NCBI GenBank assembly: GCA_021820845.1
Contig: JAKADC010000002.1
Location: 186,001 to 250,000 of the forward strand
From: Pseudomonadota bacterium
GTDB lineage: Bacteria > Pseudomonadota > Gammaproteobacteria > Burkholderiales > Thiobacillaceae
Length of the DNA stretch: 64,000 bases
Reading direction: 5' to 3'
The position numbers and the translations under genes are program-made. Below the pieces are notes generated by a model. The model saw only the letters and a program-made list of their open reading frames with translations, made no database searches and was not told where the DNA came from. Positions 1 through 64,000 of this stretch are shown one piece after another. Numbering within the stretch: position 1 is the first letter of the stretch; every line of letters starts with the position of its first letter.

Positions 1-52
1 TGGGATGAAACTACGGCCAAATGTCACGAATCTTGACCCGGAGGGCGGCACC

Positions 53-742
53 ATGACTGATGCAAACACACCCGCATCGAGCGATACGAGTATCCCCGAT
101 AACACGCAGCTTGTGCAATTGCACGACGAGGCCGAGGCGGCGGCGTCCGCGCCGGACCTGTACGAGCGCGTGCGCGATCTGACGGCGCGCATGCTGCGCG
201 AGCGGCGGGTGGCCCTGAACGACGTGCGCGAACTGGTCGCGGCGGTCTCGTCCGGCGTGGGAAGCGGCCTGTCGGCGCGCGGCGGCGAAATGAAGGACGG
301 CCTCAAGCAGGCGATCGCGGGCCTGGACGAAGCCATCGGAAGCGCCGCGCAGGCGGCCTCCTACACCTTGCGCGAGGCCGTCAGCCAGGGGAAGGGCTTC
401 AAGGACAACGAACTGAAAGCCAGCCTCGAACAGCTCCGCGACCTCGAGGCGCAGATCGTCGACGCACTGAAACAGACCGCCAGCCAGTCGGGCGGCAAGT
501 TGAAGGAAGAGCTCGAGTACCTGAGCGATCACCTGAAGATCAGCGGAACCCGCACCGGCGAGCAGGTGCGCGACGCGCTTCGGCAACTGGCGGACGGCGT
601 GAAGGCCAGCGGCGAGGCGGGGCGGGCGGGACTGAGCGAATCGGCCGCCGCAGCCACCAAGCGGCTGTCGCAGGTCGCGAGCGGCGTGCTGGATGCCTTG
701 TCCGAATCGCTTAAACGCCAGAGCGAACGACTGCGCTCCTGA
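53..742 (+). CDS. DUF6781-like helical protein, hypothetical
   Basis: 229 residues starting at an ATG preceded by GGAGG at about 41-45; an in-frame ATG at 5 has no such site. The protein is almost entirely Ala/Glu/Lys/Leu-rich helix in amphipathic stretches after a polar N-terminus of about 35 residues. It has no signal peptide, membrane segment or cysteine. The composition resembles phasin- or apolipophorin-like proteins, and I associate it tentatively with DUF6781. It lies 93 bases upstream of the UbiB-family gene on the same strand. No function can be assigned. Confidence 0.7.
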   Translation: MTDANTPASSDTSIPDNTQLVQLHDEAEAAASAPDLYERVRDLTARMLRERRVALNDVRELVAAVSSGVGSGLSARGGEMKDGLKQAIAGLDEAIGSAAQAASYTLREAVSQGKGFKDNELKASLEQLRDLEAQIVDALKQTASQSGGKLKEELEYLSDHLKISGTRTGEQVRDALRQLADGVKASGEAGRAGLSESAAAATKRLSQVASGVLDALSESLKRQSERLRS

Positions 743-835
743 ATCCGCGCTCGCGCGCATCTTCGCGGCGGCGTGCGTGCTGCCGGGCGGCCGCTTGGGC
801 TAGACTCTCGGCATTACCGATTCCAACAACCGACG

Positions 836-2515
836 ATGCTCTGGGAAACCATTTCGGTCGTGCGCGACCTGCCGCGATTGCACGAAATCGCCTCCGTGAT
901 GATCCGATACGGCGGGGGCGATCTCGTCCGCGTACTGGGGATCAGCGGCGTGCTCGAACGCGCCGGGCGGGTGTTGAACTGGCACAGCAGCAGCGAAATC
1001 AGCCAGCTCGACGCGCCGGTACGCGTCCGCCGCGCGCTGGAAGAGCTCGGCCCGACCTTCATCAAGCTGGGACAGGTGCTGGCGACGCGGGTGGACGTGT
1101 TCCCGCCCAACTGGATCGCCGAATTCGAGAAGCTGCACAGCCGCGTGCCGCCGGTTCCCTACGAACGCCTCCGTCCCGATCTGGTGGAGGCGATCGGGGG
1201 GGAGCCGGCCGAGGTGTTCGCGGAATTCGACCCCGAGCCGCTCGCTGCGGCGTCCATCGCACAGGTGCACCGCGCCACGCTCAAGGACGGCAGCCGCGTC
1301 GTCGTGAAAATACGTCGTCCCGGCATCGAGGGCGTGATCCAGGCCGACCTCCGCATCATGGAGCACGCCGCCAGGCTGCTCGAAAGCGAAGTGCCGGATT
1401 CACGCCGCTACGACCCGGTGCAGATCGTCTCGCAGTTCCGCCGATCGCTGAACCGTGAGCTCGACCTGGCCAAGGAAGCGCGCAACATCGATCAGTTCGC
1501 GCGCCATTTCGCCGACGAGCCGCTCGTGACCATTCCCAGGGTCTACTGGGAATACACCAACGACCGCGTCAATGTTCAGGAGGAGATCATCGGCATGGCG
1601 GGCGTCGCGCCCGACAAGCTCCGCGCGCACGGACTCGATCCCAAGCTGCTGGCCGCGCGCGGCGCCAATGCCGTGCTGAGCATGGTCCTGGAGCACGGCT
1701 ACTTCCACGCCGATCCCCACCCCGGGAACGTGCTGTTCCTGCCCGAGAATCGACTTGGCATGGTCGATTTCGGGATGGTGGGGATGCTGACCGATGTGCG
1801 CCGCAACCAGATCGTCGACCTGCTGCATGCCCTGACGCGCAAGGACGAACAGGCGCTGCTGCAGGTGCTGCTCGACTGGAGCGGCGAGTCGGTGGGCGAC
1901 GAGGATCGCCTCGCCTACGACGTGGCTGAGCTGATGCAGAGTTACGACGATCTGCAGCTAAAGGACGTGAAGATCGGCGGGCTGCTGAACGACATCACCG
2001 CGGTCATGCGCGACAACAATCTCGTTCTGCCGGCCGATCTGACCTTGCTGTTCAAGACGCTCATCACGCTTGAGGGACTGGGGCAGCAGCTCGATCCCGA
2101 GTTTCACATGATCGACCACGTGACGCCGTTCGTGGAGCACGTCATCCAGCAGCGTTACACGCCGCAGGCGCTGCTCGCGCGCGGTCGCAAGAGCATGCGC
2201 GAGACGCTCGAGGTGCTCGCCGACGTGCCGCGTGATCTGCGGCGCCTGTTGCGGGACATGCGGCGGGGGCGGGTCAAGGTCGACCTCGATCTGAAGCGGC
2301 TCGACCACTTCGGCAATCAACTGGATCGAGCAAGCAACCGGCTCACCATGGGCATCCTGACCGCTTCGCTGGTCATCGGGTCCAGCATCATCATGACGGT
2401 GAAGGGCGGCCCCCAGCTGTTCGGGCTGCCCTTTTTCGGCCTGCTGGGATTCCTGATCGCGTTCTTCAACAGCATCTGGATCATTTTTTCGATCTGGCGG
2501 TCGGGCAAGCACTGA
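836..2515 (+). CDS. ubiB: UbiB/AarF (ABC1) family atypical kinase
   Basis: 559 residues, the usual length for UbiB, which supports ubiquinone biosynthesis at the inner membrane. The family signatures are visible: KLGQ at 77-80, an Ala-rich loop AAASIAQV at about 138-145 in place of a P-loop, the Lys of VVVK at 158, HADPHPGN at 291-298 and DFG at 311-313. Two hydrophobic segments at the C-terminus fit the family's membrane anchor. The ATG at 836 gives the standard N-terminus; an upstream in-frame ATG at 773 would add 21 residues unlike the family. It converges on the GGDEF-EAL gene, with 9 bases between the ends. Placement in the ABC1/UbiB family is secure; the ubiquinone role is inferred. Confidence 0.9.
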   Translation: MLWETISVVRDLPRLHEIASVMIRYGGGDLVRVLGISGVLERAGRVLNWHSSSEISQLDAPVRVRRALEELGPTFIKLGQVLATRVDVFPPNWIAEFEKLHSRVPPVPYERLRPDLVEAIGGEPAEVFAEFDPEPLAAASIAQVHRATLKDGSRVVVKIRRPGIEGVIQADLRIMEHAARLLESEVPDSRRYDPVQIVSQFRRSLNRELDLAKEARNIDQFARHFADEPLVTIPRVYWEYTNDRVNVQEEIIGMAGVAPDKLRAHGLDPKLLAARGANAVLSMVLEHGYFHADPHPGNVLFLPENRLGMVDFGMVGMLTDVRRNQIVDLLHALTRKDEQALLQVLLDWSGESVGDEDRLAYDVAELMQSYDDLQLKDVKIGGLLNDITAVMRDNNLVLPADLTLLFKTLITLEGLGQQLDPEFHMIDHVTPFVEHVIQQRYTPQALLARGRKSMRETLEVLADVPRDLRRLLRDMRRGRVKVDLDLKRLDHFGNQLDRASNRLTMGILTASLVIGSSIIMTVKGGPQLFGLPFFGLLGFLIAFFNSIWIIFSIWRSGKH

Positions 2516-2524
2516 GCCCCGCGT

Positions 2525-4798
2525 TCACGCGACGCGGGCCGCGCCGCCGGTCCGCGCGACGAGACTGGCAGCGGCCTCGGCGAGCGGGACGGGGCGGCTC
2601 AGCAGATAGCCCTGCACATGCGCGATGCCGAGGTGTTCGACCTTGTGCAGCACGCTCCGGGTTTCCACGCCCTCGGCCACGAGCGAATAACCGGCATCGC
2701 TCATCATGCGGGCAAAATCCGCGACAACCTGACCGGCGCGGTCGTCCTGTCCCAGTTTGTTGACCAGCGAAATGTCGAACTTGACCACGTCGACCGGCAG
2801 GTCGACCAGATAGCGCACCGGCGAATAGCCCGTTCCGAAATCGTCCATGGCGATGCGGTAATTCACCGTTCGCAGCAGGTCGAGGTAGGTGCGCACCTCG
2901 ACCATCTGGGTGATGAGCGATGTTTCGGTGATCTCGAGCATCAAGGGATGGCGCGCGTTGTGGCGCGACAGTTCGAGCAGTTGCGAGACGATCTCGGGGT
3001 GCGAGATGCTCTGGGCGGACAGGTTGATCGACACGCCGATGCCCGGCGGCAGTTGCTCCGACAAAAGATCGGCGTCGACCTGATTCAGCACCGCCAGATC
3101 GAACTCGGCTTCGAGGCGCCGGCTGTTGATGACCGGCAGGAACGCATCCGGCAGGATGAGTTCGTCGCGGTGGCGGATCCGCGCCAGGGCCTCGAAATAG
3201 ACCACCTTGGCGCCCGGCATGGCATGGATGGACTGGTAATGCATTTCGATCATGCCGGGCTCGGCCAGGGCCTGGAACAACGCGCTCGTTTCGCGGCTGG
3301 CCACCAGCGCCTGCGAGGCGCGCTCGGTATCCTCGCCGTACAGGGCGACGCGCGTGCGGCCGGGTTGCTTCGCGGTATACATCGCGATATCGGCCTGCTT
3401 CGGCAGGTCGTCGATGCGCTCGAGCTGGTCGGCCTCGCAGAACGCGATGCCGATGCTGATGCCGACCGGTTCGTTGATGCCCAGATCGCTGAAGGCCGAG
3501 GCGTCGAGGAGGCTCTGGCAGCGCTGCGCGATCTGCTTGGCCTGTGCGGGCGTCGTGCGCGACAGGAAGGTGGCGAATTCGTCTCCGCCCAGCCGGTAGA
3601 GCCGATCGTTGGCGCGCAACGCCATCACCAGCGCATCGGCGATGATGGTGAGCACGCGGTCGCCCTTGGCGTGGCCGTAGGTGTCGTTGATGGTCTTGAA
3701 GCGGTCGCAGTCGAAAAGGAGGAACGCCACGCCCTGCGGCGAGTGCTTCACCTCGCAGCGGAAATTTTCCCAGTCTTCCTCATAGGCGCGCCGATTGTGG
3801 CAGCGCGTGAGCGCGTCCTGGCGTGCCTGCGAGTGGAACTCGCGGTTCTGGTGCTCGAGCGAGCCGTGCAGCTCGCGCAGCTGCAGCTGATACTCGTACA
3901 GCGAGCGGCGCACGTTTTCCAGCTCCCGCACGCGCAACGCCCTCGAGCGCGAGGGATGATGGCTGAAACGGCCGTGCTGCATGGCGTCGATGTCTTTCGA
4001 GAGCCTGCGCAGCGGGCGCACGAGCAGGCGGTTGTAGACGACGAACCCGACCAGGGCGGCGACCATCAGAAGAATGAAGAGCGCGAGCAGCATGTGCGAG
4101 AGGATTTTCTGGAAGCGGAGGCGGTCGGGGTCGGGCCGGGCGCTGAATTCGAGCCGCGAGAACAGATCCGACACCGGCAGGACTTCGCCGGGCTTCAGCG
4201 TGAGCCGGATGCTGGCGAGGTCGGCGAAATGGAACGGCTCCTGCCGCAGAAGGGCGGGCATGAAATCGAGCCGGAGCAGGCCATAGCCGAGGAGCGACTG
4301 GCGGCGTTCGTCGATATAGATGGGGAAGGTCTCATACATCGCGGTCCTGCCGGCCTCACCGGTCATCCAGCTTGACGGCTGCCGAGACATGGCGCGCACC
4401 GGCAGCCGGACCGGCATGTCGGTTTGCGCGGAGCTTAATGCGAGCAGGACGCCAGAGCGTGTGTAGAGCGCCGCCTGGACAAGCCGGTTGGGCAGAATGC
4501 CGCTTTCATAGACGCGCTGGTCGCGCCAGTAGGCGTAATACTCGGGCAGCACCAGCTGTTGCCGGGTTTCGTCCCAGTGCGCCAGGCTCGCTGCCTGTTC
4601 GTCCGTCCGCTTCAGCAGCCGCTGGACGGCCGACGTCAGCTCCGATCTCGCCGCGTTCTCGTTGTGCTGCTCGAGACTCTGGGTGACGGCGCGCGTCTGA
4701 TACGCGGCGAAGCCGCCGATCAGGCTGGCCAGCACCATGAGCGCCGTGATGAAGGCGAGCGCGATCTGCTTGATGGAAATGGCGTTCGGCCACCTCAT
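2525..4798 (-). CDS. Membrane-bound GGDEF-EAL cyclic-di-GMP protein
   Basis: 757 residues. Order: membrane segment 10-32; periplasmic region about 33-232 with an HWDET motif at 74-78 that recalls CHASE4 sensors; second membrane segment about 233-257; HAMP-like linker; GGDEF domain with intact GGDEF at 404-408; EAL domain with EALAR from 536 and intact NLS, EITETS, DDFGTG and EGVET motifs. Both the cyclase and phosphodiesterase sites look competent, unlike degenerate LapD-type receptors. The start at 4798 is fixed by a 4-base ATGA overlap with the stop of the upstream hydrolase gene, so the two are translationally coupled. The ligand of the periplasmic domain is unknown. Confidence 0.9.
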   Translation of the reverse strand: MRWPNAISIKQIALAFITALMVLASLIGGFAAYQTRAVTQSLEQHNENAARSELTSAVQRLLKRTDEQAASLAHWDETRQQLVLPEYYAYWRDQRVYESGILPNRLVQAALYTRSGVLLALSSAQTDMPVRLPVRAMSRQPSSWMTGEAGRTAMYETFPIYIDERRQSLLGYGLLRLDFMPALLRQEPFHFADLASIRLTLKPGEVLPVSDLFSRLEFSARPDPDRLRFQKILSHMLLALFILLMVAALVGFVVYNRLLVRPLRRLSKDIDAMQHGRFSHHPSRSRALRVRELENVRRSLYEYQLQLRELHGSLEHQNREFHSQARQDALTRCHNRRAYEEDWENFRCEVKHSPQGVAFLLFDCDRFKTINDTYGHAKGDRVLTIIADALVMALRANDRLYRLGGDEFATFLSRTTPAQAKQIAQRCQSLLDASAFSDLGINEPVGISIGIAFCEADQLERIDDLPKQADIAMYTAKQPGRTRVALYGEDTERASQALVASRETSALFQALAEPGMIEMHYQSIHAMPGAKVVYFEALARIRHRDELILPDAFLPVINSRRLEAEFDLAVLNQVDADLLSEQLPPGIGVSINLSAQSISHPEIVSQLLELSRHNARHPLMLEITETSLITQMVEVRTYLDLLRTVNYRIAMDDFGTGYSPVRYLVDLPVDVVKFDISLVNKLGQDDRAGQVVADFARMMSDAGYSLVAEGVETRSVLHKVEHLGIAHVQGYLLSRPVPLAEAAASLVARTGGAARVA

Positions 4799-5649
4799 CG
4801 TGGTGTCCCCTGCGGGATGGTTTCGAGAAATTGGAGCATGTAATTCAGCAAATCGAATTCGTGTTCGCCGTCGAGGAAATGGCTGGCGCCATGCACGACC
4901 ACCATCGGAACCCGAATGTGCCGCAAGGCGGTAAGCCATCCCTGGCCGAGCGTGCTGTCGGCATCGCCCATGATGAGTTTCACCCTGACCGGTATTTGCC
5001 GCAATGCGGCGAGCACGTGCGGCTGGTCCCATTGCACGTACGACAGCAGGGCTTGCGGCGTCGAAATGTATTTCTGGCAAAACGACAAGCTTTGAGTCAC
5101 CAGGTCGCGTTGTTTGTTCTGGATGCGGTCTTCCAGTTGGGCGATCAGCGCCTGACGGGACCCCGCGCCGATTTGCGCTTCGATGAGCGACACGCCGAGG
5201 TAGGCCTTGACCGCAGGATCGGCATGGGTAGTGAGATAGGCGAGCAATTGCAGGCTGCCGAAGCTGTGGCCGACGAGTACGATGGAGCGGTAGCCTTGCG
5301 ATTTCAGCCAGTCGACCCAGAGCCCGATTTCGGCCACGTCGTCATCCATGCTGTGCTTGTGCACCGCTTCGCACGGCAGGCTCTGCCGGCGGTTGGGAAT
5401 GTTCAGGCTCAGCGTGGGCGACAGGACCGTATAGCCCGCGTCCTGCAGCCCGCTGGCGAGCGAGGTCACGGTGGCAAATTCGCGCGTCTGCAGGAAACCG
5501 TGCAGCAGCAGCACGGCAGGTTTATCGCGCGCCCCGGCCAGGTATTCGGCGTTCGCGGGGATCCCCGGACGCACGTCCTGCTGAACGATCGCCGCGTGAG
5601 CGGCGGCCGGCAGTACCGACAACAGCAAGCAAAGCAGAAAAACGCGCAT
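4795..5649 (-). CDS. Exported alpha/beta hydrolase
   Basis: 284 residues. The chosen start gives a Sec signal peptide of about 20 residues ending in a run of Ala (AAAHA); an upstream in-frame ATG at 5691 would put 14 residues before it. Alpha/beta-hydrolase features: LLLHGFLQ with the oxyanion-type HG near residue 50, the nucleophile elbow GHSFG, and a late ASHFLDG with the probable catalytic His. The substrate cannot be deduced; the sequence does not clearly match a named esterase or lipase class. It is the first gene of a two-gene unit with the GGDEF-EAL protein (ATGA overlap) and diverges from the helicase gene across 119 bases. Confidence 0.75.
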   Translation of the reverse strand: MRVFLLCLLLSVLPAAAHAAIVQQDVRPGIPANAEYLAGARDKPAVLLLHGFLQTREFATVTSLASGLQDAGYTVLSPTLSLNIPNRRQSLPCEAVHKHSMDDDVAEIGLWVDWLKSQGYRSIVLVGHSFGSLQLLAYLTTHADPAVKAYLGVSLIEAQIGAGSRQALIAQLEDRIQNKQRDLVTQSLSFCQKYISTPQALLSYVQWDQPHVLAALRQIPVRVKLIMGDADSTLGQGWLTALRHIRVPMVVVHGASHFLDGEHEFDLLNYMLQFLETIPQGTPR

Positions 5650-5768
5650 GGCGAGACAGGATAGTCGGGGTGGAAAAGCTAACGGCAGCAACGCCGCGAA
5701 ACTGAAGCTGTAGAACGCAGGGCGGCCCGCTCCGGATGTTACACTTTGTTCCGAAATCCGGTCTCAAA

Positions 5769-7772
5769 ATGTTTGATCTGAAACAATTCTTTTCCGCCAG
5801 CGGTGCGTGCGCCGCGGTCTTGCCGGGGTGGCGCGCGCGATCGCAGCAGCTGGCGATGGCCGAAGCGGTCGAGCGCGCAATCGCCGGCAACGGCGTACTG
5901 CTGGCCGAGGCCGGCACCGGCACCGGAAAGACGCTGGCCTACCTGATCCCCGCTCTGCTGTCGGGCGGCAAGGTCGTGATTTCCACTGGCACCAAGGCCT
6001 TGCAGGACCAGCTGTTCCACCGCGATCTGCCGGCCGCGCGGCGCGCGCTGAAGTCGCCCGTCAAGGTGGCGCTGCTGAAGGGCCGCGCCAATTATGTCTG
6101 CCATCATCACTTGCAGCGCAACTTGAGCGACGGCCGCTTCGCCAACCGCGACGACCCGGTGTGGCTCGCCAGGATCGCGCGCTTCGCCGAAACCAGTTCG
6201 AGCGGTGACCGCGCCGAGGCCGAAGGCATCCCCGAGGACGCGACCGCCTGGCACTACGCCGTTTCCAGCCGCGATACCTGCCTCGGCAGCGAGTGCAGCC
6301 ACTACAAGGAATGCTTCGTGACGGCGGCGCGCAAGGCCGCGCTCGATGCCGAGGTGGTCGTGGTGAACCATCATCTGTTCTTCGCCGATCTGTGGTTGAA
6401 GGACGAGGGCGTCGCCGAACTCCTGCCAGCGTGCAACACGGTCATTCTCGACGAGGCGCATCAGCTTGCCGAGACGGCCGCACAGTTCTTCGGCGAAACG
6501 CTGTCGACCGCGCAGCTGCTCGACCTGGCCGGCGACACCAAGCGCCAGGCGGCGGTCAAGGCGGGAGATTTTCCCGCGCTGCGCCGGGCGGCCGAGGGTC
6601 TTTCCAAGGCCGCGCGCGACCTGCGGCTCGCGTTTCCGCAGAACCCGGTCAAGTCGACCGTCGCGGAGCTCGTGCGCTACGGCAAATGGCCGGACGCGTT
6701 GAAGGCCTTGTCCGCATCGCTGGATGAAACGGCGAAGCTGCTGGAGAACCAGGCGGAACGCGATGCCGACCTGAAAAACTGCTTCGAGCGCGCGCGGGCG
6801 ACGCAGGCCGTCCTCGCCAGCTGGCTCGGCGACGATGCGCCGGACGCGCCCCGCGTGCGGTGGCTGGAAACCACGATGAGCTCGCTGCTGCTGCACGCCA
6901 CGCCCCTGTCGGTCGGCGCGATGTTCGGCGCGAAGCTCGGCGAGCGCGCGCAGGCCTGGATTCTGACCTCGGCCACGCTCGCCGTCGGCGGTGATTTCAC
7001 CCATCTGAAAGCGCGGCTGGGCATCGAGGACGCCGACACCCTGTGCGTCGACAGCCCCTTCGACTACCCGCGCCAGGGCGTGCTCTACGTCCCGCAGGGC
7101 TTGCCTGCGCCGAATACGCCAACGTTCACCGATGCCGTCGTCGACGCCGCCTTGCCGGTGCTCGAGGCCAGCCAGGGCCGCGCCTTCATGCTGTTTACCA
7201 GCCTGCGCGCGCTGGAGCGGGCGCGGGGCCTGCTGATCGACGCCTTCGAGTCGCGCGGCTGGGACTATCCGCTTCTGGTTCAGGGCGAGGCGCCGAAAAA
7301 CGCGCTTCTCGCGCGCTTCCGGCAGGCCGGCAACGCCGTCCTGCTCGGCAGCCAGAGTTTCTGGGAGGGCGTCGACATGCCCGGCGACGCGCTCTCGGTC
7401 GTCATCATCGACAAGTTGCCGTTCCAGCCGCCCGACGATCCGGTCGTCGCCGCGCGCATCGCCCAAGCCGAGAAGAACGGCGGCAAGCCGTTCATGGACT
7501 ATCAGTTGCCGCACGCGGCGATCAGTCTGAAGCAGGGTGCCGGTCGGCTGATCCGTACCGAGACCGACCGCGGGGTGCTGGTGATCTGCGATACGCGGCT
7601 GGCGGAGAAGCCGTATGGGCGGCGGCTGCTGGACGCATTGCCGGCGATGACGCGAACCCGGAAGCTCGAGGTGGTGGAGCGGTTTTTTGCGGCGGAGGCG
7701 GCCGGCGCTGCGAGCGACCGGTCGGCGGAGGGTGTCCCGCCCGCGGATCAGCGCGCCGCCGGACGCGCCTGA
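5769..7772 (+). CDS. ATP-dependent DNA helicase, DinG/YoaA family
   Basis: 667 residues, a superfamily 2 XPD-like 5'-3' helicase. Walker A AGTGTGKT is at 48-55 and the Walker B DEAH box at 228-231. Four cysteines at 111, 171, 176 and 182 have the arrangement that binds the 4Fe-4S cluster in this family. The C-terminal helicase domain carries GSQSFWEGVD and QGAGRLIRT. Length and layout fit YoaA more than phage-type DinG with its exonuclease domain. The ATG at 5769 is preferred over one at 5736 by comparison with family N-termini. Expected to act in DNA repair or replication-fork maintenance. Confidence 0.9.
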   Translation: MFDLKQFFSASGACAAVLPGWRARSQQLAMAEAVERAIAGNGVLLAEAGTGTGKTLAYLIPALLSGGKVVISTGTKALQDQLFHRDLPAARRALKSPVKVALLKGRANYVCHHHLQRNLSDGRFANRDDPVWLARIARFAETSSSGDRAEAEGIPEDATAWHYAVSSRDTCLGSECSHYKECFVTAARKAALDAEVVVVNHHLFFADLWLKDEGVAELLPACNTVILDEAHQLAETAAQFFGETLSTAQLLDLAGDTKRQAAVKAGDFPALRRAAEGLSKAARDLRLAFPQNPVKSTVAELVRYGKWPDALKALSASLDETAKLLENQAERDADLKNCFERARATQAVLASWLGDDAPDAPRVRWLETTMSSLLLHATPLSVGAMFGAKLGERAQAWILTSATLAVGGDFTHLKARLGIEDADTLCVDSPFDYPRQGVLYVPQGLPAPNTPTFTDAVVDAALPVLEASQGRAFMLFTSLRALERARGLLIDAFESRGWDYPLLVQGEAPKNALLARFRQAGNAVLLGSQSFWEGVDMPGDALSVVIIDKLPFQPPDDPVVAARIAQAEKNGGKPFMDYQLPHAAISLKQGAGRLIRTETDRGVLVICDTRLAEKPYGRRLLDALPAMTRTRKLEVVERFFAAEAAGAASDRSAEGVPPADQRAAGRA

Positions 7773-7789
7773 ATCGAACCGCTTTTAGC

Positions 7790-8494
7790 CTATGGCCCGA
7801 TTCCGAAGACCACGAGCCGGTCCTTCACCGACTCGGTCAGCCCGCGCCAGTTTCGGGCGCTGCGGGTCTGGACCCATTGCGTGGGCAGGCTCAGGTCGGC
7901 GCCGACGCTGATAAGGGTTTCCGGCGACAGGACGGTCGCCAGGGCATCGAGCAGGGCGGCGCTGCGGTAGGGCGTTTCGATGAAGAGCTGCGTCGCGCGC
8001 TCGCGTCGCGCGGTTTTTTCCAGTTCGCGAATGGCCTGGGCGCGTTCGGGTTCCTTGGCCGGCAGATAGCCATGGAAGGCGAAGCGCTGGCCGCCCAGGC
8101 CCGAGGCCATCAGCGCCAGCAGGATCGACGACGGGCCGATGAGCGGAACCACGCGGATGTTCTCTCGATGCGCGGCCATGACGAGCGCCGCCCCCGGGTC
8201 CGCGACCGCCGGGCAGCCCGCTTCCGATAGCAGGCCGACGTCGTGGCCGGCCCTGAGCGGCACCAGCAGCGGCGCGATGGCGGCGACGGGCGTGTGTTCG
8301 TTCAGCTCGGCGAGATCGAGCGACTGGATCGGACGCGGATGACCCATCGCCTTCAGGTGCGCGCGCGCGGTTTTCGCGCGTTCGACGACGAAGTGTTCGA
8401 GGCTGCGCGCGACGGCGAGCGTGTCGGGCGGCAGGCAGGTTTCGGGGTCGACCGGTCCGAGCGGAACCGGGACCAGGTAGAGCGTGCCCGTCAC
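7790..8494 (-). CDS. SAM-dependent methyltransferase, RsmI-like (tetrapyrrole methylase fold)
   Basis: 234 residues. The start MTGTLYLVPVPLG matches the RsmI/CbiF-type Rossmann-like domain; the SEAGCPAVADPG and PLIGPSSILLALMASG blocks correspond to the SAM-binding loops of the RsmI family. RsmI itself (16S rRNA 2'-O-methylation at C1402) is about 280 residues, so this is a shortened paralogue that often sits beside maf in proteobacteria. The start lies 5 bases after the maf stop, on the same strand, so it is probably the last gene of the pyc-maf group. The RNA target, if any, is unknown. Confidence 0.8.
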   Translation of the reverse strand: MTGTLYLVPVPLGPVDPETCLPPDTLAVARSLEHFVVERAKTARAHLKAMGHPRPIQSLDLAELNEHTPVAAIAPLLVPLRAGHDVGLLSEAGCPAVADPGAALVMAAHRENIRVVPLIGPSSILLALMASGLGGQRFAFHGYLPAKEPERAQAIRELEKTARRERATQLFIETPYRSAALLDALATVLSPETLISVGADLSLPTQWVQTRSARNWRGLTESVKDRLVVFGIGP

Positions 8495-8499
8495 GAGAA

Positions 8500-9120
8500 T
8501 CAGGCCCCGCGCCAGGTGAGGACGTCGACGCCTTCGCCGGCGAGCATGTCGGTCAGCGCCATCAGCGGCAGGCCGATGAGCGCAGTCGGGTCGGGGCTCT
8601 CCATGCGTTCCATCAACGCGATGCCGAGCGATTCGCTCTTCGCCGAGCCGGCGCAGTCGTAGGGCTGCTCCTTGCGGAGATAGGCGTCGATCTGCGCGTC
8701 GGTGAGCGGCCGGATGTGCACCACCGTCGGCACGTCGCGCGTCTGCGTGCGGCCGGTCCGGCTGTTCAGGAGCGTGAGCGCGGTGTGGAACACCATCGCC
8801 TTGCCCTGCATTTTTTTCAGTTGCGCGAAGGCCTTGTCGAAGTCGCCGGGCTTGCCGAGCTGTTCGTCGTCCAGCATCAATACCTGGTCGGAGCCGATGA
8901 TGAGCGCGTCGGGATAAGCGGACGCGGCGGCCTGCGCCTTCAGCACCGACAGGCGCAGCGCGGTGGCCGAAGGCGACTCGTCAGGCAGCGGGGTCTCGTC
9001 GACGTCGGGCGACACGACGTCGAACGGGATATGCAGCCGCGACAGCAGTTCGCGGCGGTAACGCGAGGTGGAGGCCAGCACAAGCCTGGCTTGTTCCGAT
9101 TGAGCGCGGCCAGGCTTCAT
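8500..9120 (-). CDS. Maf-family nucleotide pyrophosphatase, YceF type
   Basis: 206 residues. LASTSRYRRELL near the N-terminus is the Maf phosphate-binding signature (S/T-R-RxxLL), GSDQV carries the catalytic Asp, and EQPYDCAGSAKSE with IGLPL follows the YceF subgroup, which hydrolyses 7-methyl-GTP, rather than the YhdE dTTP/UTP subgroup. The start overlaps the stop of the pyruvate carboxylase B-subunit gene by 4 bases (ATGA), which sets the start and implies coupling. It presumably sanitises the nucleotide pool. The subgroup assignment rests on recalled alignment with E. coli YceF. Confidence 0.88.
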   Translation of the reverse strand: MKPGRAQSEQARLVLASTSRYRRELLSRLHIPFDVVSPDVDETPLPDESPSATALRLSVLKAQAAASAYPDALIIGSDQVLMLDDEQLGKPGDFDKAFAQLKKMQGKAMVFHTALTLLNSRTGRTQTRDVPTVVHIRPLTDAQIDAYLRKEQPYDCAGSAKSESLGIALMERMESPDPTALIGLPLMALTDMLAGEGVDVLTWRGA

Positions 9121-10961
9121 TCCGGCTGGATCTCGACCAGCGCCATGTCGGGCGTCACCGCGTCGCCCTTGTTGCAGAAGATGCTGATGACGACGCCGGC
9201 GATCGGCGCCTGCACCTCGTTCTCCATTTTCATCGCCTCGATCACCAGCACGCCGTCGCCGGCCTTGACCGTCTGGCCGACCTGCACCAGCACGTCGACG
9301 ATGGTTCCTGGCATGGCGGCGGTGACGTGGCCCGGGTGGCTGGCGCGCGGTTTCTGGCCAGGGGCGGGCGCTGCGGTGGCCTTGCGCGGTGCGCTGTCGC
9401 CGCCGGCGGATAGGGGCACCTCGTTCAACGGCTCGACCAGCACCTCTTCCGAAACCCCGTCGATCGACACGAAGTAGGGCCGCTGCGCCGCATCGCTGCG
9501 GCCGCTGCCGGACAGCTTGATATGGTAGGTCTCGCCATGCAGCGTGATCTTGAATTCGTCGGCGGCATAGCGCGGTGCGTCCTCCTCCTGCGACGCGCCC
9601 GGCGGAAGCAGGGGCTCCGGCTTGAGGCTGCCGGCCGCGCGCTCCTGCAGCCAGGTCTTGCCGATCTCGGGGAACATGGCATAGGTCAGCACGTCCTCGT
9701 CGGACTTGGCCAGCCCTTCGATTTCCCCGCGCAGCTTGTCGAGCTCGTCGGCGATCAGGTCGGCCGGCCGGCAGGTGGTGACCTCGAGATCGCCGATGGC
9801 GAGCTTGCGCACCTCTTCGTTGACGTGTCCGGGCGCCTTGCCGTAGCGGCCTTGCAGGTAGAGCTTCACTTCGTTGGTGACCGACTTGTAGCGTTCGCCC
9901 GTGAGCACGTTCAACGCGGCCTGCGTGCCGACGATCTGCGAGGTGGGCGTCACCAGCGGCGGATAGCCGAGGTCCTCTCGCACGCGCGGGATTTCGTCGA
10001 GCACGGCGTCCATCCGGTCGAGCGCGCCCTGTTCCTTCATCTGGTTCGCCAGGTTGGAAATCATCCCGCCCGGCACCTGGTTGATCAGCACGCGGGTGTC
10101 GGTGCCGGTGAAGGTCGACTCGAACTGCCAGTATTTCTTGCGCACTTCCTTGAAATACGCCGAGATCTCCTCGATCAGCGGCAGCGGCAGCCCGGTGTCG
10201 TAGGCGGTGCCCGCGAGCGCCGCGACGAGGCTTTGGGTCGTGGGGTGGCTCGCGCCCTCGGCGAACGCACCGACGCAGGTGTCGATGATGGTCGCGCCCG
10301 CTTCGACCGCCTTCATGTGCGTCATGTGCGCGAGGCCCGAGGTGGCGTGGCTGTGGATATGGATCGGCAGATGCGTGGCCTCGCGGATCGCGCACACGAG
10401 GTCGTAGGCGGTGTAGGGCGTCAAGAGCCCCGCCATGTCCTTGATCGCGATCGTGTCGCAGCCCATTTCGGCCAGCGCCGTGGCGAGCCCGACGAAATGC
10501 GGGATGTCGTGCACCGGGCTCGTGGTGTAGCAGATCGCCCCCTCGGCGTGCTTGCCGGCCGCCTTCACCGCTTCGATCGAGACGCGCAGGTTGCGCATGT
10601 CGTTCATCGCGTCGAACACGCGGAACACGTCGACGCCGTTGTCGGCCGATTTCTGCACGAAGGCGCGCACCACGTCGTCGGAATAGTTGCGGTAGCCGAG
10701 CAGGTTCTGCCCGCGCAGCAGCATCTGGATGCGCGTATTCGGCAGGGCCTGCCGGAGCTTGCGCAGGCGCTCCCACGGATCCTCGCGCAGGAAGCGCACG
10801 CAGGCGTCGAAGGTGGCCCCGCCCCAGGCCTCCAGCGACCAGAATCCGACCTGGTCCAGCTTGCCGCAGATCGGCAGCATGTCCTCGGTGCGCATGCGGG
10901 TGGCGATGAGCGACTGGTGGCCGTCGCGCAGGACGAGATCGGTGACGTGTACTTGGGTCAT
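9117..10961 (-). CDS. Pyruvate carboxylase subunit B / oxaloacetate decarboxylase alpha-type protein
   Basis: 614 residues. The N-terminal carboxyltransferase TIM barrel has LRDGHQSL at 10-17, the active-site Lys in AIKDMAG and the metal-binding HIHSH. The C-terminal biotinyl domain has EAMKMENE with the biotinylated Lys, joined by an Ala/Pro-rich linker. The partner biotin carboxylase lies immediately upstream. There is no sodium-pump beta or gamma subunit nearby, so a two-subunit anaplerotic pyruvate carboxylase (pyruvate + HCO3- + ATP to oxaloacetate) is more likely than an oxaloacetate decarboxylase pump. It starts 15 bases after the A-subunit stop. Confidence 0.88.
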   Translation of the reverse strand: MTQVHVTDLVLRDGHQSLIATRMRTEDMLPICGKLDQVGFWSLEAWGGATFDACVRFLREDPWERLRKLRQALPNTRIQMLLRGQNLLGYRNYSDDVVRAFVQKSADNGVDVFRVFDAMNDMRNLRVSIEAVKAAGKHAEGAICYTTSPVHDIPHFVGLATALAEMGCDTIAIKDMAGLLTPYTAYDLVCAIREATHLPIHIHSHATSGLAHMTHMKAVEAGATIIDTCVGAFAEGASHPTTQSLVAALAGTAYDTGLPLPLIEEISAYFKEVRKKYWQFESTFTGTDTRVLINQVPGGMISNLANQMKEQGALDRMDAVLDEIPRVREDLGYPPLVTPTSQIVGTQAALNVLTGERYKSVTNEVKLYLQGRYGKAPGHVNEEVRKLAIGDLEVTTCRPADLIADELDKLRGEIEGLAKSDEDVLTYAMFPEIGKTWLQERAAGSLKPEPLLPPGASQEEDAPRYAADEFKITLHGETYHIKLSGSGRSDAAQRPYFVSIDGVSEEVLVEPLNEVPLSAGGDSAPRKATAAPAPGQKPRASHPGHVTAAMPGTIVDVLVQVGQTVKAGDGVLVIEAMKMENEVQAPIAGVVISIFCNKGDAVTPDMALVEIQPE

Positions 10962-10976
10962 GTTGGCTGGCCTTGT

Positions 10977-12395
10977 TTACAGCCCCTGATGGGCGGCGAG
11001 GGCGGCGGCGATGGCGGCGGCCATCACTTCCTTGGGTTTCTTTTCGGTGTACTGCGTGAGCTCCGGGTGCGCGTCGACGAAGCCGGTATTGAAGCGCCCG
11101 CTGCGGAACTCGGGATTTTTCAGGATTTCCTGGTAATAGGGAATCGTCGTCTTCACGCCGTACACCAGCATGTCGGCGAGCGCGCGCCGGCCCCGCTCGA
11201 TCGCCGATTCCCAGGTGAGGTTCCACACCGACAGCTTGGCGCACATCGAGTCGAAATAGGGCGGGATGACGTAGTCGGTGTAGATCGCGGCGTCCACGCG
11301 CACCCCGGGGCCGCCCGGCGAGTAATAGCGCGTGATGCGGCCGAGGCTCGGCAGGAACTCGTTCTTCGGATCCTCCGCGTTGATGCGGAACTCGATCGCA
11401 TACCCTCGATGTGCGATGGCTTCCTGCTGGTATTGCAGCGGCAGGCCGGAGGCGATGCGGATCTGCTCCTGCACGATGTCGACGCCGGTGATGGTCTCGG
11501 TGATCGGATGCTCGACCTGCAGCCGGGTGTTCATTTCCATGAAGTAGAACTGGTTGTCCTGGTCGAGCAGGAATTCCACGGTGCCCGCGTTGACGTAGCC
11601 GACCGCCTTGGCGGCGCGTACCGCCAGCTTGCCGATGTACTGCCGCTGCGCCTCGGTCAGCTGGGGGCTGGGCGCGATCTCGATGAGCTTCTGGTTGCGC
11701 CGCTGGATCGAGCAGTCGCGTTCGAACAGATGGATGACGTTGCCCTGGGTGTCGCCCAGGATCTGCACCTCGATGTGCTTGGGCTGGACCACGCATTTCT
11801 CGACGAACACCTCGGGCTTGCCGAAGGCCTTGCTCGCCTCCGAGACCACGCGGTCGTAATTTTTCAGCAGATCGTCCTCGCTGTCGCAGCGGCGGATGCC
11901 GCGGCCGCCGCCGCCGTTGGTGGCCTTGAGCATGACCGGGTAGCCGATCTTGTTGGCCAGCGCGCGTGCCTCCTCGACGTTTTCCAGGTTATGGTCGGAA
12001 CCCGGCACCACGGGGATGCCGGCGGCGAGCATCGCGTTCCTGGCCTGGATCTTGTCGCCCATGCGGCGAATGACCTCGGGCGATGGGCCGATGAAGCGGA
12101 TGCCGCGACGTGCGCAGATCGCGGCGAGGTCGGGGTTTTCCGAGAGGAAGCCGTAGCCGGGATGGAGCGCGTCGCAACCCGATGCCGCCGCCAGATTGAC
12201 CAGCGTGTGCGCGTTCAGGTAGCCGAGGATCGGGTCCTTGCCGATGTGGTAGGCCTCGTCGGCCTTCTTGACGTGAAGCGCGTGGCGGTCGGCGTCGGTG
12301 TAGATCGCGACCGACTTGATGCCCAGTTCGGCGCAGGCCCGCACGATCCGGACCGCGATCTCGCCCCGGTTGGCGACCAGTATTTTTTTAAGCAT
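10977..12395 (-). CDS. Biotin carboxylase subunit (pyruvate carboxylase subunit A / AccC-like)
   Basis: 472 residues. KKILVANRGEIAVRIVRA opens the biotin carboxylase N-domain; the Gly-rich ATP-grasp loop (KATNGGGGRGIR) and the EMNTRLQVEHPITE active-site block are intact. It carboxylates biotin on its partner using ATP and bicarbonate. The downstream gene encodes the biotinylated carboxyltransferase, so the pair forms two-subunit pyruvate carboxylase. A 472-residue subunit is longer than AccC (about 450), as is usual for PycA. First gene of a leftward unit, pycA-pycB-maf-methylase; it diverges from yceD across 94 bases. A role in acetyl-CoA carboxylase cannot be fully excluded. Confidence 0.88.
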   Translation of the reverse strand: MLKKILVANRGEIAVRIVRACAELGIKSVAIYTDADRHALHVKKADEAYHIGKDPILGYLNAHTLVNLAAASGCDALHPGYGFLSENPDLAAICARRGIRFIGPSPEVIRRMGDKIQARNAMLAAGIPVVPGSDHNLENVEEARALANKIGYPVMLKATNGGGGRGIRRCDSEDDLLKNYDRVVSEASKAFGKPEVFVEKCVVQPKHIEVQILGDTQGNVIHLFERDCSIQRRNQKLIEIAPSPQLTEAQRQYIGKLAVRAAKAVGYVNAGTVEFLLDQDNQFYFMEMNTRLQVEHPITETITGVDIVQEQIRIASGLPLQYQQEAIAHRGYAIEFRINAEDPKNEFLPSLGRITRYYSPGGPGVRVDAAIYTDYVIPPYFDSMCAKLSVWNLTWESAIERGRRALADMLVYGVKTTIPYYQEILKNPEFRSGRFNTGFVDAHPELTQYTEKKPKEVMAAAIAAALAAHQGL

Positions 12396-12429
12396 GGGCT
12401 CGCCCGATGGTGGATTGGCTTGGGTTTCT

Positions 12430-12458
12430 TTGACAAAAAGAACGCGAAATCATATCAT
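12430..12458 (+). promoter_or_regulatory. Sigma70-type promoter for yceD-rpmF-plsX-fab genes
   Basis: TTGACA at 12430-12435 and TATCAT at 12453-12458 are separated by exactly 17 bases, a near-consensus sigma70 promoter, 31 bases before the yceD start. It faces the ribosomal protein and fatty acid genes. No other promoter of this quality is visible until the acpP leader, so it probably drives the run through fabG. Confidence 0.7.
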
Positions 12459-12489
12459 TGCGGGCTAACGTTTAACCGGGTGCGTCGTC

Positions 12490-12933
12490 ATGCTTCAGGC
12501 TATCGAAGTCGATCCATGGCGTTTTTGCAGGGAGCGCCGGTCCTGGGAGGTGCGGTCCGACGTGGCCGAGTTTCCGCGGCTCGCCCGTGAATTTACGCAA
12601 GGCACGTTGTTCTGTCGAGTTGTCGGGCGAACGGATCAGCGCGACGGCTTGTCCCTGCAGGTGACGGTCAGCGGCGAAGTCGGACTGATCTGCCAACGCT
12701 GCCTCGGGGACATGTCCCATGTCGTCGAGATTGAGCGTACGCTGCACCTGGCGCGCAGCGCGGCCGAACTGGAGCGGCTGGACGCGTTGCCCGACAGCGA
12801 CGCGATCCAGGCGGGCGAAACCTTGAGCCTGGTCGAGCTGGTTGAGGATGAAGTGTTGCTGAGCCTGCCGCTGGCAGCGATGCACCCAGAAGGAAAATGC
12901 CCGTCCGCGGGCAACCCAATTTTTAAGGAGTAG
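12490..12933 (+). CDS. yceD: YceD family protein (DUF177, 23S rRNA accumulation)
   Basis: 147 residues. The LICQRCLGDM cysteine pair in the middle and the acidic second half with LVEDEVLLSLPLAAMHPEG are the DUF177 signature, ending with a CPSAGNP block. Family members are needed for normal 23S rRNA accumulation and nearly always precede rpmF, as here (3 bases before the L32 start). The DUF177 call is secure; the molecular role is poorly defined in the family. Confidence 0.88.
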   Translation: MLQAIEVDPWRFCRERRSWEVRSDVAEFPRLAREFTQGTLFCRVVGRTDQRDGLSLQVTVSGEVGLICQRCLGDMSHVVEIERTLHLARSAAELERLDALPDSDAIQAGETLSLVELVEDEVLLSLPLAAMHPEGKCPSAGNPIFKE

Positions 12934-12936
12934 GAA

Positions 12937-13116
12937 ATGGCAGTCCAGCAGAACAAAAAGTCCCCGTCCAAGCGCGGCATGCACCGGTCGCACGATTTTC
13001 TGACCAATCCGGCGCTCGCCGTCGAGCCGACCACCGGCGAAGCGCATCTGCGCCACCATATCAGCCCCAACGGCTTTTATCGTGGCCGCAAAGTCGTCAA
13101 GGCCAAAGGCGAATAA
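12937..13116 (+). CDS. rpmF: 50S ribosomal protein L32
   Basis: 59 residues. It begins [20 protein letters not shown], the classic L32 N-terminus, and ends with a basic [10 protein letters not shown] tail. The central part has [10 protein letters not shown], and there are no zinc-binding cysteines, so this is the Cys-minus form. The start follows an AAGGAG site that overlaps the end of yceD. It sits between yceD and plsX, linking ribosome supply to phospholipid and fatty acid synthesis as in most proteobacteria. Confidence 0.95.
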
Positions 13117-13179
13117 TCCGCTTGCGCGCCCTGGCGCCTGCCGCCGGGCGCGATCCAGTCAGCCAACGATTCCGGCTGT

Positions 13180-14199
13180 ATGAGAAACATCACAGTCGCC
13201 ATTGATGTCATGGGGGGCGACCACGGCCCCCATGTCACCGTTCCGGCGGCGATCCGTTGTCTTGCGCGCCATCCCGACCTGAACGTGATCCTGGTCGGCT
13301 CGCAGGACATCATCGCGGCCGAGCTCAAGGCGCGCCGGGCCAAGACCGGGCCCCGCCTCATCGTGCGCCATGCGAGCCAGGTGGTGGCGATGGACGAGGC
13401 ACCCGCGCAGGCCCTGCGTGGCAAGAAGGATTCCTCGATGCGCGTGGCCATCGATCTCGTCAAGTCCGGCGAGGCCGACGCCTGCGTGTCGGCGGGCAAC
13501 ACCGGCGCGCTGATGGCGACTGCGCGCTTCGTCCTCAAAACCCTTCCCGGCATCGACCGTCCCGCCATCGCGGCCGTTCTGCCGACCATCAAGGGCCACG
13601 TGCTGGTGCTCGACATGGGCGCCAACGTCGACTGCTCGGCCGAGCACCTGCTGCAGTTCGGCATCATGGGCGCGATGCTCGTGTCGGCCGTCGAGCACAA
13701 GCCGAACCCGAGCGTGGGCCTCCTGAACATCGGCGAGGAAGACATCAAGGGCAACGACATGGTGAAGCGCGCCGCCGAACTGCTGCGCGACAGCCACCTG
13801 AATTTCTACGGCAACGTCGAAGGCAACGACATCTTCAAGGGCACGACCGATGTCGTCGTGTGCGACGGCTTCGTCGGCAACGTCACATTGAAGGCGTCCG
13901 AGGGCGTGGCCAAGATGATCTCGACGACGCTGCGCGCGGAGTTCAAGCGCAACGTGCTGACCCGCATCGCCGGGCTCGTGGCCATGCCGGTGCTCAATGC
14001 CTTCAAGCGGCGGATGGATCCGCGCCGCTACAACGGCGCCACGCTGCTCGGCTTGAAGGGCGTGGTGGTGAAGAGCCACGGCTCCGCCGATCGCTTTGCC
14101 TTCGAGCATGCGATCGAAACCGCGGGCGACGAAGTGCGCAACAATGTGCTGAAACGCATCACCGACCAGATCCAACTCCTGCAACGGGTGGCCGCTTGA
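13180..14199 (+). CDS. plsX: Phosphate acyltransferase PlsX
   Basis: 339 residues. [13 protein letters not shown] at the N-terminus is diagnostic for PlsX, which makes acyl-phosphate from acyl-ACP for the PlsY branch of phospholipid synthesis. SAGNTGALM and the VCDGFVGNV block are also present. It ends in a TTGA overlap with the fabH start. Peripheral membrane enzyme. Confidence 0.95.
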
Positions 14200-15155
14200 C
14201 CTATTCCCGCATTCTCGGCACCGGCAGCTATCTGCCGGCTCGCATCCTGACCAACGCCGATCTTGAAAAGCTGGTCGACACGAACGATCAGTGGATCGTC
14301 GAGCGCACCGGCATCCGTGAACGCCATATCGCCGCCGAAGGCGAATTCACGAGCGACCTGGCGGTTCGGGCCGCCCGCGCGGCGCTCGAGGCGGCGCACC
14401 TGACACCCGACGACATCGACCTGCTGCTCATCGCGACCACCACCCCCGACCTGGTGTTTCCCAGCACGGCCTGCATCGTGCAGTCGAAGCTCGGCATGAC
14501 CAACGGCAAGCCGGCGTTCGATCTTCAGGCGGTGTGCAGCGGCTTCGTGTATGCCCTGAGCGTGGCCGACCAGTTCATCAAGAGCGGCGCGGCCAAGCAC
14601 GTGCTGGTGGCCGGCGCCGAAACACTGTCGCGCATCACCGACTGGAACGATCGCGGCAACTGCATCCTGTGGGGTGACGGCTCGGGCGCAGTCGTGCTCG
14701 GCGCATCCGATGAACCCGGCATCATCGCGACCCACATCCACGCCGACGGGCGCCACAAGGAACTGCTGCGCACCAGCAGCGGGCCGTCGACCAACACGCA
14801 CGCGCCGGCGCTGATGCGCATGGAAGGCAACGCCGTGTTCAAGATGGCGGTCAACACGCTCGACCGCATCGTCGACGAAACCCTGGAGGCGAACCGCCTT
14901 TCGAAATCCGACATCGACTGGCTGGTGCCGCATCAGGCGAATATCCGCATCATTTCCGCCACCGCGAAAAAGCTGGGAATGAGCATGGACAACGTGGTCA
15001 CCACCGTTGCCGCGCACGGCAATACCTCGGCTGCCTCGGTGCCCTTGGCGTTCGATGTGGCGGTACGCGACGGACGCATCCAGCGCGGCCAGACGGTGCT
15101 GATGGAGGCCTTCGGCGGCGGCTTCACCTGGGGCTCGGCCCTCCTCAAGTATTGA
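14196..15155 (+). CDS. fabH: 3-oxoacyl-ACP synthase III
   Basis: 319 residues from a TTG start at 14196 whose last two bases form part of the plsX stop (TTGA overlap). The N-terminus [13 protein letters not shown] fits FabH, and length matches E. coli FabH (317). Catalytic Cys is in the DLQAVCSGF block, His in VPHQANIRI, Asn in HGNTSAAS. It condenses acetyl-CoA with malonyl-ACP to begin fatty acid synthesis. The same frame stays open upstream through plsX, but that reading is not protein-like. Confidence 0.92.
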
Positions 15156-15171
15156 TTCAAGGAAGACGTAC

Positions 15172-16110
15172 GTGGCTGTTTCCGATAAAAAACTTGCTTT
15201 CGTATTTCCCGGACAGGGTTCGCAATCCGTCGGCATGATGCAGGGCTGGGGCGGCCGCGCCGAGGTGCGCGCGACCTTCGCCGAAGCGTCCGACGCGCTC
15301 GGCCAGGACCTGTGGGCGCTGGTGGCCGACGGCCCGGCCGACCTGCTCAACCAGACCGTCAACACCCAGCCGGCGATGCTGGCAGCCGACGTCGCCGCGT
15401 GGCGCGCGTGGCAGGCGGCGGGCGGCGCCGTGCCGGCGCTGCTGGCGGGGCACAGCCTCGGCGAATACGCCGCGCTGGTGGCTGCCGGCGCGCTCGGATT
15501 TGCCGACGCGGTCAGGCTGGTGCGCTTCCGCGCCGAAGCGATGCAGGCCGCGGTGCCCGAGGGCGTCGGCGCGATGGCGGCGATCCTGGGGCTGGACGAC
15601 GACATCGTGCGCGCAGTCTGCGCGGACGCCGCGGCGGGCGAGGTGGTCGAGGCGGTCAATCTCAATTCGCCGGGCCAGGTGGTCATCGCCGGCAACAAGG
15701 CGGCGGTCGAACGCGCCATGGCGCTGGCGAAGGAAAAGGGCGCGAAGCGCGCCCTGCCGCTGCCGGTTTCCGTGCCCTCGCACTCTTCGCTGATGCGGCC
15801 CGCGGCCGACAAGCTGCTGGCGCACCTGCAGGCCGTGGCGATCACGACGCCGGCCATCCCCGTTCTGCACAACACCGACGTGCAAAGCCATGCCGAGCCC
15901 GACGCGATCCGCGCCGCCCTGGCGAAACAGCTGCACACCCCGGTGCGCTGGGTCGAAACGGTCCAGGCGCTGAAGGCGGCCGGCATCGAGCGCGTGATCG
16001 AATGCGGCCCCGGCAAGGTGCTGGCCGGCCTCAACAAGCGCATCGACGACAGCCTGCCGGCCGTGGCGCTGGTGGATGAAGCCAGCCTCGCGGCTGCGCT
16101 CGATCAATAA
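15172..16110 (+). CDS. fabD: Malonyl-CoA-ACP transacylase
   Basis: 312 residues from a GTG start at 15172, with GGAAG 8 bases upstream. FVFPGQGSQSVGM at the N-terminus and the nucleophile elbow GHSLGEYAAL (Ser) are diagnostic; SVPSHSSLM carries the catalytic His. It loads malonyl groups onto ACP. It is 16 bases from fabH and 12 bases before fabG. Confidence 0.95.
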   Translation: MAVSDKKLAFVFPGQGSQSVGMMQGWGGRAEVRATFAEASDALGQDLWALVADGPADLLNQTVNTQPAMLAADVAAWRAWQAAGGAVPALLAGHSLGEYAALVAAGALGFADAVRLVRFRAEAMQAAVPEGVGAMAAILGLDDDIVRAVCADAAAGEVVEAVNLNSPGQVVIAGNKAAVERAMALAKEKGAKRALPLPVSVPSHSSLMRPAADKLLAHLQAVAITTPAIPVLHNTDVQSHAEPDAIRAALAKQLHTPVRWVETVQALKAAGIERVIECGPGKVLAGLNKRIDDSLPAVALVDEASLAAALDQ

Positions 16111-16122
16111 GAGGAGAGAGGA

Positions 16123-16863
16123 ATGTTGAAAGGACACATCGCGCTCGTGACCGGCGCCAGCCGCGGCATCGGGCAGGCGATCGCGCTGGCGCTGGGCAAT
16201 GCCGGCGCCACCGTGATTGGCACCGCCACCAGCGACAAGGGCGCGCAGGCGATCGGCGACTATCTCGCGGGAGCCGGCGTCAAGGGCAGCGGCATGAAGC
16301 TCGACGTCTGCAACGCCGCCGAAATCGACGCGGTGATCGCGGCGATCGAAAAGGATTTCGGTGCCGTCGGCATCCTCGTGAACAACGCAGGCATCACGCG
16401 CGACAACCTGCTGATGCGGATGAAGGACGAAGAGTGGGACGACATCCTCGCGACCAATCTCACCTCCGTGTTCCGCCTGTCGCGCGCGGTGCTGCGTGCG
16501 ATGATGAAAGCACGCAGCGGCCGCATCATTTCCGTCGCCTCGGTGGTGGGCGCAATGGGCAACGCGGGGCAGACCAATTACGGTGCCGCCAAGGCCGGCA
16601 TCATGGGCTTCACCAAGTCGCTCGCGCGCGAGGTGGGCAGTCGCGGCATCACCGTCAACTGCGTCGCGCCGGGTTTTATCGACACCGACATGACGCGCGC
16701 GTTGCCGGATGCGCAGCGGCAGGCGCTGCTTGCCCATATCCCGCTCGGCCGGCTGGGTGCGGCGGAAGACATCGCGCAGGCGGTAGCCTTCCTGGCATCG
16801 CCCGCCGCAGGCTACATTTCGGGCACCACCCTGCATGTCAACGGCGGCATGTACATGGCGTGA
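16123..16863 (+). CDS. fabG: 3-oxoacyl-ACP reductase
   Basis: 246 residues, a short-chain dehydrogenase. Cofactor motif TGASRGIG near residue 12-19, NNAG, catalytic Ser in ISVASVVG, and YGAAK with the Tyr/Lys pair are all intact. It reduces 3-oxoacyl-ACP with NADPH. A strong GAGGAGAGAGG site precedes the ATG. Last gene before the acpP promoter. Confidence 0.95.
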   Translation: MLKGHIALVTGASRGIGQAIALALGNAGATVIGTATSDKGAQAIGDYLAGAGVKGSGMKLDVCNAAEIDAVIAAIEKDFGAVGILVNNAGITRDNLLMRMKDEEWDDILATNLTSVFRLSRAVLRAMMKARSGRIISVASVVGAMGNAGQTNYGAAKAGIMGFTKSLAREVGSRGITVNCVAPGFIDTDMTRALPDAQRQALLAHIPLGRLGAAEDIAQAVAFLASPAAGYISGTTLHVNGGMYMA

Positions 16864-16877
16864 TCGACCGCAATATT

Positions 16878-16927
16878 TGGTAAAATCGTCCGGCTTCAAT
16901 TTTCATGGCTTCGTTTCTGTCGAAGCC
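16878..16927 (+). promoter_or_regulatory. acpP promoter and leader hairpin
   Basis: An extended -10 element TGG-TAAAAT lies at 16878-16886 between fabG and acpP, with no good -35. In the leader, GGCTTCG at 16907-16913 and CGAAGCC at 16921-16927 form a perfect 7-base stem with a 7-base loop, 22 bases before the acpP ATG. This would give acpP its own, probably strong, transcript. The hairpin's role is unknown. Confidence 0.5.
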
Positions 16928-16949
16928 CTATTTCAAGAGAGGATCAGTA

Positions 16950-17183
16950 ATGGATAACGTGCAGCGTGTAATTAAAGTCGTCGCCGAGCAATTGGGCGTC
17001 AACGAGGCGGACATCAAGAACGAGTCCTCCTTCGTCGGCGACCTCGGCGCCGACTCGCTCGATACGGTCGAGCTGGTGATGGCGCTGGAAGAGGAATTCG
17101 GCTGCGAGATTCCCGACGAGGACGCAGAAAAGATCACCACCGTCCAGCAGGCGATCGACTACGTCAACAGCCACTCGAACTGA
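16950..17183 (+). CDS. acpP: Acyl carrier protein
   Basis: 77 residues, acidic. The [12 protein letters not shown] motif holds Ser36, the phosphopantetheine attachment site, in the usual place. The ATG at 16950 follows an AGAGAGGA site; an upstream in-frame ATG at 16905 would read through the leader hairpin and is rejected. It carries growing acyl chains for the FabH, FabD, FabG and FabF enzymes encoded around it. Confidence 0.97.
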
Positions 17184-17322
17184 TTGTTCACCCGGCCGTC
17201 GAGCCGACCGGTCGTGGACCCGGTTTTCAGTGGTTCGCGGAAGGTCTCGATAGCGCACTTTTCAATGTTCAATGATCCGGCGCATCCTCGTGTCGTGCCG
17301 CATCAATAAAAAGGACTGACTT

Positions 17323-18555
17323 TTGTCCAAGCGTCGTGTTGTCGTCACCGGCCTGGGAATCGTCTCCCCGGTCGGAAATACCATTCCGGAAGCCTGGGGC
17401 AATCTCGTCGCCGGCCGCACCGGGATCGCCCGGATTACCCGTTTTGATCCGACGCCCTTTGCCTCCCAGATGGCGGGCGAGGTGAAGAATTTCGACGTCG
17501 AGCAGTACCTCAACCCGAAGGAAGCGCGCCGGATGGATGTCTTCATCCAGTACGGCATGGCCGCCGGCATCCAGGCGATACGGGATTCGGGACTTGAAAT
17601 CACCGACGCCAATGCGGAGCGCATCGGCATCAACATCGGATCGGGGATCGGCGGTCTGCCGCTGATCGAGGAGACGCACGGCAACGTGATGGAGTCGGGC
17701 CCGCGGAAGATTTCTCCCTTCTTCATCCCGGGTTCCATCATCAACATGATCTCGGGCAACCTGTCGATCCTCTTCGGGATCAAGGGGCCCAATCTCGCGG
17801 TCGTCACCGCCTGCACCACGGGGCTGCATACCGTCGGCCTTTCGGCCCGCATGATCGCGTATGGCGACGCCGACGTGATGGTCGCCGGCGGCGCCGAATG
17901 CGCGACCTCGCCGCTGGGCGTGGGCGGTTTTGCCGCTGCGCGCGCACTGTCCACCCGCAACGACGACCCGGCGACGGCCAGCCGTCCGTGGGACAAGGAT
18001 CGCGACGGTTTCGTGCTGGGCGAGGGCGCGGGCGTGCTCGTGCTCGAGGAATACGAGCGTGCGAAGGCGCGCGGCGCCAGGATCTACGCCGAAGTGGTCG
18101 GCTTCGGCATGAGTGGCGACGCCTATCACATGACGGCGCCGAGCACAGACGGGCCCAAGCGTTCGATGCTGAACGCCATGCGCGACGCCGGCGTGAACGC
18201 CGACCAGCTGAACTACATCAATGCACACGGCACGTCGACGCCGCTGGGCGACAAGAACGAAACCGACGCGATCAAGCTCGCGCTGGGCGACGCGGCCTAC
18301 AAGACCGTCGTCAATTCGACCAAGTCGATGACCGGCCACCTGCTGGGCGGCGCCGGCGGCGTCGAGTCGGTCTTCACCGTGCTCGCCGTGCATCATCAGG
18401 TGTCGCCGCCGACCATCAACATCTTCTCGCAGGATCCGGAGTGCGATCTCGACTACTGCGCGAACACCGCGCGTGACCTCAAGATCGACTTCGCGCTCAA
18501 GAACAACTTCGGTTTCGGCGGCACCAACGGTTCGCTGGTTTTCAAGCGCGTTTGA
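17323..18555 (+). CDS. fabF: 3-oxoacyl-ACP synthase II
   Basis: 410 residues from a TTG start at 17323 with AAGGA about 8 bases upstream. [17 protein letters not shown] is the normal FabF N-terminus. The catalytic Cys is in VTACTTG, with the two His in [12 protein letters not shown] and [13 protein letters not shown] and the Gly-rich NNFGFGGTN near the C-terminus. It elongates acyl-ACP and controls long and unsaturated chain formation. A 139-base gap with no obvious hairpin separates it from acpP. Its stop overlaps the pabB start. Confidence 0.95.
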
Positions 18556-19907
18556 CCTTCGCGGGGGACCACCCCATCGCATCCGCCCAACCCGACACGC
18601 CTGCAATCCGGGCATGGCCGCACCGGCCCGACCTGGCGGGGTTGCAGGCAGCCAATCCCGGGCGCTACCCCGGTCTGCTCCTCAGCAGCGACGACCACGG
18701 ATGGGACGTGCTGTTCGCGTTTCCGCAGGACGTCACGCGGATCACCGCCGCCGACGGCTTGAGCCGTCTGCGGTCGCATCCCGCGATGCGGCTGAAGCCG
18801 GCTCTGGCTCGTCGATCCGGCGCTGACCTGCCGTTCAGCGGCGGCTGGCTGTGTGCCTTTGCCTATGAGCTGGGTGGACTCTTCGAACCCGGCGTCGGCC
18901 TGGCCGACCCTGCCGGTTTCCCGCTGGCCTCGCTGATGCGCATTCCCGCCGCGATCCTGTACGAGCGCGAGAGCGGTGATTGCGTGCTGGTGGCGGAGCC
19001 AGGGCACGCTGCGCTGATCGACGCGATGGCGCGCGATCTGGCGCAGCCGCCAGCGCTTATCCCGGCCCTGCCGGCGCTTGCGACCTTGCGCGAGGACGAC
19101 CCGGCCGTGTTTTTGTCCGGGGTCGCGCGCGTCCAGGACTACATTCGTGCGGGCGACGTGTTCCAGGTCAACCTTTCGCGGGGCTGGCGGGCCGAGTTCG
19201 GCGCGACCGTCGCGCCGGCATCGCTGATGGCGCAGCTGATGCAAAAGAACCCCGCGCCTTTTTCCGCACTGGTGCAGACGGACGAATGGAGCATCGTGAG
19301 TTCCTCGCCGGAACGTCTGGCTCGCCTGGGCCGCGATGGCATCCTCGAAACCCGCCCGATCGCCGGGACGCATCCGCGCAGCGAAGACGCGGCCGAGGAC
19401 GCCGCGCTGCGCGCGCGCCTGCGGGCGCACCCGAAGGAGCGCGCCGAACACATCATGCTCGTCGACCTCGAGCGCAATGATCTCGGCCGTGTGTGCGAGC
19501 CCGGCAGCGTGAAGGTGGATGCTCTAATGGACGTCGCCAGCTACCGCCATGTCCACCACATCGAATCCACCGTATGCGGAAGGCTGCGTCCGGACACGAC
19601 CGTGTTCGACGCCTTGCGCGCCGTCTTTCCGGGCGGCACGATCACCGGGTGTCCCAAGGTGCGCACCATGCAGATCATCCATGAGCTCGAGCGGGCGCCG
19701 CGGCGCAGCTATACCGGCAGCGTCGGCTACATCAACCGCGACGGCAGTTTCGATTTCAATATCCTGATCCGCAGTTTCCTGCTGCGCGGCCGGACGGCGG
19801 ACTTCCGCGCGGGCGCGGGCATCGTCGCGGATTCCGATCCCATGCGCGAACTCGACGAGACGCGCGCCAAGGCCCGCGGCCTGTTGCGGGCGCTGGATTT
19901 CGCATGA
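18552..19907 (+). CDS. pabB: Aminodeoxychorismate synthase component I
   Basis: 451 residues from a TTG start overlapping the fabF stop (TTGA). It belongs to the chorismate-utilising family: [16 protein letters not shown], the ETRPIAGT block, [22 protein letters not shown] and [13 protein letters not shown] near the C-terminus. PabB aminates chorismate to ADC for folate synthesis. Anthranilate synthase TrpE is the main alternative, but the adjacent ADC lyase gene settles it. The glutamine amidotransferase partner PabA is not in the window. Confidence 0.9.
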
Positions 19908-20713
19908 TCCTCGTCAACGGCCAACAGGCGAGCACCGTCGATGTCCTTGACCGCGGGCTCGCCTACGGCGACGGCGTGTTTCGCACCCTGCGGGTGCAGG
20001 ACGGCGTGCCTTTGTGGTGGCGCGACCATTACGCCAAACTGGCCGCCGACTGCGCGGCGCTGTTGCTGGCGTGTCCGGACGAGGCTGGACTGCATGCCGA
20101 GGTCTGCCGGGCCGCGGAGGCGGGGGAGGCCGTCGTCAAGATCGTGCTGACGCGCGGCTCGGGCGCACGCGGCTATGCGTTTCCGGACGCCCAATCCACG
20201 AGCCGCATCGTGGCGCGCGCGCCGCTGCCGGCCTATGCAAGCGCGGGCGCGCCGGACGCGATCACCGCGCGCTGGTGCACGCTGCGTCTGGCGCGGCAAC
20301 CCCATCTCGCGGGGATCAAGCATCTGAATCGGCTGGAGAACGTGCTCGCGCGCGCAGAGTGGACCGATCCGGCGATCGTCGAGGGCCTGCTGCGCGACGA
20401 CCTCGGCGCGGTGATCGGCGGCGTGATGAGCAATCTTGCGATCATGAGCGACGGGAACCTGTTCACGCCGGATCTGGCCGAATGCGGGGTGGCGGGCGTG
20501 GCGCGCACGCGTCTCCTGCGCGGCGCGGCGCGCCTCGGCATCCCGATCCATATCGGCCGCCTGCTGCCAGACGCTATACTCGCCGCCGACGAAGTGATGA
20601 TCTGCAACAGTGTCATGGGCCTGCGCCGCGTCGCGCGCCTTGATGACGTGACATGGCCGTCCGCGGGTTGGACGGCTTCCTTGAATACGGTCCTGTATGA
20701 AGACGTGGATTAG
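19904..20713 (+). CDS. pabC: Aminodeoxychorismate lyase (PLP class IV)
   Basis: 269 residues. Class IV aminotransferase fold: DRGLAYGDGVFRTL at the N-terminus and the PLP Lys in GIKHLNRLENVLAR. It cleaves aminodeoxychorismate to 4-aminobenzoate and pyruvate. Start overlaps the pabB stop (ATGA), and its end overlaps mltG by 17 bases, as in the pabC-mltG-tmk-holB order of many proteobacteria. Confidence 0.92.
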   Translation: MILVNGQQASTVDVLDRGLAYGDGVFRTLRVQDGVPLWWRDHYAKLAADCAALLLACPDEAGLHAEVCRAAEAGEAVVKIVLTRGSGARGYAFPDAQSTSRIVARAPLPAYASAGAPDAITARWCTLRLARQPHLAGIKHLNRLENVLARAEWTDPAIVEGLLRDDLGAVIGGVMSNLAIMSDGNLFTPDLAECGVAGVARTRLLRGAARLGIPIHIGRLLPDAILAADEVMICNSVMGLRRVARLDDVTWPSAGWTASLNTVLYEDVD

Positions 20714-21698
20714 ACGATCGGTCGTGCTCGCCGGCCTCGCCGTGCTCGTGGGCGGAGGCGGGCTGGCGTGGTACGGCAACCGGCCCTTGCAAATCGAGCC
20801 GCTGCCGAAAACCTTCGAAGTCGTGCCCGGCACGAATCTGCGAAGCCTCAGCATGGTGCTCGAACGCGAAGGCGTGATCGACAACGGGCCGCTGTTTTCG
20901 CTGCTTGGCCGCGTGCTGGGCAAGGAGGGGAAGCTCAAGGTCGGGGTGTATGTCCTCGACAGGCCGCTCACGCCGCTCGCGCTCTATGCCAAGATCGAGC
21001 GCGGCGAGGTTTCGCAGGCCATGGTGCAGTTCATCGAAGGCTGGAACTGGCGAGAGGTGCAGGCCGAGCTTGCCGCGCAACCCATGCTGAAGAACGACAG
21101 CGCTCGCATGAGCGAAGCCGCGGTTCTGCAGGCCATCGGCGCCGAGGAAGGCCACATCGAGGGTCTGCTGTTTCCTGACACGTATTTTTACGCCCCGCAG
21201 GCTTCCGATCTCACCGTCCTGCGCCGCGCGTATCGCCGCCAACACGACAAGCTCATGGCCGCCTGGGAGGCCCGTGCGCCCGGGTTGCCCTACCGCACGC
21301 CCTACGAGGCGCTGATCATGGCGTCGATCGTGGAAAAGGAAACGGGTGCGGCGGCCGAGCGGCCCAAGATTGCCGCGGTGTTCCTGAATCGCCTGCGTCT
21401 CGGCATGCGCCTGCAGACCGATCCGACCGTGATCTACGGGCTGGGCAATCGCTTCGACGGCAACCTGCGCAAGGCCGACCTGCAGCACGACACCCCCTAC
21501 AATACCTACACGCGCGCCGGACTTCCGCCCACGCCGATCGCGATGCCGAGCGAGGCCGCGATCGAGGCCGCGCTCAACCCGGCCAAGACCGACGCGCTCT
21601 ACTTCGTGTCGCGCGGCGACGGCACGCATGTGTTTTCCAGCACGCTCGACGCGCACAATCGAGCGGTAGACCGCTACCAACGTTCGTTACGGCGATGA
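20697..21698 (+). CDS. mltG: Endolytic murein transglycosylase
   Basis: 333 residues. One N-terminal membrane segment at about 8-24, a LysM-like region, then the YceG catalytic domain with the essential Glu in ASIVEKETG and the block [12 protein letters not shown]. It cleaves nascent glycan strands and sets their length at the inner membrane. The ATG at 20697 lies inside the end of pabC. Stop overlaps the tmk start by 4 bases. Confidence 0.93.
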
Positions 21699-22306
21699 CC
21701 CCTGGCAAATTCATTACTCTCGAAGGCGTCGACGGCGCAGGCAAAAGCACACACCTTGGCTTCGTCGCCGACTGGCTGCGTGGGCAGGGCAGGGAGGTCA
21801 TCGTCACGCGCGAGCCCGGCGGAACCCCGCTCGGCGAGACCTTGCGCGAACTGCTGCTGCACCGCGAAATGGATCCCGACACCGAACTGCTGCTGATGTT
21901 CGCCGCGCGGCAGGCGCATCTGGCGGACCTGATCCTGCCCGCGCTCGCCCGCGGCGCGTGGGTCGTCTCCGACCGTTTCACCGACGCCAGCTACGCCTAC
22001 CAGTGCGGCGGGCGCGGCCTTCCCGCGGAACGCATCGCCGCGCTGGAGGCGTGGGTGCAGCGCGGTTTCGCGCCAGACCTTACCCTGCTGTTCGACGTGC
22101 CGCCGGAGGTGGCGGAGGCACGCCGGTCGGCTGCGCGCACCGCCGACCGGTTCGAACGCCAGGCCGACAGCTTCTTCAGCAGGGTGCGCGACGCCTACCT
22201 CGACCGCGCCCGTGCCGAGCCTGCGCGCATCCGGGTGCTGGACGCGCGCCAGGGTATCGCGGATCTTCAGGCCGAGATCGGCGAATTGCTGAAGGGCCTG
22301 CGGTGA
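21695..22306 (+). CDS. tmk: Thymidylate kinase
   Basis: 203 residues. P-loop [10 protein letters not shown] at 9-18, the DR(F/Y) motif in [14 protein letters not shown], and a lid-region pattern as in E. coli Tmk. It phosphorylates dTMP to dTDP. Joined to mltG (ATGA) and holB (GTGA) by 4-base overlaps. Confidence 0.95.
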
Positions 22307-23286
22307 GCGCGCCGTACCCCTGGCTCGAGGCCCCCTGGCAGCGCCTCCTCGCGACCCGGGCGCGGCCGGCCCAGGCGCTGCTGCTCACCGGGCCGCGCGG
22401 AGTGGGCAAGGGCGCGCTCGCACGGGCCTGGGCGCAGGCCCTGCTGTGCGAGGCGTCGCAGCCCGACGGCGCGGCGTGCGGCAAGTGCCCGGCGTGTCAC
22501 TGGTTCGAGACCGACGCGCATCCGGATTTCAGGCTGCTGACGCTGCAAGAAAAGGCCGGCAAGGACGGCGAGACCCGCATCGCCACGGCGATCGAAGTCG
22601 AACAGGCGCGCGAGGCCGTCGACTTCGTCCGCTTGTCGACTTACCGCGCAGGCTTCCGCGTCGTGCTGGTCGACCCGGCGGACAGCCTCAACCCGGCGGC
22701 GGCCAACGCGCTGTTAAAGGTGCTGGAGGAACCGCCGTTAAATACGCTGTTCATACTGGTTTCGGATCAGCCGCGGCGCCTGCTGCCGACGATACGCAGC
22801 CGCTGCACCCGGATCGACCTTGGCCTGCCGCCGGTCGACGAGGCGACGCGGTGGCTCGCCGCCGAGGGGGTGGACGACGCGGCGGACCTGCTGGCCCTGT
22901 CCGGCGGCGCACCGCTCGATGTCCAGCGCTGGCTCGACGGGGGAGGGCTGGAAGAGCGCCGCGGCGTGCTGGATGGCCTGACCCGCCCCGACCGGCTCGA
23001 TCCGGTCACGCTGGGCGATCGCTGGAAGGCGATCAATCCGCAGGCCTGGCATAACGTGGCATACAAGTGGCTGGGGGATCTGCTCGCGGTCAGGCTGGGC
23101 GGCAGCGTCCAGTTCAACCGTGATTTTGCGGACGCGCTGGCGCAGCTGGGCAGGCAGGCGGATCTGGCGAAGCTGCTGGCGCTTGCGCGCAGGCAGGCCG
23201 ACGAAGGCCGGACGCTCGCGCATCCGCTCAACCGCGCGCTGCAGCTTCAGGCCTGGCTGATCCAGTACCGGCACGTGTTTGCTTGA
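22303..23286 (+). CDS. holB: DNA polymerase III delta-prime subunit
   Basis: 327 residues from a GTG start inside the tmk stop (GTGA). Walker A-like [11 protein letters not shown] at about 27-37, a zinc module around [17 protein letters not shown], and the sensor region [18 protein letters not shown] are typical of the clamp-loader delta-prime subunit. The N-terminus [11 protein letters not shown] fits HolB. Part of the replication clamp loader; followed by pilZ as in many gamma- and betaproteobacteria. Confidence 0.92.
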
Positions 23287-23298
23287 AGGGGTTCGACG

Positions 23299-23670
23299 AT
23301 GAATGCAGCAGTCAACGATATCACCGGCCAGGTGCGCCCCGGCGTGCTGTCCCTCTCCATCAAGGAGAGGTCGGCGCTCTTTGCCGCCTACATGCCGTTC
23401 ATCAAGGGGGGCGGGCTGTTCATTCCCACCAACAAGCAATACAAGATGGGCGAGGAAGTGTTCATGCTGCTCACGCTGATGGACGATCCCGCCAAGCTGC
23501 CGGTGTCCGGCAAGGTGGTGTGGGTGACGCCGGCCGGCGCGCACGGCAGCCGCACGCAGGGCGTGGGCGTGCAGTTCGCCGCCAACGAAAGCGGCAAGGC
23601 CGCGCAGAACAAGATTGAAGGTTTGCTCGGCGGTTCGCTAAAATCGGTACGACCGACCCACACCATGTAG
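23299..23670 (+). CDS. pilZ: PilZ-domain protein (type IV pilus type)
   Basis: 123 residues. KERSALFAAYMPFIKGGGLFIPT and VSGKVVWVTP follow the small stand-alone PilZ of type IV pilus biogenesis. It lacks the RxxxR c-di-GMP-binding motif at the N-terminus, as in Pseudomonas and Xanthomonas PilZ, which do not bind c-di-GMP. It sits directly after holB, the conserved position. Its partners would be PilB and an EAL protein such as FimX, not present here. Confidence 0.85.
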   Translation: MNAAVNDITGQVRPGVLSLSIKERSALFAAYMPFIKGGGLFIPTNKQYKMGEEVFMLLTLMDDPAKLPVSGKVVWVTPAGAHGSRTQGVGVQFAANESGKAAQNKIEGLLGGSLKSVRPTHTM

Positions 23671-23697
23671 TGCCGCGCATGCGGCGCCCGATGCCGC

Positions 23698-24471
23698 ATG
23701 TACATCGATTCCCACTGCCACATCAATTTTCCGGATCTCGCCGGCAAGCTGCCCGAAGTCTTCGGCCTGATGGCCGCCAATCAGGTGAGTCACGCGCTGT
23801 GCATCGGCGTGGAACTGGAGAAATTCGCCGAAATCCGCGCGCTGGCCGAGGCTTATTCCAACGTCTACGCGTCGGTGGGCGTCCACCCGGATCATGAAGA
23901 CTGCACCGAGCCGACGGTGGAAGAACTGGTCGCGCTGGCGGATCATCCCAAGGTGGTCGCCATCGGCGAGACCGGGCTGGATTATTTCCGCCTGACCGGC
24001 GATCTCGAATGGCAACGCGAGCGCTTTCGCACCCACATCCGCGCGGCGCGCGCGTGCGGCAAACCGCTGGTGATTCATACGCGCTCGGCGGCGGACGACA
24101 CGCTGCGCCTCATGCGCGAGGAAAACGCGAGCGAGGCGGGCGGGGTGATGCACTGCTTCACCGAAAGCCTCGCGGTAGCCCAGGCCGCCATCGACCTGGG
24201 TTTTTACATTTCGTTTTCCGGCATCGTCACCTTCAGGAACGCCGCGGCGCTGCGCGAAGTGGCGGCTGCCGTTCCGCTCGAACGCATGCTGATCGAGACC
24301 GATTCGCCGTATCTGGCGCCGGTGCCGCATCGCGGCCAGACCAACCAGCCGGGTTTCGTGAAGCACGTCGCCGAAGAGATCGCGCGGCTGCGCGGCACGA
24401 CGCCGGAGGCGGTGGGTGAAGCCACCAGCGAGAACTTCTTCCGGCTGTTTGCCGCTGCCCGCCGGGACTGA
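23698..24471 (+). CDS. TatD-family metal-dependent DNase/hydrolase (YcfH-like)
   Basis: 257 residues. Metal ligands in DSHCH at 4-8, the Glu in AIGETGLDY, His in LVIHTRSA, HCF and the late ETDSPYLAP are all intact. It is a TIM-barrel metallohydrolase; TatD relatives act as 3'-5' exonucleases. It is the last gene of the rightward run that starts at yceD, and it converges on dnaJ with 18 bases between the ends. Confidence 0.9.
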   Translation: MYIDSHCHINFPDLAGKLPEVFGLMAANQVSHALCIGVELEKFAEIRALAEAYSNVYASVGVHPDHEDCTEPTVEELVALADHPKVVAIGETGLDYFRLTGDLEWQRERFRTHIRAARACGKPLVIHTRSAADDTLRLMREENASEAGGVMHCFTESLAVAQAAIDLGFYISFSGIVTFRNAAALREVAAAVPLERMLIETDSPYLAPVPHRGQTNQPGFVKHVAEEIARLRGTTPEAVGEATSENFFRLFAAARRD

Positions 24472-24489
24472 CAGGGCGGGCGCGGCGCT

Positions 24490-25599
24490 TTACGGCCCGA
24501 AGAAGGATTTCACCTTGTCCATGAACGACTGCGCGCGGGGATTGTTGTTGCGGCCCGGGCTCAGGGCCTCGAACTCGCGAAGCAGTTCGCGCTGACGCTC
24601 GGACAGGTTCACCGGCGTTTCCACGAGCATGTGGCACATCAGGTCGCCCGGCGCGTGGCTGCGCACGCCCTTGATGCCCTTGCCGCGCAGGCGGAATACC
24701 TTGCCGGACTGGGTTTCGGCAGGAATCTTGATCTTGGCGTGACCGTCCAGCGTGGGAATCTCGATTTCCCCGCCGAGCGCCGCGGTGGCGAAACTGATCG
24801 GCATTTCGCAATGCAGGTCGTCGCCGTCGCGCTTGAACACCGGGTGTTCCTCGATATGGATCACCACGTACAGATCGCCGGGCGGCCCCCCGTTGACGCC
24901 GGCTTCGCCTTCGCCGCCCAAGCGGATGCGGTCGCCGGTGTCGACCCCGGCGGGAATCTTGACCGACAGGGTCTTGTGCTTCTTGACGCGGCCCTCGCCG
25001 TGACAGCTGGAGCAAGGGTCCGACACGATCTTGCCGGTGCCGCTGCAGCGCGGACAGGTCTGCTGCACCGAGAAGAACCCCTGCTGGATGCGGACCTGGC
25101 CGTGCCCGCCGCAGGCGGTGCAGGTCGTCGGCTGGGTGCCCGGCTTGGCCCCGCTGCCGTGGCAGGTCTCGCATTCTTCGAGCGTCGGAATGCGGATCTT
25201 CGTTTCGGTGCCGTGCGCGCTTTCTTCCAGCTCGATTTCGAGGTTGTAGCGCAGATCGGCACCGCGATAGACGCGGTCGCGACGGTTGCCGCCGCCGCCG
25301 AAGATGTCGCCGAAGATGTCCGAGAACGCGTCGGAGAACCCTCCGCCGCCGAAGCCGCCGCCCATGCCGCCCTGGTCGATTCCCGCGTGGCCGAACTGGT
25401 CGTAGGTTGCGCGCTTGTCCGGGTCCGACAGGATTTCGTAGGCTTGCTTGGCCTCCTTGAATTTTTCCTCCGCGCCCTTGTCGTCTGGGTTGCGGTCGGG
25501 ATGGTGTTTCATGGCCAGCTTGCGATAGGCCTTCTTGATTTCTTCGTCCGAGGCGTTCTTGGTGAGCCCGAGGACTTCGTAATAGTCGCGTTTTGACAT
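24490..25599 (-). CDS. dnaJ: Chaperone protein DnaJ
   Basis: 369 residues, type I Hsp40. J-domain with HPD in [10 protein letters not shown] (near residue 34), Gly/Phe-rich linker ([12 protein letters not shown]), then four zinc-binding CxxCxGxG repeats ([32 protein letters not shown]) and the C-terminal substrate-binding domains. It stimulates DnaK ATPase. Third gene of grpE-dnaK-dnaJ; no own heat-shock promoter is seen in the preceding 112 bases, which instead hold inverted repeats. Confidence 0.97.
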
Positions 25600-25636
25600 G
25601 GGAGAGAAAGTAAAGAGGGAAGGGTAGAGGCGAAGG

Positions 25637-25707
25637 GTGAAAGGGAAAAGGGAGAGGTTTTACCCTTCTCCCTCGAGCGCCGCGGGCGCGCGTCCCTTTC
25701 CCTTCAC
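25637..25707 (-). repeat. Overlapping inverted repeats between dnaK and dnaJ
   Basis: GTGAAAGGGAAAAGGG at 25637-25652 pairs imperfectly with CCCTTTCCCTTCAC at 25694-25707. Inside it, AGGGAGA at 25649-25655 pairs with TCTCCCT at 25667-25673. On the transcribed strand the outer arm begins 5 bases after the dnaK stop. There is no U-run typical of a simple terminator, so mRNA processing, stability or partial attenuation before dnaJ is more likely. Confidence 0.5.
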
Positions 25708-25711
25708 AAAC

Positions 25712-27634
25712 TTACTTGTCCTTCACCTCTTCGAACTCGGCATCGACCACGTTGTCGTCCGCGGCATGGCTGCCGGCACCCGCTTCCGCCCCGGGCTGCG
25801 CGCCGCCTTTCGCCTGCTCGGCCTGATACATGTGCTCGGCAAGCTTGTGGCTGGCGGTGGACAGCGCATTCGTCTTGGCCTCGATCGTGTCCTTGTCGCC
25901 CTCGCGCACGGCGTCCTCGGCTTCCTTCAGCGCCGTTTCGATCGCTGCCTTCTCGTCGGCCGACACCTTGTCGCCGTACTCGGCAAGCGATTTCTTCACC
26001 GAGTGGATCATGGCATCGGCCGCGTTGCGCGCGGTCGCCAGCTCGAACGCCTTGTGGTCCTCGGCGGCGTTGGCCTCGGCGTCCTTCACCATGCGCTGGA
26101 TTTCCTCCTCGGACAGGCCCGAGCTCGCCTGGATGCGGATCTTGTTCTCCTTGCCAGTCGCCTTGTCCTTGGCGGACACGTGCAGGATGCCGTTGGCGTC
26201 GATGTCGAAGGTGACCTCGATCTGCGGCATGCCGCGCGGGGCCGGCGGGATGTCGGAGAGGTTGAACTGGCCGAGGCTTTTGTTGCCCGAGGCGATCTCG
26301 CGCTCGCCCTGCAGCACGTGCACGGTCACCGCGCTCTGGTTGTCATCGGCGGTCGAGAAGACCTGCGAGGCCTTGGTCGGGATCGTCGTGTTCTTCGGGA
26401 TCAGCTTGGTCATCACCCCGCCCAGGGTCTCGATGCCGAGGGAGAGCGGTGTCACGTCGAGCAGCAGCACGTCCTTGACCTCGCCCTGCAGCACGCCGCC
26501 CTGGATCGCGGCGCCGACTGCGACGGCCTCGTCCGGGTTGACGTCACGGCGCGGCTCCTTGCCGAAGAAGTCCTTCACCGCGTCCATCACCTTGGGCATG
26601 CGGGTCTGGCCGCCGACCAGGATGACGTCGTCGATCTGCGACGTGGTGAGCCCGGCGTCCTTCAGCGCCATCTTGCACGGTTCGATGGTGCGCTTGATCA
26701 GGTCCTCGACCAGCGCCTCGAACTTGGCGCGCGTGATCTTGACGGCCAGGTGCTTGGGACCGGAAGCGTCCGCCGTGATGTAGGGCAGGTTGACTTCGGT
26801 CTGCTGGCCCGACGACAGCTCGATCTTGGCCTTTTCGGCGGCCTCCTTCAGGCGTTGCAGCGCGAGCACGTCCTTCTTCAGGTCGACGCCCTGTTCCTTC
26901 TTGAATTCTTCCGCGATGTAGTCGATGAGGCGCTGGTCGAAGTCCTCGCCGCCAAGGAAGGTGTCGCCGTTGGTGGAGAGCACTTCGAACTGGTGCTCGC
27001 CATCCATCTCGGCGATCTCGATGATCGAAATGTCGAAGGTGCCGCCGCCGAGGTCATACACGGCGATCTTGCGGTCGCCTTCCTTCTTGTCCATGCCGAA
27101 GGCGAGCGCCGCCGCAGTCGGCTCGTTGATGATGCGCTTGACGTCCAGTCCGGCGATGCGCCCGGCGTCCTTGGTCGCCTGACGCTGGCTGTCGTTGAAG
27201 TAGGCGGGCACCGTGATGACGGCTTCGGTGACTTCCTCGCCCAGGTAGTCTTCCGCGGTCTTCTTCATCTTGCGCAGGGTCTCGGCCGACACCTGCTGCG
27301 CGGCCATCTTCTTGTCGCGCACCTCGACCCAGGCGTCGCCGTTGTCGGCCTTGATGATCTTGTAGGGCATCAGGCCGATGTCCTTCTGCACTTCTTTCTC
27401 TTCGAAGCGGCGTCCGATCAGGCGCTTGACCGCGAACAGGGTGTTCTTCGGATTGGTCACGGCCTGGCGCTTGGCCGGCGCCCCGACGAGGATTTCGCCG
27501 TCATCGGTATAGGCCACGATGGAGGGGGTGGTCCGCGCGCCCTCGGCGTTCTCGATCACCTTCGGCGTGCCGTTTTCCATCACCGCCACGCAGGAGTTGG
27601 TGGTGCCCAGGTCGATGCCAATAATGCGTCCCAT
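25712..27634 (-). CDS. dnaK: Chaperone protein DnaK (Hsp70)
   Basis: 640 residues, the usual length. N-terminal [13 protein letters not shown] phosphate loop, [33 protein letters not shown] and the adenosine-contacting [10 protein letters not shown] blocks are intact. The substrate domain follows, with an acidic C-terminus ending in [12 protein letters not shown]. It folds client proteins with DnaJ and GrpE. A sigma32-type promoter lies directly upstream. Confidence 0.98.
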
Positions 27635-27671
27635 GATGTGTTCCTTCCAATAAGAGAGTGAATTGATGCGA

Positions 27672-27699
27672 ATGTGGGGGAGATCGGCCTTAATTCAAG
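27672..27699 (-). promoter_or_regulatory. Sigma32-type heat-shock promoter for dnaK
   Basis: On the minus strand, CTTGAAT (27699-27693) and CCCCACAT (27679-27672) are separated by 13 bases, a close match to the sigma32 consensus CTTGAAA / CCCCATNT. It lies between grpE and dnaK, 38 bases before the dnaK start, and would allow grpE-independent dnaK induction. Confidence 0.7.
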
Positions 27700-27709
27700 A
27701 CGCCTGCGT

Positions 27710-28231
27710 TCATGCGCCCGGGCCCTTGGCGACCATGACCAGCGCCGGCCGCAGCGTGCGATCGTAGAGGCGATAGCCTTTCTGCAGCACCGTCACCACA
27801 GTGTTGGCAGGCTGGTCGGATTCGATCACCTGGATCGCCTGGTGCTGGTGCGGGTCGAATTTCTCTCCCAGCGGATCGATGTCGTTCAGGTTGAACTTGC
27901 CGAAAGCCGCGACCAACTGCTTCAGGGTCAGTTCGACCCCGTCCTTCAGGTTGTCCACGCTCGGCGAGGTCGCCGCCAGTGCCGCTTCCAGGCTGTCTTT
28001 CACGGCCAGCAGTTCGTTGGCGAAATTCTCCACGGCGAACTTGCGCGCCTTTTCCACGTCTTCGGCCGCGCGCCGGCGCACGTTCTCGGTTTCGGCCTTG
28101 GCCCGCAGCCACGCGTCGTGGTGTTCGGCAGCCTGGCGTTCCGCCGCTTGCAGCAATTCCTCGAGGCTGGGCATGGTCTCCTTTTCCTGAGGGGTGGCTG
28201 AATTGACGTCGGTGTTGAATTCGTCCTGCAT
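27710..28231 (-). CDS. grpE: Nucleotide exchange factor GrpE
   Basis: 173 residues. A long coiled-coil helix ([20 protein letters not shown] onward, with [19 protein letters not shown]) is followed by the beta-domain ending in [19 protein letters not shown] and VMVAKGPGA. GrpE drives ADP release from DnaK. First gene of the heat-shock operon, with a sigma32-type promoter just upstream. An ATG 19 codons inside ([10 protein letters not shown] region) is possible but the longer form is normal. Confidence 0.95.
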
Positions 28232-28259
28232 GTGGGCTCCCGGTTTGGTTCTCGCAGAG

Positions 28260-28287
28260 AACTGGGGACGAACCGGCAGGATTCAAG
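28260..28287 (-). promoter_or_regulatory. Sigma32-type heat-shock promoter for grpE
   Basis: On the minus strand, CTTGAAT (28287-28281) and CCCCAGTT (28267-28260) are spaced by 13 bases, matching the sigma32 consensus and the same geometry as the dnaK promoter. It lies 28 bases before the grpE start. A small palindrome GTTCTC-GCA-GAGAAC at 28248-28262 overlaps the end of the -10 element and the likely transcription start. Confidence 0.75.
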
Positions 28288-28382
28288 GGGTAAAGGCGAT
28301 TTTTTCTGCTGCGGGACGGGAAATCCCCGCCCGCCGGTCAATTTGCCCGCCGTAGGCGCTTCCGGTATGATGCGCCGCTCTC

Positions 28383-28473
28383 GGAGAGGTGGATGAGCGG
28401 TTTAAGTCGCACGCCTGGAAAGCGTGTTTAGGGTAATACCCTAACGCGGGTTCGAATCCCGCCCTCTCCGCCA
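28383..28473 (+). tRNA. tRNA-Ser(GGA)
   Basis: 91 bases including an encoded 3' CCA. The acceptor stem GGAGAGG pairs with CCTCTCC. The anticodon stem CACGC/GCGTG encloses the loop CTGGAAA with anticodon GGA at 28417-28419, reading UCC and UCU. A long variable arm (GTTTAGGGTAATACCCTAAC region), typical of serine tRNAs, precedes the GCGGGTTCGAATCCCGC T-arm. No terminator or repeated 3' end indicating an integrated element was seen downstream. Confidence 0.96.
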
Positions 28474-28695
28474 GGTTTCCCTGTTCTGCCTGTCCCGCAC
28501 GTCCCGAGCCCGCCCGCCGAATTCCGATACGGCACCGGCAGGTTTTGCGGCCGGGTTGTCCGACGCCTGCGCCGTGGCATTGAAAATAAATTAGAATGCC
28601 AAGCTTCTTGAATTCCCGATCCCGAAAGCCTGCCGCCGCGGTTTGACGCAGATGCGTCCCTGCGCTTCGGCAACAGCGATCTCGCAAATAGAGCA

Positions 28696-29445
28696 ATGCC
28701 AAAACACGCCTATCACGGCAGGCTTTCCGTCGTTGTTCCTGTCAGGAACGAGCAGGACAATGTGGAACCGCTGGTCCGCGAGATCGCGGCGGCGCTGTCC
28801 GGCAATACCGTCTTCGAAATCCTTTACGTCAACGACGGCAGCACCGACGCGACACAGGCGCGGCTTGACGCGTTGAAAGCCGAATTCCCGATGCTGCGTG
28901 TGATCCGCCACCGCAGTTCGTGCGGACAGAGCCGTGCCGTCACGACGGGCGTCGCCGCGGCGCGCTACGAGTGGATCGCGACGCTCGATGGCGACGGACA
29001 GAACGATCCGGCCGATATCCCCGCGCTCGTCGCTACGCTGTCCGACCCGGCACAGCCTTCCAACCTGGAGCTCCTCGCGGGCTGGCGCGCGCGGCGCAAC
29101 GACACCTTCCTGCGCCGGCTCTCGTCGAAGATCGCCAACGGCGTGCGCTCGCGGCTGCTGCGCGACAACACGCCCGACACCGGCTGCGGGCTCAAGGTCT
29201 TCGCGCGCGAGACCTTCCTGCAACTGCCCAACTTCGATCACATGCACCGCTTCCTGCCGGCATTGGTGATGCGCAACGGCGGGGCGGTCGTCTCGGTTCC
29301 GGTCCACCATCGCGCACGCGAGCGCGGCACCTCCAAATACGGCGTGCACAACCGGCTGTGGGTGGGAATCGTCGACCTCTTCGGCGTGGCTTGGCTGCAG
29401 CGGCGGGTGCGCCTGCCGGTCATCGAACCGGATTCAGACCTGTAA
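28696..29445 (+). CDS. Family 2 glycosyltransferase, polyprenyl-phosphate sugar synthase-like
   Basis: 249 residues. GT-A fold with LSVVVPVRNEQDN at the N-terminus, VNDGST, and the catalytic LDGDGQNDP near residue 96-104. The HRSSCGQSRAV block and the overall length resemble dolichyl/undecaprenyl-phosphate mannosyl- or glucosyltransferases (DPM1/ArnC type), but the C-terminal membrane helices of ArnC are absent. It probably moves a sugar from a nucleotide to a lipid phosphate in the cytoplasm. The next gene starts immediately after its stop (TAAATG), and the third encodes a GT-C enzyme that would use such a donor. Confidence 0.8.
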   Translation: MPKHAYHGRLSVVVPVRNEQDNVEPLVREIAAALSGNTVFEILYVNDGSTDATQARLDALKAEFPMLRVIRHRSSCGQSRAVTTGVAAARYEWIATLDGDGQNDPADIPALVATLSDPAQPSNLELLAGWRARRNDTFLRRLSSKIANGVRSRLLRDNTPDTGCGLKVFARETFLQLPNFDHMHRFLPALVMRNGGAVVSVPVHHRARERGTSKYGVHNRLWVGIVDLFGVAWLQRRVRLPVIEPDSDL

Positions 29446-30162
29446 ATGAAGGCACGCGTCATCGTCAAGGGCCTGGCGCTGATATTGAGTCTCGCGCTGC
29501 TGGGGTATCTGTTCGAATCCAGCGGACTCGGCAACAGCGTCAACGAAAGCTGGATCGATGCGCGCGTGCGCGGCCACGGGATCGACGGCGCGCTGCTGTT
29601 TCTGCTGATGGGCGGACTGTTCACCGCCATCGGATTGCCGCGCCAGATCATCGCCTTTCTTGGCGGCTACGCGTTCAGCGTAGGGCTGGGCACGGTGCTC
29701 GGCACGCTGGCCGCGGTGCTCGGATGCATGCTGAGCTTCGCCTACGCGCGCCTCTTCGGCAAGGGCCTGCTGCGTGCCCGGCTGGGCGAGCGCGCCGGCC
29801 GCTTCGATCGCTTCATACATGAGCACCCCTTCGCCATGACCGTTCTGGTGCGCCTGCTGCCAGTCGGAAACAACCTGCTGACCAATCTGGCGGCTGGAAT
29901 CTCCAGCATCCGGCCGCGATTCTTCTTTGCCGGCACGCTGCTCGGTTATCTGCCGCAGACCCTGGTGTTCGCGCTGGTCGGGAGCGGGGCCCACATCGCT
30001 CCGGCCCTGAAACTCGGACTTGCGATCGGCCTGTTCCTGATCTCGGGGGCGCTCGGCGCCTATCTCTACCGGCATTTCCGACACGGCCAGAGCCTCGACG
30101 AGAAGATCGATGCGGCGCTGGAAGAACCTGACATGGGCGAACATGAATCCACGACATCCTGA
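29446..30162 (+). CDS. VTT-domain (TVP38/TMEM64/DedA-like) membrane protein
   Basis: 238 residues with about six hydrophobic segments. The region LPRQIIAFLGGYAFSVGLG followed by RLLPVGNNLLTNLAAG is characteristic of the SNARE-associated/VTT fold (PF09335), with the re-entrant loop and conserved Gly and Arg. Some DedA-family members recycle undecaprenyl phosphate across the membrane. Lying between a lipid-phosphate GT2 and a GT-C enzyme suggests a role with the lipid carrier, but that is inference. The start directly follows the GT2 stop, with no gap. Confidence 0.8.
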   Translation: MKARVIVKGLALILSLALLGYLFESSGLGNSVNESWIDARVRGHGIDGALLFLLMGGLFTAIGLPRQIIAFLGGYAFSVGLGTVLGTLAAVLGCMLSFAYARLFGKGLLRARLGERAGRFDRFIHEHPFAMTVLVRLLPVGNNLLTNLAAGISSIRPRFFFAGTLLGYLPQTLVFALVGSGAHIAPALKLGLAIGLFLISGALGAYLYRHFRHGQSLDEKIDAALEEPDMGEHESTTS

Positions 30163-31747
30163 TTCCTCCGGGCGCGGCCTCCTCGCGCTGAGTCTGCTGC
30201 TGCTGGCGGCGCTGACGGCCGTCGCGTTCTTCACGCGCCCGCTGACCCCCATCGATGAAACGCGCTACGTCAGCGCGGCCTGGGAGATGTGGCTGCGCGG
30301 CGACTTCCTCGTGCCGTTCAAGAACGGCGCGCCGTACAGCGACAAGCCGCCTTTCCTGTTCTGGATGTTCCAGGCCGGCTGGGCCGTGTTCGGCGTGAAC
30401 GAATGGTGGCCGCGCCTGGTATTGCCGCTGTTTTCCGGCGGCGGCTTGTTCCTGACCTATCGGCTCGCCCGCCGCCTCTGGCCGAAGGACGCCGCGATCG
30501 GCGGCCAGGCCGCGCTGGTGCTCGCCAGCGCGCTGCTGTGGATCGTTTTCTCCACCTCGGTCATGTTCGACGTGATGCTCGCTTTCTGGGCGTTGCTCGG
30601 CCTGCACGGCATCGTTGCCGCCGCCGACGGCAAGCGTGGCGGTTTCGTCGTGATGGGGATCGCGATCGGCCTGGGCGTGCTGACCAAAGGCCCGGTCATT
30701 CTGCTGCATCTGCTGCCGGTTACCGCGCTCGCGCCGTGGTGGAATCCGGGCCTCAATTGGCGCCGCTGGTTCGGAGGGACGCTGCTGGCGGTGCTGCTGG
30801 GTGCGGCGCTCGCCTTGGCGTGGGCGTTGCCGGCAGGCTTCTCCGGCGGCGAGGCCTATCGTAATGCGATCTTCTGGGGCCAGACGGCCAACCGCATGGT
30901 CGAATCCTTTGCGCACCGGCGGCCATTCTGGTGGTACGTGCCTTTGCTGCCGCTGCTGCTGTTCCCCTGGTTCGCCTGGCCGGCATGGTGGACGGCGTTG
31001 CTGCAACATCGCCGCGCAGGCCTCGATCGCGGCTCGCGTTTCTGCCTGGCCTGGATGCTGCCGGTATTCATCGCCTTCTGTTTCATCAGCGGCAAGCAAC
31101 CGCATTACCTCGTGCCCCTGTTTCCCGCCTTCGCATTGCTGACGGCGCGCCTGCTCGTCGGGCGCACGACGGCGCGCACCGGCCTGCCGGCATTGCTGGC
31201 GGTGGCGCTGGGCGCCGCGCTGATCCTTGCCGCGAGCGGGCAGATCGCCGCCGTGCGCAGCCAGGCCGTGACCCTGCCGCCGCTGTGGCCGGGTGTTGTC
31301 CTGATCGCGCTGGCCGGGGCAGCGTGGCTGGCGGGCCGGCGCGGCATGCCGCCCGTACCGACTCTGGCGCTCCTCGGCGCGGCCTCGATGATGCTGGTGC
31401 AGGTGAGCGCCAAGGATTCGATCGAACCCCGGTACGACGTCAAGCAGATGGCGCTCGCGATCAAGCAGGTCCAGGACGAGGGGCGGCCGGTCGCGAACAT
31501 CGCGACCTATCACGCCCAATACCAGTTTCTTGGCAGGCTGAAAACGCCGCTGGCGGAGGTGAGGGGAGAAAACGCGGCTCGCTGGCTGGCGAGCCATCCG
31601 GACGGTTACGCCGTCGTGTATGTGTCTGGCAGGCGCGCGCTTGGCCCGATTCACGCGCGGTTTGAACAGCCTTATCGCGGCGACAAGGCCGTTCTGGTGG
31701 ATGCAGCGACGGCTGCCAGGCTCCTGGCAGCCGGCGCTGCGAAATAA
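30143..31747 (+). CDS. ArnT/PMT-family GT-C glycosyltransferase
   Basis: 534 residues with roughly a dozen membrane segments. The first periplasmic loop has PIDETRYVSAAWEMW, the acidic catalytic motif of the PMT/ArnT fold, then YSDKPPFLFW, as in family GT83/GT39-like enzymes that move a sugar from a polyprenyl phosphate to lipid A or protein in the periplasm. The ATG at 30143, inside the end of the VTT gene (20-base overlap), gives a natural N-terminus; an in-frame ATG at 30110 is also possible. The acceptor is unknown. Confidence 0.82.
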   Translation: MNPRHPDSSGRGLLALSLLLLAALTAVAFFTRPLTPIDETRYVSAAWEMWLRGDFLVPFKNGAPYSDKPPFLFWMFQAGWAVFGVNEWWPRLVLPLFSGGGLFLTYRLARRLWPKDAAIGGQAALVLASALLWIVFSTSVMFDVMLAFWALLGLHGIVAAADGKRGGFVVMGIAIGLGVLTKGPVILLHLLPVTALAPWWNPGLNWRRWFGGTLLAVLLGAALALAWALPAGFSGGEAYRNAIFWGQTANRMVESFAHRRPFWWYVPLLPLLLFPWFAWPAWWTALLQHRRAGLDRGSRFCLAWMLPVFIAFCFISGKQPHYLVPLFPAFALLTARLLVGRTTARTGLPALLAVALGAALILAASGQIAAVRSQAVTLPPLWPGVVLIALAGAAWLAGRRGMPPVPTLALLGAASMMLVQVSAKDSIEPRYDVKQMALAIKQVQDEGRPVANIATYHAQYQFLGRLKTPLAEVRGENAARWLASHPDGYAVVYVSGRRALGPIHARFEQPYRGDKAVLVDAATAARLLAAGAAK

Positions 31748-31764
31748 CGGACAGCGGGGCCGGC

Positions 31765-32010
31765 TTACGCTTCAGCGTCGCGCTGCGGCAGGACCACTTC
31801 ACGCGACGGCGAAATGGTCGAGATCGCGTGCTTGAAGATCATCTGCGCGGCCTGATCCTGGCCCTTGAGCAGCACGACAAACTGGTCGAACGACTCGATT
31901 CGCCCCATCAGCTTGATCCCGTTGACGAGAAACACCGACACCGGGATGCGCTCCTTGCGCAGGGTGTTGAGGAAAACGTCTTGCAGGTGGTTATATTCTT
32001 TGCTGGCCAT
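31765..32010 (-). CDS. hfq: Hfq-like RNA chaperone, divergent
   Basis: 81 residues. The Sm1 core ([40 protein letters not shown]) and Sm2 core ([10 protein letters not shown]) are clear, with the Q, D, K33, F44, K60 and H61 RNA-binding positions kept. Compared with recalled E. coli Hfq, there are two extra residues in the loop between the Sm motifs (KGQDQAAQ), Tyr25 and Tyr55 are both Phe, and the C-terminal tail is very short. The gene stands alone rather than beside hflX or miaA, so it may be a second copy. The start at 32010 is chosen over 32085 by homology. Confidence 0.88.
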
Positions 32011-32068
32011 GATCGGCTCCCAATGAGGTGAAGGCGGAGCGAAGCCCCGCTTGATATTATTTAGCGCA

Positions 32069-32878
32069 TTACTCGATTTTTGCATTCGCGCGCGCCGCGG
32101 TGATCGCGTCGCGGATGCGTTGTTGCTGGATCTGCTTGGTGATTTCCCCGCGTACGGCGTCGAGCGGCGGCAGCTTCGGAGTGCGCGTGTCGTCGAGGCG
32201 GATGATGTGATACCCGAACTGCGTCTTCACCGGCGTTTTCGTGATTTCACCTTTCTTCAGATGCGCGAGCGCGTCCGAGAATTCCGGCACGAAGGCGCGC
32301 CGGTCGGTCCAGTCGAGCGCGCCGCCGTTCTTGGCCGAGCCCGGATCCTTGGAATATTTCTTCGCCAGGTCCTCGAACCGGGCTTTCTTGTCATCCAGCT
32401 CGGCAATCAGTTTCTTCGCCTCGGCCTCGGTTTTCACGAGGATGTGGTGGGCGTGATACTCGGGTTCCATCGGCTGCGTCTTCGCCTTGTCGTACATCGC
32501 CTGGACTTCGGCGTCGGTGACGGGATGAGCCTTGACGTAGTCCTCGAGATAGGCCTTGGCGAGTTGATCCTTGCGCCGGATGTCGAGCGCGGCGGCGAGG
32601 TTCGGGTCCTTGTCGAGGCCCTTGTCGATGGCGGCGTGCGACAGCAGTTCCAGGTTGATCAGCGACTCGCGCACCCTCTCATCGAGCTGCGGAGATGCCG
32701 GCTGACCCTGGGCCATTTCCCGCTTGACGAGGTCGCCGTACAAGGCCGGAATGGGCCGGCCGTTGACGACGGCCAGGGGCTTGGCGGCCGAGGCTGCCGG
32801 GGCAGGCGCGGGAGTCTGCGCGAGTGCCGGCGGAGCGATGGCCAGCATAATCAGGGCGGGGAGAAGAGCAACGCGCAT
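32069..32878 (-). CDS. Exported peptidyl-prolyl cis-trans isomerase (parvulin, PpiC type)
   Basis: 269 residues. A Sec signal peptide (about 20 residues, ending ALAQ) is followed by a Pro/Ala-rich linker, an N-terminal chaperone-like helical region and a parvulin domain: [47 protein letters not shown]. It should aid folding of exported or outer membrane proteins, like SurA or PrsA. It follows bolA on the same strand with 11 bases between. Confidence 0.88.
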
Positions 32879-32889
32879 TCGGGTTCCTT

Positions 32890-33153
32890 TCAGAGTTCTT
32901 CCGGAGTTAGGGCGGTAACCGACAACGCATGGATTTCGCGTTGCATGAGCTCGCCCATCGCTTCATACACCAGGCGATGGCGGGCGAGCGTGGAGAGATT
33001 GCGGAATCGGTGCGACACCAGCGTGAGGCGGAAGTGCCCGCCGCCCGAGGCGGCGCCGGCATGCCCCTTGTGCTGGGCGCTTTCGTCTTCCAGCGTATAG
33101 GTTTCGGGTTCCAGTGCGGCGAGGCGCTGGCGAATCAGGTCTGCGGTGGTCAT
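32890..33153 (-). CDS. BolA-family protein
   Basis: 87 residues. The BolA fold is evident from [30 protein letters not shown] (helix-turn-helix-like class II KH) with the conserved His in the [10 protein letters not shown] block and a conserved RH near YEAM. BolA proteins pair with monothiol glutaredoxins in iron-sulfur handling or act as regulators. Start overlaps the upstream yciI stop by 4 bases. Which BolA subtype it is cannot be told. Confidence 0.85.
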
Positions 33154-33452
33154 GCGGGGAAGGTCTTCTTGAAGGGCTTGACGCTAACGCCAGCATAGAC
33201 GCCAGCGGTGATATAAGGATCGGCCTGTGCCCATGTCTGGGCGTCGGCGAGCGTGTCGAACTCCGCGACGATCAGGCTTCCGGTAAAGCCAGCGGGCCCC
33301 GGGTCATTGGCGTCGATCGCGGGAAACGGGCCGGCCAGCAGGAGCCGCCCCGCCTGCTGCAGGGCGTGCAGGCGCTCCGCATGGGCGGGCCGGGCCGCGG
33401 TTCGCCGGTCGAGGCTGTCGGGCGCATCCTGGCCGACGATTGCATAGAACAT
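33150..33452 (-). CDS. YciI-family protein
   Basis: 100 residues. [28 protein letters not shown] with the conserved His, and LLLAGPF belong to the YciI dimeric alpha+beta barrel family, and FKKTF occurs at the end. Members are of unclear function. It lies between yciB and bolA with 1-base and 4-base overlaps, the usual yciB-yciI-bolA-ppiC arrangement in betaproteobacteria. Confidence 0.85.
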
Positions 33453-34084
33453 CAGTGTTTTTCTTCCTTGTCGAGCGCTGCCCTGTCCAGATAGCGGGTC
33501 AGCATCATGCTTTGGCCGATCACGAACACCAGCATCAGCCCCAGGCTGCCGAACAGCTTGAAGTTGACCCAGGCGTCAGTCGAGAAGTTGAAGGCGACAA
33601 CGAGATTTGCAACCCCCATGAGGGCAAAAAATCCGCCCCAGCTCGCATTCAACCGACCCCAGGCGCTGTCCGGAAGTTCCATCTGTTCCTTCATCAGGCT
33701 CTTGATGACGTTGCGGTCGAACAGGGCCGAGCCAAAAATGATGGCGGCGAACATCCAGTACAGCACGGTCGGCTTCCACTTGATGAAGGTTTCATCGTGC
33801 AGCCACAAGGTCGCGCCGCCGAACAGAATGATGATGCCCAGGCTCACCCACATCATGGTATCGGTGTGACGGCCGCGCAGCTTGACCCACGCGATCTGCC
33901 CGATGCTGGCGACGATGGCGACGAGGGTGGCGAGATAGATGCCGGGCTTCTCGCCCGCATGGACGGGCTGTGGCAGGCCGAGCGTCGCCATGAACGCCCG
34001 CGTCGCTTCGGCGTTGGCATCGCCGATCTTGTAGGCGATGAAGAAGACGATGACCGGGAAGAGATCGAACAGGAGCTTTTTCAT
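33452..34084 (-). CDS. yciB: Inner membrane-spanning septation protein YciB
   Basis: 210 residues with five hydrophobic segments. The N-terminal [19 protein letters not shown] and [12 protein letters not shown] are typical of YciB/IspA septation proteins, which influence envelope synthesis and cell division. An ATG at 34084 gives the family N-terminus. It is the first gene of a leftward unit (yciB-yciI-bolA-ppiC) and diverges from the PHP gene. Confidence 0.9.
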
Positions 34085-34194
34085 TCTGGTTGGACCGTGC
34101 GGCCAGCCGTCATTACGGGGTGATTTCTTATTTTGCTATGATTCGCCCTCTTGACCAAGCGCTTTTGGCATTGGTCGCCCGACCCCGATCATCG

Positions 34195-35058
34195 ATGCTC
34201 AATATCGATCTGCATTGCCATTCCGACGTGTCAGACGGCGTGTTGCCACCCGCCGAAGCGGTCGCTCGCGCGGCCGCCAACGGCGTGCATGTGCTTGCGC
34301 TGACCGATCACGACGACGTGGCGGGCATCGCCGCGGCGCGGCATGCAGCGGATGCGATCGGACTCACGCTGATTCCCGGCGTCGAAATCTCGGTGAGCTG
34401 GGAAGGGCACACGGTGCATATCGTCGGCCTGCGAATCGACCCCGCGCATTCCGTCTTGTCGGAAGGCCTGCATGAGATACGTCTCGGCCGCATCGAGCGC
34501 GCGCGCCGCATGGGGGCCGATCTCGCGCGAGCCGGCATCGGCGGGGCGTATGAAGGCGCTTGCGCCTGCGCTGCCAACAAGCAGATGGTGGGCCGCACGC
34601 ATTTCGCCCGCTGGCTCGTCGCGCAAGGCCACGCACCCGACATGCGCAACGCGTTTCGAAGATTCCTGACGCGCGGCAATCCCGGCTACGTCGAACATGA
34701 GTGGACCACGCTGGAAAACGCCGTCGGCTGGATTCGCGCGAGCGGCGGCGTGGCGGTGATCGCCCACCCCGGGCGCTACGCGCTCGATGCGCGGGCGCTG
34801 CATCGACTGCTGGACGCGTTTCGCGCCCTGGGCGGCGAGGGCATCGAGGTCATCACCGGCAGCCATCACCCGTCCGAATACGGCAAATTCGCCGACCTGG
34901 CCCGCGCGTTCGGGCTCAAGGCTTCGCGGGGGGCGGATTTTCACGCACCCGGCGAGGGCGTCGACATCGGCCGCCTGCCTGCGCTGCCGCATTATTGCCA
35001 GGCGCTCTGGCAAGGCTGGCCCGAGCTTCAACCGCACCTGTCCCTCTCACCCTCCTGA
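34195..35058 (+). CDS. PHP-domain phosphoesterase (RNase AM / YciV-like)
   Basis: 287 residues from the ATG at 34195, where MLNIDLHCHSDVSDG starts the PHP domain. Metal-binding HCH, TDHDD, GVEIS, HPGRYALD and GADFHAPGE motifs are present. Relatives hydrolyse 3',5'-nucleoside bisphosphates and trim 5' ends of rRNA. An in-frame ATG at 34090 would add 35 residues with no family match. It leads the rightward group with yciO, the M50 protease and trpS. Confidence 0.85.
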   Translation: MLNIDLHCHSDVSDGVLPPAEAVARAAANGVHVLALTDHDDVAGIAAARHAADAIGLTLIPGVEISVSWEGHTVHIVGLRIDPAHSVLSEGLHEIRLGRIERARRMGADLARAGIGGAYEGACACAANKQMVGRTHFARWLVAQGHAPDMRNAFRRFLTRGNPGYVEHEWTTLENAVGWIRASGGVAVIAHPGRYALDARALHRLLDAFRALGGEGIEVITGSHHPSEYGKFADLARAFGLKASRGADFHAPGEGVDIGRLPALPHYCQALWQGWPELQPHLSLSPS

Positions 35059-35064
35059 CGATTT

Positions 35065-35688
35065 ATGGCGCAATTTTTCAACGTCCATGCCGATAACCCG
35101 CAGCCCCGCCTGATCCAGCAGGCGGTCGACATCCTCAAGCGCGGTGGCGTGATCGTCTATCCAACCGATTCCTGCTATGCGCTCGGTTGCCACATCGGCG
35201 ACAAGGAGGCGGCGATGCGGCTGCTGTCGGTCCGTGGCCTCGACACCGGACACGACCTCACGCTGGTGTGCCGCGACCTGTCCGAGCTGGGGCGCTACGC
35301 GCAGGTCGACAACACGCAGTTCCGTTTCCTGAAGGCGCACACCCCCGGCGCCTACACTTTTATCCTGCGCGGCACCCGTGAAGTGCCGAGGCGGCTGCTG
35401 CACAAGAAGCACGACACCATCGGGCTTCGCGTGCCCGCGCATCCCATCGTGCAGGCGCTGCTGACGGAACTCGGCGAACCCATCCTGTCGTCGACGCTCA
35501 TGCTGTACGGCGAGGACGTGCCGCTGGCCGAGCCATGGGAAATCCGCGAGCGCCTGGAACACGTGGTCGACCTGGTCATCGACGGCGGTGCGTGCGGTCT
35601 CACCCCGACCACCGTGGTGGACATGACCCGCGACGTGCCCGAGGTGCTGCGGTTCGGCAAAGGCGACACGTCGGATTTCGAGGCCTGA
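35065..35688 (+). CDS. YciO/Sua5-YrdC-family protein
   Basis: 207 residues. VIVYPTDSCYALGCHIGDKEA and the GAYTFILRGTREVPRRLL block follow the Sua5/YciO/YrdC fold, in the YciO subgroup by its length and the HKKHDTIGLRVPAH motif. Sua5/YrdC proteins make threonylcarbamoyl-AMP for tRNA t6A; YciO's own role is less certain. Six bases after the PHP gene. Confidence 0.85.
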   Translation: MAQFFNVHADNPQPRLIQQAVDILKRGGVIVYPTDSCYALGCHIGDKEAAMRLLSVRGLDTGHDLTLVCRDLSELGRYAQVDNTQFRFLKAHTPGAYTFILRGTREVPRRLLHKKHDTIGLRVPAHPIVQALLTELGEPILSSTLMLYGEDVPLAEPWEIRERLEHVVDLVIDGGACGLTPTTVVDMTRDVPEVLRFGKGDTSDFEA

Positions 35689-35694
35689 TCACGC

Positions 35695-36399
35695 ATGGAA
35701 CTCACCCTGATCCAGAAAATCGCGGTATTCGCCTTGCCGGTGATCTTCGCGATCACCCTGCACGAGGCGGCGCACGGCTACGTCGCGCGCTTCTTCGGCG
35801 ACATGACCGCGGCCGCGGCCGGACGCATTACGGCCAACCCGCTCAAGCACATCGATCCCGTCGGGACGATCCTGGTGCCGCTGGTGATTCTGCTGACCAG
35901 CAAGCTGCTGGGCGGCGGCATGATCCTGTTCGGATGGGCCAAGCCGGTGCCCGTCAATTTCGCCGGGCTGCGGCGGCCGAAGCAGGACATGCTGTGGGTG
36001 GCGGCGGCCGGTCCAGCCGTCAATTTCGCCATGGCGGTCTTCTGGGCGCTGATGATCCAGCTCGGCCATGCGATGGGGAGCAGTTTTGCCAGCGCGCCGC
36101 TCATGATGATGGGCGCGGCAGGCGTGTTCATCAACATCATCCTGATGTCGCTGAACCTCATCCCGCTGCCGCCGCTCGACGGCGGCCGCATCGCGGTGAG
36201 CCTGCTGCCCGTCAAGCAGGCCATGCAGTTCGCCCGCATCGAGCCTTACGGCCTGTTCATCCTGCTGGGACTGATGTTCACCGGCATCCTCGGCATGATC
36301 ATGTGGCCGCTCATCAGTCTTTTCGTGGGCGTGACGGCGCTGGTCACCGGCCTCGAACCCGCCCAGTTGATCGGCCTGATCCAGCTCGTGCTGTCCTGA
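35695..36399 (+). CDS. M50 (site-2 protease) family membrane protein
   Basis: 234 residues with about six membrane segments. The zinc motif HEAAHG at residue 23-28 (ITLHEAAHGYVA) and the PPLDGGR region (the third zinc ligand) are the site-2 protease hallmarks. No PDZ domain. Substrate unknown; this YwhC-type short form commonly sits upstream of trpS in betaproteobacteria, with 24 bases between here. Confidence 0.9.
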   Translation: MELTLIQKIAVFALPVIFAITLHEAAHGYVARFFGDMTAAAAGRITANPLKHIDPVGTILVPLVILLTSKLLGGGMILFGWAKPVPVNFAGLRRPKQDMLWVAAAGPAVNFAMAVFWALMIQLGHAMGSSFASAPLMMMGAAGVFINIILMSLNLIPLPPLDGGRIAVSLLPVKQAMQFARIEPYGLFILLGLMFTGILGMIMWPLISLFVGVTALVTGLEPAQLIGLIQLVLS

Positions 36400-36423
36400 T
36401 TACACTCCTTTCCGCTCACAGAC

Positions 36424-37626
36424 ATGTATTCCGATCGCGTTCTCTCCGGCATGCGCCCCACCGGGCGCCTCCACCTCGGCCACTACCACGGTGTCCTGAA
36501 AAACTGGCTGCGTCTCCAGAATGAATACCAGTGCCTGTTTTTCGTCGCCGACTGGCACGCGCTCACCACGCACTACGACACGCCGCAGGGAATCGAGGAG
36601 AACGTGCGCGACATGGTCGTGGATTGGCTCGCGGCAGGCGTCGATCCGGCGCAGGCGACGCTGTTCGTGCAATCGCGCGTGATCGAGCACGCCGAACTGC
36701 ATCTGCTGCTGTCGATGATGACGCCGCTCGGCTGGCTCGAACGCGTGCCGACCTACAAGGACCAGCAGGAGAAACTGGCCAGCAAGGATCTCTCGACCTA
36801 CGGTTTTCTCGGCTATCCGCTCTTGATGAGCGCCGACATCCTGATCTATCGCGCCAACCGCGTGCCGGTCGGCGAAGACCAGATCCCGCACATCGAGTTC
36901 ACCCGCGAACTGGCGCGCCGCTTCAACCACATGTATGGCCGCGAACCGGGCTTCGAGGACAAGGCCCGCGCTGCGGTCAAGAAGCTCGGCTCGAAGAAGG
37001 CGAGGTTGTATGACGAATGCCGCACCGCCTATCAGGAGAAGGGCGACGACGCGGCGCTGGAGTCTGCGAAGGCCTTGCTGAATGATGCGCAAAACCTGTC
37101 GATGAACGATCGTGAGCGTCTTTTCGGCTATCTCGAAGGTTCCGGCAAGATGATCCTCGTCGAACCCGAGGCGCTGCTGACCGAAGCGTCCAAAATGCCG
37201 GGACTCGACGGGCAGAAGATGTCCAAGTCGTACGGAAACACCATTTCGCTGCGTGAAGACCCCGACGAGGTCGCGCGGAAAATCCGCACCATGCCGACCG
37301 ATCCCGCGCGCGTGCGCCGTACCGATCCGGGCAATCCGGCGAAGTGCCCGGTGTGGCAGTTCCATCTGGTGTATTCGGACGACGCGACCCGCCAGTGGGT
37401 CACGGCGGGCTGCACCAGCGCGGGCATCGGTTGCATCGAATGCAAGCAGCCGGTGATCGACGCGGTGCGGGCCGAACTCGCGCCGATCCGCGAGCGGGCC
37501 GCCTATTACGAAGACAATCCGGACCAGGTGCGCAATATCCTTGCCGATGGCTGCGAGAAGGCGCAGGAACTGGCGCGCGACACCATGCGCGACGTGCGCG
37601 ACGCGATGGGCCTGACCTTCAGCTAG
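36424..37626 (+). CDS. trpS: Tryptophanyl-tRNA synthetase
   Basis: 400 residues, class I. GMRPTGRLHLGHYHG holds the HIGH-type signature and KMSKSYGN the KMSKS loop. It is longer than E. coli TrpS (334), with the C-terminal region CTSAGIGCIECKQPV as in the longer betaproteobacterial form. It charges tRNA-Trp. Followed by 265 bases without a gene. Confidence 0.95.
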   Translation: MYSDRVLSGMRPTGRLHLGHYHGVLKNWLRLQNEYQCLFFVADWHALTTHYDTPQGIEENVRDMVVDWLAAGVDPAQATLFVQSRVIEHAELHLLLSMMTPLGWLERVPTYKDQQEKLASKDLSTYGFLGYPLLMSADILIYRANRVPVGEDQIPHIEFTRELARRFNHMYGREPGFEDKARAAVKKLGSKKARLYDECRTAYQEKGDDAALESAKALLNDAQNLSMNDRERLFGYLEGSGKMILVEPEALLTEASKMPGLDGQKMSKSYGNTISLREDPDEVARKIRTMPTDPARVRRTDPGNPAKCPVWQFHLVYSDDATRQWVTAGCTSAGIGCIECKQPVIDAVRAELAPIRERAAYYEDNPDQVRNILADGCEKAQELARDTMRDVRDAMGLTFS

Positions 37627-37891
37627 CCCCGGAACGCGCCGGTCGGCGCGCCGCGCGTTTCCTGCGTCGACGCGCCGTGGCGCCAGGACTTCGCGGAGCC
37701 TCCGCGTCTTTCTCTGCCCCCGAACGTTCCGTTCGCGTTCCGGACGCGGCGGGCCTTCGCTGCAAATCTATCCTATAAAGAAGGTGCGTTCGCAGGCTTG
37801 CGAGTGAAGCGTTTTGGACCGGACGCGTTCCGGCTTGCCGCGCGTTCGGATTCGGGTTTTCGGGCATCGGCATCCTATGGAGAGACGAGCA

Positions 37892-38227
37892 ATGAGCACA
37901 CAACACGCACCGGACGAGCCGGATTTTCCCACTGTGACGAAAGAGCAGCTGATCGCGGATTTCAAGACCGTCCTTCTGGATGCGGAGGCGCTGATCAAGG
38001 CCACGGCCAACCAGGGGGGCGAGGCGCTGGCTTCCGCCCGTGCGAAGGCGGAAGCGTCGCTTGCCCGCGCGAAGGCCCAGATGGCCGACGCCGAGGCCGC
38101 GCTGCTGGTTCGCGCCAAGGCAGCGGCCAAGGCGACGGATGTGTACGTTCACGAAAATCCGTGGAAGGCGGTCGGCATCTCGGCGAGTCTCGCGTTGCTC
38201 GTCGGCTTCATCATGGGCCGGCGCTAG
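37892..38227 (+). CDS. ElaB/YqjD/DUF883-family membrane-anchored protein
   Basis: 111 residues. Helical, Ala-rich body with a C-terminal hydrophobic segment followed by a short basic end (FIMGRR), the DUF883 pattern. ElaB and YqjD in E. coli bind ribosomes and tether them to the inner membrane in stationary phase. The ATG at 37892 follows GGAGAGACGAGC. It is immediately followed by YqjE-like and YqjK-like genes, the elaB-yqjE-yqjK arrangement. Confidence 0.83.
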   Translation: MSTQHAPDEPDFPTVTKEQLIADFKTVLLDAEALIKATANQGGEALASARAKAEASLARAKAQMADAEAALLVRAKAAAKATDVYVHENPWKAVGISASLALLVGFIMGRR

Positions 38228-38237
38228 TCGATCGTCG

Positions 38238-38636
38238 ATGAGCGAACCGGCTTCATCATCAGGCGGAGGGAAGGGCCTTTTCGATTCCCTGAAGGGGCTT
38301 GCAGCAAGCCTCGTCGCCGTCGCGCATACCCGGCTCGAGTTGTTGTCCATGGATCTGGAGGAAGAGCGGGCGCGGCTGATATCCATATTGGTGATGCTGT
38401 TCATCGCGCTGTTTTGCGCCGGGGTCGGCGTCGTACTGCTGGCGATCCTGATTGCCGTCGCTTTCTGGGACAGTCATCGGCTGCTTGCGCTGGCGGGGTT
38501 GACGGCAATTTTCCTCGCGGGCGCCGCGGCGGCGCTCGGCGGCGCCCGACGCATGCTCAGAGCGAAACCGCGATTATTCGCAGCGACGCTCGCGGAGCTG
38601 TCCAAGGACCGGCAGCATCTGGCGGGCCGGCCATGA
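38238..38636 (+). CDS. YqjE-like phage-holin family membrane protein
   Basis: 132 residues. The N-terminal polar part is followed by LKGLAASLVAVAHTRLELLSMDLEEE, a signature of the YqjE/phage-holin_3_6 family, and two hydrophobic segments at about 50-72 and 80-100. Ten bases after the DUF883 gene; stop overlaps the next gene by 4 bases. Despite the family name, nothing here indicates a phage. Confidence 0.8.
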   Translation: MSEPASSSGGGKGLFDSLKGLAASLVAVAHTRLELLSMDLEEERARLISILVMLFIALFCAGVGVVLLAILIAVAFWDSHRLLALAGLTAIFLAGAAAALGGARRMLRAKPRLFAATLAELSKDRQHLAGRP

Positions 38637-38911
38637 ACAGCACCTTGGCCGAACTCGCCGCGCGCCGCGAGCGCCTGTTGGCGCGGGTCGCGGCCGAACG
38701 GAGCGCGCTGGCGCAGCAGGCCGCGCCGCTGCGCGCAGCCCTGGCGATCGCGGACCGGGGCGTGGATGCAATTCGCTACGTCGCACGCCATCCGGTCTGG
38801 CTGTTCGGCGTCCCCCTGATGCTCGCCGTATTGGGGCGCGGGCGCGCGAGCAAGTGGACACGCTTTGCGTGGATCGGCTGGCAGCTCGGACGCCAGATGC
38901 TCAGACGCTGA
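38633..38911 (+). CDS. YqjK-like protein
   Basis: 92 residues. A basic coiled helix (LAELAARRERLLARVAAERS) is followed by RHPVWLFGVPLMLAVL, a single hydrophobic stretch; the arrangement fits the YqjK-like family, the usual third gene after elaB/yqjE. ATGA overlap with the YqjE-like gene. Probably membrane-associated. The family match is tentative. Confidence 0.7.
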   Translation: MNSTLAELAARRERLLARVAAERSALAQQAAPLRAALAIADRGVDAIRYVARHPVWLFGVPLMLAVLGRGRASKWTRFAWIGWQLGRQMLRR

Positions 38912-39121
38912 AACGCGATGCCGTCGACGCGAATGATCGTGCCGGCTCGCTGTATCGAACTACAAGGCCTTGCACACGGCCGCCAGACAAAGGCAATCCT
39001 CAAGGGAACCCCTAGTTCGCCGCTATCAGTTTCCGCAGATGGAATGGGCAGCGGCAGCGTGAAAGCGGTGCGCGCGTGCGGCGGGGCTGATTCCGGACCG
39101 TCTCATAAAAAGGAGGACAAC

Positions 39122-39268
39122 GTGCTCGAAACCGTCATCGTGGTTCTGGTCATTCTTTGGCTGCTGGGGATCGTGACGTCGTACACGATGGGGGGACTGA
39201 TTCATATCCTGCTGGTCATCGCGATCATCGTGGTACTGCTTCGCATCATTCGAGGTCGGCGTCTGTAG
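39122..39268 (+). CDS. lmo0937-family small membrane protein
   Basis: 48 residues from a GTG at 39122 with an almost perfect AAGGAGG 5 bases upstream. Two hydrophobic segments with WLLGIVTSYTMGGLIHILLV and a basic end IRGRRL match the lmo0937-type (DUF5670) small membrane protein. Such proteins are widely associated with stress regulons but have no known function. The 210 bases before it hold a GAAC-N5-GTTC palindrome at 39006-39018 and nothing else obvious. Confidence 0.78.
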   Translation: MLETVIVVLVILWLLGIVTSYTMGGLIHILLVIAIIVVLLRIIRGRRL

Positions 39269-39353
39269 TCCGCCCTGGATGTTTCACCGCCGCGGCGGCC
39301 GAATCGCAAGGATGAACGCGCCGCGGCGCTCTTCAAGACAGGAGGACGGAAAA

Positions 39354-40028
39354 ATGCGCTACGTACTTATCGTGTTGTCGATGCTGTTCGCCGTTCCACT
39401 GACCCCGGCTCGTGCCGAAGTCAGTGTCGGCGTCGGCATCAGCGTGCCGGGTGTCAGCATCGGGATCAACATGCCCGCTTATCCACGGCTCGTCCGTGTA
39501 CCGGGCTATCCGGTCTACTACGATCCCCGGATCGATTTCAATTTCTTCTTTTACGACGGGCTGTACTGGGTGTTTCGCGACGACGACTGGTACGCGAGCA
39601 GCTGGTACAATGGGCCCTGGTATCTGGTGGATCGTTATGACGTCCCGCTGTATATCCTGCGGATCCCGGTACGCTACTATCGCCAGCCTCCGCCTTATTT
39701 CCGTGGCTGGCGTGCCGACGTGCCGCCGCGTTGGGGGGAGCACTGGGGCCCGGATTGGGAACAGCGCCGCAGCGGCTGGAATCACTGGAACCGGCGTTCC
39801 GCGCCGCGTCCCGCACCGTTGCCGAAGTATCAGCGGAATTACTCGGGGGATCGCTATCCCCATGAGCCGCAACGGCAGCAGATCATTCGATCCGAACGTT
39901 ACCGCTACCAACCGCGTGAGCCTGTGACCCAGCAGTATTACCAACGACAACGCGACCAGAAACAGAATGGACCGCAAGACCGGGGCAGGGGAAACCCGCG
40001 CGAGGAGCATGGCCCGGGGCGCCGGTAA
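39354..40028 (+). CDS. Exported aromatic-rich, Arg/Gln-rich protein, hypothetical
   Basis: 224 residues. The ATG at 39354 follows GGAGGACGG and opens a 21-residue Sec signal peptide ending PARAE; the upstream ATG at 39279 is rejected. After a Gly/Val repeat (VSVGVGISVPGVSIGI) there is a dense Tyr/Trp region (FFYDGLYWVFRDDDWYASSW and WYNGPWYLVD) and a C-terminal low-complexity tail rich in Arg, Gln, Tyr and Pro. Similar to YXWGXW-type periplasmic proteins of unknown role. Probably secreted or periplasmic. Confidence 0.7.
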   Translation: MRYVLIVLSMLFAVPLTPARAEVSVGVGISVPGVSIGINMPAYPRLVRVPGYPVYYDPRIDFNFFFYDGLYWVFRDDDWYASSWYNGPWYLVDRYDVPLYILRIPVRYYRQPPPYFRGWRADVPPRWGEHWGPDWEQRRSGWNHWNRRSAPRPAPLPKYQRNYSGDRYPHEPQRQQIIRSERYRYQPREPVTQQYYQRQRDQKQNGPQDRGRGNPREEHGPGRR

Positions 40029-40051
40029 ACGCAGACGAATAAACGGTGGCT

Positions 40052-40090
40052 GCCGTCGGTCCTGATGGTCGTGTCCTCAGGACCGACGGC
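40052..40090. repeat. Perfect 14-base inverted repeat
   Basis: GCCGTCGGTCCTGA at 40052-40065 pairs perfectly with TCAGGACCGACGGC at 40077-40090 around an 11-base loop, between the aromatic-rich protein gene and the DUF3185-like gene. A run of eight or nine T residues occurs 17 bases further at about 40108-40116, too far for a standard terminator. It could be a terminator variant, an RNA hairpin or a protein site. Confidence 0.7.
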
Positions 40091-40129
40091 ATCGCCGTGC
40101 TTGATCGTTTTTTTTGGGGAGAAACTGGA

Positions 40130-40342
40130 ATGAGTGCATTCAAAATCGTGGCTATCGCGCTGATCGTGGCCGGCAGCCTCGGCCTGATCTATGGCGGGTT
40201 TACGTATACCAAGAAGACGGACCAGCTCGAGGTCGGTCCGATCGAACTTTCGATCAAGGACAAAGAACGGGTCGACATTCCGGTTTGGGCCGGTGTCGCG
40301 GCCATCGTCGCGGGCGTCGTGCTGTTGCTTGTTCGCAAGTAA
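40130..40342 (+). CDS. DUF3185-like small membrane protein
   Basis: 70 residues. Two hydrophobic segments with a short polar loop: FKIVAIALIVAGSLGLIYGG, then FTYTKKTDQLEVGPIELSIKD, then WAGVAAIVAGVVLLLVRK. This fits the DUF3185 pattern. It follows GGGGAGAAACTGGA before the ATG. Function unknown. Confidence 0.7.
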   Translation: MSAFKIVAIALIVAGSLGLIYGGFTYTKKTDQLEVGPIELSIKDKERVDIPVWAGVAAIVAGVVLLLVRK

Positions 40343-40431
40343 ACGACCGGAGTCGAGGCGGGACCTGCATGCCGGCCGGGTTTGCGCGCGGGTTGGCGCG
40401 TGAATGGCAAAACCATTGATGGAGAACGCCC

Positions 40432-40746
40432 ATGCTGGTGACGTTTAGCTGCAAGGCCTACGCCGATATCACGATGTTCGGCGATGTCGCAATGAACATG
40501 CTGAAACTGATGGGACACAGCGAAACCGTCCCCGGCGCCATCCTCGCCGAGGATGTGCCTGCGGCACTGGAAAGATTGAAGGGCGCGCTTGCAAACATGA
40601 AGGGGACGCCGGCGCCGAAGGGCTCCGGAAAGGCCGTGGATGAAGATGACGACGAGCCGCCTGTCAGCCTCGCGCACCGGGCCTTGCCGCTGGTCGAATT
40701 GCTCACTGCCGCCGCAAGGCAAAAATGCGACGTGATGTGGAAGTGA
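40432..40746 (+). CDS. DUF1840-family protein
   Basis: 104 residues. MLVTFSCKAYADITMFGDVA and MLKLMGHSETVPGAILAEDV are characteristic of DUF1840, a small betaproteobacterial family; the C-terminal half has an acidic linker (DEDDDE) and ends in CDVMWK. Function unknown. GGAGAA precedes the ATG. Last gene of the small-protein cluster, converging on arfB. Confidence 0.83.
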   Translation: MLVTFSCKAYADITMFGDVAMNMLKLMGHSETVPGAILAEDVPAALERLKGALANMKGTPAPKGSGKAVDEDDDEPPVSLAHRALPLVELLTAAARQKCDVMWK

Positions 40747-40815
40747 GGCAGGCCCGTCGTCATTTGCCTCGCTGCCGATCTGCCGCGCGTGGCCGGCCGT
40801 CTTGGGCGCAAGGAA

Positions 40816-41241
40816 TCACTGATCGGTGCCGGCTTTCCGCCCTCGCAGTTTCTTGGTTTCCCCGCGCCGCTGCTTGCTGTCGAGACGGCGCTTTGTCGAC
40901 GCCAGCGTAGGCCGGGTAGGCCGACGCGGCGTTTCCACTTCACAGGCTTCCCGAACCAGCGCGAGCAACCGCTCCAGCGCGTCGGCGCGATTGCGCCACT
41001 GGCTGCGGTAGCGCTCGGCTTCGATGACCAGCACGCCGTCCCGGGTGAGCCGGCGGCCAGCCAGGGCGATGAGGCGGGCTCGCACCGGGTCGGGCAGCGA
41101 TGGCGAGCGGGCGACGTCGAAGCGCAGTTGCACGGCAGTCGAGACCTTGTTGACGTTCTGTCCGCCTGGTCCCGACGCGCGCACGAAATCCTCCTGGATT
41201 TCGCGCTCGTCGATCTCGACCTCGGCGTTGACCCGGATCAC
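40816..41241 (-). CDS. arfB: Alternative ribosome-rescue factor ArfB (YaeJ)
   Basis: 141 residues from a GTG at 41241, matching the 140-residue E. coli ArfB. The catalytic GGQ is in RASGPGGQNVNKVSTAV, and the C-terminal tail is basic (RRPTRPTLASTKRRLDSKQ), the part that enters the mRNA channel. It hydrolyses peptidyl-tRNA on stalled ribosomes. It starts 16 bases after murI; the longer open frame upstream overlaps murI and is rejected. Confidence 0.9.
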   Translation of the reverse strand: MIRVNAEVEIDEREIQEDFVRASGPGGQNVNKVSTAVQLRFDVARSPSLPDPVRARLIALAGRRLTRDGVLVIEAERYRSQWRNRADALERLLALVREACEVETPRRPTRPTLASTKRRLDSKQRRGETKKLRGRKAGTDQ

Positions 41242-41257
41242 GGCCGTGGCTTTTCGA

Positions 41258-42112
41258 TCACCACTGCACCACGTGCACGTTGTTGAGCGTGCGCCCGAGA
41301 AAGCGCTCGCCGATGGTCTGGAAGCGCAGCGGCACGTCGGTGACGTAGAAGTCGTAGCGCGGCTGGGCGTGGCTGGGGTTGGCGAGATGTTTCTCGGCGA
41401 GGACTGCGGCGACCTGTTCGGCCATGGCTTCGGCAGAATCGACCAGGGCGACATCGTCGCCAACGACCTGGCGCAGCAAGGGCTTCAGCAGGGGGTAATG
41501 GGTGCAACCGAGCACCAGGGTGTCGATGTGCTCGGCCATGAGCGGCCGCAGATAGTCCTGCGCGGTGAGGCGGGTGACTTCATGATCGAGCCAGCCTTCT
41601 TCCACCAGCGGCACGAACAGCGCGCAGGCTTGCGAATGGATGCGCGAGTCCGGGGCGTAGTCGTGGATCGCGCGCGCGTAGGCATTGCTGTTGATGGTGG
41701 TGGGGGTGCCGATCACGCCGATTTTCTTGCCGCCGCGCGCCGACACCGCGCCGGCGTCGATCACGTCGAGCACCGGCACCGGCGACAGGTCCTTGACCTC
41801 CTGCGCCGCGACCGCCGCCATGGTGTTGCACGCGATGACCAGCAGCTTGACGTCCTTTTCGAGCAGGAACTGCGCGATCTGGCTGGTGAAGTGGGCGATG
41901 GTCTCGACGGATTTCACGCCGTAGGGCACGCGCGCCGTGTCGCCGAAGTAGACGATGTTCTCGTAGGGAAGGCGCTCCATCAGGGCCCGCACCACGGTGA
42001 GTCCGCCGATACCGGAATCGAATACGCCGATCGGTCGATCCGCACCGGGCGCTTGCGCCTTCTCCCGTGAGCGGGGACGGGGCTGGGAAGGGGCCTGGTC
42101 GCGGGAAGACAT
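41258..42112 (-). CDS. murI: Glutamate racemase
   Basis: 284 residues. IGVFDSGIGGLTVV near the N-terminus, the catalytic Cys in VIACNTM and the second in LGCTHYP are intact, with a Ser/Arg/Pro-rich lead of about 25 residues. It makes D-glutamate for peptidoglycan. The ATG at 42112 gives a length like E. coli MurI (285); a longer open frame upstream has no family match. Confidence 0.93.
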   Translation of the reverse strand: MSSRDQAPSQPRPRSREKAQAPGADRPIGVFDSGIGGLTVVRALMERLPYENIVYFGDTARVPYGVKSVETIAHFTSQIAQFLLEKDVKLLVIACNTMAAVAAQEVKDLSPVPVLDVIDAGAVSARGGKKIGVIGTPTTINSNAYARAIHDYAPDSRIHSQACALFVPLVEEGWLDHEVTRLTAQDYLRPLMAEHIDTLVLGCTHYPLLKPLLRQVVGDDVALVDSAEAMAEQVAAVLAEKHLANPSHAQPRYDFYVTDVPLRFQTIGERFLGRTLNNVHVVQW

Positions 42113-42180
42113 GGGTGGCAGGATGGCGGAATGGGAAAGCGGACATTTTACCTTCAGGGCCGCCGGCGGCGGTGTGCCGC

Positions 42181-42795
42181 ATGAGCGGCTGCGGTTGCGG
42201 GCCGGTGTGCAGCACAGCGCCGCCCGACCCGGGCTACCGCCGCGCGCTGTGGGTCGCGCTGGTCCTGAACGCACTGATGTTCGGCGTCGAGGTCGTCGCG
42301 AGCGTCGCGGCGCACTCGGTGTCGCTGCTGGCGGACGCGGTGGATTTCCTCGGCGACGCCGGCAACTATGGAGTCGCGATTTTCGTCCTTGGTCTGGCGC
42401 CGGCATGGCGCTCGCGCACCGCGTTATGGAAGGGGTGGCTGATGGCCGGCTACGGCGTGTTCGTGCTCGGCAAGTCGGCGTGGCAATGGGCGGCGGACGT
42501 CGTGCCCGAGCCGTTCATCATGGGCTGGGTGAGTCTGCTGGCGCTGGTGGTCAATGTCGGCGTGGCGGCACTGCTGTTCGCGCATCGGCAGGGCGACGCG
42601 CAGGCGCGCTCGGTGTGGCTTTGTTCGCGCAACGACGCGCTGGGCAACGTGGCGGTGATGGGCGCGGCAGCTGGCGTATGGGCGACCGCGCGCGGCTGGC
42701 CGGACATCGCGGTGGCGCTGATTCTGGCCGGATTGGCCTTGAGCTCAGGCACGTCCGTGATCCGGCACGCGCGGCGCGAACTGGGCGTGAATTGA
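42181..42795 (+). CDS. Cation transporter, shortened CDF-type
   Basis: 204 residues with about six membrane segments. It starts MSGCGCGPVC, a Cys-rich N-terminus. The CDF second-helix region is SLLADAVDFLGD, where the usual His of ADAxHxxxD is Asp; the fifth-helix region is CSRNDALGN, lacking the usual His. The cytoplasmic C-terminal domain of CDF exporters is absent. It may move zinc, cadmium or other divalent ions, but with an altered site. An upstream in-frame ATG at 42067 overlaps murI and is unlikely. Diverges from murI across 68 bases. Confidence 0.75.
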   Translation: MSGCGCGPVCSTAPPDPGYRRALWVALVLNALMFGVEVVASVAAHSVSLLADAVDFLGDAGNYGVAIFVLGLAPAWRSRTALWKGWLMAGYGVFVLGKSAWQWAADVVPEPFIMGWVSLLALVVNVGVAALLFAHRQGDAQARSVWLCSRNDALGNVAVMGAAAGVWATARGWPDIAVALILAGLALSSGTSVIRHARRELGVN

Positions 42796-43068
42796 AAGCG
42801 GCGCGGGGGGCGAGCTTCGGCGCGAGCCAACGCGTCGCGGATATGAAATAGCCGAATCGCGGCACCAAAGCCGGTCAGCGAAGCCCTCGCAGCGAGCGCG
42901 CCCGCTTGGGCGAAGCGCGTTCTGCTTCAAGTCGGACACCATAGGTTCAGCTCTCACGCCCTCCCAGAAAAACAGGCGCCGAACCGTTTGCTTGCGAGAA
43001 TTCTCCGGCGGCTCGCACGATTCTTTGCTACAAAAATAATACGCCCGTTTCGGTTACAGGAGGAGTCC

Positions 43069-43785
43069 ATGAACGCCCGCATAACACTGCTCGTGTGTAT
43101 CTTGGTTGGCGCCGGCGTCTCCGGCGCCGCGCAAGCGGCCCTCATCGACCGCGGTGGCGGCCTCATCTATGACACCGACCTGAACGTGACCTGGCTGGCC
43201 GATGCCAACTACGCCCAGACCAGCGGCTACTCTGCCGACGGCCTGATGGACTGGAACCAGGCCGTCACCTGGGCTGCCAACCTCAGCTATTTTGATGCCG
43301 TGCGCAATGTCACCTACACCGACTGGCGTCTGCCGACCACCACCGACACCGGCGCGCCCGGCTGCGACTTTTCCTACAGCGGAACCGACTGCGGCTACAA
43401 CGTCGATCCCGCCAGCAGCGAGATGGCCCACCTGTACTTTACCGAACTGGGCAACCTGAGCTACTTCACATCGACAGGGGAGCTCAGCGGCGCCTCTGCA
43501 GGCGGCGCCAACCCGGTCAGCACCCTCGACAACGTCGGGCCTTTCAAGAATTTCCAGTCCAACGGCTATTGGTCCGGCACGGAGTCCGCGCCGGCTTCCT
43601 GCCGCTGCGCGTGGTTCTTCGGTACCTGGGAGGGCAGCCAGTTCAGCTGGGACGAGACCGCTCCCTGGTTCAATGCATTGGCGGTTCGCCCCGGCGATGT
43701 CGCCGCCGTACCGGAGGCGCAGACGTACGCACTGATGCTGGCCGGGCTGGGCCTGATCGGCTGGCGCGCGCGGCGACGTGGGTGA
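43069..43785 (+). CDS. DUF1566-type exported protein with PEP-CTERM-like tail
   Basis: 238 residues, preceded by AGGAGGAGTCC. A signal peptide of about 25 residues (to AAQA) opens it, followed by a DUF1566/Lcl-type domain: DRGGGLIYDTDLNVTWL, WNQAVTWAANL, TDWRLPTT, YWSGTE and LAVRPG. The C-terminus is VPEAQTYALMLAGLGLIGW followed by a basic end, the PEP-CTERM sorting pattern with Ala in place of the second Pro. Such proteins need an exosortase (not in the window) and are exported to the cell surface or matrix. The 273 bases upstream hold no gene. Confidence 0.8.
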   Translation: MNARITLLVCILVGAGVSGAAQAALIDRGGGLIYDTDLNVTWLADANYAQTSGYSADGLMDWNQAVTWAANLSYFDAVRNVTYTDWRLPTTTDTGAPGCDFSYSGTDCGYNVDPASSEMAHLYFTELGNLSYFTSTGELSGASAGGANPVSTLDNVGPFKNFQSNGYWSGTESAPASCRCAWFFGTWEGSQFSWDETAPWFNALAVRPGDVAAVPEAQTYALMLAGLGLIGWRARRRG

Positions 43786-43877
43786 TTCGGTCATCTGAGC
43801 CTTTCGGCCCTTCGTTTTTTCCTTTCCCTCGGGGAGCGGGTGCAGCGTAGGGGTACATCCCCCTGCGGATCTGGCGG

Positions 43878-44948
43878 TCACGCCGGAGGGGTGTCGGCCT
43901 GCTGTTGGGCCAGTGCCCATGCCACGTGCTCGCGCACGATGGCGGAGGGATGGTTCAGCCGCGTGCCGAGCGCGGTCCGGATCTCGGGCGACGGCGGGGC
44001 GTTGCCCAGCGCGACCGCGATGTTGCGCAGCCAGCGCTCGTGCCCGATGCGGCGGATCGGCGAACCGGCCAGGCGGTCGTTGAAGTCGGTCTCGCTCCAG
44101 GTGAACAGGTCGAGGAGCCGGGCGCTGTCGAGGCCGTTCCGGACGCTGAAGTCGGGCAGTGAGGCGGTCTGGGCAAAGCGGTTCCACGGACACACCAGTT
44201 GGCAATCGTCGCAGCCGTAGATGCGGTTGCCGAGGAGCGGGCGCAGGTCGGGCGGGATGCTGCCCTTCAGTTCGATGGTGAGATAGGAAATGCAGCGCCT
44301 GGCATCGAGCGAGTAGGGCGCGATGATGGCCTGTGTCGGACAGACGTCGATGCAGGCCTGGCAGGTGCCGCAATGGTCGGTTTCGGGCAGATCCACCGGA
44401 AGCGGCAGGTCGGTATAGATCTCCCCGAGAAAGAACCACGAGCCGTGTTGCCGGTTGAGCAGCAGCGTATGCTTGCCGCGCCAGCCCAGCCCGGATTTGG
44501 CGGCGAGTGCCACTTCCAGCACCGGGGCGCTGTCGGAGAAGACGCGATAACGGTGCTCGCCGATTTCCGAGCCGATTCGTTCGGCCAGCGTTTGCAGGCG
44601 GCCGCGCAACACCTTGTGGTAGTCGCGGCCGAGCGCATAGCGCGAAACGTAGGCGGCGGCGGCGTCGGCGAGCACGCTGCGCGGGTCGGCCGACGCCGGC
44701 GGGAAATAGTCGAGCCGCGCGCTGATGATGCGGACCGTTCCCGGCACGAGATCGGCGGGCCGGCTGCGCTTCAGGCCGTGCGCCGCCATATAATCCATCT
44801 CGCCATGAAAGCCCCGATCCAGCCAGGCCTGCAGCCCCGCCTCCGCCGCGCTCAGCTCGCCGTCCGCGATCCCCACCGCGGCGAAGCCGAGTTCGCGCCC
44901 CCATTGCCTGATTTGCCCCGCCAGTCGCGTTAAGTCCTGCTCATGCAT
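43878..44948 (-). CDS. queG: Epoxyqueuosine reductase
   Basis: 356 residues. Cobalamin-dependent QueG family: the N-terminal HGEMDYMA, the 4Fe-4S motifs CGTCQACIDVCPTQAI and YGCDDCQLVCPWN, and the C-terminal HEAT-like repeat end. It reduces epoxyqueuosine to queuosine in tRNA. The ATG at 44948 gives the family N-terminus MHEQDLTRLAGQIRQWG. Its start codon overlaps that of the divergent tsaE within the palindrome ATGCAT. Confidence 0.92.
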   Translation of the reverse strand: MHEQDLTRLAGQIRQWGRELGFAAVGIADGELSAAEAGLQAWLDRGFHGEMDYMAAHGLKRSRPADLVPGTVRIISARLDYFPPASADPRSVLADAAAAYVSRYALGRDYHKVLRGRLQTLAERIGSEIGEHRYRVFSDSAPVLEVALAAKSGLGWRGKHTLLLNRQHGSWFFLGEIYTDLPLPVDLPETDHCGTCQACIDVCPTQAIIAPYSLDARRCISYLTIELKGSIPPDLRPLLGNRIYGCDDCQLVCPWNRFAQTASLPDFSVRNGLDSARLLDLFTWSETDFNDRLAGSPIRRIGHERWLRNIAVALGNAPPSPEIRTALGTRLNHPSAIVREHVAWALAQQQADTPPA

Positions 44949-45428
44949 AAGACCGATGATACCGCGCGTTGCCGTCGCCATCTGGCCGACGAGGCCGCCA
45001 CCTCGGCATTCGGCGCGCAACTGGCGCAGGCGCTGGCGCCCGGGCTCACGTTCTACCTCGAGGGCGACCTTGGAGCGGGCAAGACGACGCTGGTGCGCGG
45101 GATGCTTCGCGCGCTCGGCTACGGCGGGCGGGTGAAAAGCCCGACCTACACCCTGGCGGAAAGCTATAGCCTGCCCGCGTTTGAGCTGTATCATTTTGAT
45201 CTATATCGTATGCAGGATCCGCGAGAGTGGCTCGACGCCGGCTTCCGCGACGTGGACGATGGCCGCGCCGTCAGCCTGATCGAGTGGCCGGACAAGGCGG
45301 CTGGATGGTTGCCGCCTGCGGACGTGATAGTCCGATTGACAATCGTGGACGATGCGCGCGAAATTGAATGCGACGCTGCAAGCTCGCGCGGCGCTCGTTA
45401 TCTGGAGGCATGTTGTACGCCCTGCTGA
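44943..45428 (+). CDS. tsaE: tRNA threonylcarbamoyladenosine synthesis ATPase TsaE
   Basis: 161 residues. P-loop EGDLGAGKTTL near 40-50 and VKSPTYTLAESY are diagnostic of TsaE (YjeE), the ATPase that drives t6A formation with TsaB and TsaD. Slightly longer than E. coli TsaE at the N-terminus, and a later start is possible since the ATG at 44943 overlaps the queG start. It overlaps the amidase gene by 19 bases if that begins at 45410. Confidence 0.9.
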   Translation: MHKTDDTARCRRHLADEAATSAFGAQLAQALAPGLTFYLEGDLGAGKTTLVRGMLRALGYGGRVKSPTYTLAESYSLPAFELYHFDLYRMQDPREWLDAGFRDVDDGRAVSLIEWPDKAAGWLPPADVIVRLTIVDDAREIECDAASSRGARYLEACCTPC

Positions 45429-46633
45429 ACATTTTTCTGTTGTGCGGTTTGCTGACTTCGGGCTGGGCCCAGGCGCTCCAGCTCACCGCCACTCGCCTGT
45501 GGCCGTCCCCCGATTACACCCGGCTGACGCTCGAAGCAGCCCAGCCGATCGCATACAAGTACTTCCTGTTGTCGAATCCGGAACGTCTCGTCGTCGATCT
45601 CGAAGGCGTCGAGGCGAATGCCGCGCTCGATGCGCTGAAGGACCAGCTCACCCCGGACGACCCCTTCATCGGCGCGATCCGCGTAGGGACGAATCGTCCT
45701 GGCGTCATGCGCCTGGTGCTGGACCTGAAAACGGCGGTGAAGCCCTCGGTATTTGCGTTGCAGCCGAGGAAGGAATACGGCAATCGCCTGGTGGTCGACC
45801 TCTATCCGCCGGGCTCGGACGCGACGGCGGCTCAGCCGAGTGCGCCGGAACAGCCCGACGCAGCTGCGCAAACCGCATCGGTCAAGCCGGCGCGGCCGGA
45901 GATTTCGCAGTACAGGCGACTGATCACCGTGGCCATCGATGCCGGCCATGGCGGCGAAGATCCCGGTGCGACCGGGGCGGACGGTTCGCACGAAAAAGAC
46001 ATCACCCTGGCGCTGGCCCGAAAGCTCAAGAAGAAGATCGACGCCCAGGAAAACATGCACGCCGTGCTGATCCGCGACGGGGATTACTTCGTACCGCTCG
46101 GAGAACGGGTCGTCAAGGCGCGCGCGCTGAAAGCGGACCTGTTCATATCGATCCACGCCGACGCGTTCATCAAGCCGCACGCGCGCGGCTCCTCGGTGTT
46201 TGCCCTGTCCGAAAACGGCGCCACGTCGGTCGCGGCACGCTGGCTCGCAAAGCGGGAGAACGACGCCGACCTCATCGGCGGCGTCAACGTCGACGTCAAG
46301 GATCCCTTCCTCAAGCGCACGTTGATCGACCTGTCGCAGACCGCGACCATCAACGACAGCCTGAAACTGGGGCGCGCCGTGCTGAAGGAGATCGGCGGCG
46401 TCAACACGCTGCACCGGGGTGAGGTGGAGCAGGCGGGATTTGCCGTGTTGAAAGCGCCCGACATCCCGTCCATCCTGATCGAGACCGCATTCATCTCGAA
46501 CCCTGAAGAGGAAAAACACCTGAACGACCCCGGCTACCAGGACAAGCTGGTAAGCGCCATCGTCGACGGGGTGAAGGACTACTTCGACAAGCACCCGCTG
46601 ACCGCGCCATCGCGCCTGACCCGCAATCCATGA
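45410..46633 (+). CDS. N-acetylmuramoyl-L-alanine amidase, AmiC/AmiB type
   Basis: 407 residues from the ATG at 45410 (MLYALLNIFLLCGLLTSGW signal); an in-frame ATG at 45368 would add 14 residues containing an Arg-Arg pair, so the export route is uncertain. An AMIN domain (about 25-125) is followed by a Pro/Ala linker and the amidase_3 domain with VAIDAGHGGEDPGA, HEKDITLALA, SIHADAF and LIETAFISNPEE (zinc ligands and catalytic Glu). It cleaves septal peptidoglycan during cell separation. It directly follows tsaE, as in E. coli. The SD site GGAGG is only one base from this ATG. Confidence 0.9.
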   Translation: MLYALLNIFLLCGLLTSGWAQALQLTATRLWPSPDYTRLTLEAAQPIAYKYFLLSNPERLVVDLEGVEANAALDALKDQLTPDDPFIGAIRVGTNRPGVMRLVLDLKTAVKPSVFALQPRKEYGNRLVVDLYPPGSDATAAQPSAPEQPDAAAQTASVKPARPEISQYRRLITVAIDAGHGGEDPGATGADGSHEKDITLALARKLKKKIDAQENMHAVLIRDGDYFVPLGERVVKARALKADLFISIHADAFIKPHARGSSVFALSENGATSVAARWLAKRENDADLIGGVNVDVKDPFLKRTLIDLSQTATINDSLKLGRAVLKEIGGVNTLHRGEVEQAGFAVLKAPDIPSILIETAFISNPEEEKHLNDPGYQDKLVSAIVDGVKDYFDKHPLTAPSRLTRNP

Positions 46634-47163
46634 AGGCGGGCCTGCTCGCGGGGGCGGCCCCGGGCTTCGATCGGCCGCTCGACGTGCTGGAAGCGTGTCA
46701 CGACCGCATCGCCAGGCAGTGCGACACGCTGGAGAAGCTCCTCGCCCACCTGTCTGCTCACGGTGCCGATACCCAGGCGCGCCAGGCTGCGCGTGCGGTG
46801 CTCGCCTATTTCGACACCGCGGCACGCCACCATCACGACGACGAAGAGCGCAATCTGTTTCCGCTGCTCGAGCAGGCCGGGGCGCCCGGTGCGTGCGATC
46901 TGGTCGAAACCCTCACCCTCGAGCACGACGAACTGGCGCTGTTGTGGCGGCGGCTGCGCGCCGCCTTGCAGGGCGTCGAAACGGGTGCGACGAGCATGCT
47001 GGACGAGGCGCCGACTCTCCGCTTCGTCGTGCTGAACCGCAGCCACCTTGAATTCGAGAATACCCACGTGCTTCCGCTGGCGCGCCGGGTACTCGACGCC
47101 GCCGGCCTCGCGCGTCTCGGGCGCGCCATGGCCGCGCGCCGCAACGTGCCGTTCGTGGGCTAG
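46630..47163 (+). CDS. Hemerythrin-domain protein
   Basis: 177 residues. A four-helix bundle pattern with iron ligands: H24 in EACHDRIA, HHHDDEERNLFP, LEHDELAL and HLEFENTHVLPLA. Such HHE proteins bind O2, NO or iron, or repair iron-sulfur centres (Scd/YtfE-like). The start overlaps the amidase stop by 4 bases (ATGA) and mutL starts 2 bases after its end. Function within the class is unknown. Confidence 0.85.
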   Translation: MKAGLLAGAAPGFDRPLDVLEACHDRIARQCDTLEKLLAHLSAHGADTQARQAARAVLAYFDTAARHHHDDEERNLFPLLEQAGAPGACDLVETLTLEHDELALLWRRLRAALQGVETGATSMLDEAPTLRFVVLNRSHLEFENTHVLPLARRVLDAAGLARLGRAMAARRNVPFVG

Positions 47164-47165
47164 GC

Positions 47166-48983
47166 GTGGCGATCCGCATTCTCCCCGACGTCCTGATTTC
47201 GCAGATCGCCGCCGGCGAGGTGGTCGAACGCCCCGCCGCCGCGTTGAAGGAAATTCTGGAGAACAGCCTCGATGCCGGCGCGACCGACATCCAGGTCGAA
47301 CTGGAGCAGGGCGGCGTCAAGCGCATCCGGGTCGCCGACAACGGAAGCGGCATCGCGCACGACGAACTCGCGCTGGCGTTGACGCGGCATGCCACCAGCA
47401 AGATCGCGAGCCTCGCCGACCTCGAACGGGTGGCGAGCCTGGGTTTCCGTGGCGAGGCGCTGGCTTCGATCGCGGCCATCGCACGGGTGCAGCTCACCAG
47501 CCGCCGCGCCGACTCGGGCCACATTCTCGCCGAACATGCCTGGACGCTGCAGGCCGAAGGCGGCCGGCTGGGGGAACCGGCGCCGGCAGCCCGCGCCGTG
47601 GGCACGACGATCGACATCCAGGACCTGTTTTTCAACACGCCGGCGCGCCGCAAATTCCTCAAGACCGAAGCCACCGAATACGCCCATTGCGCCGATGCCG
47701 TGCGGCGGACGGCGCTGGCGAATCCGGGCGTTGCCTTCACCTTGACCCACAACGGCCGCGTGCAGCTCCGCCTGAACGCGGAGCCGCCCTTCGCGCGGGT
47801 GCGCCAGGTTATGGGAGAGGCGTTCGAGCGCGACGCCATCGCAGTCGACGCCGCGGCAGGCCCGCTGCGCCTGTCGGGCTGGGTGATGCGGCCGGGCGCA
47901 GCGTCCGCGAGCCGCGACGGCCAGCACGTATTCGTCAACGGCCGTTACGTGCGCGACAAGCTGATCGTCCATGCGATCAGGGAAGCGTATCGCGACGTGC
48001 TGCATCATCAGCTGAACCCGGGCTACTGCCTGTTCATCAGCCTGCCGCCCGATCTCGTCGACGTCAATGTGCATCCGGCCAAGACCGAGATCCGGTTCCG
48101 CGACAGCCGCGGCATGCACCAGTTCCTGTTCCATGCCGTCGAGCGCCTGCTGTCGGCGCCGCTGGCGGACGCCTTGGCGCCCGCCGCGGCTTCCGATCCC
48201 GGGACGCCTTCGTACGGGCCCGGCTTTGCGATGCCGCGGCAGCTGCCGATGTCCCTGCGGGTGAACGAGGCGATGGCGTTCTACGCGCCGCAGGGGGGGA
48301 CTGCGCAAGGACATGACGATGCCGCGGCCGACATCGGCGGGCAGGGCGGCGGCGTTGCGTTCGCGCCGCAGCCTTTTGCCGAGGCGACGCTGGATGAGAC
48401 GGCGCCGCTTGGGTACGCGCTGGGACAATTGCACGGCGTCTACGTGTTGGCGCAGAACGCCCAGGGACTGGTGCTGGTCGACATGCACGCCGCGCACGAA
48501 CGCGTCGTCTACGAAAAGCTCAAGACAGCGCTCGATGCCCGCGCGGTTCCGGCGCAGGCGCTGCTGGTTCCGGTGGCGCTCGCCGTCGACGCCCGGGACG
48601 TGGCTGAAATCGGACCACATCTGGAATCGTTGGCGGGGATCGGCTTCGAACTGTCGATCACGTCGCCGACCTCGGTGGCGGTGCGTTCGGTGCCGTGGCT
48701 CTTGAAGGATGCCGACCCGGTCGAACTCACGCGTGCCGTGCTGGCCGAGGTTGCCGAATTCGGCGTGGCACGCTTGTTGGCCGAGCGCCGCAACGAATTG
48801 CTGGCGACGCTCGCCTGCCACGGCGCGGTGAGGGCCAATCGCCGCCTGAGCTTGCCCGAGATGAATGCGCTCTTGCGCGAGATGGAGGCGACCGAGCGGG
48901 CCGGACAGTGCAACCACGGCCGGCCGACCTGGTTCCAGATCAGCCTTCGGGAACTCGACGCCATGTTCATGCGCGGCCGCTGA
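47166..48983 (+). CDS. mutL: DNA mismatch repair protein MutL
   Basis: 605 residues from a GTG at 47166. N-terminal GHKL ATPase motifs: RILPDVLISQIAAGEVVERP, LENSLDAGAT, VADNGSGI and GFRGEALASI. The C-terminal domain has D439-M-H-A-x2-E-x4-E, a variant (Met for Gln) of the DQHA endonuclease motif, plus ACHGAVR and CNHGRPT, so it is probably an endonuclease-type MutL used by bacteria without MutH. It works with MutS. Lies directly after the hemerythrin gene. Confidence 0.95.
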   Translation: MAIRILPDVLISQIAAGEVVERPAAALKEILENSLDAGATDIQVELEQGGVKRIRVADNGSGIAHDELALALTRHATSKIASLADLERVASLGFRGEALASIAAIARVQLTSRRADSGHILAEHAWTLQAEGGRLGEPAPAARAVGTTIDIQDLFFNTPARRKFLKTEATEYAHCADAVRRTALANPGVAFTLTHNGRVQLRLNAEPPFARVRQVMGEAFERDAIAVDAAAGPLRLSGWVMRPGAASASRDGQHVFVNGRYVRDKLIVHAIREAYRDVLHHQLNPGYCLFISLPPDLVDVNVHPAKTEIRFRDSRGMHQFLFHAVERLLSAPLADALAPAAASDPGTPSYGPGFAMPRQLPMSLRVNEAMAFYAPQGGTAQGHDDAAADIGGQGGGVAFAPQPFAEATLDETAPLGYALGQLHGVYVLAQNAQGLVLVDMHAAHERVVYEKLKTALDARAVPAQALLVPVALAVDARDVAEIGPHLESLAGIGFELSITSPTSVAVRSVPWLLKDADPVELTRAVLAEVAEFGVARLLAERRNELLATLACHGAVRANRRLSLPEMNALLREMEATERAGQCNHGRPTWFQISLRELDAMFMRGR

Positions 48984-49006
48984 TTACGCGGCGCCGGCAT
49001 TTTGAC

Positions 49007-49012
49007 TATAAT
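49007..49012 (+). promoter_or_regulatory. Probable -10 element for the S24-type gene
   Basis: A perfect TATAAT lies between mutL and the small S24-fold gene, 37 bases before its ATG. No clear -35 is present at the expected distance; a TTGACT overlaps it directly and is probably coincidental. Confidence 0.4.
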
Positions 49013-49048
49013 CCCGAGCTAATTAGTCAGGTATTAACGAGGTTCCCC

Positions 49049-49411
49049 ATGAGCGATTACAGCAGCCGCAAGACCATTCCCATCCAGGACGTCAACGAGG
49101 CCAGCAATTGCGCCGGTGCGGAGCCCTACGCGCTGATGGTTCTGGGCGATTCGATGATGCCCGAGTTCGAGGAAGGCGAAATCATCGTCGTCGAGCCGTC
49201 CGGCCTGGTCAAGGACGGCTCGTACGTGGTGGCCCACGTCAACGACGAATACATCTTCCGCCAGATCGTGAAACGCGACGACGGCTGGATGCTGAAGCCG
49301 CTGAATCCTTTGTACGAGAATATCCCCGTCGTCGGTATCGAGGTCGCCAAGGGCGTGGTGATCATGAAGAAGCGCCCCGGAAAGCGCAGCGAGCAAAAGC
49401 GCTATCTCTGA
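49049..49411 (+). CDS. Small S24/S26-fold protein, catalytic Lys replaced
   Basis: 120 residues with no DNA-binding domain. LGDSMMPEFEEGEIIVVEP contains the Ser nucleophile (S35) in the LexA/signal-peptidase pattern. At the position of the catalytic Lys (LexA VKRL), the sequence reads FRQI, with Arg71, so the Ser-Lys pair is broken. The rest of the fold (DGSYVVAHVNDEY and LKPLNPLYENIPVVGI) is kept. It may be a non-cleaving structural or sensor protein, or use Arg. It lies between mutL and the SOR-like gene. AAGCCA/TGGCTT after its stop (49424-49446) is a weak hairpin. Confidence 0.75.
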   Translation: MSDYSSRKTIPIQDVNEASNCAGAEPYALMVLGDSMMPEFEEGEIIVVEPSGLVKDGSYVVAHVNDEYIFRQIVKRDDGWMLKPLNPLYENIPVVGIEVAKGVVIMKKRPGKRSEQKRYL

Positions 49412-49460
49412 GCATCCAGCAAAAAGCCACACCGAAACAATGGCTTAAGTATTAATTCAA

Positions 49461-49525
49461 TTGATTTATATACCCATAGACTATTTAAATTAATTAGTTG
49501 ACGAATTTACTCAGGTACATAGACT
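49461..49525 (+). promoter_or_regulatory. AT-rich promoter region of the SOR-like gene
   Basis: About 80 bases here are unusually AT-rich. TTGACG at 49498-49503 and TAGACT at 49520-49525 are 16 bases apart; a second pair, TTGATT at 49461-49466 and TTTAAA at 49484-49489, has a 17-base spacer. The octamer CATAGACT occurs twice, at 49475-49482 and 49518-49525. The following 35-base leader contains CAGGAGAAAACC before the ATG. Confidence 0.55.
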
Positions 49526-49560
49526 GGGGGCGTAGTTCAGTTACCCAACAGGAGAAAACC

Positions 49561-50016
49561 ATGAGTGGATTGATTGCTAATTTCCCGACCGACGGCCTTG
49601 TCACGGTCAACCGCGTGATCCTGAAACCCGAATACACGGTCGACGACTTGCAGGAACGCGTCGCTTTTTTGTGCGAAAACGTGAAGACTTATCATTCTGA
49701 TACCGGTTTCGTCGGCGGCTTTGTCGCCCTGAACTCGGGTCTGGTGTCGAATGAAGGCTCGACCATTGGCCAGGCGGTCGGGAGCCCGATGAAGGGCAAG
49801 GAGGCGCTGATCGTGACCTTCTGGACCGACTTCGCGAACCACGAAAAATCGCATCGCTCTGAAACCTTCCAGCCGCTGTTCCGGAAAGTGCTGGAACTGT
49901 GCGAAAACGGCAACGAAGAAATCGCCTACGAGATGCTATGGTCCGGCAAGGCTTATGGCCCCGAGGAGATCGCCGCGGCGCGCGAGGCGAAGGCGCACTA
50001 TGCTCACGCGGCGTGA
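49561..50016 (+). CDS. Single-domain sulfur oxygenase reductase (SOR)-like protein
   Basis: 151 residues, with AGGAGA 7 bases before the ATG. It resembles the N-terminal catalytic half of archaeal SOR (about 308 residues): TFWTDFANHEKSHR corresponds to SOR TFWKDWKDHEEMHR, and LFR follows at the same distance. By this alignment the iron ligands His86, His90 and Glu114 of A. ambivalens SOR correspond to His94, His98 and Glu120, and the persulfide Cys31 to Cys38 (55 versus 56 residues before the first His). A GFVGGF block matches GFVGF. SOR converts sulfur and O2 to sulfite, thiosulfate and sulfide. This short form may dimerise to complete the alpha+beta barrel. It is a monocistronic unit. An in-frame upstream start at 49498 lies within the promoter and is rejected. 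A general ABM-type barrel protein is the fallback reading. Confidence 0.6.
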   Translation: MSGLIANFPTDGLVTVNRVILKPEYTVDDLQERVAFLCENVKTYHSDTGFVGGFVALNSGLVSNEGSTIGQAVGSPMKGKEALIVTFWTDFANHEKSHRSETFQPLFRKVLELCENGNEEIAYEMLWSGKAYGPEEIAAAREAKAHYAHAA

Positions 50017-50057
50017 CGGGGGCAGAGCGGCCTGAGCCGCTTGCAGGACAAGGCTCG

Positions 50058-50085
50058 AACGGCGGGGAATCCCGCCGTTTTTTTT
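50058..50085 (+). terminator. Rho-independent terminator after the SOR-like gene
   Basis: AACGGCGGG (50058-50066), loop GAAT, CCCGCCGTT (50071-50079), then T residues to 50085: a 9-base perfect stem with U-run, 42 bases after the stop. It isolates the SOR-like transcript from the opposite-facing aldolase gene. Confidence 0.9.
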
Positions 50086-50125
50086 ACCCAGGCCGCCCAG
50101 GCGGCGCGGCCCGCTTCACCGGCAA

Positions 50126-51148
50126 TCAGATTTCGGCTTCCATGCTGCGCGCGTATTGTCCGCTACGCGCCAGCCCGTTGAGGCGGCATCGCTTGAGGAA
50201 CGCCTGCTGCGCTGCGGCGGCGTTGCCCTCCTGACCCCGCCACGCTGCCAACACCGGTTCCTGCAATGCCCGCCCGTACGAGAAGCTGACCTGCCACGGC
50301 TGCGGCCCCATCGCGTTCATGCCGTTGAGGTGATCCGTCGCGTCCGCGGCGCCCTGGCCCCCGGAGAGGAATACGATGCCGGGCACGGCTGCGGGCACAT
50401 GCCGCCTGAGGCACCGCAGCGTGGCGATCGCGACCTCCTGCACGCCGGCTTGGTGCGGGCAGTTCTTGCCGGCGATCACCATGTTGGGCTTCAGCAGCAT
50501 GCCCTCGAGCAGCACGCGATGGGCGTCCAACTCGGTGAATACCGCCTGCAGCACCCGTGCTGTCACCGCTTCGGTGCGTTCGATGGGGTGGGCGCCATCC
50601 ATCAGCACTTCCGGTTCCACGATGGGAACCAGCCCGGCCTCCTGGCATAGCGCGGCGTAGCGGGCGAGCGCGTGCGCGTTCGATCGGATGCCGAACGGCG
50701 ACGGCAGCGTGTTTTCATCGACTTCGATCACCGCCCGCCATTTGGCGAAGCGGGCGCCCAGCCGTTTGTATTCGTCGAGCCGCGCACGCAGGCCGTCCAG
50801 GCCCTCGGTCACCTTTTCGCCGGGGTGCAGCGCCAGCGCCTTGGCACCCTGATCGACCTTGATGCCGGGGACGATGCCGCGGCCAGCCAGGAGCGTCGGG
50901 AAGGGGACGCCGTCGCGGGTGCCCTGGCGCAGCGTTTCATCGTAGAGAATCACGCCGCCGATATAGCGCTCGATACCCTCGGTGGTAAACAGGATTTCGC
51001 GGTAGCGCCGGCGGTTTTCCTCGGTGGATTCCACCCCGACCGAATCGAAGCGCTTCCTGATAGTGGGATTGCTTTCGTCGGCAGCCAGCACACCCTTTTG
51101 CTGTGCGACGATGGCGTTAGCGACCGATTGGAGTTCGTCGATGTTCAT
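50126..51148 (-). CDS. Class I fructose-bisphosphate aldolase
   Basis: 340 residues. Animal/plant-type class I aldolase: ADESNPTIRKRFDSVGVESTE, DQGAKAL, WRAVIEV, IVEPEVL with the catalytic Glu and the Schiff-base Lys in MLLKPNMV, and LSGGQ for phosphate binding. Most proteobacteria use the unrelated class II metal enzyme, so this is notable and useful in glycolysis, gluconeogenesis and the Calvin cycle. ATG at 51148 with AAAGGAC upstream; the start at 51190 is rejected. Stands alone, diverging from miaA across 164 bases. Confidence 0.93.
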   Translation of the reverse strand: MNIDELQSVANAIVAQQKGVLAADESNPTIRKRFDSVGVESTEENRRRYREILFTTEGIERYIGGVILYDETLRQGTRDGVPFPTLLAGRGIVPGIKVDQGAKALALHPGEKVTEGLDGLRARLDEYKRLGARFAKWRAVIEVDENTLPSPFGIRSNAHALARYAALCQEAGLVPIVEPEVLMDGAHPIERTEAVTARVLQAVFTELDAHRVLLEGMLLKPNMVIAGKNCPHQAGVQEVAIATLRCLRRHVPAAVPGIVFLSGGQGAADATDHLNGMNAMGPQPWQVSFSYGRALQEPVLAAWRGQEGNAAAAQQAFLKRCRLNGLARSGQYARSMEAEI

Positions 51149-51312
51149 GGGCGAGTCCTTTCCCGGGATGAAAGCCGAAAGCGCGGGCATTTGGCCGGCG
51201 CTCGGCTGAGCGTCACTTCACCACTGTAGACCCTGAACGCTCATGCGGCGGCGAACCCGCTTGCGCGCCCCGGACGACAGGCGCGAGCGGCAAGCTGGGA
51301 GATAATCGACCC

Positions 51313-52254
51313 ATGCCATCCGTCCCCCATCCGCCTGCCGTTTTTCTCATGGGCCCGACTGCATCGGGCAAGACCGCGCTGGCCGTGCGTTTAGTCGAGT
51401 CGTTTCCGCTCGAAATCATCAGCGTCGATTCGGCGCTGGTGTATCGCGGAATGGACATCGGCAGCGCGAAGCCCGATGCGGCCACGCTCGCCCGTGCGCC
51501 GCATCATCTGCTGGATGTCCGGGAACCTACGGAAGCCTACTCGGCCGCGGCGTTTTGCGATGATGCGCGCAGGCTGATGGCCGATATCGCCGCGCGCGGG
51601 AAGGTGCCGCTGCTGGTGGGGGGGACGATGCTGTATTTCCGCGCGCTGTTGCACGGGCTCGACGATCTGCCGCGAGCCGATGCGGCGCTGCGGAAAGCGC
51701 TGGAGGCCGAGGCCGCCGTCCGCGGCTGGCCGGCCTTGCACGCGGAACTCGTCCAGGTCGATCCGACCACCGCCGCGCGGCTGGCACCCAACGATTCCCA
51801 GCGCATCGGCCGCGCGCTGGAGGTTTTCCGGCTCACCGGAACGCCGATGTCCGCGCTGCTCGATCGCGCCCGCGCCGATCTGCCTTACCGTGTGCTCCAG
51901 CTCGCCCTTGTCCCGTCCGACCGGGCCGTGCTGCACCAACGCATCGCCGCGCGCTTCGACGCGATGCTGGCGGCTGGCCTGGTCGATGAAGTGAGGGCCT
52001 TGCGCCTGGCCCACGCGCTCGCGCCCGGCCTGCCCGCCATGCGGGCGGTCGGCTATCGTCAGGCGTGGGCCTACCTCGATGGCGAAATCGATTTGGCGCA
52101 ACTGCGCGAGCAGGGCATCGCCGCCACCCGCCAGCTCGCCAAGCGTCAGCTCACCTGGCTGCGCTCATGGCCCGATGCGGTCGAACTGGATTGTCTTGCA
52201 GACGATCTTGAGGCGGAAGCGATGGCGCTCGTCGCGCGCCATCTGCGGACGTAG
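51313..52254 (+). CDS. miaA: tRNA dimethylallyltransferase
   Basis: 313 residues. P-loop [10 protein letters not shown] at about 13-22, then [41 protein letters not shown] and the [11 protein letters not shown] end, all MiaA features. It adds the dimethylallyl group to A37 of tRNAs reading UNN. Unlike in E. coli, no hfq follows; the Hfq-like gene is 20 kb away. Converges on xseA with 6 bases between. Confidence 0.95.
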
Positions 52255-52260
52255 GCCGAC

Positions 52261-53616
52261 CTAGTTGTCGCCCGTCGACTCGACCGTCGCGCGAGCCTGT
52301 CCGCGATGGAAACGGATGCCGACGCTATCGCCTGCCTTGAGCGTGGAGGCGTCCTGGACCACCGCGCCGTTTTCCCGCTGGACGATGCTGTAGCCACGTG
52401 CCAGCACGCCTTCCGGGTTGAGGTGGGCAAGGCTGCTGGCGAGCCGCGCCAGGGTGAGCTCGCGCTGCCCCAAAGCGCCCCGGATCCCGCGCCACGATCG
52501 CATGCCCCATGCGTCCAGCCGCTGATGCTCCCGTTGAATGACGTGGCGCGGTGTCACCAGACGCTGACTCAGACGCGCGAGCCGAAGCTGCTCGCCGGTG
52601 AAGCGGCTCTGGGCGCCGCGACCGATGCGCCGCGCCAGCTGCTCCAGGTCGACCTGCCGGCGCCGCAACTGCTCGGCCGGGTGAACCAGGCGGCGCGCGA
52701 GGTAGTCCAGCCGCTGCATCTCGGCGTGCTGCCTGCGCGCCAGATGGTGGCCCAGCTGTCGCGCGAGGTGACCCAGCTCAAGCAGCAATTCGGATCGTGC
52801 CGGACTGGCGAGCTCCGCCGCCGCTGTGGGTGTGGGGGCGCGCAGGTCGGCGGCAAAATCGGCGAGGGTGAAATCGGTTTCGTGGCCGACGCCGCTCACG
52901 ACGGGCATCGGGCTCGCGGCGATCGCGCGCGCCACGGCCTCCTCGTTGAAAGCCCACAGATCCTCGAGCGAGCCGCCGCCGCGACACACGAGCAGAACGT
53001 CGCATTCCCGGCGTGCGCCGGCCGTCCGGATCGCAGCAGCGATTTGCGCGCCGGCATCCGTTCCCTGCACCGGTGTGGGATAGAGGATGACCGGCAGACC
53101 CGGCATGCGGCGTGCCAGAGCCGTCAGCACGTCATGAAGCGCGGCGGCCCGCGGCGAGGTGACGATGCCGACGCAGCGCGGAAAGCGCGGCAGGACACGC
53201 TTCTTCGACGCGTCGAACAGGCCTTCCGCGTCCAGCTTCGCCTTCAGTTTCAGAAACGCCTCGTACAGGCGCCCGGCACCCGCGCGGCGGACCGCTTCGA
53301 CGCCCAACTGGAATTCGCCGCGCGCTTCGTAGAGCGAGGGCAGGGCACGGATCTCGACGTGGTCGCCGTTGACGGGCGTGAAATCGGCAAACTGGTTGCG
53401 CCCGCGGAACATGACGCAGCGGACCTGGGCGTTCGCGTCCTTCAGCGAGAAATACCAATGGCCCGACGCGGCCCGGGTGAAATTGGACACTTCACCGCCT
53501 ACCCAGAGCAGCGGCAAGGCGGATTCGAGCGCCCGACGCGCCATGCGGTTGAGCTCGCTCACGGTGAGCACCGGCAGCGCCGGCGGGCTGCCCGGAAGGT
53601 CGTTCTGGAAATCCAT
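52261..53616 (-). CDS. xseA: Exodeoxyribonuclease VII large subunit
   Basis: 451 residues. An N-terminal OB-fold ([21 protein letters not shown]), the catalytic region [16 protein letters not shown] and [39 protein letters not shown], a long helical coiled region rich in Arg, and the end [13 protein letters not shown]. Its partner XseB is not in the window. ExoVII trims single-stranded DNA in recombination and repair. Confidence 0.94.
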
Positions 53617-53964
53617 GCCCTGAGGATAATGGGTCCGCTGCGGCCGGCGTCATGCACAGTCATCAAATTCTCATAAAAAAATTTTGATAACCTTATTGAC
53701 GGTCATTGTTTTTTTATAAAGCGTTGATTTAAAAGGAATAAACGCATTGTCTACTTTTTGGGCCGAATGGCTTTTTCCTTTGTGGGCGGGCGTTTAGGCA
53801 AACCGTCAGGGCGTTTCTCACAGACTTATCCACATCATTTGTGGAGAACTCGCGAGGGTGCGAGAAAAATGTCTCGCCCCGCGCGTTTCGACGATTTGGT
53901 GCTTGCCGAAACCTGCACGCGGGCGCTACATTTCGCCTGATTGTTTTATTGGGAGTGGTATTCA
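53617..53964. other. Gene-free region with AT-rich stretch and DnaA-box-like site
   Basis: This 348-base gap between xseA and exbB starts with an AT-rich stretch (about 53665-53760) and contains a perfect DnaA-box match, TTATCCACA at 53826-53834, with an inverted one-mismatch copy TGTGGAGAA at 53840-53848. A short stem GCGAGA/TCTCGC lies at 53860-53877. TTGACG at 53697-53702 could be a -35. No protein of at least 60 residues with family character is present; this is probably a regulatory region. Confidence 0.5.
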
Positions 53965-54570
53965 GTGCTTGCCATCATCGAGGCGGCCGGTTGGCCGATC
54001 TGGCTGTTGATTCTGGCGTCTGTCATCGCCGTCGCCATCATCATCGAACGAACCTACAGCCTGCGCGGCAGTGAAGTCGCGCCTGCGGGCCTGCTGCCCG
54101 AGACGATCAAGTCCTATCGGGAGCGCGGTGTCACGCAGGAACTCGTCACCCGCCTCGCGGATGGATCGCCGCTCGGGAGAATTTTCGCCACCGCGCTGAA
54201 AAACGCCCACAACTCGCGCGAGATCATGAAGGAATCCATCGAGGAATCCGGGCGCGCCGTGACGCATGAACTCGACCGTTTCCTGACCTCGCTGGGCACG
54301 GTCGCCAGCATGGCGCCGCTGCTCGGCCTGTTCGGCACCGTCATCGGCATGATCGAGATCTTCGGCGCGCAGACCGATGCCGGCACCAACCCCGGCCAGC
54401 TCGCCCATGGCATTTCGATTGCGCTCTACAACACGGCGTTCGGCCTGATCGTGGCGATTCCGGCAATGATTTTCTATCGCTACTTCCGTGCCAAGGTGGA
54501 ATCGCTCGTCGTCGACATGGAGCAGCAGGCGATCAAGCTGGTGGAAATCGTCCACGGCGACCGGAAATAA
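53965..54570 (+). CDS. exbB: MotA/TolQ/ExbB proton channel family protein
   Basis: 201 residues from a GTG at 53965 with GGGAG upstream (a TTG at 53941 is the alternative). Three hydrophobic segments: near 10-27, and the pair around FLTSLGTVASMAPLLGLFG and LYNTAFGLIVAIPAMIFYR. GLFGTVIGMIEIF is the TolQ/ExbB core. It forms a proton channel with the ExbD-type partner 3 bases downstream, energising an outer membrane transporter or envelope process; a TolQ role cannot be excluded, since no TonB, TolA or TolB is near. Confidence 0.88.
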   Translation: MLAIIEAAGWPIWLLILASVIAVAIIIERTYSLRGSEVAPAGLLPETIKSYRERGVTQELVTRLADGSPLGRIFATALKNAHNSREIMKESIEESGRAVTHELDRFLTSLGTVASMAPLLGLFGTVIGMIEIFGAQTDAGTNPGQLAHGISIALYNTAFGLIVAIPAMIFYRYFRAKVESLVVDMEQQAIKLVEIVHGDRK

Positions 54571-54573
54571 GCC

Positions 54574-54990
54574 ATGAATTTCAGAAAAGGGCGTCGCGAG
54601 GACTATCCGGAAATCAACCTGATTCCGTTCATCGACATCCTGCTCGTCATCGTGATTTTCCTTGCGGTGACCACGACCTACGCGCACTTCGCCGACCTCA
54701 AGATCAACCTGCCGACCAGCAGCGCGGCGCAGACGCCCAATCCGCCCAAGCAGATCGAAGTCGCCGTGTCCGAGGACGGCCGCTACGAGATTGACGGTAC
54801 GGCAGTCGGTGACGCGTCGATCGACGGGCTGGCCGCCGCGCTGAAGCAGACCGCCGCCAACGAGTCCGAACCCGTGGTGGTGATCAATGCCGACGCGCGG
54901 GCGACCCATCAATCCGTGGTGAATGTGATGGAAGCGGCGCGCCGCGACGGGCTGAGCCACATTACCTTCGCCACGCAAACCAACCCGTAA
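54574..54990 (+). CDS. exbD: ExbD/TolR family protein
   Basis: 138 residues. One N-terminal membrane segment (about 19-38) with the channel Asp in INLIPFIDILLVIVIF, then a periplasmic domain with VVVINADARATHQSV. Partner of the upstream ExbB-type channel. This exbB-exbD-lpxK-ycaR-kdsB order is frequent in betaproteobacteria. Starts 3 bases after exbB. Confidence 0.9.
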   Translation: MNFRKGRREDYPEINLIPFIDILLVIVIFLAVTTTYAHFADLKINLPTSSAAQTPNPPKQIEVAVSEDGRYEIDGTAVGDASIDGLAAALKQTAANESEPVVVINADARATHQSVVNVMEAARRDGLSHITFATQTNP

Positions 54991-54998
54991 CCGGGTTC

Positions 54999-55988
54999 AT
55001 GTTCTCCGTTCAACACGTGTGGGCACGCACCGGCGTGCCCGCCGTGTTGCTTCTCCCGCTCGCCATGCTGTTCGCCGCCGTGTCCGCATTGCGCCGCATG
55101 GCCTACAGGCGCGGCTGGCTGCGTGCCGTGCGGGTCGGCGCGCGGGTGATCGTGGTCGGCAACATCACCGCCGGCGGCAGCGGCAAGACCCCACTCGTGA
55201 TCTGGCTCGTGAATTGGCTTCGGGGGCAGGGTTACCGGCCCGGCGTCGTCAGTCGAGGCTATGGCGGAACGGCCCGCGGCTGCGTCGAGGTCGATACCGA
55301 CAGTGCGCCGGCGGCCGTCGGCGACGAACCGGTGCTGATCCGATTCAAGACCGATGCGCCCGTCGTGGTCGGACGCGACCGGGTGGCGGCGGCGCGCGCG
55401 CTGCTGGAACGTCACCCGGAGGTGGACGTGATCGTGTCCGACGACGGCCTGCAGCACTACCGCCTGCATCGCGACATCGAACTCGCCGTCGTCGATGCGG
55501 CCAGCGGGCTCGGGAACGGCTTGCCGCTGCCCGCCGGTCCGCTGCGCGAGCCGGCCGCCCGGCTCGACAGCGTCGATGCCGTCGTGCAGGTGGTGCGCGG
55601 CGCCGAAGCGCCCCGCAAACTGCCGCGCGTCTCCGCCTGGCGCGTCGATTACACCGCGGGCCAGGCATATCGCTTGAGCGCCCCGCAGGAAAAACGGGCA
55701 CTGGGCGATCTTCCGCCCCGAGACTGGCTCGCGGTGACGGGGATCGGCCGGCCGCAGGGCTTCTATTCCATGCTCGATGCCCACGGTTTGCGCTATCGAC
55801 GGCGTGTCTTTCCCGATCACCATGCTTTCCGGGCGACGGATCTGCCTGGCGGCGAGGCCGTGCTGATGACCGAAAAAGACGCGGTAAAATGCCAGGGATT
55901 CGCGGGAACGGACTGGTGGGCGGTGGAGCTGGACGTCGCCCCCGAGGATGGGTTCGTTCGCTGGCTGGGCGCACGCCTCAAACAATAA
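54999..55988 (+). CDS. lpxK: Tetraacyldisaccharide 4'-kinase LpxK
   Basis: 329 residues. N-terminal membrane helix, then a P-loop VVVGNITAGGSGKTPLVIW (ATP site), the GVVSRGYGG motif, VDVIVSDDGLQHYRL and the C-terminal MTEKDAVKC. It phosphorylates the lipid A disaccharide at the 4' position. Eight bases after exbD. MsbA, often present beside it in E. coli, is absent. Confidence 0.94.
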   Translation: MFSVQHVWARTGVPAVLLLPLAMLFAAVSALRRMAYRRGWLRAVRVGARVIVVGNITAGGSGKTPLVIWLVNWLRGQGYRPGVVSRGYGGTARGCVEVDTDSAPAAVGDEPVLIRFKTDAPVVVGRDRVAAARALLERHPEVDVIVSDDGLQHYRLHRDIELAVVDAASGLGNGLPLPAGPLREPAARLDSVDAVVQVVRGAEAPRKLPRVSAWRVDYTAGQAYRLSAPQEKRALGDLPPRDWLAVTGIGRPQGFYSMLDAHGLRYRRRVFPDHHAFRATDLPGGEAVLMTEKDAVKCQGFAGTDWWAVELDVAPEDGFVRWLGARLKQ

Positions 55989-56020
55989 GAATGCTCGCGC
56001 GGTGTATCGAAGGAGGGAAC

Positions 56021-57136
56021 ATGGGCATGCAAACGTCTGACTGGAGCGATCGCCGGCACCCTTGCCAATGGGAGGCCGAAAGCGAAGACAGCGGGTTCTG
56101 GGTGCCCGACCGCTCGGAAATCGTCACCCAGTTCTTCACCCGCTACGTGTTCTTTTCGCTCGCGGTCATCTATTTCTCCACGCTCGAGGCCGTCCGGCCC
56201 GTGCTGCTCGGCGTCGACCAGTTGTTGACCGCCCTGGCGGTCTATTTCCTCATCAATAGCTGGTTCTTCCTGCAGGCTTTGCAGGGCATCACGCTGGCAA
56301 AGATTCGCAACGCCATGAGTGCCGATCTCATCATCGTCACGCTGTGCGTGATTCACGATCCGAATGCGGTTCCACCCTCGGCGCTCGCGTTTCTGATGGT
56401 GCTGCTGGGCAACGGAATGCGTTACGGCATGCGGCTCTTTTCCGAGGTGCTCGGCGGCGCGTTTCTTGGCATGGCGGTCGCGTTCGCGCTCCGCTACCGC
56501 CTGGGCGGATTCGCGATCAACGCCGGCGACGTGTTTTTCGGCGTGTTCTGGGTCACGCTCGCCTTGTATGCGTACATCCTGATGGGACGCATCGAGACGC
56601 AGCGCCGCCAGCTCGACTACCGCAGCCGGTTCGACGCGCTGACCGGATTGCTCAACCGCCATGGCCTGCTGGCGGCGGCGGACACGATCCTCGACAGGAC
56701 GGACGCGGCCAGTCCGGCCACCGTGCTGTTCGCCGACCTCAACCAGTTCAAGGCAGTCAACGACCGTTACGGGCACGGCGTCGGCGACCGCGTGTTGAAC
56801 GAGTTTGCGCAGATATTCAGCGAATCGGCGGAGGCGGGGGTGTGCGGGCGCTGGGGCGGCGACGAATTCGTTGCCGTTCTGCCGGCGCGCGACGAGGCCG
56901 CCGTCCACCGCATTTTCGAGCGCATCAAGGCCCGCACCGAAGCCTGGAGCGCGAGCAACGGGCTGCCGATGACGGTGAGCCTCGGCGTCAGCCACGCGCC
57001 GCGCGACGGAAACGACCTCGTGACGCTGTTGTCAGTTGCCGACATCCATCTTTATCAAAGCAAATCGCAGCAGTCCGAGCCGGACGATGCGTATTCGAAT
57101 TACAGGACCCTGATCCATGAACCCGAAGCTTCTTGA
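56021..57136 (+). CDS. Membrane-anchored diguanylate cyclase (GGDEF)
   Basis: 371 residues. AGGAGGGAAC precedes the ATG at 56021, preferred over an in-frame ATG at 55991. Five or six hydrophobic segments lie between about 45 and 190. They are followed by a GGDEF domain: [32 protein letters not shown] and the active-site motif GGDEF within [11 protein letters not shown]; the inhibitory RxxD site is not evident. It makes cyclic di-GMP. The domain is inserted between lpxK and ycaR, which in other genomes lie side by side, and its end overlaps ycaR by 20 bases. Confidence 0.9.
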
Positions 57137-57302
57137 AATCCTCGTCTGCCCGGTCTGCAAAGGCCCCCTCGAGTGGAAGAAATCCGCTCACGAGCTGGTG
57201 TGCCGCGCGTGCCGCCTGGCGTATCCCATCCGCGACGACATTCCTGTGATGCTGCCGGAAGAGGCGCGCGCGCTGTCGCCCGACGAAATTCACGGCAAGT
57301 AG
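57117..57302 (+). CDS. ycaR: Trm112/YcaR-family small zinc-binding-type protein
   Basis: 61 residues. Two CxxC-type pairs (CPVCKG and CRACRL) with a Lys/Trp linker match the Trm112/YcaR family. YcaR-type proteins are commonly encoded next to kdsB and may support LPS-related or methyltransferase enzymes. It overlaps the end of the diguanylate cyclase gene and is followed 16 bases later by kdsB. Confidence 0.9.
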
Positions 57303-57318
57303 CGCGGGCGGACCCTCG

Positions 57319-58077
57319 GTGCATTTTCGCGTCGTCATTCCCGCGCGCTACGCCTCCAGCCGCCTGCCGGGCAAGCCGCTGGCGGACATCGGCGGGCGTC
57401 CCATGGTGCTGCATGTGCTGGAGCGCGCCCTGCAGGCGGGTGCCGAATCGGTGGTGATCGCCACCGACGACGCGCGGGTCCAGGAGGCGGTCGCCGCAGC
57501 CGGCCATCAAGCGCTGATGACCTCGCCGGCGCATCAGTCGGGCACCGAACGGCTCGTCGAGGTGGCCGAGACGCTGGGCTGGCCGGACGACGCGCTGGTC
57601 GTGAACGTGCAGGGCGACGAGCCGCTGATCGATCCGGCGCTGATCCGCGAAGCCGCGCGCCAGCTCGTGCTGCACGACGACGCGGTGATGGCCACGCTGG
57701 CGCACCCGATCCACGACCACGCCGATTTCGTCAATCCCAACGTCGTCAAGGTGGTGTCCGACGAGGCTGGCTACGCGCTGTATTTCAGCCGGGCGCCGAT
57801 TCCGTGGCCGCGCGACGCCTTCGCAGCGCAGCAGCCCATGCCGCACGAGCTTGGCGCCCTGCGACATATCGGCCTGTACGCCTACCGGGCGGGCTTCCTG
57901 CGCACCTATGCCGGCCTCGCCAGTTCGCCGCTCGAACGCTATGAAATGCTGGAACAGCTTCGCGTCCTGTGGCACGGCTACCGCATCAGCCTGGGCGTTA
58001 CGCCCGTCGCGCCCGCTCCGGGCGTCGATACCCCCGAGGATCTCGCGCGCGTCCGCCGGCTCTTTCAGGCTGCTTAG
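57319..58077 (+). CDS. kdsB: 3-deoxy-manno-octulosonate cytidylyltransferase
   Basis: 252 residues from a [23 protein letters not shown] at the N-terminus is the KdsB signature, with [10 protein letters not shown] and [10 protein letters not shown] (metal and CTP binding). It activates Kdo as CMP-Kdo for LPS inner core synthesis. Confidence 0.95.
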
Positions 58078-58153
58078 CAGCCTCTTGAATCCCTCAATAA
58101 AAAATTTTAAGTGTTGTTCGAATCATGCTTGCCTTAGGCTAATGCGGTTTTGA

Positions 58154-58834
<681 letters not shown>

Positions 58835-58840
58835 GAAACC

Positions 58841-59206
58841 GTGCCCCAGCAGAATCACCCGCTCACCGACACCGAGCGCTGGATCGTCTCCAGCGCGGTG
58901 AAGGAACGCTACGGCAGGGACGTCGAGATACAGGACGTCGAAACCGAAATCCGCCTGCATGTCGACGACCGCGAGCTGACCCTGTGTCCGGGCTTCTACT
59001 GGAACGAGCACGGCTGCCATTTCGTGCTGTCCAAAACGGGCGACTCGCGCTATCGCAGCATGTTCTTCTATCGCATCCGCGATCGCTTTTCCACCGGGCG
59101 CGAGGAATACGACGACATCGGCGACTGCGTCACCACGCTTCTGAAGATGCAGGCAGACGAGGAAGCCCGGCGACTGGCCGAGGGCGAGGCGTCCGGCAAC
59201 AGTTGA
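58841..59206 (+). CDS. Conserved-looking hypothetical protein after adk
   Basis: 121 residues from a GTG at 58841, 6 bases after the adk stop. I do not recognise the family. There is no signal or membrane segment; the sequence is charged, with LTLCPGFYWNEHGCHFVLSK in the middle (two Cys, two His-rich positions), and an acidic C-terminal helix. Codon use matches its neighbours. It lies in the same transcription unit as adk and is followed by a terminator. Confidence 0.7.
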   Translation: MPQQNHPLTDTERWIVSSAVKERYGRDVEIQDVETEIRLHVDDRELTLCPGFYWNEHGCHFVLSKTGDSRYRSMFFYRIRDRFSTGREEYDDIGDCVTTLLKMQADEEARRLAEGEASGNS

Positions 59207-59213
59207 ATCATCC

Positions 59214-59238
59214 AAGCCAGCTTTGCCGCTGGCTTTTT
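59214..59238 (+). terminator. Terminator after adk and the hypothetical gene
   Basis: AAGCCAGC (59214-59221), loop TTTGCC, GCTGGCTT (59228-59235) then T residues: an 8-base perfect stem with a short U-run, 7 bases after the stop of the hypothetical gene. Confidence 0.8.
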
Positions 59239-59294
59239 GTTATGCCAATCCGGCTTGCCCGGGTTCCGTCAAGATATTGAGGAGAAGCACCAAC

Positions 59295-60551
59295 ATGGCG
59301 AAAAAAATGAACGCCTTCTACGCACAGTCCGGCGGCGTGACCGCGGTCATCAACGCCTCGGCCTGCGGCGTGATCGAAACCGCGCGCAAGCACAAGGACA
59401 AGATCGGCAAGGTCTACGCCGGCCGGAACGGCATCATCGGCGCTCTGACCGAAGACCTGATCGACACCAGCAAGGAATCGGCGGCAGCGATCGCCGCGCT
59501 GCGCAGCACGCCTTCGGGCGCCTTCGGCTCGTGCCGCTTCAAGCTGAAGTCGCTCGAAGCCAACAAGCGCGAATACGAGCGCCTGATCGAGGTGTTCAAG
59601 GCGCACAACATCGGCTACTTCTTCTACAACGGCGGCGGCGACTCGGCCGACACCTGTTTCAAGGTCTCGCAGCTCTCCGAAGCCATGGGCTATCCGATCC
59701 AGGCCATCCACGTGCCGAAGACCGTCGACAACGACCTGCCGATCACCGATTGCTGCCCCGGCTTCGGCTCGGTCGCCAAGTACATCGCCGTGTCGACGCT
59801 GGAGGCGAGCTACGACGTCCGCTCGATGGCGAAGACCTCGACCAAGGTATTCGTGATCGAAGTCATGGGCCGCCATGCGGGCTGGATCGCCGCGGCGGGC
59901 GGTCTCGTCGAGGACCAGGGCATCCCGGTCGTGATCCTGTTCCCCGAAGTGGAATTCGATCAGAAGAAATTCCTCGCCGTCGTCGACAAGAAGGTCAAGG
60001 AATTCGGCTTCTGCACCGTCGTCGTCTCGGAAGGCTGCCATTACCCGGACGGCCGTTTCCTCGCCGAGCAGGGCACCCGCGACGCCTTCGGCCACGCGCA
60101 GCTCGGCGGCGCGGCGCCGGTGGTCGCCAACATGATCAAGGACGCGCTCGGCCACAAGTTCCACTGGGCGGTAGCCGATTACCTGCAGCGGGCGGCGCGC
60201 CACATCGCGTCCAAGACGGATGTGAAGCAGGCCTACGAACTCGGCAAGAAGGCGGTCGAACTCGCGGTCAAGGGCCACAATTCGGTGATGCCGACGGTCG
60301 ACCGCATTTCCGATTCGCCCTACAAGTACAAGATCGGCATGGCGCCGCTGTCCAAGGTCGCGAACGTCGAGAAATTCATGCCGCGCGACTTCATCACCAA
60401 GGACGGCTTCGGCATCACGGCCAAGTGCAAGCGTTATCTCACGCCGCTGATCCAGGGCGAGGACTATCCGAAGTACAAGGACGGTCTCCCGGTGTACGTG
60501 ACGCTGAAGAATGTCGCGGTGGCAAAGAAGCTGCCAACGTTCAAACTTTAA
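59295..60551 (+). CDS. pfp: Pyrophosphate-dependent 6-phosphofructokinase
   Basis: 418 residues, ATG at 59295 with GAGGAGAAGC upstream. PFK fold: the phosphate-binding region YNGGGDSADT has Gly115-Asp116 where ATP-type enzymes have Asp-Gly, and Lys142 in PKTVDNDLP replaces the Gly of ATP-type enzymes. Both are the accepted marks of PPi use. Catalytic Asp145 and Asp147, and MGRHAGWIA, are present. It phosphorylates fructose 6-phosphate reversibly with PPi and, in some autotrophs and methanotrophs, also sedoheptulose phosphates. It is followed by an unknown gene and hppA. Confidence 0.93.
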   Translation: MAKKMNAFYAQSGGVTAVINASACGVIETARKHKDKIGKVYAGRNGIIGALTEDLIDTSKESAAAIAALRSTPSGAFGSCRFKLKSLEANKREYERLIEVFKAHNIGYFFYNGGGDSADTCFKVSQLSEAMGYPIQAIHVPKTVDNDLPITDCCPGFGSVAKYIAVSTLEASYDVRSMAKTSTKVFVIEVMGRHAGWIAAAGGLVEDQGIPVVILFPEVEFDQKKFLAVVDKKVKEFGFCTVVVSEGCHYPDGRFLAEQGTRDAFGHAQLGGAAPVVANMIKDALGHKFHWAVADYLQRAARHIASKTDVKQAYELGKKAVELAVKGHNSVMPTVDRISDSPYKYKIGMAPLSKVANVEKFMPRDFITKDGFGITAKCKRYLTPLIQGEDYPKYKDGLPVYVTLKNVAVAKKLPTFKL

Positions 60552-60672
60552 GGCAGGGCGGGATTACGGGACCACGGGTCAGGGGATGTGCGGCTGCGCG
60601 GGCAATAATTAAACGCGGCCTGCGTGCATCCTTCCTCTGAACCTTGAACCCTGAATCCGGCCCCCGGAGAAA

Positions 60673-60885
60673 ATGACCCTCGATCGCGCCAAGCAACTGT
60701 TGAAAGTCCAGGCCGACTTCGGCGGCTTCTACAACGGCAATTCAGCCAAGCTGATTCTGTCGGAAGTGCAGCGCGAGCATGGGCAGGCGGCGGTCGACGA
60801 GTGCATCCGCGAGCTGGAACTCGACCGGATATTCGGCTTCGAGCTCGGCACGCGGTTCGAGGGCGGCCTGGCAATGGGCAAATAG
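60673..60885 (+). CDS. 70-residue hypothetical protein between pfp and hppA
   Basis: 70 residues. I do not recognise the family. The sequence is soluble, mixed helix and short strands: LKVQADFGGFYNGNSAKLIL, then SEVQREHGQAAVDECIRELE, then FGFELGTRF. A GGAGAA site precedes the ATG. It lies 122 bases after pfp and 65 before hppA, ending with a terminator. Its position suggests a link to pyrophosphate metabolism, but that is only an inference. Confidence 0.75.
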   Translation: MTLDRAKQLLKVQADFGGFYNGNSAKLILSEVQREHGQAAVDECIRELELDRIFGFELGTRFEGGLAMGK

Positions 60886-60889
60886 GTGA

Positions 60890-60917
60890 ACGGCAGCCCA
60901 CGCTGCCGTTTTTTTTT
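60890..60917 (+). terminator. Terminator before hppA
   Basis: ACGGCAGC (60890-60897), loop CCAC, GCTGCCGT (60902-60909), then T to 60917: an 8-base perfect stem with U-run, starting 4 bases after the preceding stop. It implies that hppA also has its own promoter, not obvious in the 33 bases left before its ATG. Confidence 0.88.
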
Positions 60918-60950
60918 GGTTCGAAGTCAAGACGATAGGGAGTGGTGGTA

Positions 60951-62993
60951 ATGGAGACGGAGTTGATATGGATTTTGGCCAGCGCAGTGCTGGCCCTGGT
61001 GTTCGGGATCGTGTCGATCGGCTGGATTCTGAAGAAGCCGGCCGGCAATCCGCGCATGCAGGAGATCGCGCTGGCGGTGCAGCAGGGGGCGCAGGCCTAC
61101 CTTAATCGCCAGTACACCACGATCGCCATGGTCGGCGCGGTGCTGTTCGTGGCGCTGTGGCTCGCGCTTGGCAGCCATACCGCCATCGGCTTCCTGATCG
61201 GCGCGGTGCTCTCGGGTGCGGCCGGCTTCATCGGCATGAACGTGTCGGTGCGCGCCAACGTCCGCACCGCCGAGGCCGCTTCGCAGGGCCTCAATGCGGC
61301 GCTCAACGTCGCGTTCAAGGGCGGCGCCATCACCGGCATGCTGGTCGTCGGTCTGGGCCTGCTGGGCGTGGCCGGCTACTACGCCGTGCTGACCGCGATG
61401 GGCGCGACGCCGGAAGCGGCGATCCACTCGCTGGTGGGCCTCGGCTTCGGCGGCTCGCTGATCTCCATCTTCGCCCGTCTCGGCGGCGGCATCTTCACCA
61501 AGGGCGCCGACGTCGGCGCCGACCTGGTGGGCAAGGTCGAAGCCGGCATCCCCGAGGACGACCCGCGCAACCCGGCGGTGATCGCAGACAACGTCGGCGA
61601 CAACGTTGGCGACTGCGCCGGCATGGCGGCCGACCTGTTCGAGACCTACGCGGTGACGCTGATCGCCACCATGCTGCTGGGCGCGCTCATGGCGAGCCAG
61701 GCTGGCAGCGGCGCGATCATCTACCCGCTGGCGCTGGGTGCGGTGTCGATCATCGCCTCCATCGTGGGTTCGTTCTTCGTCACCGCGCGCGAAGGCGGCA
61801 AGATCATGAACGCGCTGTACCGCGGCCTCATGGTGGCGGGCGGCCTGAGCCTGATCGCCTTCTATCCGGTGACCAAGATGCTGATCGGCGACGGCCTGCA
61901 GATGAACGACGGCTCGGTGATCCCGGTGATGAACCTGTATTTCTCCGCGTTGATCGGCCTCGGCCTCACCGCCGCGATGGTCGTCATCACCGAGTACTAC
62001 ACTGCCACGGAATACTCGCCGGTGCGCCACATCGCGCAGGCCTCGACCACCGGCCACGGCACCAACATCATCGCCGGCCTCGGCGTGTCGATGAAGTCCA
62101 CCGCGGCGCCGGTGCTGGCCGTGTGCCTCGCGATCTGGGGCGCGTATGCGCTGGCCGGCCTGTATGGCATCGCCATCGCCGCCACCGCCATGCTGTCGAT
62201 GACCGGCATCATCGTCGCGCTCGACGCCTACGGCCCGGTTACCGACAACGCCGGCGGCATCGCCGAGATGGCCGAGCTGCCGAGCGCGATCCGCGACATC
62301 ACCGACCCGCTCGACGCGGTGGGCAACACGACCAAGGCGGTCACCAAGGGTTACGCCATCGGCTCGGCCGGCCTCGCCGCGCTGGTGCTGTTCGCCGACT
62401 ACACCCACGCGCTGCAGGCCAAGACCGGCGGCGTCACCGCCTTTGACCTGTCCGACCACATGGTCATCATCGGCCTCTTCATCGGCGGCATGGTGCCCTA
62501 TCTGTTCGGCGCCATGGGCATGGAAGCGGTCGGCCGCGCGGCGGGTTCGGTGGTGGTTGAAGTCCGCCGCCAGTTCAAGGAGATTCCCGGCATCATGGCG
62601 GGAACGGCCAAGCCCGATTATTCGCGCGCGGTCGACATGCTGACCAAGGCGGCAATCAAGGAAATGATCATCCCGTCGCTGCTGCCGGTGCTCGTCCCGG
62701 TGCTGGTCGGCCTGATCCTCGGCCCCAAGGCGCTCGGCGGCGTGCTGCTCGGCACCATCGTCACCGGCATCTTCGTGGCGATCTCCATGACCACCGGCGG
62801 TGGCGCGTGGGACAACGCCAAGAAGTACATCGAGGAAGGCAACCATGGCGGCAAGGGCTCGGAGGCGCACAAGGCCGCCGTCACCGGTGACACCGTGGGC
62901 GATCCCTACAAGGACACGGCCGGTCCCGCGGTCAACCCGCTGATCAAGATCATCAACATCGTGGCACTGCTGATCGTGCCGCTGATCGGCTGA
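60951..62993 (+). CDS. hppA: Membrane-bound H+-pumping pyrophosphatase
   Basis: 680 residues with about 16 membrane segments. Typical membrane PPase features: [40 protein letters not shown] (read as two adjoining motifs) and the C-terminal [13 protein letters not shown] block. Lys462 in GNTTKAV marks the potassium-independent class, which pumps protons; the potassium-dependent class has Ala there. It turns PPi hydrolysis into proton-motive force. With pfp it forms a PPi-saving energy module. A GTG at 60942 is an alternative start. Confidence 0.95.
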
Positions 62994-63054
62994 CGAGCGG
63001 TCGGTTGATCGGGACGTTTGACGCCGGCGCACGAAGGAAATGCGCTAAGCTCGC

Positions 63055-63073
63055 TCCGGGGCGAACCCCCGGA
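63055..63073. repeat. Short GC-rich inverted repeat downstream of hppA
   Basis: TCCGGGG (63055-63061) pairs with CCCCGGA (63067-63073) around CGAAC. It lacks a T-run, so it is probably a leader hairpin for the next gene, or a weak end structure for hppA. Confidence 0.4.
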
Positions 63074-63107
63074 ACGAAAAACGTCCAAACTGGAGAGGAT
63101 ACGAATA

Positions 63108-63314
63108 ATGGCAAAAAACGTTGGTGGGATTGATCGTGTCATCCGCGCAGTGGTCGGGATCGCCTTGATCGCTTATGCAGTGTCGAATCTGCCAGGGGCT
63201 GAAAACTGGATGGTACCGGCGGGCATCGTCGGTTTCATCCTGCTGCTGACGGCCATCTTCGGCTTCTGCCCGGCGTATCTGCCGTTTGGCATCAAAACCT
63301 GCAAGGTAAAATAA
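63108..63314 (+). CDS. DUF2892 (YgaP-like transmembrane) protein
   Basis: 68 residues. Two hydrophobic segments; [40 protein letters not shown] and a final KTCKV match the DUF2892/YgaP transmembrane family, which includes sulfur-related rhodanese-linked and stand-alone forms. GGAGAGGA precedes the ATG at 63108. Function unknown. Confidence 0.83.
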
Positions 63315-63340
63315 ACTTTCGTTCACCTGCAGGGTCATGC

Positions 63341-63370
63341 AAAGTGCGCCTCTCGGGCGCACTTTTTTTT
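63341..63370 (+). terminator. Terminator between the DUF2892 gene and lolA
   Basis: AAAGTGCGCC (63341-63350), loop TCTCG, GGCGCACTTT (63356-63365) and T residues to 63370: a 10-base perfect stem with U-run, ending 10 bases before the lolA ATG, so lolA's ribosome site (GGAGCC) lies right after it. lolA may be read from transcription passing through, or the hairpin may be regulatory. Confidence 0.8.
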
Positions 63371-63379
63371 GGAGCCTTC

Positions 63380-63985
63380 ATGCGTTTATTGTTTCTGTTG
63401 TTCGCGCTGGTTGCCAGCGCAGCCCACGCCGGCGGCGTCGACCGCCTGAAGGCCTTTATCGCCGGCGCCAGAACCGCCGAAGCCGACTTCACCCAGACCG
63501 TGGCCGACAAGAGCGGCCGCGTCACGCAGCAGGCCAGCGGCAAAATGGCATTCGCGCGCCCCGGAAAATTCCGCTGGGATTACAGCAAGCCGTATGAACA
63601 GGTGATCGTCGGCGACGGCAGCAAGCTGTGGCTGTTCGACGCCGACCTCGATCAGGTCACCGTCAAACCGCTCGGTGACGTCATCGCCGGCACCCCCGCC
63701 GCGCTGCTCGCCGGCGATAATGCCATCGAGAAATACTTCAGCCTGAAAGACGCCGGCGAACGCGACGGCCTGGAATGGCTCGACGCCACGCCCAGGAACC
63801 GCGACACCACGTTCGAGCGCATTCGCATGGGGTTCAAGGGCGATATGCTGGTGCAGATGGAACTGCTCGACACCTTCGGCCAGCGAACCACGCTCAGGCT
63901 GACGCACCTCGTGCGCAACCCGTCGATCGCGCCGTCGCGTTTCCGGTTCAGCCCGCCGAAAGGGGCGGACATCATCGGCGAGTGA
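63380..63985 (+). CDS. lolA: Outer membrane lipoprotein carrier protein LolA
   Basis: 201 residues. The start at 63380 opens a Sec signal of about 18 residues (to AHAG); an upstream in-frame ATG at 63344 is in the terminator. The mature part has [44 protein letters not shown] and the C-terminal barrel with [11 protein letters not shown], the LolA fold. It carries lipoproteins from LolCDE to LolB across the periplasm. Confidence 0.93.
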
Positions 63986-64000
63986 TCGGAAGCGGCGGTT

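Follow-up and report, generated by a model that had tools for sequence, protein, structure and literature searches.

A GT2, VTT and GT-C gene trio in a Thiobacillus relative as a candidate periplasmic glycosylation module, and the alternation of VTT and LAB_N beside its GT2

Introduction

Three-component glycosylation systems are known under the naming CsbB-GtcA-YfhO, and a flippase of the aminoarabinose pathway is said to have been the subject of a paper by Yan et al. in 2007. The crossing of the membrane by polyprenyl-phosphate sugars is thinly documented. In three-component systems of the GtrA/GtrB/Gtr type, a GT2 enzyme which charges polyprenyl phosphate is combined with a membrane protein and a GT-C transferase (PMC11127046). 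GtrA is the proposed flippase there; according to the available part of this 2024 PNAS article, no direct evidence of flipping has yet been presented for the proteins discussed (PMC11127046). The same logic of a GT2 and an ArnT-like GT-C is found in the ArnC/ArnT aminoarabinose and the LgmA/LgmB glucosamine pathways of lipid A. According to the accessible parts of two reports, lgmA-C are required in Bordetella and lgmD is not essential (PMC4993483), with glucosamine being added by LgmB (PMC11401268).

Among the bacterial proteins with a VTT domain are some that flip undecaprenyl phosphate (Und-P) (PMC10127716; PMC12826051). As described in the accessible part of the first of these sources, Und-P flippases form the COG0586 subfamily, in which the first re-entrant helix carries acids and the second two Arg, and COG0398-type VTT proteins, kin of TMEM41B and VMP1, have an acid-free loop 1 and one loop 2 Arg; the function of the bacterial COG0398-type is described there as open (PMC10127716).

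The gene trio analyzed here, from a relative of Thiobacillus, follows the common logic of the three-component systems, but its GT2 is devoid of membrane helices and its middle protein is a VTT protein instead of GtrA, SMR or MATE. Loci of the same phylum that combine GT2 and LAB_N share the soluble GT2 family and often a GT-C, whereas their middle protein is LAB_N. Unlike the Arn and Lgm pathways, the present cassette contains no deacetylase. What is new is the observation that in the examined loci either VTT or LAB_N, never both, stands beside the same GT2, that the two have swapped repeatedly and that the VTT proteins concerned form a clade with a signature of its own.

Gene layout and family assignments

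All three open reading frames lie head to tail on the + strand of the window, i.e., the whole stretch of 64,000 nucleotides that was analyzed. The soluble GT2 gene (28696..29445, +; 249 aa), assigned from the ORF list, Pfam, NCBIfam and hydropathy, is followed by the gene of the VTT-domain membrane protein (29446..30162, +; 238 aa), a candidate lipid-linked-sugar translocase of the GT2-linked clade, and by the ArnT/PMT-type GT-C gene (30143..31747, +; 534 aa from the inner ATG at 30143). An alternative start of the latter would give 545 aa (30110..31747, +). The stop codon TAA of the GT2 gene, ending at 29445, directly abuts the ATG of the VTT gene at 29446, which leaves a zero-base junction. 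The overlap of the GT-C and VTT genes, comprising 20 bases with the start at 30143 or 53 bases with the start at 30110, was absent from the first-pass annotation.

The GT2 matches Pfam Glycos_transf_2 (1.9e-24), and its best NCBIfam match is ArnC with 90 bits against a cut-off of 529. As the Kyte-Doolittle mean does not exceed 1.1 in any 19-residue window, no membrane helix is predicted. The first-pass annotation had described a head-to-tail cassette with a zero-base first junction and an ArnC-like enzyme lacking its usual membrane helices, and each of these points is confirmed. The GT2 profile matches solved ArnC, sll0501 and DPM synthase, the segments DGS and DGDGQ are invariant in the 18 rows of the alignment, and the segment RLWVGIVDLFGVAWLQRR is kept near the end of the protein. 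The GT2 is a candidate DPM1/ArnC-like polyprenyl-phosphate glycosyltransferase; its structure model is poor (mean pLDDT 63). For the GT-C, matches were obtained to Pfam PMT_2 (7.7e-13), to ArnT as best NCBIfam entry (120 bits against a cut-off of 567) and, with its profile, to the solved ArnT 5ezm (9.5e-18). An Arn-type aminoarabinose pathway was considered and rejected, as both GT2 and GT-C score far below the curated NCBIfam cut-offs for ArnC and ArnT. The GT2 also differs from ArnC in being without helices.

Conservation of the trio

Of 48 loci found via the GT-C, 44 keep the order and strand of the trio, including VTT next to GT2; among the remaining four GT-C relatives, two are cut by contig ends and two have no trio nearby. 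As these loci stem mostly from related Thiobacillus-type genomes they do not represent 44 independent cases. The recurrence of the trio is more than chance. The triplet, which the first-pass annotation had proposed to look for elsewhere, is hence found in relatives, and the earlier suggestion of a lipid-linked sugar pathway is, judged from sequence, well supported by the conserved trio, the DPM1/ArnC-like GT2 and the ArnT-like GT-C, both with solved relatives. Clustering of the neighboring genes revealed no recurrent recognizable sugar-nucleotide gene that would name the sugar.

The VTT protein and its loop signature

The sole domain between GT2 and GT-C is VTT_dom, which matches the VTT protein with 6.6e-22; PF09335 was matched in all 18 of 18 members. 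In the tree (calculated without L184, with a score under 15), the GT2-linked VTT proteins form one clade with 99/98 support, apart from the other VTT proteins of the sampled genomes. Since the profile missed 39 of 65 further VTT loci, "other VTT" refers here to the nearer ones. Residue alignment separates both groups at three positions. R66, encoded together with Q67 at 29641..29646 (+) as the signature of the first re-entrant loop, is present in 22/22 linked and 0/20 other VTT proteins. The second re-entrant loop RLLPVGNN, R136 to N143, is encoded at 29851..29874 (+); N143 occurs in 21/22 linked proteins, with Phe at this place in 20/20 others, and R136 is common to all aligned VTT proteins, linked and other. 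Q171 (29956..29958, +) was found in 21/22 linked proteins and in 0/20 others. L171 (same locus as L085), L181, L193, L183 and L160 do not enter the residue counts. The signature R66/N143/Q171 also holds out of sample, each of the three residues being present in 10/10 further members. In terms of motifs, the linked proteins show PRQ and G[NS]N, and most other aligned VTT proteins LPG or LPS.

Read by eye, loop 1 (GLPRQ) and loop 2 (RLLPVGNN) of the protein from the window contain no acid and one Arg. By these loop residues the protein appears to fit the COG0398-type, from which it differs in the motifs PRQ and G[NS]N and in its linkage to GT2. With the COG0586 flippases including UptA it shares the VTT/DedA domain PF09335, but neither the loop 1 acid nor the second loop 2 Arg. 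A Foldseek comparison of the VTT model (mean pLDDT 77) with the PDB yielded no solved structure at E up to 0.001, and the fold comparison says nothing on this protein. Searching the sequences of the PDB with the VTT profile returned only four MarR regulators (E 0.6 to 0.8), which were taken as chance matches.

Alternation of VTT and LAB_N beside the soluble GT2

The Pfam family LAB_N (PF07578) owes its name to lipid A biosynthesis. Next to the soluble GT2 of 117 further loci, LAB_N was found in 64 cases, VTT in 25, neither in 28 and both in none. Of 97 matched genomes, 60 contributed one newly retrieved locus each; the seven long ArnC-like GT2 loci (L129, L130, L131, L133, L150, L151, L152) and the Thiobacillaceae loci L146-L149 were kept apart from the 117. 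L108, the GT2 of which is cut by a contig end, was counted as neither and excluded from the GT2 tree and the genome-partner table. According to our own GT-C model, a GT-C is then present in 22/25 VTT loci and in only 27/64 LAB_N loci, which makes the LAB_N side the looser module.

The counts were extended to whole genomes. No PF07578 match was obtained in any of 29 tested genomes with an adjacent VTT (the own genome plus 18 plus 10, without G595). The same holds for seven genomes (G134, G116, G213, G232, G977, G933, G701) in which the VTT relative, scoring 81 bits or more, is encoded apart from GT2. Conversely, no VTT relative scoring 70 bits or more occurs in any of the 59 LAB_N-adjacent genomes or in the six genomes with LAB_N elsewhere or reversed. 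Where such a relative does occur, the genome also has a soluble GT2 in 13/15 and 16/21 cases (two sets, both including the own genome). At the thresholds used, seven genomes (G190, G258, G316, G880, G954, G969, G996) have such a relative but no listed soluble GT2, and 14 GT2 genomes have neither partner. The genome-partner table behind the counts of 59, six and 14 was compiled by hand, and its VTT side does not cover five genomes with LAB_N that belong to the order-level set. Separation of the three genes in relatives, which had been named in advance as an argument against a functional trio, is thus seen in part: VTT lies away from GT2 in the former seven genomes and lacks a listed GT2 in the latter seven.

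These seven genomes without a listed GT2 would suit a VTT protein that is an ordinary phospholipid scramblase and sits in the operon by happenstance, as would the likeness of its subfamily, by residues, to eukaryotic scramblases (PMC10127716, accessible part). Against this stand the adjacency to GT2 in 44/48 relatives and 25/117 further loci as well as the separate clade with its separate loop signature, which make such a coincidence very improbable.

In the GT2 tree of 73 rows, VTT and LAB_N loci are intermixed, with at least seven partner changes on the best tree, many deep branches of which are weak (24/70 open). Both kinds of partner are found within a single genus code (g83; G080 with VTT, G205 with LAB_N) and within a single family code (f182). 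As the genomes are related, the counts given here are not independent. The swap shows that VTT and LAB_N do an equivalent or alternative job, without specifying which. In the open-licence literature searched, no function of LAB_N and no experiment showing LAB_N as a flippase was found. Papers listed there under the name LAB_N itself were unrelated. VTT, TVP38 or COG0398 were also looked for together with glycosyltransferases, and LAB_N as well as LpxB-like proteins together with flippases or the carrier lipid; the titles and abstract starts of the papers listed, limited in one case each to the best 15 of 274 and the best 12 of 293, described no module like the present trio.

One such shared job could be that of a membrane platform for the helix-less GT2, with flipping being spontaneous or done by the GT-C. 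Both partners do adjoin a GT2 without membrane helices, and in six loci (L104, L224, L267, L272, L228, L089; own GT-C model) the GT-C directly follows GT2, without either partner being interposed. However, the genomes of L224 and L228 contain LAB_N, and in those of L089, L267 and L272 a VTT relative with 81 bits or more is encoded elsewhere, so that at the thresholds used only the genome of L104 has neither. Nor would polar residues have to be conserved in both re-entrant hairpins of a mere anchor, and the platform function is accordingly considered rather improbable.

A proposed periplasmic glycosylation module

The reading preferred here, which we consider somewhat probable, takes the trio as a three-component module for glycosylation in the periplasm, with VTT moving the lipid-linked sugar across the membrane. 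Judged from its family, the soluble GT2 would act at the inner face and charge polyprenyl (undecaprenyl) phosphate with a sugar taken from a nucleotide sugar. The VTT protein of the GT2-linked clade would let the polyprenyl-phosphate sugar cross the membrane, which is the job LAB_N would have in the sister loci; being scramblase-like, it may in addition provide the way back for the spent carrier. The ArnT-like GT-C, again judged from its family, would finally attach this sugar to an acceptor on the periplasmic side. The swap with LAB_N points, for VTT, to the slot where other systems have their proposed sugar-lipid flippase, and the comparison of many genomes suggests that the middle protein, kin to the lipid scramblases of animals, takes over a task for which other bacteria use an unrelated small protein. 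A wider proposal seems evenly balanced between right and wrong, namely that this VTT clade, residue-wise near TMEM41B and VMP1, is a dedicated polyprenyl-phosphate-sugar translocase, evolutionarily interchangeable with LAB_N. If so, both families would fill the flippase slot of one widespread, uncharacterized periplasmic glycosylation system. The swap hands LAB_N a concrete candidate role, and it offers a clean test for both sugar-lipid crossing and COG0398 function, as two unrelated families should replace each other and the loop residues concerned are named.

The first-pass annotation had suggested that VTT could, like some DedA-family proteins, return Und-P. Recycling as its main role is weakened by the loop residues and the missing UptA match, as the protein matched no NCBIfam entry at 0.001, UptA included; given its lack of the acids of Und-P-recycling DedA proteins, recycling alone is the weaker reading. 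It would state that VTT only returns Und-P inward after sugar transfer, with another protein such as GtrA flipping the sugar-lipid, and we regard it as unlikely. Such a role would agree with the flipping of Und-P by some bacterial VTT-domain proteins (PMC10127716; PMC12826051, accessible parts), with a PAP2 phosphatase gene, or pieces of it, between VTT and GT-C in 10/48 loci and with one GtrA protein elsewhere in the genome. Yet the VTT protein has only one of the two Arg that, with the acids, mark Und-P flippases, and a general recycler would be expected neither mainly in genomes with a GT2 (the 13/15 and 16/21 given above) nor to swap with LAB_N. The genome encodes another DedA-like protein, with an undecaprenyl-diphosphatase-like part, which matches UptA below the cut-off (48.5 bits against 250). 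The one GtrA match of the genome lies on contig C12, not beside the trio; its gene adjoins a second GT-C, within another GT2/GT-C/GtrA set that also includes a deacetylase-like gene.

The cassette in the window and in close relatives

ORF calling bore out the three plus-strand genes that the first-pass annotation had described, encoding a soluble GT2 (28696–29445), a VTT protein (29446–30162) and an ArnT-like GT-C (30143–31747), with the Pfam domains Glycos_transf_2, VTT_dom and PMT_2, respectively. The GT2 stop and the VTT start do abut, as had been claimed, and the GT-C gene begins within the VTT gene, at 30143, with an earlier ATG at 30110 also being possible. A profile of the GT2 matched the solved ArnC, sll0501 and DPM synthase, and the GT-C matched the solved ArnT 5ezm. 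No membrane helices were predicted in the soluble GT2, in agreement with the earlier description, and the segment RLWVGIVDLFGVAWLQRR near its end is invariant across 18 aligned rows. Judged by the GT-C and GT2 of the window, the nearest named relatives of the source genome (2.85 Mb) are Thiobacillus-type records. The cassette is directly preceded by a tRNA-Ser (GGA; 28383–28473), beyond which ORFs identified by eye as GrpE-, DnaK- and DnaJ-like lie on the other strand; an hfq gene (Pfam) follows downstream, also on the other strand.

A scan of genome contigs with the GT-C yielded 48 loci, and the order GT2, VTT, GT-C on one strand, which the first-pass annotation had proposed to look for elsewhere, was present in 44 of them, including one locus with only a piece of the GT2 (L025) and one with a GT-C split over two frames (L038; the gene may be disrupted or the sequence in error). 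Two loci are cut by contig ends (L011, L052). In L040 and L051, with GT-Cs of 58 and 57% identity, neither GT2 nor VTT was found in the flanking DNA examined; in the former, from Propionivibrio, the related GT-C adjoins a sugar-nucleotide epimerase-family gene (Pfam Epimerase; L040:4543-5565) and not a GT2/VTT pair. The GT2 is the best conserved component, with 76–95% identity among 17 relatives versus 52–91% for the VTT protein. In nine of the 48 loci (L014, L015, L020, L021, L023, L028, L029, L037 and L039) a PAP2-superfamily phosphatase gene, encoded on the opposite strand, separates VTT from GT-C; that of L039 is apparently broken, and L013 retains a remnant at this place.

Exchange of the membrane partner beside the soluble GT2

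The soluble GT2 is spread across the phylum and is distinct by identity and length from the longer ArnC-like proteins. When the DNA beside 117 soluble GT2 genes outside the Thiobacillus set was classed with purpose-built profiles, the next gene encoded LAB_N in 64 cases, VTT in 25 and neither in 28, with both never occurring together. LAB_N probably belongs to the MtN3/SWEET-like clan of Pfam. One of the LAB_N proteins, compared with Pfam, matched PF07578 (1.3e-33). PF07578 matches in the LAB_N genomes adjoin soluble GT2 places, with one extra copy in G462. A GT-C follows in 22 of 25 VTT loci versus 27 of 64 LAB_N loci, counts in which some GT-Cs may be missed, as the seeds of the GT-C profile came from the Thiobacillus side. 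Among the 28 loci with neither partner, the GT2 of L108 is truncated at a contig end, and in six the GT2 is followed directly by a GT-C (GT-C profile). At seven loci (L243, L245, L249, L252, L257, L260, L273), all from genomes outside the class of the window, LAB_N and VTT are absent and the GT2 is followed by a protein of about 140–190 aa with four hydrophobic stretches. Three of these proteins were scanned against Pfam and gave no match; the seven, whose mutual homology was judged by eye, are perhaps a third alternative in this slot. One genome carries two soluble GT2 genes (L136 and G595:C207), one of them on a separate contig and 90% identical to the GT2 of the window, which may be assembly contamination.

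The exclusion extends to whole genomes. Of the genomes with an adjacent VTT, 29 were tested for LAB_N (the source genome plus 18 and 10 others) and none had it; a VTT relative of at least 70 bits was found in none of 59 LAB_N-adjacent genomes of the class and phylum sets. Where the GT2 has neither neighbour, seven genomes (G134, G116, G213, G232, G977, G933, G701) lack LAB_N and have a VTT relative, of at least 81 bits, at another place, and in six (G862, G808, G1022, G694, G722, G070) LAB_N lies elsewhere or next to the GT2 in reversed orientation, with no VTT relative found at 1e-9. As these genomes are related, such counts are not independent, and more weight is therefore given to the GT2 tree (73 rows: 34 LAB_N, 32 VTT, 7 none). 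It requires at least seven changes between the VTT and LAB_N labels, with 24 of its 70 inner branches being open and the program warning of long branches, including L117 with L123; when only well-supported branches are counted, the VTT label still has to change at least three times. Both labels occur within one genus code (G080, VTT; G205, LAB_N) and within one family code (G542, LAB_N; G653 and G331, VTT).

By itself, this partner swap fits transport of a sugar-lipid, return of the carrier and tethering of the GT2 alike. As VTT and LAB_N never occur together at one GT2 in these loci, and as a proposed flippase holds this position in other three-component systems (PMC11127046), these two unrelated membrane proteins most likely share one job, namely moving the sugar-lipid across the membrane. 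That both instead tether the GT2 is an alternative to which the swap applies equally.

Features of the linked VTT proteins

The 22 tested VTTs adjoining a soluble GT2 group in a single clade (99/98), separate from the other VTTs of the sampled genomes; its only "other" row duplicates the L085 gene. In a comparison with 20 other aligned VTTs (numbering of the window protein), R66 is present in 22/22 linked versus 0/20 others, and N143 and Q171 each in 21/22 versus 0/20, with Phe replacing N143 in all 20 others, while R136 is common to all aligned VTTs. R66, Q67, R136, G141, N143, Q171 and G181 were found in all ten out-of-sample linked VTTs.

Some observations count against the reading of VTT and LAB_N as movers of the sugar-lipid. 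VTT relatives of at least 70 bits occur without a listed soluble GT2 in seven genomes (2 of the 15 genomes with such a relative in one set, 5 of 21 in the other), so that, at least by these thresholds, a genome can have the VTT protein and lack this GT2; one such relative (58% identity) is from the window's own family (G316). Furthermore, the divergent linked VTT of L127 lacks N143, and 14 soluble-GT2 genomes exhibit neither LAB_N nor a VTT relative at the thresholds used.

Carrier return and other candidates in the source genome

A role of both partners in returning the carrier is the other alternative. Todor et al. (2023, PMC10127716) attribute the flipping of undecaprenyl phosphate to COG0586 proteins that have acids in loop 1 and two Arg in loop 2; COG0398 proteins, kin of eukaryotic scramblases, are considered unlikely to flip this lipid since they lack these residues. 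Compared by eye, the VTT protein of the window matches the description given there of the COG0398 type. The source genome encodes one more VTT protein (L003, contig C6), a fusion with a PAP2-like part; its matches to UptA and undecaprenyl-diphosphatase both stay below cut-offs. Contig C12 (L276:5019-9028) carries a second GT-C together with a GT2 resembling PgfS and ArnC (below cut-off), the sole GtrA match of this genome and a deacetylase-like gene whose matches to HpnK and chitin disaccharide deacetylase fall below cut-off. Outside the trio, the genome thus has a candidate general recycler as well as a conventional GtrA set. Together with the loop residues of the VTT protein, this other recycler candidate makes carrier return alone less likely.

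The C12 set presumably resembles amino-sugar lipid A loci, and a response-regulator-like ORF lies next to it.
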